From a virus: DNA of 26,958 bases. The DNA is taken from the IMG/VR virus record IMGVR_UViG_3300005939_000038, positions 1 through 26,958 of that record; one strand, 5' to 3'. The notes beneath the pieces were generated by a model that was not told the DNA's origin, searched no databases, and saw only the letters and a program-made list of their open reading frames with translations. This document shows, one piece after another, positions 1 through 26,958 of this stretch. Numbering within the stretch: position 1 is the stretch's first letter; each line of letters starts with the position of its first letter. The position numbers were made by a program, and so were the translations under genes.

Positions 1-327
1 TTTCATTACCCAAGCGTCAGGTGCTTCAAAAACAAGACCGATTGCTTGATGTTTTATGATTAGAGACTTTGTTCCTGCGTTACTAGACAGGTCTATATTT
101 CTGACAGAATCTAAGGCTTTGTTGTCTAACCCTTGGGGCTGCACAGAGATTGTAACCTTTGCTGTAGAATCGTGCATTCTGTTTCTAATGTTAGACTTCA
201 CGCCTCTAGTTAAAGAGTATGAGTCAGCATTAAATTCTATTTTAACCTGAGTGTCTTCAGCCCAATCTGTTACGAGATGATCTCCAAAGGCAAAAGAAAT
301 TTCAGCAGGGTCGTATGTAATTATCAT
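1..327 (-). CDS. Tail tube protein, DUF3277-like, partial (runs off the left edge)
   Basis: Leftward gene, open for 109 codons from ATG 325-327 to the window edge; its 3' end is missing. It starts MIITYDPAEISFAF, then has an alternating polar/hydrophobic stretch with TRGVKSNIRNRMHDSTAKVTISV and LDNKALDSVRN. This resembles the DUF3277 family of myovirus structural proteins, which have a short beta N-terminus, an R-x-R/N-rich loop and a T-V-T-I-x-L/V-x-P strand. By family knowledge, proteins placed just after a DUF3383 sheath form the inner tail tube. An AAGGAG SD lies a few bases upstream, and the sheath stop codon (338-340) overlaps that site, so translation is probably coupled. The family call rests on pattern and gene order. 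Confidence 0.75.
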   Translation of the reverse strand, partial: MIITYDPAEISFAFGDHLVTDWAEDTQVKIEFNADSYSLTRGVKSNIRNRMHDSTAKVTISVQPQGLDNKALDSVRNIDLSSNAGTKSLIIKHQAIGLVFEAPDAWVMK

Positions 328-337
328 TATTTACTCC

Positions 338-2545
338 TTAAGATATTGAAATCTTGATAAATGTGTCGTCAACAGAATGGATTGCTCCAGCCTCTTTAAC
401 TGTTAAAACAAGACCTTTGTAAATCCTATTTGTTCTATCTGCTGGTAATGCGTTTGCAACTACCGGAACTATAAGTCCAAAACCAAGTCCGGGATAATTT
501 ACATAATCCTCAATAAATGCACCTGTTCTAAATCCCAAATTAGCAAGCCTAATCAAATTTGTGCTAAGATCGTTCGCACCTTTTTGGGTGTAAGGAACTT
601 TTCCGCCAGACTGCGATGCACTGTGAAGCATATCAGCAATCCATTCGGTAGTTCTTGCAACAGCCCAGTCAGCAGCCAAATGAGTATCAATAAATTGACC
701 GTCTGAACAAGTTCCCCAATATAAAATGTTTGCAGGACCGCCATTTGTATAGAAGTTGCAATATTTCGCTTTAAGGTTGGCTTGCATTGTTGATGTCATT
801 GCAGTATTTAAGTCTGGAGTAATTCCATTCAATGTGACATTAAACCAAGTTGCTGTTTTGATGTCTGGATTAATCCAAAGTCTTGAACCAAGCACTGCCA
901 TATCAATAAACTCGTCACTTGTTGACTGATTTGCTTTTGAGTGGTAAACAACAGAGCCTCGTCTACCAATAATTTTCATAATAGCACTCAAAGAACTTGA
1001 ATCAGCGGCAACGGTAGTTGTTTTATTTGTAGCACCAGATGTTCTAAGAATAAGTCTTTTGTTTTTAGTGGCATCCCATTCGGCAACGTATTCTTGATCT
1101 GCCAGAGATGTGCTTGTAATTGCGTATCCATAAAAATCATTACTAACATCCATGATGTCGTCTAAACCGTCTTGCCATGCTGTTTTTCTTGCTGCATCAG
1201 ATAAAGCTTGTAAAGCTGCAAGATAGTCTATTGACGCATAAGACCAGTCTTCTACAAATTCATCGTCAGAATTTTTATATCCAACATTAAGTTTGTAAAA
1301 ATCTCCAGTAGTAATTGGAGTCACATTAAAATATGGATTTCCCGCTGTGTGTGCCGAAGAAACAAACAACCTCATATATGCATCGTTATTTGCTGCAAGA
1401 GACAAATAAGCAGCAATATCAGCAATATCTTCTGCAACAGCAATAACTCCATCGTCTGTGATTGTCCCCGGAATAGCCTCTTCTACTAAGACCGTAACAA
1501 TGCCCGGAGCATATGTCGGTGCGGCTCTAACTGTATAGTTTCCGTTTACGGCAGTTGTTGTGTCGCCAGAGTATGCAAAAACTTCTCCGGCCTGAAACTT
1601 GTCTGCGTCAAGCTGGCTTCCCAAAAATATTAATGCATCAGACCCGGCTGTATCGGTGGCTGTTGACCCAGAGCAATTCCATTCGTTTACGTTAAGCGTA
1701 ATTGTTCCATCCATGTTTCCGCCAGTTGTTGCCTCTTCAACAGGAACGGTAATAACATTCGCTGCGTATGTAGCATTGGCTTTCACCTGAAACGTGGTGT
1801 CGGCAAGAGTGCCAGTATCGTCTTCATATGAAAATGTATAGTCTACAAGAAACTTGTCCTTATCACCACTTACACCAGCAAACGTAATTGTTCCCGTTCC
1901 AGCGGCAGCAACATTTCCGTTGCCATCGGCTGTTATTTCTTCATGGGGTTCGACAAAACCACCATCATCCATTTTATCTCTTTTTAAATTACCGTCAAAG
2001 TCTGCCAGTGCATCAATTTCTTCGACAACAGGAACAGTAACAAGACCGCCCGTATAGCTTGCGTCACCATCAACAGTATAAGTTCCATCTCCGGCAGTGC
2101 CATCGCCAGAGTATACAATTTCTTCACCAGACTCAAAATCATCGGCATTGGCTTGTGTGCCAGAAAAAATAAATGAACTTGTGCCAGCTCCGACAGTGCC
2201 GTTACTAACAGTAAAGTTAATATAAGTTGCACCGTATAAAATGTAATCATAATAATCGGGTGCTTTTGATGTTATTTTAACTCTCTGACCGTCCATAGCT
2301 ATTCTTCCAACAGCAACAGTTTTTGGACTTGGACTTTGAGAAAAATATGCATTCATGGCTGTCCTAAATGGATTGCCAACAGGAAATGCATCTACAAAAT
2401 CCTGTTTTGAATAAGTCTTATACTTATCCATAAATTGTGTGTGAGGTCCTGTTATCATTCCGATACCAAAACCTGCGGCTTCGCCAGATGACGATTCTAT
2501 TACCGCCTGTACGTTTACAATGTTGGGACTAATTATTGCTGCCAT
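338..2545 (-). CDS. Tail sheath protein, DUF3383-like, with three tandem beta-module repeats inserted
   Basis: This 735-residue protein is the likely contractile tail sheath. Residues 1-90 match the DUF3383 N-terminal pattern: a short hydrophobic start, a GFGIGMITG-like strand, YKTYS, then AYFSQSPSPKTVAVGR. The C-terminal third has the conserved-looking LANLGFRTGAFIEDYVNYPGLG region near the end. Between these, at about 112-178, 204-276 and 290-360, are three repeats of a 65-75-residue acidic beta module. Each has an I-x-F-x-G strand, DADKF/DADDF, a YSGD or YEDD turn, YTV, and a TYAxGxVTVxVEEA ending. The family is usually shorter, around 450-500 residues, so the repeats explain the extra length. 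SD AAGGAG precedes ATG 2543-2545. Upstream is the neck protein and downstream the tube protein. Confidence 0.82.
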   Translation of the reverse strand: MAAIISPNIVNVQAVIESSSGEAAGFGIGMITGPHTQFMDKYKTYSKQDFVDAFPVGNPFRTAMNAYFSQSPSPKTVAVGRIAMDGQRVKITSKAPDYYDYILYGATYINFTVSNGTVGAGTSSFIFSGTQANADDFESGEEIVYSGDGTAGDGTYTVDGDASYTGGLVTVPVVEEIDALADFDGNLKRDKMDDGGFVEPHEEITADGNGNVAAAGTGTITFAGVSGDKDKFLVDYTFSYEDDTGTLADTTFQVKANATYAANVITVPVEEATTGGNMDGTITLNVNEWNCSGSTATDTAGSDALIFLGSQLDADKFQAGEVFAYSGDTTTAVNGNYTVRAAPTYAPGIVTVLVEEAIPGTITDDGVIAVAEDIADIAAYLSLAANNDAYMRLFVSSAHTAGNPYFNVTPITTGDFYKLNVGYKNSDDEFVEDWSYASIDYLAALQALSDAARKTAWQDGLDDIMDVSNDFYGYAITSTSLADQEYVAEWDATKNKRLILRTSGATNKTTTVAADSSSLSAIMKIIGRRGSVVYHSKANQSTSDEFIDMAVLGSRLWINPDIKTATWFNVTLNGITPDLNTAMTSTMQANLKAKYCNFYTNGGPANILYWGTCSDGQFIDTHLAADWAVARTTEWIADMLHSASQSGGKVPYTQKGANDLSTNLIRLANLGFRTGAFIEDYVNYPGLGFGLIVPVVANALPADRTNRIYKGLVLTVKEAGAIHSVDDTFIKISIS

Positions 2546-2556
2546 TTTAATGCTCC

Positions 2557-3375
2557 TTAAAAATCAGCGTCTATATCTTCGTTAATGTCGCCCTGATTAT
2601 ATTCTGCTTCCACATGTTCAATCAGGTCAATCTCGTCAAAACTCGTATTTGTGCAAGTAAACCAAATGTCAACTTGCGATCTATCTTCAAATCCAGTGTC
2701 TAAAACACCAGTTAAATCTGTATTTCCAAACTCGTCTATATAAGAAATATAAACGCCGTCTTTTATCTCTTCTTTTATTAAATTAGAGCCAGCAACACAT
2801 GACCATTCGTATCCGGGAACAACACTTGTAATTTTAAGAGTGTCAGTTGTTGTTCCATTTTCGGCTAAAACTCCAAGGCTTGTTAAATTTACGGCAGCTA
2901 AAAGCAAGTCTCTAATCGACTCTGCTGTCGCACCAACACCGCTTGTTATTGAAATGTCGTATCCACTTATAGTAACCGTATATGTCATGACATCTATAAC
3001 CGTGTCTACACTAATATCAACTTCTTGTCTTTGTTGAAGGTCGCTGGCATAATAATTGTTTTGAAGCCTGTCTATAAGGTCCTCAATAATATCTGCCGAT
3101 TCTGTGTTTCCGTCTCCATATGCGTTAAAGCTAATAGTAAACTTTCTTAAACCTTCTTGCCTTGTTTCGTCTGACAAAGAATCCGTTGGAGTTATTTGTG
3201 AATCTCTTAATCCATATCTTATTCTGCCAGTAATCATTCTGTATGTTGCATATGGAAGGTCAGGCTTGGGACCCATCTTTTCCTCTACGGTCTTAGCATT
3301 AATTACATTGGTTAAACCTGTAGCTTCTTTTATGTAACTCTGAATAACTAATCTGATTGCTTTGGTGCTAGGCAC
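2557..3375 (-). CDS. Neck/tail terminator-like protein with inserted beta module
   Basis: A 272-residue protein. The N-terminal part (an IQSYIKEATGLTNV helix, then PKPDLPYATYRMITGRIRYG) fits phage neck- or tail-terminator proteins that start with a helix and a P-x-x-PYxT strand; the part around FTISFNAYG and IIEDLIDRLQNN fits too. Residues about 120-205 are an extra module (YTVTISGYDISITSG ... GYEWSCVAG) that interrupts the fold and resembles one in the connector at 5256-6032. The last 70 residues (VDIWFTCTNT) return to the core beta strand. It starts with GTG (3373-3375); no clear SD is visible, and the previous stop lies 1 nt away, so coupled translation is likely. A role joining head and sheath is inferred from gene order. 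Confidence 0.6.
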   Translation of the reverse strand: MPSTKAIRLVIQSYIKEATGLTNVINAKTVEEKMGPKPDLPYATYRMITGRIRYGLRDSQITPTDSLSDETRQEGLRKFTISFNAYGDGNTESADIIEDLIDRLQNNYYASDLQQRQEVDISVDTVIDVMTYTVTISGYDISITSGVGATAESIRDLLLAAVNLTSLGVLAENGTTTDTLKITSVVPGYEWSCVAGSNLIKEEIKDGVYISYIDEFGNTDLTGVLDTGFEDRSQVDIWFTCTNTSFDEIDLIEHVEAEYNQGDINEDIDADF

Positions 3376-3376
3376 G

Positions 3377-4006
3377 TTAAATTAATTTCCAATCTGTATC
3401 TGCATGATGATATTTAAACTTACCATTTTCTGTTGGCAACAAGGGATAAGTTGCAGCACCCTCTATTGTGTCACCGTCTGCAATGTTTCCTTGAACGGTT
3501 ACGCTATGTGTTGCCGCATTCCCGTTTCTTATATCTGATATTATTCCATCTTCGGTTGTTGATACGCTTGGCAATTCAACATTTATTGCATTTGTTGCAT
3601 ATGTGTGATAAACAAGGTCTGCTACCGCTAGGCTATAATTAGCTGTTTTTGCTAACCAAGATTTGTCGCTTAATATAGATATTGAGGAAACAAGATTGTC
3701 ATATTCGTATTTACCGAAAGAAACATCAATACGCCATCCATACAATAGAGATAGTGACACGTCTGAATTTACATCGTTTAGCGTAAGGTTTGTATTTCCG
3801 TTCCATCCAGAAAGTCTACATTTTAATTTCGGAAGTATATCGTCTGGATTGTAAACATACAAAAAACCATCGCCAGACAAGTCCAAATCTGTAATCGAGT
3901 TTCCAGCATCAGGAGTTATTTGTAAATCGAATGGTGTTCCAACCACAACATCAATATCGGCAGATATAATTCCGCCCCAACTATCATTAACAACAGGCGT
4001 TCCCAT
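3377..4006 (-). CDS. Structural protein of unknown role with C-terminal beta domain
   Basis: 209 residues, family not recognised. The first 125 residues are beta-rich and acidic (GTPFDLQITPDAG, LDLSGDGFLYVYNPDD). Residues about 130-209 look like the small beta domain often found at the ends of phage appendage or decoration proteins: an ELPSVS strand, SVTVQG, DTIEGAATYPL, and a final W-K-L-I strand. The same type of ending is on the 499-residue protein at 6043-7542. ATG 4004-4006 overlaps the upstream stop by one base (TAATG), with AAAGGT as SD. It lies between the gp10-like protein and the neck protein, so a head-tail junction or virion-surface role is plausible but not shown. Confidence 0.5.
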   Translation of the reverse strand: MGTPVVNDSWGGIISADIDVVVGTPFDLQITPDAGNSITDLDLSGDGFLYVYNPDDILPKLKCRLSGWNGNTNLTLNDVNSDVSLSLLYGWRIDVSFGKYEYDNLVSSISILSDKSWLAKTANYSLAVADLVYHTYATNAINVELPSVSTTEDGIISDIRNGNAATHSVTVQGNIADGDTIEGAATYPLLPTENGKFKYHHADTDWKLI

Positions 4007-4563
4007 TACACTTTACCTTTTGATGTTATAACTTTGTCCTTAGTCGCAACCCACGTTGTAGCGTTTAACATTTGTTTTGTGTCAACAAGTGGGTTTGAAT
4101 GTCCCTTTTCTCTTATTCGCCTCTCGGATAGCGGTGGGCTTTTTAATGCAATTATTTTTCTTTTAATATCAAAAGACATTATTCCACCGATTCTTTTTGT
4201 AACATCATTTATTTTAGTTTTATCGCTTGGATCAACTAGTTTTCCAAACATTTTTTTAATTTCTCTTATATATATAGGGCTATTTGTGTCAAAAGTTGAC
4301 CGCATAAACGATCTCTCTGGAACATTTGTTTTTCTGCTTCCAAACTCTTGAATAACAGCAACCTCGGCAGCATATAAAGACCTGCCAGTTCTTTTTTTTC
4401 TTTTTGAAGACTTGCTCCCAGCAGATACAGACTTCCTTTTGCTGAAAGGAAAATATCCAACACTTACTTCAACATTGTTTGCCTTAATCATGCTGGCAAC
4501 AGACTTTGCAAATCCTTTGTCAATATCGACTGTTTTAATATCACTCTCCAAAAGTTTACCCAT
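4006..4563 (-). CDS. HK97 gp10-like head-tail/tail component
   Basis: 185 residues from ATG 4561-4563; an in-frame GTG at 4578 would add five residues but has no SD. Recognisable HK97 gp10-family features are VAVIQEFGS, then PERSFMRSTFD, then a long helix with DIKRKIIALKSPPLS, and IREKGHSNPLVDTKQMLNATTW near the end. In the family these correspond to the E-F-G, R-P/F-F-R and P-L-x-D-T-G-x-M motifs. A strongly basic stretch (KSSKRKKRTGR) sits at about residues 50-61. The start overlaps the end of the upstream head-closure-like gene by 8 bases. Role: probably head-tail joining or tail completion, acting in the assembling virion. Confidence 0.8.
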   Translation of the reverse strand: MGKLLESDIKTVDIDKGFAKSVASMIKANNVEVSVGYFPFSKRKSVSAGSKSSKRKKRTGRSLYAAEVAVIQEFGSRKTNVPERSFMRSTFDTNSPIYIREIKKMFGKLVDPSDKTKINDVTKRIGGIMSFDIKRKIIALKSPPLSERRIREKGHSNPLVDTKQMLNATTWVATKDKVITSKGKV

Positions 4564-4930
4564 TAGCCGAAGTCTCACTTATATAAAACTTAAAATGTGG
4601 TGTTTTTCCAGATAAGCTTTCATTCCAATCTTCTGTGGAATAAATCTGAAAAGATTTCCCTTGATACGTTATGTAATCTGGGATTGTTGCACCGTCTCTG
4701 TCTACAGTTCTTATCTTGTTTGCACTTGATCTAGACGTATAAACCTTTAAAATACGGCTTGATCTCATGCCCTCTGGCAACACTTGTAACTCTTTGCTTG
4801 TCAACGGCTGAACGCTACATTTTATTGTAAACGTAGACACAAATCCATTGTTAAAGTCCTCGCCATCAGAACTCCACGTTCCGGCTGCGGTTCTATTTAT
4901 AATAATTTTTTGACTATAAAGCTTTGACAA
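4556..4930 (-). CDS. Head closure / head-tail adaptor-like protein
   Basis: 124 residues, small and beta-rich (KIIINRTAAGTW, FTIKCSVQPLTSKELQVLPEGMRSS, then ILKVYTS, GKSFQIYSTEDW). A beta strand, then a P-x-T-x-x-E-x-x-x-L/V-P-E-G-x-R turn, then V-Y-T is the usual layout of phage head-closure/adaptor proteins, and a position between the connector and the gp10-like protein is standard. The only start that keeps the N-terminus is TTG at 4928-4930, inside the end of the previous gene (17-nt overlap); no good SD is visible, so coupling is likely. Family call from fold pattern and order. Confidence 0.62.
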   Translation of the reverse strand: MSKLYSQKIIINRTAAGTWSSDGEDFNNGFVSTFTIKCSVQPLTSKELQVLPEGMRSSRILKVYTSRSSANKIRTVDRDGATIPDYITYQGKSFQIYSTEDWNESLSGKTPHFKFYISETSANG

Positions 4931-5255
4931 TTTTCTTTTCTTTTTTACCAGATAAAAGTTTGTTCACTTCTTTAAATAAACTTACGGTAGATTTGTCAAA
5001 ATCACCTTCTAAAACACATAGACCGTTTTTCATATCTATTTTTGCTGTTTGGTATTTTTTCACACCACCAAATGCAAAAACAGTACAGTCTCTTTTTGAA
5101 TATTTCTCACATACATGCTTAAACACTTTGGCAGACTTCTTTAAGTCTCCCTTGTGCTTAACTTTTCCATCGCTCCAAGTTAAACAAGCACTTTCTTCTT
5201 TGTCATCATCATGGACTATACTTATATAGGTTGCGTTTACACTTCTTATTTTCAT
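4914..5255 (-). CDS. Small basic protein of unknown function in the head-tail block
   Basis: 113 residues, family not recognised. It is lysine-rich, with an N-terminal ATYISIVHDDDKEESACLTW segment, a central CEKYSKRDCTVFAFGG and a basic C-terminus (LLSGKKEKKIVKAL). ATG 5253-5255 follows the connector stop directly (TAA then ATG), with only a weak G-rich SD. It overlaps the next gene by 17 bases. The position between connector and head closure suggests an assembly or packaging accessory, but nothing in the sequence proves this. Confidence 0.5.
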   Translation of the reverse strand: MKIRSVNATYISIVHDDDKEESACLTWSDGKVKHKGDLKKSAKVFKHVCEKYSKRDCTVFAFGGVKKYQTAKIDMKNGLCVLEGDFDKSTVSLFKEVNKLLSGKKEKKIVKAL

Positions 5256-6032
5256 TTAAAACCCCGGAACAAAACGATAAGCCAACAATATTGATTGAAT
5301 ATATACTGGCATTAACATTGCAGATTCGCTTACACTTGAACTCCCACTGAGTTCGCTTCTTGTCTCAAAAGAAACACTTCTGTCTCCAGTTTTTTCTGAC
5401 TTTATTTTTCCAGTAACAGTAGAGCCTGAGTCAGAGCCACTTGAGTTTTGATAATCAGTCCACAAGAGTCTTAACATTTGTAAAACTCCAGTCTTTACTG
5501 CTTCTGGTATTGTTATTTCAACAAGTTCGTCTGTATCAGATGGAACGCCATCTATTATTGTTAATTCGTCACCACTTGAGTCAATAAGTTTCCCATTTTC
5601 ATTTCTATCATAAAACGGATTGTTGCAAAATTTATCTGCCATTTGTTTCGCAACCGTAATTAATGTTTCTAAGATTGTTTCGTCAACACTGTTTGCTATC
5701 AAACTTTGCAGAGAATCTATCGTGCAGGAAAACTCAGAAGTTCCAGCTATTGTATATGTTCCGTCACCATTTGTTATTGCAGTTATTCCAGTTAATGCTT
5801 CAAGAGTTATTTTATTTACAATTCCAGCCGCAACATTAAATATATCTGCCGGAGTTCCGCTTGTGTACGCTATGTTTGTTCCGTTTATTGTTATGCAAAA
5901 ATCTGTAGCATCTGGAGGGTCTGCATTAATCGAAACCTTGCATTCTGTTTCGTAATCAACCCCCAAACCTAGCCATATCTTTGCGTCTTGCAAGGTTATG
6001 GTTAGTCTATCTTGTATTGCTGTTACACCCAT
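5256..6032 (-). CDS. Head-tail connector, gp6-like, with inserted beta module
   Basis: 258 residues. The N-terminus (TLQDAKIWLGLGVDY) and the middle and C-terminus (ETLITVAKQMADKFCNNPF, IPEAVKTGVLQMLRLLWTDY, KTGDRSVSFE, ILLAYRFVPGF) match the gp6-like connector layout: D-A-K-x-W/Y-L at the start, a helix with A-x-x-x-A-x-x-F, I-P-x-x-V-x-x-A/G-V-L-x-L, G-D-x-S-V-S, then a final L-x-x-Y-R. Between the first and second helices, at about 34-113, is an extra beta module (FCITINGTNIAYTSGTPADI ... YTIAGTSEFSCTI). This is similar in layout to the insert in the neck protein at 2557-3375. Connectors of this type are usually near 100-180 residues. No strong SD; ATG 6030-6032. Confidence 0.72.
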   Translation of the reverse strand: MGVTAIQDRLTITLQDAKIWLGLGVDYETECKVSINADPPDATDFCITINGTNIAYTSGTPADIFNVAAGIVNKITLEALTGITAITNGDGTYTIAGTSEFSCTIDSLQSLIANSVDETILETLITVAKQMADKFCNNPFYDRNENGKLIDSSGDELTIIDGVPSDTDELVEITIPEAVKTGVLQMLRLLWTDYQNSSGSDSGSTVTGKIKSEKTGDRSVSFETRSELSGSSSVSESAMLMPVYIQSILLAYRFVPGF

Positions 6033-6042
6033 TTATTTATCG

Positions 6043-7542
6043 TTACCACCACTGTTCTGTGGTTTCAAAAGTTAGTCTCAATTTGTTTCCGTCTGTTATG
6101 GCAACGGTTGCCGCCACCCCATTTATTTTCTCTGAGCCATCTGGGGTCAAGGTTATATCATTTCCGCTGCTTCCGCAATTTATAATTTCTAAACTTCTGC
6201 TACTGATTCCAGCGGGCAAATTTACAACAATAATCCCCACATCGGTATCGACAAATAACACCTCATCGCTAATCAAAACGGTGTAGGGTGTTGTGGTGAC
6301 TCTTGTCGGCTCAGTGTGATTGTGGCTATTTTTGCCACTCAAAGCACCCGGCTCAATAGTTATCGGAATTTCAGCACCAACTAATGCCGGATCGCTGTAA
6401 GAACCCGCCGCCGCTTCACGCTGTGAGGCTCTACATAGTCTGTAAGATTGATTTGTTCCACCGAGTATAAATAATCCCTTGTCTTTGTCTCCGATTTTGG
6501 CGAATGTTTCATAGCCGTTTACGGTGTCCACATCTGGAAAATCAGGACTCGGTAGCGATGCTATATACAAACCGTGTATCGGATAGTTATAGCCCACTCC
6601 ACCCGCCCAACCACCAGAATCATCGCCAACACAGGCATTATATGTGGCACTGGAGCTGTATGGCAAAGTCAATCTAAGGTCTCCAAGATTTGCAAAACCT
6701 GCTTGATCCGTAGTGTTTAATACGGCTAGCCTTGTATCAGTCACAGCCGAGACTTTTTTGACTCCAATATAAAACTCCTCACTCGCTGCAACATCAAAAG
6801 TTGAAGGTAATGTCAGTTCTACATATGTATTTCCAACCCCCATTGATATCGATATTTGAGTTGCTGAAATTTTGCCAACCTCTGTAGGCACGTTACCGTT
6901 AGCCCGCATGCAAACAAAATCGTATTCACTTGACATTCCCAAAACTGATTGATGCAAAAACATTCCAAGTTTTGATATACTCAATGCCGATTGAGCAATA
7001 TATCGTTGCATCAAATGTTTACCCGTTGTCACCGGATTTTTATATATGACCGTCTGATTTGTCTCGTACGCTGTGGAGCTTGCAGTAGCTGGTTGTGCGG
7101 ACGATACAACTCTATATTTTCCTGTTGATTTATTTACTTCAATCATTCCCAGTGCTGTTTTGCCCACTCCGAGCGTTTCAAAAGCCAATCTTGTGGATGT
7201 AATTGGGTCAATTTTGATTCCGGCAGGCAATGCTGAATTTAATAATCCATCCATTTCACCATTGCTCACATCAAACTCAACAAGTTCGGCTAACATATTT
7301 TGCGAGTCATCAGGGTAATGCCTGCCAACAACATCAACGCCGACCACAATAAGCGGTGGAAGTAATTTGATAATATTGACATCACCAGTTGTTATGCCTG
7401 TATCGTTTGTTTCTGCCAACAATGGGCTTGAAGGTGTTCCGCCTGCATCAACAAAATCTAATGCACTCTTTACATCTGTTACAGCAGATAATGCATCGCT
7501 ACCAACATAGGGGAATTTTTCTGGATTTAATATTTTACTCAT
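6043..7542 (-). CDS. Large structural protein, possible appendage or tail-fibre-like; unknown family
   Basis: 499 residues, family not recognised. Features: an N-terminal region (MSKILNPEKFPY) followed by KLLPPLIVVGVDVVG; a middle with beta strands and GxGNTYVELTLPSTFD; a histidine-containing KNSHNHTEP segment at about 402-410; and a C-terminal 80-residue beta domain. That domain (SDEVLFVDTDVGIIVVNLP ... DITLTPDGSEKINGVAAT ... FETTEQWW) resembles ends seen on phage appendage proteins, where a strand, a NLPAG turn, an E-I-I-N-x-G strand and an I-x-L-x-P-D-G-S-E-x-I-x-G hairpin lead to a final W. The ATG directly follows, in the same frame, the TAA of the 42-aa gene at 7543-7671. It lies in the decoration/fibre-like section after the capsid. 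Confidence 0.55.
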   Translation of the reverse strand: MSKILNPEKFPYVGSDALSAVTDVKSALDFVDAGGTPSSPLLAETNDTGITTGDVNIIKLLPPLIVVGVDVVGRHYPDDSQNMLAELVEFDVSNGEMDGLLNSALPAGIKIDPITSTRLAFETLGVGKTALGMIEVNKSTGKYRVVSSAQPATASSTAYETNQTVIYKNPVTTGKHLMQRYIAQSALSISKLGMFLHQSVLGMSSEYDFVCMRANGNVPTEVGKISATQISISMGVGNTYVELTLPSTFDVAASEEFYIGVKKVSAVTDTRLAVLNTTDQAGFANLGDLRLTLPYSSSATYNACVGDDSGGWAGGVGYNYPIHGLYIASLPSPDFPDVDTVNGYETFAKIGDKDKGLFILGGTNQSYRLCRASQREAAAGSYSDPALVGAEIPITIEPGALSGKNSHNHTEPTRVTTTPYTVLISDEVLFVDTDVGIIVVNLPAGISSRSLEIINCGSSGNDITLTPDGSEKINGVAATVAITDGNKLRLTFETTEQWW

Positions 7543-7671
7543 TTATGCTTCCAAAAATGTAACGTCAAGTTTTGCAACATTGGCGTTATCGCCATCGTTT
7601 TTGTCAACATACCAAATCTGTCCACCAAATTGCGGCACTCTTGTTATGTTGGATTTTGCTCTGTTTATCAT
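7543..7671 (-). CDS. 42-residue small protein just before, and in frame with, the 499-aa gene
   Basis: ATG 7669-7671 to TAA 7543-7545. The protein begins MINRAKSNITRVPQFGGQ and has an IWYVDKNDGDNAN segment. This is reminiscent of the W/I-Y-V-D-x-x-x-G-x-D/N start of beta-helix surface proteins, but too short to assign. It begins one base after the stop of the 123-aa gene. Its own TAA is immediately followed, in the same frame, by the ATG of the 499-aa gene, so a single readthrough event would fuse the two. A weak GAG lies upstream as SD. Confidence 0.5.
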   Translation of the reverse strand: MINRAKSNITRVPQFGGQIWYVDKNDGDNANVAKLDVTFLEA

Positions 7672-7672
7672 T

Positions 7673-8044
7673 TTATATGCTCAAATAATTTACGGTAATG
7701 CCTTCTCCGCTAACAGCAGAGTCAACATAATATTCACTTAAATCAACATAGTTTCCACTCGGCACTGTAACAGAATAAGAACCTCCTGCTTCAAGGAAGA
7801 TATTCAAACTATTAACCGCAGATGACCCGATAAAAACCTTGCCAGTGTTTGCAGCCAAAGCCATAATGTCTATTTTAATACAGTTTGTGGATGTGGCAGT
7901 TATTTGTTCGGCAGTTCCGGCAGCCGTGACTGTTTTTGAATCAATCATTCCAAGGGTGGATGCCGTTGCCGTTGGAGCAGGCATTGAGCCTATTGACCCA
8001 ACGTCTACAACAATGCTTTCAAATCCCGTCTTAATAACAGCCAT
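7673..8044 (-). CDS. Small beta-sandwich structural protein (decoration-like)
   Basis: 123 residues. After a 30-residue N-terminal arm there is a compact beta domain: DSKTVTAAGTAEQITATS, CIKIDIMALAANTGKVFIGSSAV, LEAGGSYSVTVPSGNYVDLSEYYVDS and a final VNYLSI. The GTAEQ start, A-x-x-x-N-T-G-x-V-F/Y-I/V-G and final y-y-V-D-S pattern is common among small virion surface domains. ATG 8042-8044 overlaps the stop of the upstream gene by one base (TAATG). Decoration or capsid-adjacent role inferred from fold and position. Confidence 0.55.
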   Translation of the reverse strand: MAVIKTGFESIVVDVGSIGSMPAPTATASTLGMIDSKTVTAAGTAEQITATSTNCIKIDIMALAANTGKVFIGSSAVNSLNIFLEAGGSYSVTVPSGNYVDLSEYYVDSAVSGEGITVNYLSI

Positions 8045-8367
8045 TACATTTTACCTATAATTTCTACTCTGCTTGTTACAGAGGTTGCCGTTGATACACT
8101 TATATATCTATATGAGTTGGCAAAAGAAACATGGTCTGTGTCAGAGCCAGAAAAAGCCATTGTTCCAATTTCGTGATATCCAGTTCCGTCTTCGTTTTTG
8201 CTTCCCTTAACGGAAAAAATAGCTGCAACGCTAGATTTTATCGTTATGGTAACATAACCACATGGGAAATCAAAATTCCCCTTGAGGTCATTCCAGTTTT
8301 CTGCTAGTGCTGCGGAGCTTGTTTCCCTTAATATTACAAAGGGTGATTTTATTGTGTCTTCGGCCAT
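8044..8367 (-). CDS. Small beta-rich structural protein of unknown role
   Basis: 107 residues. A 30-residue N-terminus (IKSPFVILRETSSAALAENWNDL, quoted in part) is followed by strands CGYVTITIKSSVAAIFSV, KGSKNEDGTG, HVSFANSYRYISVST and VTSRVEIIG. This suits a compact beta sandwich such as a decoration or appendage protein, but no family was recognised. ATG 8365-8367 has SD AAGGA about 9 bases upstream, just after a hairpin-T signal (8382-8422), so it may be separately expressed by partial readthrough. Its stop overlaps the next start by one base. Confidence 0.5.
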   Translation of the reverse strand: MAEDTIKSPFVILRETSSAALAENWNDLKGNFDFPCGYVTITIKSSVAAIFSVKGSKNEDGTGYHEIGTMAFSGSDTDHVSFANSYRYISVSTATSVTSRVEIIGKM

Positions 8368-8381
8368 ATTGTTTTTTCCTT

Positions 8382-8422
8382 AAAAAACCCACTTGGCAGC
8401 GGAGATAATACCACCAAGAGGG
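8382..8422 (-). terminator. Hairpin-T signal downstream of 8431-8880
   Basis: On the minus strand, arms CCCTCTTGG (plus 8414-8422) and CCAAGTGGG (plus 8388-8396) can pair with a single T.T mismatch (8 of 9 positions paired) around a 17-nt loop. A run of six T (plus 8382-8387) follows. The next gene's SD is just downstream. It probably acts as a partial intrinsic terminator between the 149-aa gene and the small beta-protein genes, rather than a full stop. Confidence 0.5.
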
Positions 8423-8430
8423 AACAAAAA

Positions 8431-8880
8431 TTACTTTCTGTTTTTATTCTTGCGTTTGCGTTTCTTTGTCTCCACTTTCGCCTTGTCGGGGGCTTTCTCT
8501 TTAATAACTTCTTTTGGCTCTTCTATCTTTGTTTCAGGAATTTCTTCTATCTCTTCTATCTTTGTTTCTTCTGTCTCTTCTATCTTTGTTTCTTCTGTCT
8601 CTTCTGTCTTTATTTCTTCAATTTCTTCCGTCTTTGTTTCTGGAATTTCTTCTTTGTTTTCAAAAAAAGAACTTTCCATTTTGTTCTCAAAAATAGGCTC
8701 GAGCATTTTAGTCTCGTCTATTTCTGGCTCAATATATAATTCTGCCAAGCCAACTTGCTCTAGGGCAGAAACCCTGTTTTCATCAACAACACCAAATACT
8801 TCGCCTATTTCAAAATGAAGTCTACCCTGTTCAATGCTTTCGGTGCATTGACATTCTTTTGTTGCAATAACTTTAATCAT
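8431..8880 (-). CDS. Protein with a small N-terminal domain and a long acidic repeat tail
   Basis: 149 residues. Residues 1-50 (MIKVIATKECQC ... FEIGEVFGVVDENRVSALEQVGLAELY) look like a small domain seen in phage head-region proteins. Residues about 70-125 are a low-complexity Glu/Thr/Lys/Ile repeat (EETEETKIEE, EETKIEEIEE, IPETKIEEP). Residues 130-149 end in a lysine/arginine cluster (KKRKRKNKNRK). At the DNA level a 24-bp unit is repeated exactly at 8557-8580 and 8581-8604, with looser copies around it. The acidic then basic tail could bind capsid, DNA or partner proteins, but this is guesswork. SD AAGGAG precedes ATG 8878-8880. Confidence 0.55.
   Translation of the reverse strand: MIKVIATKECQCTESIEQGRLHFEIGEVFGVVDENRVSALEQVGLAELYIEPEIDETKMLEPIFENKMESSFFENKEEIPETKTEEIEEIKTEETEETKIEETEETKIEEIEEIPETKIEEPKEVIKEKAPDKAKVETKKRKRKNKNRK
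8521..8656. repeat. 24-bp-period tandem repeat inside the coding region
   Basis: A pyrimidine-rich (plus strand) repeat with a roughly 24-bp period. 8557-8580 and 8581-8604 are identical; neighbours on both sides are degenerate. It encodes eight-residue units (T-E-E-T/I-E-E-T/I-K). Copy number is likely variable by slippage. Confidence 0.7.
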
Positions 8881-8892
8881 GTCCGCTCCTTA

Positions 8893-9792
8893 TTAGCTTA
8901 ATGCCACACCAATATTAACAATAATGCGCCAAGCAAGGACACCCGCAACCTGTACAGCCTGCAACAAAATCATATCATCGGCAGCGCCAAAGGTCATAAT
9001 TGTGTTGCCGCCAACATTGATTGCACTTGCCGCTGTGATTACTCTATCGCCAACAGCATATACATCGCAGTTGATCTGAATCCGTTGGCCTTCAAAGGTC
9101 GGGATTGCCAAAGGATTTGTTTCGGCTGCGGCTGTAGTTATTGCATAAGAACCACTAACATCCACCGGAATTGCATTACCATCGCCGGGGTCGCCGTAGC
9201 CTAACATTTGGTATTTGAAGAGTTCATCCAGAGCAGGTGTTACAACATTTTCATAGTCTTGAATTTTGTCATAAAGCTCATTGGTGACTGTTTCGACATT
9301 TTCGCCTGTAAATACACCTGCGGTATCTTCGATTGAAATTGCACTTGCAGCATATGCATCAGTATCAATATACACCACAGAAACAATAGCAACAGCCGCT
9401 ACAGCGCCGTTTCCAGCAGGTTCAAGAGAAAGTTGGCAATCAATTCTTGATCCGCCATTAATTCCATTGTCAAGCCAGTCATCAATTTCAGCCTGTAAAG
9501 CAATGACCCGAGCCGGGATTGCGTCTTTATGGAAGATTGTTCTAAACACTTTAGCTTCATTTGCCAAAGGTGTTGCTCCGGCTCTTTCGCCACCAACACA
9601 AACAGATGAAACTTGAATTATAGCAGACTCAGAATTTGATACAGATGTATCACTAGATATTTTTGAGCCATCTTCTATTCCGTCAACTCCGTTTGTTAAA
9701 TATACATCTATTGCAGTATTTAAAGTTGTTATGGAGCTTTCACCAATTAGTGTAGCTCCGAATATTTTACATTGACCGCTTAATGCTGCCAT
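8893..9792 (-). CDS. Head-region structural protein with C-terminal beta domain
   Basis: 299 residues, family not recognised. The N-terminal part is mixed (KIFGATLIGESSITTLNTAIDVYL), with AIPARVIALQAEIDDWL as a helix and a VAIVSVVYIDTDAYAAS strand region in the middle. The C-terminal part (about 207-299) has strands typical of small virion beta domains: GSYAITTAAAETNPLAIPTFEGQ (quoted in two parts), RIQINCDVYAVGDRVITAAS, MTFGAADDMILLQAVQ and AWRIIVNIG. It follows the major capsid gene and has a strong AAGGAGG SD next to a large palindrome (9812-9837). Capsid decoration, head fibre or vertex protein are options. Confidence 0.55.
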   Translation of the reverse strand: MAALSGQCKIFGATLIGESSITTLNTAIDVYLTNGVDGIEDGSKISSDTSVSNSESAIIQVSSVCVGGERAGATPLANEAKVFRTIFHKDAIPARVIALQAEIDDWLDNGINGGSRIDCQLSLEPAGNGAVAAVAIVSVVYIDTDAYAASAISIEDTAGVFTGENVETVTNELYDKIQDYENVVTPALDELFKYQMLGYGDPGDGNAIPVDVSGSYAITTAAAETNPLAIPTFEGQRIQINCDVYAVGDRVITAASAINVGGNTIMTFGAADDMILLQAVQVAGVLAWRIIVNIGVALS

Positions 9793-9811
9793 TTATTTCC
9801 TCCTTAAAGGA

Positions 9812-9837
9812 TAAAGGGGTCGATATCGACCCCTTTA
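9812..9837 (-). terminator. 26-bp perfect palindrome after the capsid gene
   Basis: A perfect palindrome with arms TAAAGGGGTCGAT and ATCGACCCCTTTA, 11 bases after the stop of the major capsid gene. The minus strand continues ATCCTTTAAGGAGG. It has no long T tract, so it is more likely a 3'-end stabiliser or partial terminator than a strong one. It may set the ratio of capsid to downstream proteins. Confidence 0.55.
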
Positions 9838-9847
9838 AAGTTGTTGT

Positions 9848-11287
9848 TTAAACTGGTGCGTTGTCCCAAGTACCTTTGACAAATGCTTGTGGTCTTTCAA
9901 CACCAAGGATGAGTCTTTCTTCACCACGGATTGTGGACATATTTTTCTTGAAGTTAGAACCATAGGGGTCGTATGCAATTTCAACTCCGTCATGGTAATA
10001 AACAGCAGCACCTTGGCTGAATGAACCAGTAAGGAATGTTCCGGCTGTAATAAATGTTGCTGGAACCATCGGAATCATCCAAATTTCTTTAGCATCCTGT
10101 GCCAAGAGATAATTTGAGGAAGTACCCTTCATAGTTTTCAGATTGGCATAGTCGGTGAAATTCATCACTACTGCGTCTGAAACGTAATTGGTTACGGTTG
10201 CCAAAATTGAAGCCTTCAATACTGCATCAATTTGGTTGTCGCCAATAACGCCTGAACTCCAAGAGTAAGTCTGGATTCCGGTTGTGTTCAAAATACCAGT
10301 TAAGTTGGGGTCTGTTCCTGTCCCGGACATCAACTGTTGATCTTCGGATGTGTAAAGACCCTGCAACAACTTATTGTTAATGCGATCTCTCAAAAGAGGT
10401 GCATCCTGCAACATTTGGTTTGTCACATCAATAAAGTGAGCCAGAGTTTCTAGGGTCAGTGTTTCGAGGGCAGTCGTAAAATCACTCTCTATTTTAATTT
10501 CTCCCTCTTGTGTCGGTGCAAAAGAAGTTGTAGTAACTCTTGTGGTTGCAACGGCGTAGGTGTGCGAAGTTGTGATTGACGCACAGGCCAGAGTTTTGGC
10601 TGCCAAGTCAACGACAGTTACAACAAAATCTACAGTGTTGGCACCGTCAACCAATGTTACGGTTTGTCCAACATAAAAACCCTGTGGATTTGCAACGGCA
10701 ACACTGGTAGCACCAGAACCAACAGTCGCAGTTAGGGATGTCAGCAAGTTAGAAAAGCCAGTTTCTTTAATTAATTGCACTGTTCCGCCCTGTACCGGAA
10801 CCATTCTAAGCAAATCTCTCATGTGCAACAGGGGGTCTGGGTTGGCGAGAAGTTCTGGATTGGTATAGATGGTTGATGTTGCCATAGAGCCAACAGTCGA
10901 AGACGTGAGTGCTTTGCCTTCAATATGCATTCCAAAATTCTGCTTGTTGTCAACTGCTTTTTTAAATTCCGGGTTGTCGGTAAGCATTTCGCCAACAGAC
11001 TTGTGGCTGTTTTCTTGGTTTTCTTCAAGACGGCCAGCAGCAAGCTCTTTTTCTTCTTGCCATTTTTTAATTTCTGAGTTTTCGGTCTTCAGTTGCAACA
11101 TTTCTGCTTCCATAGACTTGATTTGCTCGGCAGCTTCGTCACCACGCTTGGCGGCTTCTTCTTTGTCTTTACCGCTGGCAACATCTCGCTCTTCGATACT
11201 CTCGGAGATTGTTTTAAATTTTTCTTCTACACCGCTGAATTTTTCGCTCAGTAGTTCTTTTACTTCTGTTAAGTTTTCGGTAGCCAT
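9848..11287 (-). CDS. Major capsid protein, HK97 fold, with a beta insert near the E-loop region
   Basis: 479 residues. Residues 1-90 are a charged coiled-coil-like arm (KELLSEKFSGVEEKFKTI ... ELAAGRLEEN), as expected for the scaffold-like delta region that a prohead protease removes. From about 125 the HK97-type core begins, including MRDLLRMVPVQGGTVQLIKETGF and later DVTNQMLQDAPLLRDRINNK, EDQQLMSGTGTDPNLTGIL and VERPQAFVKG near the end. Residues about 188-252 (SLTATVGSGATSVAVAN ... YVGQTVTLVDGANTVDF ... AATTRVTTT in outline) are an added beta module between the E-loop strands and the DFTTALETLTL strand. SD GAGG precedes ATG 11285-11287. The protease gene is immediately upstream. Confidence 0.88.
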   Translation of the reverse strand: MATENLTEVKELLSEKFSGVEEKFKTISESIEERDVASGKDKEEAAKRGDEAAEQIKSMEAEMLQLKTENSEIKKWQEEKELAAGRLEENQENSHKSVGEMLTDNPEFKKAVDNKQNFGMHIEGKALTSSTVGSMATSTIYTNPELLANPDPLLHMRDLLRMVPVQGGTVQLIKETGFSNLLTSLTATVGSGATSVAVANPQGFYVGQTVTLVDGANTVDFVVTVVDLAAKTLACASITTSHTYAVATTRVTTTSFAPTQEGEIKIESDFTTALETLTLETLAHFIDVTNQMLQDAPLLRDRINNKLLQGLYTSEDQQLMSGTGTDPNLTGILNTTGIQTYSWSSGVIGDNQIDAVLKASILATVTNYVSDAVVMNFTDYANLKTMKGTSSNYLLAQDAKEIWMIPMVPATFITAGTFLTGSFSQGAAVYYHDGVEIAYDPYGSNFKKNMSTIRGEERLILGVERPQAFVKGTWDNAPV

Positions 11288-11300
11288 TGTTTTTCCTCGT

Positions 11301-11990
11301 TTAATTTCTTAAAAAATCTGCAAGATTCGCCATGTCATCCTGCTCTACTTCATCATCTGTTTTTTCTTGCGGCTCAACATCTTCTTGAGTGGAATCTTCC
11401 GGCTCATTTTCTGATTCGAGTGCTTTACAGTTAATATCTTCCAATGTTTTGACTTTTTCAGTCAACTCTTTAACCAAATCGGTTAATTCTTTTAGTTCTT
11501 CTTTCATTTCGTTTTCTTCTTTCACGCTGTCTATTGTTGCGTTATCGTTTGCAGGGAATGTAACCAGAGAAAACTCGTATAACTTAACCTCTTTAAGTGT
11601 TCTTATCTCTGTTTCTTGGTTGTATTCTTGTATAATTGTTCTATATCCAATAGACATCTTGTCTATAACTTTAGCGACAACGTGTTTTTTTACATCTTTT
11701 CCGAATGTGGTTCCCGTGATTTTTCCTTCAACAAAAAGACCAACTTCGTCTTCGTATATTTTTATTGGGATTCCAAGCGGTTGCCTTGTGTCGTGCTGCC
11801 AAAGAATCTTAATTTGATTTTTTGGGAAACGCTCGTCAATAGTTTTCTTAAAAGCACCTTTTTGAATTACGTCTCCATAGCTGTCTGGCTTTCCGCCAAA
11901 AGTTGCTGCATATCCAGAAAACTCCCAATCTCCGTCTTCTTTTTCTTTTATCTCATAACTGAATGGTAGTGCTTTTGTTTCTCGCTTCAT
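11301..11990 (-). CDS. Prohead protease (HK97 gp4-like, U35)
   Basis: 229 residues. The order of motifs is characteristic of the phage prohead protease family: EFSGYAATFG (23-32), DSYGDVIQKGAFKKT (36-50), LWQHDTRQPLG with His66 as probable catalytic residue (63-73), KMSIGYR with Ser113 as probable nucleophile (111-117), then YEFSLVTFPAN (138-148). The family cleaves scaffold-like regions of the capsid protein during head maturation. After about residue 155 comes a helical segment (LKELTDLVKELTEKVKTLED) and an acidic tail. SD GAGGAA precedes ATG 11988-11990. Next gene: major capsid; previous gene: portal. Confidence 0.88.
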   Translation of the reverse strand: MKRETKALPFSYEIKEKEDGDWEFSGYAATFGGKPDSYGDVIQKGAFKKTIDERFPKNQIKILWQHDTRQPLGIPIKIYEDEVGLFVEGKITGTTFGKDVKKHVVAKVIDKMSIGYRTIIQEYNQETEIRTLKEVKLYEFSLVTFPANDNATIDSVKEENEMKEELKELTDLVKELTEKVKTLEDINCKALESENEPEDSTQEDVEPQEKTDDEVEQDDMANLADFLRN

Positions 11991-12000
11991 TCTATTCCTC

Positions 12001-13338
12001 TTATTTCTTTGGTTTTGCTATTCCTGTTTGCCCCTCGGCAGTTGGTTTTGCATTTTCAACAACAGGGTTTTTTCCGGTGACAGGCCACAAATTCATAGCT
12101 CTGTATCCCTTGTCCGCACCAATGATTTTGTCTATGTCTAAGTTTATCCCTAATAGTTCGTCTGTGTCTCTGAGCGGTATTCCCATGCTATCCATTATTT
12201 TTGCACTTTCAAGTTTTGCCTTAAGCATCGGGAGAAGTGCGTCAACCTTTGATATGTCTATGGAGTATTTTACATCGTTGCCGTATTCGGGAGTAACTAA
12301 ATAAAAATTAACAGTATCAACAAATGACTTTAATCTTGGAAGTATTGAAAAGTCCCACAGGGATTGTTTTGCGGTTGGATAGTCACTTGAGTTTTGGCTA
12401 TTTCCGGGGTCAATTAGTGTTTCTGGGACTCCATACATTGCACATATTTGTGCTTGGCTTGCATTCCTTGACGCAACATAATCCATTTCTGTTGCATTAA
12501 GAGATAGCTGTTGATATTTTACGTCAGAGCCTAATATAAGCGGTACGCCTGAGTTTGGTGTTCCTAAAACGGTTTCGTGCATTGCTTCTGAGGCTGCCTG
12601 ATATTGATCTTCATCCATTGGATGAGTAAACATAAACGCTCCGGCTGGTTTACATCCATTTTCAAAAGATGTTTTTTGCCAATCGGCTGCGCTGTTGTCT
12701 GAATCAATGGTTGACGCTCCGGCCTGTGTCGCCCCTATTCCCTTGAATAGACTTGACGGGTCAACCTGCAAATAAGAAATTATATCCTTTGCCGGAATTT
12801 TTTGTATTGTTCCGCCAACATTATATTCATAATGAGAAATAAATTTGCTTTGAGATATTACAGGGGCAACATAGTCTGGGTTTAAAATCCACAGTTCTTT
12901 TGTTTTCCCCTTAAGTTTATTTTTAAAAAGGTAAAATGTTCCAGAAAGGTCTGACCTTGCTGACATAAACTGCATCAACATATCCCAAGTTAAAAACGGA
13001 TTAGGTTTTCTCAGGATGTCGTAGAGTTCGTGTTCTGGTTTCGCAAGTTCCCAACGGTTTCCTTTTCTTTCTTTTACAATCCACGGCGGATTTGCACAAG
13101 CACCCATATTCATTTTAATACAGGAGAAAACTATGGGGTTTATTTTGTATCCAAAGTCAACAGATTCTTGTAGGCTATAGTTTTTTGCGACTTTTTGGTT
13201 GTTTGCGGAAGATGGTATTACAATTCTGGTGGCTTTGCTTTTTTTCTGTATGGTGGGAACGCTAGGTTGGTCTAAAAGCTCCGCCCAAGAGTTATCTTGG
13301 TTAGGGTCGAGCTTTGTATCAATATACTTGGTTGTCAA
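12001..13338 (-). CDS. Portal protein, HK97 family
   Basis: 445 residues. Recognisable portal features: an INPIVFSCIKMNMG helix where the family has V-x-x-C-V/I-x-x-I, a PWIVKERKG strand, HELYDILRKPNPF, DLSGTFYLFKNK, LWILNPDYV, a VDPSSLFKGIGATQAG region, and YVASRNASQAQICAMYGVPETLI (in two pieces) followed by KQSLWDFSILPRL. Portals form the 12-subunit ring at the packaging vertex. Start is TTG (13336-13338): an in-frame TGA lies two codons upstream and the next Met is far inside. SD AGGTGA is 3-4 bases from the start. A good sigma-70 promoter lies upstream at 13377-13405. No terminase gene adjoins it. Confidence 0.9.
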   Translation of the reverse strand: MTTKYIDTKLDPNQDNSWAELLDQPSVPTIQKKSKATRIVIPSSANNQKVAKNYSLQESVDFGYKINPIVFSCIKMNMGACANPPWIVKERKGNRWELAKPEHELYDILRKPNPFLTWDMLMQFMSARSDLSGTFYLFKNKLKGKTKELWILNPDYVAPVISQSKFISHYEYNVGGTIQKIPAKDIISYLQVDPSSLFKGIGATQAGASTIDSDNSAADWQKTSFENGCKPAGAFMFTHPMDEDQYQAASEAMHETVLGTPNSGVPLILGSDVKYQQLSLNATEMDYVASRNASQAQICAMYGVPETLIDPGNSQNSSDYPTAKQSLWDFSILPRLKSFVDTVNFYLVTPEYGNDVKYSIDISKVDALLPMLKAKLESAKIMDSMGIPLRDTDELLGINLDIDKIIGADKGYRAMNLWPVTGKNPVVENAKPTAEGQTGIAKPKK

Positions 13339-13376
13339 ATATCACCTAAATTTATACATTTATTTCATCTTATATA

Positions 13377-13405
13377 AAAATAGCATATCTGTCCCCCTTT
13401 GTCAA
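13377..13405 (-). promoter_or_regulatory. Promoter upstream of the portal gene
   Basis: On the minus strand: TTGACA (plus 13400-13405), 17-bp spacer ending TGC, then TATTTT (plus 13377-13382). The -35 is perfect and the -10 is extended. The predicted start is about 30 bases before the portal TTG. Probable promoter for the structural block; an unusual run GGGGG lies inside the spacer. Confidence 0.62.
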
Positions 13406-13407
13406 GT

Positions 13408-13426
13408 TTTTATTTTTAGGCGTATT
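13408..13426. repeat. 19-bp repeat copy A
   Basis: TTTTATTTTTAGGCGTATT on the plus strand. It differs at one base from the copy at 14754-14772. It sits directly upstream of the portal promoter's -35. Confidence 0.5.
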
Positions 13427-13448
13427 ATTTATAACAGTTTGCGAACCA

Positions 13449-13778
13449 CTATAAAACTCCTATAGTCTCGGTTCTGTCTGGATAAACTATGCTCAAACGG
13501 TCTTGGCTCAGCTTTTCTTTCAGCATGGCAGCAATGTTTTTCGCATGTTGCTCAAGTACAAAAACAGAAACAGGGAATCTTGGGTAGTTTATTAATCCCA
13601 CAACGACCCCTCTCTCCATTCCGTTTTTGTATACATAATGCGTTTCAGTTACCGAGACACAAAAACCATTATTACAATATGACTGCATTATTTTTAGTAT
13701 TTTGCTAAATTCAACTGTTTTTCCATTATGCATCGCACCACAGTATATTTTTATTTCATACGTTTCGCATCTCTTCAT
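13449..13778 (-). CDS. Conserved small phage protein of unknown function
   Basis: 109 residues from ATG 13776-13778, which has SD TTTGGAG at the right distance; a TTG four codons earlier (13790) overlaps that SD and is less likely. Recognisable pattern: VSVTETHYVYKNG, then GVVVGLINYPRFP, then a helix (EQHAKNIAAMLKEKLSQ) and LSIVYPDRTET. Many large phages encode a protein with this V-T-x-T-x-x-x-Y ... G-x-I-N-Y-P-R-F-P ... Q-x-R-x-S-I-V layout; its role is unknown. It overlaps the 3' end of the PAPS-reductase-like gene and is last in that operon. Confidence 0.62.
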   Translation of the reverse strand: MKRCETYEIKIYCGAMHNGKTVEFSKILKIMQSYCNNGFCVSVTETHYVYKNGMERGVVVGLINYPRFPVSVFVLEQHAKNIAAMLKEKLSQDRLSIVYPDRTETIGVL

Positions 13779-14688
13779 TGTCTTCTCCAAACATCATTTC
13801 ATATCTTCCGTTATAATCAATATTCATAAAATCAAGAACCTCTCCTATCCCAAGTTTTTCAATACAATATTTATATTGTTTTGGGTGTGTCTTTTTCATT
13901 TTATGAAATCTGTTGTTTCCATTATCTTCAAAATGAACTCCAAACATGCAAAACATACATCCTGTTCTGTCGTATCCCATGTCGTATATTTTAGAATATG
14001 CTATTTCATTAGTTTTTATATAATCCCAAATGTCTTTTTCTGACCAAAATGCAATAGGCCAAGAAACAGGTGATTTCATTTCAAACCCATTGCACCCGTT
14101 TTTTAAATACATCATTTGCCTGTTTCTACTCTCTCCTGCCATCATCCCCATCATCGGATGTTTTCCTGATTTTTTAGCAAAAAGCTTTAATGGGTTTTTC
14201 TTCAACTTATCACAACAAGCATCACTAATCTTAAAATCAGCAGTTATTAAATACTGCCATTTTTTAGAAATCATACCTTTTTTACCTTTTGGCCACCCAT
14301 TCAACCTTCGGTATTTCTGTACTATATCCTTTGTATTTCTATATCTGCTAATCGCACAAGATTGCTCTTTGGAGATCACGGGATACCCGTGCTTTTTTAT
14401 CACGTCTCTAAAACTCATTTTGGGTTTAAGCCAAATTACATTATCAACAGTTTTGACAAAACTTCTTATTTCTGGATATTCCAAGCCAGTATCCACAAAC
14501 ACGCCAACAACATCGGGATAAACAGACCTGACGATATCCAATAAAACGGTAGAATCTTTGCCTCCAGAAAAACTTACATAAACCTTGCCGTCAAAATGGT
14601 TGTACCACTCTTTAATTCTTTCTTTAGTCATGTTTATTTTAATATCTAGCGGTAGTTTTTGTCTTTCTTCTAGCTCCCAGTTATCCAC
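13756..14688 (-). CDS. PAPS reductase-like ATP pyrophosphatase (phage type)
   Basis: 310 residues. The PP-loop motif SGGKDS at 41-46 lies in VYVSFSGGKDSTVLLDI, followed by VVGVFVDTGLEYPEIRSFV. Cys111 (KEQSCAIS), Cys158/Cys159 (SDACCDKL), Cys244 and Cys247 (CMFC) form a set that in PAPS-reductase and DndC relatives can hold an iron-sulfur cluster; GMMAGESRNRQ fits the E-S-x-x-R loop. The family activates sulfate or other groups with ATP. The phage substrate is unknown: sulfur assimilation, nucleoside thiolation and DNA backbone modification are all possible. Start GTG 14686-14688 with SD AGGAG; no dnd partner genes are visible. Confidence 0.8.
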   Translation of the reverse strand: MDNWELEERQKLPLDIKINMTKERIKEWYNHFDGKVYVSFSGGKDSTVLLDIVRSVYPDVVGVFVDTGLEYPEIRSFVKTVDNVIWLKPKMSFRDVIKKHGYPVISKEQSCAISRYRNTKDIVQKYRRLNGWPKGKKGMISKKWQYLITADFKISDACCDKLKKNPLKLFAKKSGKHPMMGMMAGESRNRQMMYLKNGCNGFEMKSPVSWPIAFWSEKDIWDYIKTNEIAYSKIYDMGYDRTGCMFCMFGVHFEDNGNNRFHKMKKTHPKQYKYCIEKLGIGEVLDFMNIDYNGRYEMMFGEDNEEMRNV

Positions 14689-14753
14689 TGATTCTCTCCT
14701 TTATATACAAAAACGAAAATAATGCTTTCTGTTGATACGACATGGCTTATTAC

Positions 14754-14772
14754 TTTTATTTTTAGGTGTATT
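14754..14772. repeat. 19-bp repeat copy B
   Basis: TTTTATTTTTAGGTGTATT, 18 of 19 bases identical to copy A (13408-13426). It lies about 70 bases upstream of the PAPS-reductase-like gene, after the 32-aa membrane gene. Possibly a transcription-factor or promoter element; no clean -35/-10 pair follows it. Confidence 0.45.
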
Positions 14773-14782
14773 TTGTCGTTGT

Positions 14783-14881
14783 CTATATTGCTGTAATTTT
14801 ATACATTAATCCCAAAATAAGTCCTGCTCCGAGTATGATAACAAATATATCCTGTATTACTTTTCTTGTGTCTCTATGCAT
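14783..14881 (-). CDS. 32-residue predicted membrane microprotein
   Basis: ATG 14879-14881 to TAG 14783-14785, too short for most gene callers. After a basic N-terminus (MHRDTRKVIQD) comes one hydrophobic segment, IFVIILGAGLILGLMY, ending KITAI: a single membrane helix with the basic end probably inside. A strong SD (AAAGGAG, 8 bases from ATG) lies inside the end of the upstream gene, which it overlaps by 25 bases. Function unknown; small phage membrane proteins include holin-like and superinfection proteins, but nothing here points to one. Confidence 0.55.
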   Translation of the reverse strand: MHRDTRKVIQDIFVIILGAGLILGLMYKITAI

Positions 14882-15087
14882 AATTCTTTCTCCTTTGATT
14901 TTTTAACAGCATTCATTAGGTCAATATAGTCTTTCATCAAACTCTTTTGCTTGCCAAATAGTGTCTCGTAATCATTTTGCAGGTTTAATAACTGTTTTGC
15001 TAGGTTTATTCGTGGTATAAACATAATTATCATTGTACCAACCCCTGCAAGAAATCCAATTAAAAACATTATTATTTCTATAGTCAT
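14857..15087 (-). CDS. Small membrane-anchored coiled-coil protein
   Basis: 76 residues from ATG 15085-15087 with SD AAAGGA; a TTG nine codons earlier lies within the upstream gene and is less likely. N-terminal membrane segment IIMFLIGFLAGVGTMIIMFI (about 4-23), then a helical, charged region (LAKQLLNLQNDYETLFGKQK, LMNAVKKSKEKELC). Layout fits a small inner-membrane protein with a cytoplasmic or periplasmic helix, such as an i-spanin or tape-like accessory, but this is unproven. It starts two bases after the previous stop. Confidence 0.5.
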   Translation of the reverse strand: MTIEIIMFLIGFLAGVGTMIIMFIPRINLAKQLLNLQNDYETLFGKQKSLMKDYIDLMNAVKKSKEKELCIETQEK

Positions 15088-15089
15088 CT

Positions 15090-15416
15090 TTATTTCCTTT
15101 CGTCTGATTTGCAAATATATTGCGGTTTAGTCAGTTCTGGCTTTGTGGTTTTCATTATGTCGCTCATTTTTGTTTTAACAATCTGTGACCATCCAGTTTC
15201 TATACAGAATGTAATTTCCAAGAGTTCTGCATCTTTATATACATCAAGTTTGTGTTGTGAATACGTATCATCATTATATCTTTTGCAAAACTTAAGGTGA
15301 GAATTTACATGGCCCATACAATTCCACGTTTTTCCGAGGCGTGTAAACTTAGGATATGTGCCGCCACTAGAAAACTTTCCGTCTTTGTGTATTTTATATA
15401 TACTGTATTCAGGCAT
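15090..15416 (-). CDS. Small conserved-type phage protein of unknown function
   Basis: 108 residues. The start YSIYKIHKDGKFSSGGTYPKFTRLGKTW followed by GHVNSHLKF (quoted in outline) fits a known type of phage protein in which an I-x-x-x-x-x-G-x-F-S-x-G-G strand pair is followed by a G-K-x-W turn and a helix with H-L. Later strands DAELLEITFCIET and a basic end follow. Role unknown. ATG 15414-15416 overlaps the previous stop by eight bases (ATGCCTGA) and has SD AAAGGA. Confidence 0.55.
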   Translation of the reverse strand: MPEYSIYKIHKDGKFSSGGTYPKFTRLGKTWNCMGHVNSHLKFCKRYNDDTYSQHKLDVYKDAELLEITFCIETGWSQIVKTKMSDIMKTTKPELTKPQYICKSDERK

Positions 15417-15789
15417 TATCTTTATCCTTTACGCCACACTTATATAAAAAACTACAAACATTCGCCCATCTAACCATTGCTTTTTTGCTTTTTTCGCATC
15501 TTGTGGTTAAATATTTATGCATATTTTCAAGCGTCTTTAGTTTTGCGAAGGTAATTATATTTTCTTTTTCCTCACTAAAAAAAACAATAGTTACTGTAGG
15601 CAATATCAGGCAAAGAAAAAACACAATATTAATGCCAACAATATTTAAACAAAAGCTTGCATATGCAAAATGAACAAAGAAAGACTTAACAATAGAAAAA
15701 AATCCAGAATCAAATCTCCAAACAAAAGTCACCACAGGAACGAAAAATATTATACAAAAAGCATATGCTAAAATTTCATGGGCTGTCAT
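15409..15789 (-). CDS. Multi-span membrane protein, unknown
   Basis: 126 residues from ATG 15787-15789 (SD GGAGAGGA); longer starts lie inside the upstream gene without an SD. There are about two to three hydrophobic segments: ILAYAFCIIFFVPVVTFVW, then FFVHFAYASFCLNIVGINIV running on into FFLCLILPTVTIVFF. A cytosolic-type basic helix (KLKTLENMHKYLTTRCEKSKK) and a cysteine-containing end follow. Family not recognised; an inner-membrane phage protein of unknown role. It starts two bases after the previous stop. Confidence 0.5.
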   Translation of the reverse strand: MTAHEILAYAFCIIFFVPVVTFVWRFDSGFFSIVKSFFVHFAYASFCLNIVGINIVFFLCLILPTVTIVFFSEEKENIITFAKLKTLENMHKYLTTRCEKSKKAMVRWANVCSFLYKCGVKDKDNA

Positions 15790-15790
15790 A

Positions 15791-16054
15791 TTATTCCTCT
15801 CCATTTTCTTGCGGCTCAAAAACCTCAAAACACCTTATTGCAAACAAAAAACCAGTAATTACATCAGCAGCCTCGCCCTTGGTATAACTTGCGCTATTTT
15901 CGGCAGCGGATAATAATGAAAAAAGACCATCTTCGCATTCAAAAAATGTTGGCTCTAATTCGTGCAAATATTGAACTATTGACAACATCTCTGTTTCGGA
16001 TATTCCTGCTACACTAAATTGGTCATTAGATTTTACAAAATCTTCGATACTCAT
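15791..16054 (-). CDS. Small acidic protein, unknown
   Basis: 87 residues, acidic, probably all-helical (EMLSIVQYLHELEPTFFE, GLFSLLSAAENSASY, AADVITGFLFAIRCFEVFE). Not recognised. ATG 16052-16054 with a strong AAAGGAG SD. It overlaps the previous stop by one base, so it is in the same operon and translationally coupled. Confidence 0.5.
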   Translation of the reverse strand: MSIEDFVKSNDQFSVAGISETEMLSIVQYLHELEPTFFECEDGLFSLLSAAENSASYTKGEAADVITGFLFAIRCFEVFEPQENGEE

Positions 16055-16407
16055 TATTCATCTCCTTTACATTCGTGACATTCATTTTGGTTTTCGTTTT
16101 TGCAGGAATCGCAAATTTCAATTTCTTTAGTCCACTTGTTCCACATGTCTGCAACTATTTGTATTTGTTCGTTTTCTGAAAGCATTGTATGCTCTTTATC
16201 GTTTGTTCCAATGCTTTCGCATAAGTCTTCGTATTTACACGGCTCTCTATTTGGGCAGTCTATTGACCACACATCGTATTTGCACATATCTGCAAAATAA
16301 TAATCAACAACAAATCCCGATGGACACTTGTTTAGTTTTGGATAAATATTGTCAACAAATATTTTTGGCTTAAGTGTGCTTTTGTAAATTTTAGGACTAT
16401 TAGCCAT
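16054..16407 (-). CDS. Cys-rich small protein, putative zinc binder
   Basis: 117 residues from ATG 16405-16407 (SD GGAG six bases away); longer in-frame starts lie within the upstream gene. Nine cysteines: Cys28, 42, 51, 57 and 63 in the centre, then a C-terminal C-x-x-C ... C-x-x-C set (Cys99, 102, 110, 113; ICDSCKNENQNECHEC), which should bind zinc. A helical segment NEQIQIVADMWNKWTKE precedes it. Role unknown; small zinc proteins are frequent in phage early or accessory regions. Its stop overlaps the next start by one base. Confidence 0.5.
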   Translation of the reverse strand: MANSPKIYKSTLKPKIFVDNIYPKLNKCPSGFVVDYYFADMCKYDVWSIDCPNREPCKYEDLCESIGTNDKEHTMLSENEQIQIVADMWNKWTKEIEICDSCKNENQNECHECKGDE

Positions 16408-16408
16408 T

Positions 16409-16708
16409 TTATTCTCCATCGAAAGTTCGTGGCTTTCCGTCAAGACCCTCAAGCCTTTCGTTGACCTCAAAAAGCTTATTAATTAACAGCGACACACATG
16501 CCCTGAGTTCTTTCACCACAAGTTTTGTTGCGTCTTCTAGCAGTTGCTTTTCGCTTCCATAAACTACATACCCCAAAGTGTAATACTCACCAAGCTCTTC
16601 GCTAGAAACAATCCAGTTCGGGCTTCCTTCGAGTTCAACACTAAATTCAATGGTGTCATGTTTCATCACAAACAATTTTTCGTTTTCTTTTTTCCAGTTT
16701 TTTTTCAT
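16409..16708 (-). CDS. Small protein, unknown; first gene of the leftward operon
   Basis: 99 residues from ATG 16706-16708, with SD AGGAGG; longer starts have no SD and would cover the promoter. It opens MKKNWKKENEKLFV, then a beta section (HDTIEFSVELEGSPNWIVSS in pieces), then a helix (KQLLEDATKLVVKELRACVSLLINKLFEVNERL in outline). Not recognised. It is the first gene after the leftward promoter at 16732-16760. Confidence 0.5.
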   Translation of the reverse strand: MKKNWKKENEKLFVMKHDTIEFSVELEGSPNWIVSSEELGEYYTLGYVVYGSEKQLLEDATKLVVKELRACVSLLINKLFEVNERLEGLDGKPRTFDGE

Positions 16709-16731
16709 TTTAGTTTCCTCCTGTGAAAAGA

Positions 16732-16760
16732 ATACTAGCAAATAAAAAACCAAATGTCAA
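16732..16760 (-). promoter_or_regulatory. Leftward promoter of the 13449-16708 operon
   Basis: Minus strand: TTGACA (plus 16755-16760), 17-bp spacer, TAGTAT (plus 16732-16737), preceded by TTTGC. The start point falls just before the AGGAGG of the first gene. The rightward promoter at 16784-16812 is back-to-back with it, so the 135-bp gap is a bidirectional control region. Confidence 0.7.
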
Positions 16761-16783
16761 CAAAAAAATAAAAATAAAAACAC

Positions 16784-16812
16784 TTGACTTATAACATAAA
16801 AAACTGTAATAT
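16784..16812 (+). promoter_or_regulatory. Rightward promoter of the 16843-19262 gene chain
   Basis: TTGACT (16784-16789), 17-bp spacer, TAATAT (16807-16812). The sequence after it, ACTCAAAACTTAAA, resembles that after the promoter at 20459-20487. AAAGGA then precedes ATG 16843. Confidence 0.68.
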
Positions 16813-16842
16813 ACTCAAAACTTAAACGAAAGGAAAATGTAA

Positions 16843-17154
16843 ATGAAAAAAACAATAAGCGTTAAAAAATACAAAGAAAGAACAAAGACGGTATGGGCAA
16901 CTCAATATAATGGAACAAAAGAAAGCAGAGAGGTGATATCTGACTTCTTGGGATACGATGTTGTTGAGTTAGAGTCTGCAAGCGGAAGAAAATGGCTTGT
17001 GATCGACTACAAGAAAAAACATAAACACTCATTTAATGCAGAGATGTCAGACGGAGATTGGGTTGTTGTTGAAAAGTTAGATCATCATAAGTTTTTAAAA
17101 AATAATGACTTCTTAGAAAGATACGAAAACCAATTGGATTTTACCAAAAGATAA
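16843..17154 (+). CDS. Small phage protein, PGDYI-like pattern
   Basis: 103 residues. After a basic start (ISVKKYKERTKTVWATQYNG), a helix (EVISDFLGYDVVEL) and a strand RKWLVIDY, it has SDGDWVVVEKLDHHKFLKNNDFLERYE. This fits the phage pattern of a T/A-x-Q-x-x-G strand, then G-D-W/Y-I/V-V and a final F-x-x-x-Y-E. Role unknown. First gene after the rightward promoter. Its end overlaps the DUF551-like frame by about 32 bases. Confidence 0.55.
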   Translation: MKKTISVKKYKERTKTVWATQYNGTKESREVISDFLGYDVVELESASGRKWLVIDYKKKHKHSFNAEMSDGDWVVVEKLDHHKFLKNNDFLERYENQLDFTKR

Positions 17155-17317
17155 ACTTCCAGAACACGGACAGAAATGTCTTTTAAAAATGAAAAGCGGG
17201 ATTATAATTGGTGCCAAATATAACGATGACGGTCTTGGGTTAACTTGTTTTGTAAGAATTTTGTGTTTTAAATTTAGTATCGGTGTCGCAGAATATTGGA
17301 TGGAGCAACCGGAGTGA
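17123..17317 (+). CDS. DUF551-like small protein without an ATG start
   Basis: The open frame runs from after TAG 17114-17116 to TGA 17315-17317, in the +1 frame relative to the gene before it. From an ACG codon at 17123 it reads TKTNWILPKDKLPEHGQ, then CLLKMKSG, and ends VAEYWMEQPE. The start N-W-I-x-P-x-D-x-L-P-E-x-G-Q and end Y-W-M-x-x-P-E match the DUF551 family, in which the protein usually begins just before the W-I. ACG would replace the family's ATG. No strong SD is visible, so the start could be non-AUG, coupled, or reached by a +1 shift. The family's function is unknown. ATG 17189 would cut off the domain. Confidence 0.55.
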   Translation, partial: TKTNWILPKDKLPEHGQKCLLKMKSGIIIGAKYNDDGLGLTCFVRILCFKFSIGVAEYWMEQPE

Positions 17318-17481
17318 GCAACATTAAATACAAACTGGTAATACCAGAAAAAGAGCCAGCAGAAGAAGATAAAGAAAATAGAGTTTACCGTGGATTTTAT
17401 TTGCAGCCATACTTTACTGTTCACAATATTGAGGCAACAATTACAATTAACCTAGACGACAAGAAAGAAAAAAATGGTTGA
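17314..17481 (+). CDS. 55-residue protein, unknown
   Basis: Starts with GTG 17314, overlapping the preceding TGA by four bases (GTGA), with GGAG eight bases upstream; a longer TTG start (17296) is less likely. Charged N-terminal half (YKLVIPEKEPAEEDKENR), then GFYLQPYFTVHNIEATI, then a strand TITINLDD. No family recognised. Part of the tightly overlapped rightward chain. Confidence 0.45.
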   Translation: MSNIKYKLVIPEKEPAEEDKENRVYRGFYLQPYFTVHNIEATITINLDDKKEKNG

Positions 17482-17650
17482 CAATATTTGTAACATATAT
17501 GTAGATAACAGCGAGCGGACAATAATAATCTATTTAGTGCTTAACAATCCGATAGAGAGCATAGAAAGTACGGTTATCGTTGGCGATGGAAAGAAGTTAA
17601 ATGAAAATAAAGATGCAAAAAAACAAGACAGGTGGTTAAATAATGAGTAA
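17474..17650 (+). CDS. 58-residue protein, unknown
   Basis: ATG 17474 overlaps the previous stop by eight bases (ATGGTTGA). It reads MVDNICNIYVDNSERTIII, then YLVLNNPIESIESTVIVG, then a basic, polar end. Strands suggest a small beta protein. Not recognised. SD is weak; the overlap suggests coupling. Confidence 0.45.
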   Translation: MVDNICNIYVDNSERTIIIYLVLNNPIESIESTVIVGDGKKLNENKDAKKQDRWLNNE

Positions 17651-17888
17651 AGAAAAAGATTTGTTTTATATTATAACGCTTTCTGCTGAAAACAAAGATG
17701 GCGAGACTATTGTTGGCACATATTCTGGAATAATTGAAGACTGGGGACTAACTTCGATTCAGATATACGACTATATTTTTGATAAGTCTGAAAAAGATAT
17801 GATGAAGAAAAAACCAAAAGAAGGTGTCGCATGTTTGTTTTACAGTATTGAAGTAAACAAGAGACAACAGGATATTAAAAATGGCTGA
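17643..17888 (+). CDS. 81-residue protein, unknown
   Basis: ATG 17643 overlaps the previous stop by eight bases (ATGAGTAA); AGGTGG is a plausible SD. Beta-rich start (LFYIITLSAENKDGETIVGT, partly quoted), GIIEDWGLTSIQIYDYIF, then a basic segment and CLFYSIEVNKRQQD. Not recognised. Its end overlaps the zinc-ribbon gene by eight bases. Confidence 0.5.
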   Translation: MSKEKDLFYIITLSAENKDGETIVGTYSGIIEDWGLTSIQIYDYIFDKSEKDMMKKKPKEGVACLFYSIEVNKRQQDIKNG

Positions 17889-18102
17889 AACATTTGAAAA
17901 GAAACTGAGATTCGATCAAAGATGTATTTTCTGTAATACAAAATATTCTCTTTTTGAAAACAGTAAAGGCGGAGTATATTGTTCAAGATGCGGAAATGAA
18001 AGCGATGAGGAAACAATAATCGCAACAACTATAAAAAGACTAACAGATGTTTATCTAAGCGTTGGAGGAAAAATATTTCACAAAAAGATTACAAACAGTT
18101 GA
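17881..18102 (+). CDS. Small zinc-ribbon protein
   Basis: 73 residues with C-x-x-C at 15-18 (CIFC) and at 34-37 (CSRC), the spacing of a zinc ribbon. It has a basic N-terminus (EKKLRFDQR) and a helical acidic stretch after the ribbon. ATG 17881 overlaps the previous stop by eight bases (ATGGCTGA). The last 15 codons overlap the out-of-frame methyltransferase remnant (18059-18208), so its present C-terminus may be a by-product of a deletion. Confidence 0.5.
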   Translation: MAETFEKKLRFDQRCIFCNTKYSLFENSKGGVYCSRCGNESDEETIIATTIKRLTDVYLSVGGKIFHKKITNS

Positions 18103-18208
18103 CGATGGATACACTGACTGTGTAAGCAACTCAAGGCGATATCAGGCTCTTGGTAACTGCTGGACAATAGACGTTATTTGTCATATATTTAAAGGACTGA
18201 AACAATGA
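18059..18208 (+). pseudogene. C-terminal remnant of a cytosine-5 DNA methyltransferase
   Basis: An open frame of 49 codons that begins after TAA 18056-18058 and has only a TTG near its start. It encodes YFTKRLQTVDDGYTDCVSNS, RRYQALGNCWTIDVICHIF and KGLKQ. This matches the end of C5-methyltransferases (E-R-L-Q-T-x-P-D-x-Y-T ... S-x-x-x-R-Y-x-x-L-G-N-x-W-x-V-D-V-I), that is, motifs IX-X. All catalytic motifs (PCQ, ENV, F-x-G-x-G) are absent. It lies in the +1 frame relative to the zinc-ribbon gene, and its TGA overlaps the ATG of the next methyltransferase by four bases. Probably what is left of a gene partly deleted or replaced. Confidence 0.7.
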
Positions 18209-18912
18209 CAACAATATTCGGAGACTGCTTACAAATAATGAGTGGACTGAAAGACAATTCTGTAAACATGGTCTTGTGTGACCTGCCATACAGACAAACA
18301 AAATTAAGTTGGGATACAGAAATTGACTTAAAAGAATTGTGGAAACAATATGACAGAATAACAAAAGAAAATTCGGCAATACTTCTGTTTGGTCAAGAAC
18401 CATTTTCTAGCAGCCTTAGATTAAGTAATGTAAAAAACTATAAATATGATTGGTATTGGGAAAAAGAAAGATTAACAAATGTTTTTCAAGTAAAGAAAAG
18501 AGCAGGAAAAACAATCGAGACAATATCTGTGTTCTATAAAAAACAGCCAACATATAATCCACAAATGTTAATTCACACAGGAAAACCAGTAACAAACAGC
18601 CCAAAAGGAAATCACACAGGCACAAGTGCCACAAATTTAATTAAAGTTACACCATATGTAGATAACGGAACAAGATATCCTACACAGGTTCTTAAATTTA
18701 ATCGTGACAAGTCAAAATTACACGAGACACAAAAACCTTTAGCGTTATGTGAGTTTTTAATTAATACATATACAAATCACGGAGATGTTGTTTTGGATAA
18801 TTGTGCCGGCTCTGGAACAACAGGTTTAGCGTGTAAAAATACAGGGAGAGATTGTATATTAATTGAAAACGATAAACATTATTTTGATGTTCTTACGGAA
18901 AGGCTAAGATAA
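18205..18912 (+). CDS. DNA methyltransferase, N6-adenine or N4-cytosine type
   Basis: 235 residues. Catalytic motif IV is DLPY (26-29, in MVLCDLPYRQTKLSWD), which varies from DPPY and is common in phages. Motif X-like HETQKP is at 173-178, and the S-adenosylmethionine site CAGSGTTG is at 200-207 with a following IEND. The catalytic motif before the AdoMet motif indicates the beta arrangement. Target base and site are not visible. It would methylate phage or host DNA, perhaps to avoid restriction. ATG 18205 overlaps the TGA of the C5 remnant by four bases, with SD AAAGGA. The C-terminus ends normally (ERLR). Confidence 0.85.
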   Translation: MTTIFGDCLQIMSGLKDNSVNMVLCDLPYRQTKLSWDTEIDLKELWKQYDRITKENSAILLFGQEPFSSSLRLSNVKNYKYDWYWEKERLTNVFQVKKRAGKTIETISVFYKKQPTYNPQMLIHTGKPVTNSPKGNHTGTSATNLIKVTPYVDNGTRYPTQVLKFNRDKSKLHETQKPLALCEFLINTYTNHGDVVLDNCAGSGTTGLACKNTGRDCILIENDKHYFDVLTERLR

Positions 18913-19262
18913 TGAAAGAAAAAGCAAAATACACAATTATACAATATAGAGAAAACTTTGAAGCAGTAAATATCGGCATAGTGGTTATAAAAGAAAAGGG
19001 TTGCGATTACCAAATGACATCTGACACTTCAAGGATTCAATTATTGTTCCCTCAGATTAGCGTGGAGAGAACCAAGATCGCAATCGGGTTTTTTCAATAC
19101 CGTCTCAGAGAAATTAAAAACGAGACTGAACTAATAAAATTTATGTCAACCAGAGCAAATGAAATAAAGTTTACAAAATTGCTTCCGATGGTTATTACTG
19201 ACAATTATGACATAAACAAAGAGTTTAGATATTTTGTCAAAGTAAACCCAAGCACAATTTAA
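18912..19262 (+). CDS. DUF3037-like protein
   Basis: 116 residues. The N-terminal strand-loop (KYTIIQYRENFEAVNIGIVVI) fits DUF3037 proteins, which start with Y-x-x-x-R/Q-Y ... V-N-I/V-G-V/I. The rest has LLFPQISVERTKIAIGFF and a helix with a basic end. Function unknown. ATG overlaps the previous stop by one base, so it is coupled to the methyltransferase. It is shorter than many DUF3037 proteins. Confidence 0.55.
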   Translation: MKEKAKYTIIQYRENFEAVNIGIVVIKEKGCDYQMTSDTSRIQLLFPQISVERTKIAIGFFQYRLREIKNETELIKFMSTRANEIKFTKLLPMVITDNYDINKEFRYFVKVNPSTI

Positions 19263-19317
19263 ACAAAAAAATACAAACCGAGACTGGCCAGCTTCAAAGA
19301 AAAAGTATGGACTTATT

Positions 19318-19419
19318 TTAAGTCTTCTCAATAAAGTCGTCACATCGGGATTTAGCACCATCACAATCAATATTGCCACACTTCTTGCATTCGTGAAAAT
19401 CTTTGTGGTTATAAATGAA
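19318..19419 (-). other. Start-less 33-codon Cys-rich frame after the TAA of the 61-aa gene
   Basis: Immediately after the TAA at 19420-19422, in the same frame, 33 sense codons follow before the next TAA. They encode FIYNHKDFHECKKCGN, then IDCDGAKSRCDDFIEKT: Cys at 11, 14, 19 and 26 would suit a small zinc-binding protein. There is no ATG, GTG or TTG; the only near-cognate codons are early ATTs. It may be made by stop readthrough, by AUU initiation, or be a decayed gene. Confidence 0.4.
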
Positions 19420-19605
19420 TTATTCTTGCTCCGCCTCCAGACATTCTTCCGGTCTGACTGTATCTTCACCGTCACATTTTAGGTTTAAACTTCCGTCTGT
19501 AAGATAACCACGCAAACATATTCCCCCAAAAGCCTCATTACAATCGCCACAATGAACGCCATCCTCGTCTGGAGTAATTTCTACAGGTATTGTAAAAGAT
19601 TTCAT
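19420..19605 (-). CDS. Small Cys-containing protein, unknown
   Basis: 61 residues: MKSFTIPVEITPDEDGVHCG, then DCNEAFGGICLRGYLTD, then a C-terminal LKCDGEDTVRPEECLEAE. Phages often encode small proteins with C-x-x-C ... L-x-x-D/G ... R-P-x-x-C-L, likely zinc-binding. ATG 19603-19605 has SD AAGGAG immediately after the TAA of the start-less frame at 19615-19743. An in-frame, start-less extension follows its own TAA. Confidence 0.55.
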   Translation of the reverse strand: MKSFTIPVEITPDEDGVHCGDCNEAFGGICLRGYLTDGSLNLKCDGEDTVRPEECLEAEQE

Positions 19606-19614
19606 GAAGTCTCC

Positions 19615-19743
19615 TTAAATTTCAAAATACCACGCCATAGGTTCGCCATAACTCCATCTTGTATAAAAATCACAAGAAAACTCAGGCTCTATTAGTTGAA
19701 TAAACATATGGTTGCCAACTTCAATAAACTCACAATACTCGTT
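19615..19743 (-). other. Start-less 42-codon frame after the TAA of the 201-aa gene
   Basis: Directly after TAA 19744-19746, in the same frame, 42 sense codons encode NEYCEFIEVGNHMF, then IQLIEPEFSCDF, then YTRWSYGEPMAWYFEI. This looks like real coding sequence: aromatic-rich, no repeats, and ending exactly at a TAA that precedes the next gene's SD. The only ATG is 13 codons in (19707) and lacks an SD. It may be a readthrough extension of the upstream protein, a gene using a non-AUG start, or one that lost its start. Confidence 0.42.
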
Positions 19744-20349
19744 TTATACCCCGTGACTTCTAAGCCATTTTTCAACAGCAAATTTTGCATCGTCAACACA
19801 AGACTCATAGACAGTTAAAGAAAATGACGGAATTAAAGCACCATCAGTATAAATCTTTCCAGACTCCGCAACATAGGTGCAACCACTGTCATATTCTTTT
19901 AAATATATTAAAATATCTCCAAGCACCAATATTGACTTTAAAGAATAGTTCACGGGGTTATTTCTATCAACCCACTCAAACTCATCCGGCAAGTCAATAA
20001 ACAATAATCCCAGTCTAGTATTCATGTCAAGCCCTCCATCCATAGCCTTTTTGTAATCAGTTTCGCATCTATCGTCACAATCTTCTTCAATATATTCTCT
20101 CTCTCTTATCCATCGCTCAACGGCTCTACAAACTTTGCCGAGATCATCACTGTGAAATCCCGTGAAATCAAATAGATAACCAACATCAATGTACTTGTCG
20201 CAGCCTTTGCTAAATACACCACAGTAACAGTCGTAAAGCGTCCCGTTTTTAAATGTTGTGAAACAAAACTTTCCAACCTCAAGATTGCTATATTTGTCCC
20301 ACTCAAAAACATCTGGCAAATCTCTAAATACTAAATCAACTGTAGCCAT
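19744..20349 (-). CDS. Protein with two copies of an unknown ~90-residue domain
   Basis: 201 residues from ATG 20347-20349 (SD GGAG nine bases upstream); earlier in-frame starts lack an SD. It contains two copies of the same domain. The first (about 10-95) begins DLPDVFEWDKYSN and ends VCRAVERWIRERE; the second (about 118-201) begins DLPDEFEWVDRNN and ends AKFAVEKWLRSHG. Both have a central strand pair with tyrosines and a final helix with E-R/K-W. Family and role unknown. The domain duplication is easy to see. The in-frame extension after its TAA is described separately. Confidence 0.55.
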   Translation of the reverse strand: MATVDLVFRDLPDVFEWDKYSNLEVGKFCFTTFKNGTLYDCYCGVFSKGCDKYIDVGYLFDFTGFHSDDLGKVCRAVERWIREREYIEEDCDDRCETDYKKAMDGGLDMNTRLGLLFIDLPDEFEWVDRNNPVNYSLKSILVLGDILIYLKEYDSGCTYVAESGKIYTDGALIPSFSLTVYESCVDDAKFAVEKWLRSHGV

Positions 20350-20458
20350 GTCAAAAATCTCCATATAAATTAACAATAAAAACACAATAACACACTAAAA
20401 CCAAAAATACAAGATAAAAATTAAAAATAATTTTATGCTGGTCACACAAAAAAAAACC

Positions 20459-20487
20459 TTGACATAACGGTAATAATGTTCTAATAT
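20459..20487 (+). promoter_or_regulatory. Rightward promoter of the 20516-23057 gene chain
   Basis: TTGACA (20459-20464), 17-bp spacer, TAATAT (20482-20487). The following ACACACAACTTAAA resembles the leader after the promoter at 16784-16812. SD AAAGGAG precedes ATG 20516. Confidence 0.72.
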
Positions 20488-20515
20488 ACACACAACTTAA
20501 AAAGGAGAAAACAAA

Positions 20516-21232
20516 ATGAGTGAAAATTTCGTACAAGATGCTTTTGAAAAAATAGTTAATTATGAAAAAGAAATCAGGGAGACGTTAGCCAGTGTAGAGC
20601 CTAAACTGCGGGCATTAGAATCCGGCGATGACTATTTGTCTGGAAACAAACAGGCACAAGACTTACATCTACAAATGACAAGTCTTGTCAAAAAGATAAA
20701 TATGGAACTAGACAAAATGAAAGTAAAAGACACAAAACAGCTAGAAGCAAATAATGCTACTCTAAAACATATTCAGCAAGTTCAGAGAATTATGACTGTG
20801 TTTATTCAGGACCTTATGGATCGTATGCTTTTGCATGACCAAAGCAAGCTGCATTCACCAGAATCAGAGACATTCGCAAAGTATACCGCTAAGCTAAAGG
20901 GTTCTACCTATGGGTCAGATGAATATAAACAATTCCTTTCAGAAATGAAACCCGCATTGGATCATCACTATGCTAACAATTCTCACCATCCAGAGTATTA
21001 TGAGAATGGTATGGAAGATATGACGCTGCTTGATCTATTGAAATTGCTTTGTGACTGGAAAGCGGCCACCATGCGTCATGACGATGGAGACATCGTGGAG
21101 TCTCTGAAAATTAATGCTAAGAGATTTAACATGTCTTCTACGATGGTTAATATATTGCGAAATACGATTGTAGCCTTTGGATTAGATAAGACTCCGGCAG
21201 GTCTTGATTCGCTGCATCCGGCCCAATTATAA
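20516..21232 (+). CDS. DUF5662-like phage protein (HD/HH-rich)
   Basis: 238 residues. N-terminal helical region (about 1-95), then a C-terminal domain with LLHDQSKLHSPE (H107, D108), HHYANNSHHPEYY (150-162), MTLLDLLKLLCDWKAATMRH (169-188), and RFNMSSTMVNILRNT at the end. The H-D-x-S-K, H-H-P-E-x-Y and C-D-W-K-A pattern fits DUF5662 and looks like a metal-dependent HD-type hydrolase, though activity is not proven. Strong SD and a consensus-like promoter precede it. First gene of the rightward cluster. Confidence 0.7.
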   Translation: MSENFVQDAFEKIVNYEKEIRETLASVEPKLRALESGDDYLSGNKQAQDLHLQMTSLVKKINMELDKMKVKDTKQLEANNATLKHIQQVQRIMTVFIQDLMDRMLLHDQSKLHSPESETFAKYTAKLKGSTYGSDEYKQFLSEMKPALDHHYANNSHHPEYYENGMEDMTLLDLLKLLCDWKAATMRHDDGDIVESLKINAKRFNMSSTMVNILRNTIVAFGLDKTPAGLDSLHPAQL

Positions 21233-21251
21233 TAAACAAAAAGGGATTAAA

Positions 21252-21551
21252 ATGAAAGTAAAAGAACTGGTAGAATATATAAAGACAAACAACCTTGAAG
21301 ACTTCGACTTGAAAATAAACATTTGCGGAATAAACAAATCAATAAAACAGGAAGGATACCCAACATTATCTGAATCGTCTGACGATATTGAATTTGGGGA
21401 CATTGGATATTCTGATAAAATCTGGTCACTCGATATTGATGCTCCAGATGTTGTTAGTAAATATTTATATGACAATCTTTTGGTTGACACTGTTGCAATG
21501 GCTGTAAACTTAAGTGACGTTACAAAACTTTTAAACATATTGGGGAGATAA
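21252..21551 (+). CDS. Small protein, unknown
   Basis: 99 residues from ATG 21252 (SD AAGGGA); an earlier in-frame ATG (21204) lies inside the previous gene and has no SD. It starts MKVKELVEYIKTNNLEDFDL, then KINICGINKSIKQEG; the acidic middle has DDIEFGDIGYSD, and the end is helical (NLLVDTVAMAVNLSDVTKLL). Not recognised. It is followed three bases later by the next start. Confidence 0.5.
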   Translation: MKVKELVEYIKTNNLEDFDLKINICGINKSIKQEGYPTLSESSDDIEFGDIGYSDKIWSLDIDAPDVVSKYLYDNLLVDTVAMAVNLSDVTKLLNILGR

Positions 21552-21554
21552 ATA

Positions 21555-22106
21555 ATGAGTGAAATAATATTTATGGAAGATGACAAAGCGGCAGAATACA
21601 AAGAAGTTAAGGTCAAAGGCTGGGTGGCAAACGGTTTGCTATTTAGTGAAAATGAGCGTGCTGCTAGGCTTGAGGGAATGACACATAAAGAATGTAGCCA
21701 ATGTGGAATGGCGTTTGATAAAAAGTCTTTCTACACTTTATGCCCTTCCTGTTTGGCAAAGTCTGAAAGAGATAAGTATTCTAATCTAGCATATGAAAAA
21801 TGGGACGGAAAAACACCAATGGCTTTATATGATTCTGATGAATATTTTTACGATGAATATGACGTTGATTGTTATTGTGAAGAAAACGATTGTGATATTG
21901 GAGACTTAATGTTGGTTTTGTGTGTTTCACAAACTGTTCACGAGCTTGAAATGGTAGACATTTACAATGATATACTTCCAGAAGACGGAGACGAGAGTTC
22001 CTTTCCACAAGATGTTGTTGACGCTTTCGACAACCTAAACAAAGTGATATCAGAAAACAAAGAACCTGTTTCTTGGTGGGCAGGAAATATTAGAACTTCG
22101 GTCTAA
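21555..22106 (+). CDS. Phage protein with zinc ribbon and acidic tail
   Basis: 183 residues. After a 20-residue start (SEIIFMEDDKAAEY) comes GWVANGLLFSENERAARLEG, then MTHKECSQCG (Cys47, 50) and FYTLCPSC (Cys63, 66), a zinc ribbon. A central KYSNLAYEKWDGKTPMALYDSD segment precedes a very acidic region (DEYFYDEYDVDCYCEE), and it ends SWWAGNIRTSV. Similar multi-part proteins with G-M-T-H-x-x-C-x-x-C are found in large phages; function unknown. ATG 21555 has no strong SD but lies just after the previous stop. Confidence 0.58.
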   Translation: MSEIIFMEDDKAAEYKEVKVKGWVANGLLFSENERAARLEGMTHKECSQCGMAFDKKSFYTLCPSCLAKSERDKYSNLAYEKWDGKTPMALYDSDEYFYDEYDVDCYCEENDCDIGDLMLVLCVSQTVHELEMVDIYNDILPEDGDESSFPQDVVDAFDNLNKVISENKEPVSWWAGNIRTSV

Positions 22107-22121
22107 AAGGGAGAATAAAAA

Positions 22122-22604
22122 ATGCCAATAGTACCCAAAAAATGGTTTGAGATGGAAATTGAAAAGAGAACTGGCAGACCATATAAACAATCAGACCCAA
22201 GAAATCTCGCAACACCTATTAATAATCATTATGAAAAATTTATAAATATTACTGGATTCGGAAAAAAACATTGTAAAAACTGCAATATGATGAAAGATGA
22301 ATATACAGGAAGCGAACATGAGTTTAGCTGTGTCGTTTTTAAGTCTGGCAACGACTTGACATACGATGAGGAACACGATGATTTTATTCGGAGTGGAGAA
22401 TGCTTTAAGGATGAGCTTTATTCTAATCAACTGTCATCAATGGTTAGAAATTCTAAGAGGATGTTTCTTGATCTTGAATGTGCCATTGAAGTCATTGAAG
22501 AATATCATGGTTTATATTATAAGAAGGAGGAAGACCAAATTTGTAGTGATGATCTGTTGGCGATTTTTAAAAAGCACTTTAACAAAATTAAGGAGTGCCA
22601 ATAA
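22122..22604 (+). CDS. Cys-containing protein, unknown
   Basis: 160 residues. PIVPKKWFEMEIEKRTGR and the middle NHYEKFINITGFGKKHCKNC (in part) precede Cys51, 54, 70 and 94, arranged like a zinc or disulfide site. A helical, acidic C-terminus (CAIEVIEEYHGLYYKKEED) leads into the next gene. Not recognised. ATG 22122 has SD GGGAG; its TAA abuts the HNH gene's ATG. Confidence 0.5.
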   Translation: MPIVPKKWFEMEIEKRTGRPYKQSDPRNLATPINNHYEKFINITGFGKKHCKNCNMMKDEYTGSEHEFSCVVFKSGNDLTYDEEHDDFIRSGECFKDELYSNQLSSMVRNSKRMFLDLECAIEVIEEYHGLYYKKEEDQICSDDLLAIFKKHFNKIKECQ

Positions 22605-23057
22605 ATGAGCGATAGAAACGAAAATCAGTATACAAAATACAGAAAAACAAAATGTGAGAAATGCGACAAACACCAAAGACTATTCAAAAGGATGCTTGAC
22701 GTTCACCACATTAATAAAGACAAGACAGACAATAGAGAATCAAACCTAATTACCGTCTGTAGAGCTTGCCACGCCAAGATTCACTGCGAAGACGGAACTT
22801 GGGGCAGGGGTAGACTCGCAATACAGACCTGCGAGCTATGTGGGCGAGAATTTACAAACCCTCAAGGCAAAAAGAAAGCAACATGCTCAAAAGAATGTTT
22901 CCAAGTGATTATCGGACTGAAAGAAAAAGAAGAAATATACAACGATAAAGAAAAATTGGCATGGCTAATAATATACAAGCTGAAACACAAAAACATGAAG
23001 CCACACAAAGAATTACAAAAATTAATCGACAACGGTAAACAAGAATGGATGGAGTAA
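22605..23057 (+). CDS. HNH endonuclease
   Basis: 150 residues. Cys17/Cys20 (CEKC), DVHHINKDKTDN (32-43; His34, His35), NLITVCRACHAKIH (47-60; Cys52, Cys55, His60) give the zinc-bound HNH core in which a metal-binding H-H/N/H set cuts DNA. A second zinc site, CELCGREF ... ATCSKEC (76-98), and a basic helical end follow. Phage HNH enzymes can be homing endonucleases or packaging-linked nucleases. No terminase or intron is next to it, so a free-standing homing or accessory nuclease is likely. SD AAGGAG; the previous TAA abuts the ATG. Confidence 0.82.
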   Translation: MSDRNENQYTKYRKTKCEKCDKHQRLFKRMLDVHHINKDKTDNRESNLITVCRACHAKIHCEDGTWGRGRLAIQTCELCGREFTNPQGKKKATCSKECFQVIIGLKEKEEIYNDKEKLAWLIIYKLKHKNMKPHKELQKLIDNGKQEWME

Positions 23058-23160
23058 TCGTGAAAACAAAAACAAACCTACGGGGCATAACCGCAAAAAA
23101 CCAAATTATATAAAAAAAATACTAGCAAAATTATGGGGACACAACACAAAAAACCACTTT

Positions 23161-23188
23161 CTAATAAAAAAAATAAGAATAAATTTAT
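23161..23188. repeat. Flanking repeat, left copy
   Basis: CTAAT, eight A, TAAG and then GAATAAATTTAT, 12 bases identical to 24568-24579. It overlaps the end of the deoxyribosyltransferase-like gene. With the right copy it brackets the two-gene cassette. Confidence 0.4.
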
Positions 23189-23535
23189 GGTTTCTTCCGA
23201 CTTTCCCACTCGTCTATCATTCTTGGAAAAGATTTCCCCTCCCCATAGGAAACATTTTTAATAACAACTATTTTCTTTTTAAGCGCGAACAAAACACCAA
23301 GGTCAAAATGACTGCCAAATGATGTTTTATCAAAAAAAATATGGGCCTCATCGCACGACATCATGGCCTCGGTGTTTTGTTCGCAAATATTAATACCGGT
23401 TTCGCCTTGGTTTGTATCTCTGTGTGGAAAGTGAACCGTATGCCCAATAGATTCAAGACCTGACACATATCCCGTTAAAGACTCAAGGTCTCCGTCACTG
23501 CAATTTCTTACACTGCAAACCAAATAGATATTCAT
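23185..23535 (-). CDS. Nucleoside 2-deoxyribosyltransferase-like protein
   Basis: 116 residues. Start MNIYLVCSVRNCSD; GHTVHFPHRDTNQ (31-43); ICEQNTEAMMSCDEAHIFF (50-68, with Glu52 and Asp62); SFGSHFDLGVLFALKKKIVV (72-91). The fold signature (I-Y-L-x-C/G-S start, H-F-P-x-R-D-T, a helix with D-E-A/V-H, S-x-G-S-x-F-D-L-G) matches short phage members of the nucleoside 2-deoxyribosyltransferase-like group. These may act on nucleotides or modified bases. SD AAAGGAG; ATG lies two bases after the stop of the radical SAM gene, so the pair is an operon. Confidence 0.72.
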   Translation of the reverse strand: MNIYLVCSVRNCSDGDLESLTGYVSGLESIGHTVHFPHRDTNQGETGINICEQNTEAMMSCDEAHIFFDKTSFGSHFDLGVLFALKKKIVVIKNVSYGEGKSFPRMIDEWESRKKP

Positions 23536-23537
23536 CG

Positions 23538-24500
23538 CTATTCTCCTTTATACAAGTTTAAACTTTTATTTATTCTTTTAAGGCTTGTGTGCCTTGTGTT
23601 TAAAAAATCTTTAAATGACTTCTTTTTGAAAAATCCAGCCTGATTACACCAAGCGCTTATGTCTTTATAAAAATTGTCGTTCTGTGACCCATAACAATCA
23701 ACATCTCTCATAATGTAGGGTAAATATTTTCTTTCCTTAAGCCAAGAAATCCTATCGACAATATTAGATATTTCCATGTCTGGGTGGCAATAAACAAAAA
23801 ACTTTAATTTCCAGTCTTTAGCCCAATCAAGAAGTTTTATTTTCTTTTCTATAAGTTTCAAATACGACCAGTCATCAAACGCAAAGATGTATTCTCCTTC
23901 GTAATTAATATTGCTCAATAGTATCGAGTTCTCAGAATCAACTAATCTTAAATCTAACCCCTGATTAAAACTACATCTTATTTTCTTATCTACAATCTCT
24001 TGCAGTATTTCTTTATGGTTCGGGAGGGCAAGAATGTTGTTGTCCATAAATTTAACAACCTTATGCCTGACTATATCGCTAATGAAACCAACCTGTCTTA
24101 TATGCCCCTCCTTCTTGGGTACTTTACAAAAGTAGCAATTTCTTATGCACCCACGGCTTATAAATCCATAGGAAACTTTGTTTTCTGGATATATGCCGTA
24201 GTCGGGCAACAAGCATTCAATATGGTCTGGCAAATCTTTATCAAGAGAATATCCCGTTCCGCCAAAGTCAATATCATCGCCATGTATCCACCCCAAATTT
24301 CCATCAAAAACAACACTACAATATATTTTATCATAAATGCCAGAAGAAAAAGAATAATGCCGCTTATTTCTCGAAGGATAATAGGGCAAACCAAGCCGAC
24401 AAAGAGAGATCGTATCGCCAATAGATTTGTGATAAGCACTTAGCTTCATAAGAGCTAAATTAGGTATTTTCGAGTCTGCATCAATCAATAATATTTTCAT
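23538..24500 (-). CDS. Radical SAM enzyme
   Basis: 320 residues from ATG 24498-24500. SRGCIRNCYFCKVP gives C-x3-C-x2-C (Cys118, 122, 125), the iron-sulfur/SAM-binding signature; GYGFISRG-like context and later FMDNNILALP and FAFDDW fit the barrel. The first 100 residues (MKILLIDADSKIPNLALMKL) look like a B12-binding-type N-terminal domain, as in many such enzymes. Substrate unknown; phage neighbours with deoxyribosyltransferases suggest nucleotide or DNA-base chemistry. No SD is visible; a promoter-like -35/-10 places the start point at the ATG, so the mRNA may be leaderless. A start 12 codons earlier also lacks an SD. Confidence 0.82.
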   Translation of the reverse strand: MKILLIDADSKIPNLALMKLSAYHKSIGDTISLCRLGLPYYPSRNKRHYSFSSGIYDKIYCSVVFDGNLGWIHGDDIDFGGTGYSLDKDLPDHIECLLPDYGIYPENKVSYGFISRGCIRNCYFCKVPKKEGHIRQVGFISDIVRHKVVKFMDNNILALPNHKEILQEIVDKKIRCSFNQGLDLRLVDSENSILLSNINYEGEYIFAFDDWSYLKLIEKKIKLLDWAKDWKLKFFVYCHPDMEISNIVDRISWLKERKYLPYIMRDVDCYGSQNDNFYKDISAWCNQAGFFKKKSFKDFLNTRHTSLKRINKSLNLYKGE

Positions 24501-24507
24501 AACAAAG

Positions 24508-24536
24508 AACATAACACAAAAACAACAACAATGCAA
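24508..24536 (-). promoter_or_regulatory. Candidate promoter for the radical SAM gene (leaderless)
   Basis: Minus strand: TTGCAT (plus 24531-24536), 17-bp spacer, TATGTT (plus 24508-24513), then seven bases, then ATG. The hexamers match the consensus only partly. If used, the transcript would begin at or near the A of the ATG. Confidence 0.4.
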
Positions 24537-24552
24537 GGGAAAAAGCGTTTTT

Positions 24553-24579
24553 GCTAAAAAAAATTACGAATAAATTTAT
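24553..24579. repeat. Flanking repeat, right copy
   Basis: GCT, eight A, TTAC and then GAATAAATTTAT (24568-24579). Imperfect copy of 23161-23188. Both lie in the same orientation on either side of the radical SAM/deoxyribosyltransferase pair. Confidence 0.4.
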
Positions 24580-24600
24580 TAGGGCAATACAGACGTTAAA

Positions 24601-24724
24601 TGTAACAACAGTACTGTTATTACAAATAGGGGGGGGGTAATGTAACATAAGCACTGTTATTACATTCAAATGTAACATAAGAAGTGTTATTACATTCAAA
24701 TGTAATATATGTACTGTTGTTATA
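24601..24724. repeat. Four 24-bp dyad repeats (iteron or operator array)
   Basis: Copies at 24601-24624, 24641-24664, 24671-24694 and 24701-24724. The shape is TGTAAYA-n10-TGTTRTTACA or close. The first is nearly a perfect palindrome (two of 24 positions off, centred on GTAC). Copies 2-4 are spaced exactly 30 bp apart with TTCAAA between them. A run of nine G (24629-24637) separates copies 1 and 2. Probable binding sites for a dimeric regulator or replication initiator. Confidence 0.7.
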
Positions 24725-24750
24725 TTCAAAATCCGGTCGGTGTTTTTTTT

Positions 24751-24827
24751 CGTATTTCGGATTATCATATTTCATAAAGCCATATTTCGGAAATACGTAT
24801 TTCATAAAGTCATATTTCGGAAATATG
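24751..24827. repeat. Second 30-bp tandem array with CATATTTC/GAAATATG dyads
   Basis: TTCATAAAGN then CATATTTCGGAAATA repeats with a 30-bp period (24771-24795 and 24801-24825, one base different), preceded by a partial unit at 24751. CATATTTCGGAAATATG at 24811-24827 is an 8-1-8 perfect inverted repeat. A further exact copy lies at 25263-25279 in inverted context and a diverged one at 26533-26559. Confidence 0.68.
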
Positions 24828-24838
24828 GAAATAAGGAC

Positions 24839-24868
24839 AAAAAAATGACCGACCATTCAGGCCGATCA
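24839..24868 (-). terminator. Intrinsic terminator of the 79-aa gene
   Basis: Minus-strand RNA: GAUCGGCC, loop UGAAU, GGUCGGUC, giving an 8-bp stem with two G.U pairs plus an outer U-A pair, followed by seven U (plus 24839-24845). It lies 20 bases after the stop at 24889. Confidence 0.75.
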
Positions 24869-24888
24869 AAGTATTCTTTTTAGTTATA

Positions 24889-25128
24889 TTACATATAACT
24901 ATCAATCAATTTATAAACTGTATCATATATCTCATCTCCGTAATTTTCAGCAAGCTGAAAAGCCACATGTTCGCTGAGAAGATAGCCTTCCCCAGTTGCT
25001 TTTATAATGTTGCCTTCTTCGCTATTTAGTGCTTCGTTTATTTCACCGCTAACATCATCAATATTTATCTCGTTATCTTCACAATATGATTCTAGGCTTA
25101 ATAAGTTTTTTCTGTTTTCGTTTGTCAT
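24889..25128 (-). CDS. Small acidic protein driven by promoter cassette 1
   Basis: 79 residues, strongly acidic. NRKNLLSLESYCEDNEINIDD (partly quoted), then GEINEALNSEEGNIIKATGEG, then YLLSEHVAFQLAENYGDEIYD and a final helix. Phages encode similar small proteins with a T-G-E-G-Y-L-L-S-E ... Q-L-A-E-N-Y-G-D-E-I-Y-D end; function unknown, and acidic early proteins sometimes mimic DNA. ATG 25126-25128 with SD AAGGA. Single-gene unit: perfect-hexamer promoter before it (25180-25207) and an intrinsic terminator after it. Confidence 0.6.
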   Translation of the reverse strand: MTNENRKNLLSLESYCEDNEINIDDVSGEINEALNSEEGNIIKATGEGYLLSEHVAFQLAENYGDEIYDTVYKLIDSYM

Positions 25129-25179
25129 TTTCTGTATCCTTTTTATTAAGTTAAAAAATATTTCCGACTTGCAAGATTG

Positions 25180-25207
25180 ATTATATAGAAATGATTTTAT
25201 ATGTCAA
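25180..25207 (-). promoter_or_regulatory. Promoter cassette 1 (perfect hexamers, 16-bp spacer)
   Basis: Minus strand: TTGACA (plus 25202-25207), 16 bp, TATAAT (plus 25180-25185). Upstream is an AT-rich stretch starting CTGGTAAAAATAAAC and ATGCATTTTTTAC. Nearly the same cassette occurs at 26104-26131 and 26456-26483. Confidence 0.8.
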
Positions 25208-25262
25208 GTAAAAAATGCATTTTATTTTAGTTTATTTTTACCAGTCTATTTTTTAAGATATT

Positions 25263-25290
25263 CATATTTCGGAAATATGACTTTATGATA
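25263..25290 (-). promoter_or_regulatory. Dyad element between tandem promoters
   Basis: Minus strand: ATCATAAAGTCATATTTC and then CGAAATATG. Matches the 24801-24827 array unit in the opposite orientation. It sits about 55 bp upstream of the cassette-1 -35 and about 40 bp downstream of the 25329 promoter -10, a suitable place for a repressor or activator. Confidence 0.5.
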
Positions 25291-25328
25291 TATGCATATG
25301 TGAAAAAACTTTTTTAGGTCGTCAATCC

Positions 25329-25358
25329 ATTATACCAAAAAACAAAATGTTATGTCAA
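25329..25358 (-). promoter_or_regulatory. Second upstream promoter (perfect hexamers, 18-bp spacer)
   Basis: Minus strand: TTGACA (plus 25353-25358), 18 bp, TATAAT (plus 25329-25334). It would read through the dyad into cassette 1; no gene starts in between. Confidence 0.65.
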
Positions 25359-25379
25359 GCTTTATTTTAAAAAATGCAC

Positions 25380-25411
25380 AAAAAAAACTGATATGAATAA
25401 ATCATACCAGT
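25380..25411 (-). terminator. Intrinsic terminator after the 103-aa gene
   Basis: Minus-strand RNA: ACUGGUAUGA, loop UUUAU, UCAUAUCAGU (10-bp stem with one G.U), followed by seven U. It lies about 20 bases after the stop at 25431 and closes the three-gene cassette-2 operon. Confidence 0.78.
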
Positions 25412-25430
25412 GATTCCTTTTTGTTATGGT

Positions 25431-25742
25431 TTAGAATCCCTGAATGATAAAACCCGCCTCGCATGGGATTTCTATTAATGTTGTGGCATTGCTTATATCC
25501 TCAAGAGTCTGATAATCCTCTCTGCCATATTCCTCTTGAAAATCAGCAAGACTGTCATATTCGTAATAGTCGCAACAAATAGCTATAACATCAAAATCAA
25601 TATTTTCGTCTATATCCTCGCTTAGTTGCTCAAGATATTCGTATAATGCTTTTCTGCCTTCATAGGAGAAGTTATCCGGTCGTCCTGCTAATCTGAAAGC
25701 ATCGCAAAATTCATATTCTGACACTGTATTAATAATTGCCAT
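25431..25742 (-). CDS. Small acidic protein of a widespread phage/plasmid type
   Basis: 103 residues, very acidic. INTVSEYEFCDAFRLAGRPD, then NFSYEGRKALYEYLEQLSED, then FDVIAICCDYYEYDSLADFQ, then YGREDYQTLEDISNATTLIE and FIIQGF. The pattern N-F-S-Y-E-x-x-x-A-L-x-x-Y-L-E ... D-V-I-A-x-C-C-x-x-x-E-Y ... T-T-x-I ... F-I-I-Q-x-F is seen in small proteins of phages and plasmids; function unknown. ATG 25740-25742, SD AAGGTGG. Third gene of the cassette-2 operon and followed by a terminator. Confidence 0.62.
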   Translation of the reverse strand: MAIINTVSEYEFCDAFRLAGRPDNFSYEGRKALYEYLEQLSEDIDENIDFDVIAICCDYYEYDSLADFQEEYGREDYQTLEDISNATTLIEIPCEAGFIIQGF

Positions 25743-25758
25743 TGTATACCACCTTTTT

Positions 25759-25878
25759 TTAAATTACGAGTAAAATTATAAAAACGATTATAGCAGCTAA
25801 GCCTAGTAAAACATCTGAAAGCCAGCTAATCAAAAACCTGTCTGTCAATCCCAGTTTTTTTATTTCCTGTTTAGTCAT
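25759..25878 (-). CDS. 39-residue predicted membrane microprotein
   Basis: ATG 25876-25878 to TAA 25759-25761. A basic N-terminal half (MTKQEIKKLGLTDRFLIS) and one strong hydrophobic segment (WLSDVLLGLAAIIVFIILL) ending VI: a single membrane helix with the charged part probably cytoplasmic. Strong SD (AAAGGAG) and an eight-base overlap with the previous stop (ATGACTAA) support it as a real gene. Function unknown; holin, lysis-inhibition and host-membrane effector roles are all possible. Confidence 0.6.
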   Translation of the reverse strand: MTKQEIKKLGLTDRFLISWLSDVLLGLAAIIVFIILLVI

Positions 25879-26053
25879 TGTTGACACTCCTTTTTTGTTC
25901 AGTGTTTATAATTCTCTGCCTGATTGATTTGTTTATTGATTTGAGATTTTTAAAGCTCTTGCCCGATATCACTCCCTCATTTTGATATCTTGTTACAACA
26001 TCAAACAATATTTTTCTTGTTTCGCTTAAGATTGCAATCTCTGCCTCATTCAT
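25871..26053 (-). CDS. Small helical protein, first gene of the cassette-2 operon
   Basis: 60 residues: MNEAEIAILSETRKILFDVV, then TRYQNEGVISGKSFKNL, then KSINKSIRQRIINTEQKR. Probably all helix, basic C-terminus. Not recognised. ATG 26051-26053 with SD AAAGGA. Transcribed with the membrane microprotein and the 103-aa protein from the promoter at 26104-26131. Confidence 0.52.
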   Translation of the reverse strand: MNEAEIAILSETRKILFDVVTRYQNEGVISGKSFKNLKSINKSIRQRIINTEQKRSVNND

Positions 26054-26103
26054 AATTTATCCTTTTGTTTTAAGTTGTAAAACTATTTCCTTAACTGTTA
26101 TCT

Positions 26104-26131
26104 ATTATATAGAAATGATTTTACATGTCAA
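26104..26131 (-). promoter_or_regulatory. Promoter cassette 2 (perfect hexamers, 16-bp spacer)
   Basis: Minus strand: TTGACA (plus 26126-26131), 16 bp, TATAAT (plus 26104-26109). It is almost identical to cassette 1. Its upstream AT-rich part (from about 26167) encodes the last codons of the gene at 26151-26405. Confidence 0.8.
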
Positions 26132-26150
26132 GTAAAAAATGCATTTTATT

Positions 26151-26405
26151 TTAATTTATTTTACCAGCCCTGTACCCTTCCAAAAATCCTAAAATAAAAT
26201 CATATAAGTCTACAGATAATTGGCCTTGTCTGTATTGATAAATTTCAATTTTATCGCCACTGATCGCACTTGTGCCATTATATTTTTTTGCAAACGGCCA
26301 AATCCTGTCATAAAATTCCTTAAAACAGGAGTATTCCTCAAAACACTTTAATTCTTTTTGACGTATCGTGATTATCAGGTCTAACTCGCCATCATGTAAA
26401 AACAT
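26151..26405 (-). CDS. Small protein driven by promoter cassette 3
   Basis: 84 residues: MFLHDGELDLIITIRQKELK, then CFEEYSCFKEFYDRIWPFAK, then NGTSAISGDKIEIYQYRQG, then LYDFILGFLEGYRAGKIN. Not recognised. ATG 26403-26405, SD AAGGTAGG. Its last codons (AGKIN and TAA) come from the conserved start of cassette 2, so the gene's end has been joined to that module. Promoter at 26456-26483; no terminator follows. Confidence 0.52.
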   Translation of the reverse strand: MFLHDGELDLIITIRQKELKCFEEYSCFKEFYDRIWPFAKKYNGTSAISGDKIEIYQYRQGQLSVDLYDFILGFLEGYRAGKIN

Positions 26406-26455
26406 CTTATACCTACCTTTTTAAAGTTGTAAAATTATTTCCTTATCTGCTATCT

Positions 26456-26483
26456 ATTATATAGAAATAATTTTACTTGTCAA
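26456..26483 (-). promoter_or_regulatory. Promoter cassette 3 (perfect hexamers, 16-bp spacer)
   Basis: Minus strand: TTGACA (plus 26478-26483), 16 bp, TATAAT (plus 26456-26461). The AT-rich upstream part begins CTGGTAAAATAAATT, as in cassette 2, and the leader AGATARCAGWTAAGGAAAT is also shared. Confidence 0.8.
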
Positions 26484-26532
26484 GCTTTTTTTTAATAAAA
26501 ATGCATTTTATTTTAATTTATTTTACCAGTTC

Positions 26533-26559
26533 AAATTTCCGATATATGCATTTATGAAA
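26533..26559 (-). promoter_or_regulatory. Diverged dyad element upstream of cassette 3
   Basis: Minus strand: TTTCATAAATGCATATATC and GGAAATTT. Resembles the unit at 24801-24827 and 25263-25290. About 50 bp upstream of the cassette-3 -35, matching the cassette-1 layout. Confidence 0.45.
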
Positions 26560-26602
26560 CAGTATAAAACTATTTTTTTTGGTCTTGGTCTTCTACTCTT
26601 TC

Positions 26603-26632
26603 ATTGTAACATGTTTTTATTTTTGATTGCAA
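26603..26632 (-). promoter_or_regulatory. Candidate upstream promoter (18-bp spacer)
   Basis: Minus strand: TTGCAA (plus 26627-26632), 18 bp, TACAAT (plus 26603-26608). It would read through the dyad into cassette 3, repeating the tandem-promoter layout seen before cassette 1. Confidence 0.45.
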
Positions 26633-26731
26633 GGTTTTTTTTGTTTTATTTTAGTCAATAATCAGAGTGTTATTTTTTTCTGTTTGTCAAGTTATTTTTT
26701 TAAAATAAGCAAAAAAACTTGTGCCTCTATA

Positions 26732-26804
26732 TTGCCTTGTATGCTTTTATATTCAAGTTTGAATAGTATCATAAGCATAATTGATAACACGTCATACAAG
26801 GCAA
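26732..26804. repeat. Long inverted repeat with inner hairpin
   Basis: TTGCCTTGTATG (26732-26743) and CATACAAGGCAA (26793-26804) are perfect inverted copies 49 bp apart. Inside, ATTCAA-GT-TTGAAT is a small hairpin and ATGCTT/AAGCAT also pair. Could be a structured RNA, attachment-like site or operator. Confidence 0.6.
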
Positions 26805-26958
26805 GCTAAGAGCAAATAACAGGTTATATCTACCATAACCGACAAGTTGTAAACTAAACTTTACTATCTCAATTCTTTAGTAAAGCATCTTGGCATGGAT
26901 TTTAAAATTGACAAAAATGTCGTGGTTTGACTATGCATAATGTACCTTATAGGTATAC

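Follow-up and report, generated by a model that had tools for sequence, protein, structure and literature searches.

A promoter-plus-leader cassette that recurs before unrelated genes probably forms the backbone of a divergent early regulon in an uncultured phage. The window, by which is meant the whole 26,958-nucleotide stretch that was analysed, is a virus record and a fragment of a tailed phage. The cassettes are, with a probability of about 0.8, early promoter-plus-leader units read by a host RNA polymerase of the sigma70/sigmaA type, which would fire divergent early transcription. Each copy is read as a UP-like A/T-rich stretch, a consensus -35 and -10 at 16 bp, a leader with a ribosome-binding site, and a start codon. 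The TTGACA/TATAAT pair is the usual housekeeping pattern in many phyla, though not in all, and the attribution to host sigma70 is drawn from this consensus. With one start signal standing seven times before different genes, many take-over genes are probably switched on together at the start of infection.

Three cassettes in the window

Three modules of about 115-125 bp lie on the minus strand before the genes starting at 26405, 26053 and 25128, exactly as a sequence-only reading of this DNA had claimed. These modules, and one further promoter, are as follows.

26406..26529, minus strand: cassette c3, with an A/T-rich upstream stretch (CTGGTAAAATAAATTAAAATAAAATGCATTTTT), the promoter at 26483-26456, a leader and an SD
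26054..26167, minus strand: cassette c2, with the promoter at 26131-26104; it overlaps the end of an 84-aa ORF
25129..25244, minus strand: cassette c1, with the promoter at 25207-25180; its leader is the most diverged of c1-c3
25329..25358, minus strand: extra perfect promoter, TTGACA-18-TATAAT with TG before the -10, upstream of c1 and in its own context

The perfect TTGACA-16-TATAAT claimed for all three cassettes is present in c1, c2 and c3, as are the CTGGTAAAA start and the ATGCAT. An AACTTA stretch had also been reported before the SD; an AACTT stretch occurs in all three, but c3 reads AACTTTA. Compared in fixed blocks, the -35 to -10 block is identical at 25-27 of 28 positions across the three pairs, and the leaders agree at 37 of 50 positions between c2 and c3 and at 21-22 of 50 in the pairs with c1. 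Identity reaches 97% over 59 nt between c1 and c2 and 91% over 65 nt between c2 and c3. A 10-nt insertion separates ATGCATTTTT from the -35 in c3, and c2 is c1-like around the promoter and c3-like in the leader.

Chance is a poor explanation of the modules, because the window holds three perfect 16-spaced promoters, whereas 400 order-2 Markov sequences derived from it average 0.03 (maximum 2). A 2.4-kb region likewise holds four perfect sites spaced by 16-18 bp, against a mean of 0.017 and a maximum of 1 in 2000 Markov sequences. The promoter at 25358-25329, with its 18-bp spacer and a context of its own, does not belong to the module family. The window gave no Rfam match to an RNA family, and the leaders of its three cassettes fold at only -1.6 to -2.2 kcal/mol (z 0.2 to -0.5).

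A family of at least seven copies

The module had been described as present three times, which is right for the window but falls short of the family, at least seven copies of which occur in the phage. Only one other contig in IMG/VR, IMGVR_UViG_3300031227_000034 (70,968 bp), is matched by the strict promoter pattern, and it is assigned to the same phage because all 2072 bases compared agree and each of four proteins used as queries matches at 100%. Reverse-complemented, the window falls at about 23274-50231 of this longer contig, a placement made by arithmetic rather than end-to-end alignment. The phage encodes an HK97-type capsid and a portal (Pfam, PHROGs); neither the integrase model PF00589 nor TerL_ATPase PF03354 has a match in the longer record. 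Four further, diverged copies lie past the window's right end on the opposite strand, at contig positions 22996, 20740, 20130 and 17291. As a lone query, c3 matches one divergent copy in the longer contig (E 6.7e-10), and a consensus scan finds three further copies on the contig's minus strand with the same spacing and leader. Either contig may be incomplete.

The seven-copy model (R1) finds the very copies used to train it, so reciprocal one-arm profiles provide the independent test of the family. A profile of c1-c3 only has its best non-self matches at 22996 (E 1e-4), 20130 (0.049) and 20740 (0.053), missing the 17291 copy, and a profile of the four other copies only has them at c2 (5e-5), c3 (6e-5) and c1 (0.006); the best reversed-sequence decoy reaches 4.2 bits. 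These profiles had three targets: the window; L014, which covers 19.9 kb of the left part; and L032, 21.4 kb that for the most part repeat the window. Across all of the 71-kb record, with E values up to 10 admitted, the seven-copy model returns seven strong matches, all within 17.2-25.1 kb, and three weak ones: 1725-1813 (E 0.016), which covers a perfect promoter at 1770; 16006-16051 (0.34), a leader without a promoter; and 21523-21593 (6.1).

Common to the copies are CTTGACA, then TATAAT, then 36-51 nt to a start codon with an (A)ACTT/ATTT-AAAAAGGATA-like end, and the leader motif with its ribosome-binding site, read by eye, is of the AACTTAAAAAGGATA type. Where a near-consensus -35 and -10 at 16-18 bp was sought, all seven are perfect at 16 bp, a feature by which the copies were partly chosen. 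The spacer ATYATTNSTA is conserved in six of the seven, and the 40 nt before the -35 are UP-like, with 70-90% A+T against a background of 64-65%.

Four copies lie on one strand and three on the other, and all face away from one stretch of about 670 bp (~23032 to ~23702 of the contig) that holds no ORF above 60 aa. The same orientation is kept by all nine perfect promoters in the contig with 16-18-bp spacing: five on the minus strand to the left of this stretch (four at 17264-22996, one at 1770) and four on the plus strand to its right (23749-25052). Perfect promoters also occur in nine of 28 chosen records of other phages, one of which has six in 33 kb, denser than here; six of those nine records were fetched because they matched a promoter pattern.

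The cassette was sought elsewhere with exact degenerate patterns in IMG/VR and GTDB genomes and with blastn in INPHARED and PLSDB, and was not found in other viruses, plasmids or genomes of these sets, from which records very near the window may be absent. In IMG/VR, the strict promoter pattern gives two stretches, both belonging to this phage's longer contig, and a looser spacer pattern gives 18, four of the same phage and 14 others with one match each. Read by eye, these 14 have no such leader (L018 ends 9 nt past the promoter), a reading that left further perfect promoters in L017, L020 and L023 unaligned. The promoter-plus-leader pattern gives five stretches, four of the same phage and one judged unrelated by eye. 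One Patescibacteria locus from the GTDB genome scan has a lone promoter and was taken as chance. Locus queries with the 84-aa, capsid, 79-aa and 167-aa (behind the 20130 copy) proteins, the reach of which is close relatives, return only the same phage; the 60- and 42-aa ORFs were left out of the IMG/VR locus queries. Relatives of the portal in INPHARED are less than 31% identical among the best 10 of 493. No account of the cassette was found by title and abstract among openly licensed papers.

Genes behind the copies, gene joints and competing explanations

The genes and terminator-like sites behind the window copies are as follows.

26151..26405, minus strand: 84-aa ORF headed by c3; all family matches at E 0.06 or worse; its final codons, G-K-I-N-stop, belong to c2
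25871..26053, minus strand: 60-aa ORF, first behind c2; all family matches at E 0.08 or worse
25759..25887, minus strand: 42-aa (GTG) or 39-aa (ATG) ORF, second behind c2; C-terminal half hydrophobic
25431..25742, minus strand: 103-aa acidic ORF, third behind c2; widespread phage family phrog_9974
25387..25411, minus strand: terminator-like hairpin and T run after the 103-aa ORF, argued from position
24889..25128, minus strand: 79-aa ORF headed by c1; all family matches at E 0.06 or worse
24846..24868, minus strand: terminator-like hairpin and T run after the 79-aa ORF

The right arm runs from c3 to the 84-aa gene, from c2 to the 60-, 42- and 103-aa genes and a terminator-like site, and from the extra promoter and c1 to the 79-aa gene and a second terminator-like site; such sites are as frequent as in shuffles (5 vs 5.2). 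Each module had been said to drive very small leftward genes, and the genes are indeed small, but c2 heads a run of three ORFs (60, 42 and 103 aa), not one. Searches of Pfam, PHROGs, NCBIfam and PADLOC, the models of which cover defence and not anti-defence, give the small window genes no functional assignment. Small proteins of no assigned function are encoded on the left arm, and the gene headed by the 17291 copy specifies a DnaN-like beta clamp (TIGR00663, E 7e-37, 127.2 bits, slightly below the curated cut-off of 137.65; also PHROG 947). By blastp, the first genes of the copies match one another at nothing better than E 0.9 (the 19-aa ORF behind 20740 left out); they are mutually unrelated, and the cassette would therefore have multiplied without its first gene. 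Different tiny genes after the module, which it had been proposed to seek in related phages, occur within this one genome; no related phage with the module was found in IMG/VR, GTDB, INPHARED or PLSDB. Farther along the runs, the genes at L014 16640-16873 (behind 20740) and 12277-12504 (beyond the clamp) form one paralog pair (37.5% over 56 aa, E 5e-13); since its members lie behind the 20740 and 17291 copies, not every gene behind the copies is unrelated.

The sequence-only reading had further proposed that genes are joined and exchanged at the module, citing a K-I-N-stop encoded by one of the cassettes. The 84-aa ORF does end GGT AAA ATA AAT TAA within c2, in cassette sequence that in c1 and c3 lies outside listed same-strand ORFs, and the joint arrangement does exist: four of the seven copies (c2, 20740, 20130 and 17291) have an upstream ORF whose stop lies at or within the cassette. 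A 146-aa ORF before the 20740 copy runs through the -35 and takes its stop from the TAA of TATAAT; the upstream ORF has its stop at -11 to -9 for the 20130 copy, at the onset of that copy's homology with the 20740 copy, and at -13 to -11 for the 17291 copy. No such upstream ORF of at least 40 aa precedes c1, c3 or the 22996 copy. In the four joint copies, the cassette is the gap between one ORF's end and the next ORF's start. This anatomy fits the idea of a gene joint and equally a compact genome, and gene exchange at the cassette would be compatible with it.

A further or even principal role of the cassette as a recombination joint, a shared border sequence where phages swap small genes, is nevertheless unlikely. 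The four ORF ends, the overlap of the 84-aa ORF with c2, the 146-aa ORF that crosses a -35, the unrelated first genes and the mosaic make-up of c2 are all in its favour, but no second phage with the cassette was found, hence no swap was seen, and stop codons often run into promoters in compact phage genomes. The mosaic of c1, c2 and c3 involves few sites, moreover, and one diverged leader plus one insertion explain it too. More doubtful still is a self-spreading regulatory joint, in which the intergenic unit alone would be copied to new borders and would capture incoming small genes into the early regulon on both arms of the divergent control region, tuned by phage-specific dyads. The joint anatomy offers a concrete place to seek gene exchange once relatives are sequenced. 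The dyads in the window are the following.

25263..25279, no strand assigned: dyad CATATTTCnGAAATATG, operator-like, just upstream of c1
26532..26548, no strand assigned: degenerate CATATTTCnGAAATATG dyad with 2 mismatches, just upstream of c3
24781-24797 and 24811-24827: further CATATTTCnGAAATATG dyad copies

A phage regulator would be compatible with the conserved spacer and with the dyads that adjoin c1, c3 and the 22996 copy. Were such a protein to bind the spacer ATCATT, the leader and the nearby dyads, the cassettes would form a repressible or activated regulon and not constitutively open early promoters, a reading that we consider improbable. The spacer is kept in six of seven copies though sigma does not need it, and CATATTTCnGAAATATG at up to 2 mismatches occurs in only four places in the window, all in the cassette region and two adjoining c1 and c3; the divergent 22996 copy has a perfect TGACATTAATGTCA dyad a short way upstream. 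Common descent may explain the spacer, however, the CATATTTCnGAAATATG and TGACATTAATGTCA dyads are of different sequence and neither falls within the conserved cassette, and the longer record, which lacks a PF00589 match, yielded no identified regulator gene. Far less credible is a recent local duplication without function: the identities of 97% and 91% between window copies speak for it, yet the hexamers are perfect in all copies while the flanks have diverged, and older, diverged copies lie on the other arm. Recent simple duplication alone, which had been named as one outcome that would count against the promoter claim, is disfavoured because the copies range from about 97% identity to barely detectable, form two opposite-facing arms and precede unrelated first genes that were not co-duplicated. 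It is just as hard to credit that the repeats are a replication origin or packaging site and not promoters; they flank the divergent stretch of about 670 bp that lacks an ORF above 60 aa, and one heads the sliding clamp gene, but they are scattered across 8 kb in strict orientation, have perfect hexamers and all run up to a start codon.

The claim of a strong early promoter cassette driving small genes has support from the sequence, given perfect hexamers, A/T-rich upstream DNA, a conserved leader with an SD, unrelated first genes, the orientation of the copies and a replication gene behind one of them. On phage entry, unmodified host RNA polymerase with its housekeeping sigma would fire all copies of these putative early promoters together. 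Small host-takeover or anti-host genes on the window arm would be expressed first and abundantly, as would small genes and the replication clamp on the other arm; two diverging early programmes would result, with a like efficient leader on every mRNA. The copies may stem from several rounds of duplication in which the cassette was copied but the gene following it was not, and would represent a set of strong-looking, sequence-related early promoters of graded divergence. A later shut-off, in which the dyads by c1, c3 and the divergent copy might take part, is a guess.

Relation to known early promoter systems

By analogy, the cassette layout is ordinary in kind, resembling the early promoters of T4-like phages and kayviruses, the SAS of cluster K mycobacteriophages and, most of all, the early sequence of archaeal viruses. 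The T4 TGn and GTTTAC, SAS and archaeal signals were looked for in the cassettes and none was found; none of these systems matches in sequence. T4-like phages have many near-consensus early promoters that are served by the host polymerase, carry UP-like A-rich DNA and extra conserved positions, and often precede novel ORFs; their early -35 resembles GTTTAC and T4 has TGn before the -10 (PMC2988021, PMC1524935), whereas the promoters here have TTGACA and a 16-bp spacer. Among the seven copies, the T4 Pe feature TGn occurs in none and TTGACA in all. Unlike T4, the phage here has an HK97-type capsid and portal. The T4 "mobile regulatory cassettes" that Arbiol et al. are said to have described in 2010 reportedly place an early promoter at gene borders beside small variable genes and were proposed to mediate shuffling; these cassettes (PeSL) reportedly contain stem-loops. 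The T4 stem-loop reportedly stands beside the promoter, whereas the c1-c3 leaders are without a notable one.

SIRV2-type archaeal viruses carry a single strong, conserved regulatory sequence in front of numerous unrelated small early genes, and early expression and some anti-defence functions have been measured (PMC11065993). The phage here is alike in having one sequence before unrelated small genes, but one gene is a clamp, not small and unknown; the archaeal signals are BRE/TATA (PMC11065993), while those here are a bacterial -35 and -10. If the cassette marks immediate-early genes, it would serve as a sequence-only label for candidate takeover or counter-defence genes in an uncultured phage, as in the archaeal-virus work. 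The SAS/ESAS repeats of cluster K mycobacteriophages lie directly before the starts of varied-family genes outside the structural module, mostly in one orientation; SAS is the 13-bp GGGATAGGAGCCC, and about half have 17-bp inverted repeats (PMC3203893, PMC12699233). No GGGATAGGAGCCC precedes the start codon here, where the leader is AACTTAAAAAGGATA-like, and both sequence and layout differ. In kayvirus, RNA-seq gave 58 strong sigma70-consensus early promoters, with host-dependent expression, a 17-bp spacer and an extended -10, in control of 26 transcription units that hold 81% of the genes (PMC7698491), whereas the copies here form one compact divergent region.

Of the 84-, 79- and 103-aa window genes, which served as locus queries, only the 103-aa gene has relatives, its family counting 58 IMG/VR loci, own phage included. 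RPDNFSYEG is invariant in 39 aligned members, and the predicted structure is confident (pLDDT 87.7); Foldseek gives nothing at E<0.001 against PDB and four matches at E<=0.001 against BFVD, two of them uncharacterised phage proteins and two nameless. A PDB comparison of the 79-aa protein (nothing at E<0.001) was set aside, its five single-sequence models varying from pLDDT 89 to 44. Strong close promoters are not a general companion of the 103-aa family, because a promoter matching at 11-12 of 12 positions lies within 300 nt upstream in the sense direction at three of 58 loci (antisense 0/58). IMGVR_UViG_3300030104_005545 (L037) has four copies of another promoter-leader cassette, a small ORF following each, and one copy precedes a gene related to the 103-aa one; the hexamers are perfect in three copies, and the remaining one shows 7 changes from the commonest form. 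The L037 case suggests that the promoter-leader cassette layout arises repeatedly in phages.

A strand-biased heptamer and paralogs in the left arm

All 31 copies of the heptamer ACGAATT along 7 kb of IMGVR_UViG_3300031227_000034, the longer contig of the same phage, lie on the same strand, with 0 on the opposite strand; among 200 order-2 Markov sequences, the expectation is a mean of 2.8 and a maximum of 8. The region lies within L014, a 19.9-kb stretch of that contig's left part:

L014 11501-18500 (IMGVR_UViG_3300031227_000034, about 15.0-22.0 kb), - strand: ACGAATT-rich region

Copies fall both within and outside ORFs and are densest at 21275-21923 of the longer contig (10 in about 650 bp), and the window is nearly free of the heptamer (2 copies). 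Dyads resembling TGACAnnnATGTCA cluster at 22013-23045 of the longer contig, between and beside early genes, with exact copies at 22013 and 23032. The left arm also encodes two small proteins that are paralogs of one another, at 37.5% over 56 aa: L014 16640-16873 lies just before the 20130 cassette, a diverged copy of the probable early promoter-leader module, and L014 12277-12504 is preceded by leader-like sequence without a promoter (L014 12552-12507).

Repeats and folding in the window

Upstream of the radical-SAM-like ORF at 24536-23538 lies a four-copy array:

24599-24728: 30-bp repeat, four copies, TGTAACA..AG.ACTGTTATTACA, near-palindromic

These repeats are iteron- or operator-like. 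A nine-G run within the array (24629-24637), in A/T-rich surroundings, is a possible slippage site.

In the divergent stretch at 26700-26958, the + strand, which leads away from the window's early genes, folds more strongly than its shuffles (z -3.2, 0/200); for the opposite (-) strand, z is -1.6 (13/200).

The 103-aa protein and another phage's cassettes

The 103-aa protein (25431-25742) belongs to a widespread acidic phage family with an invariant RPDNFSYEG; searches with this family gave no known function and no solved relative. A relative of its gene follows one of four copies of a separate repeated promoter-leader cassette, of TTGACAGTTGTCCCACATTATGCTATAAT type, in a different phage contig (L037 71-1679).
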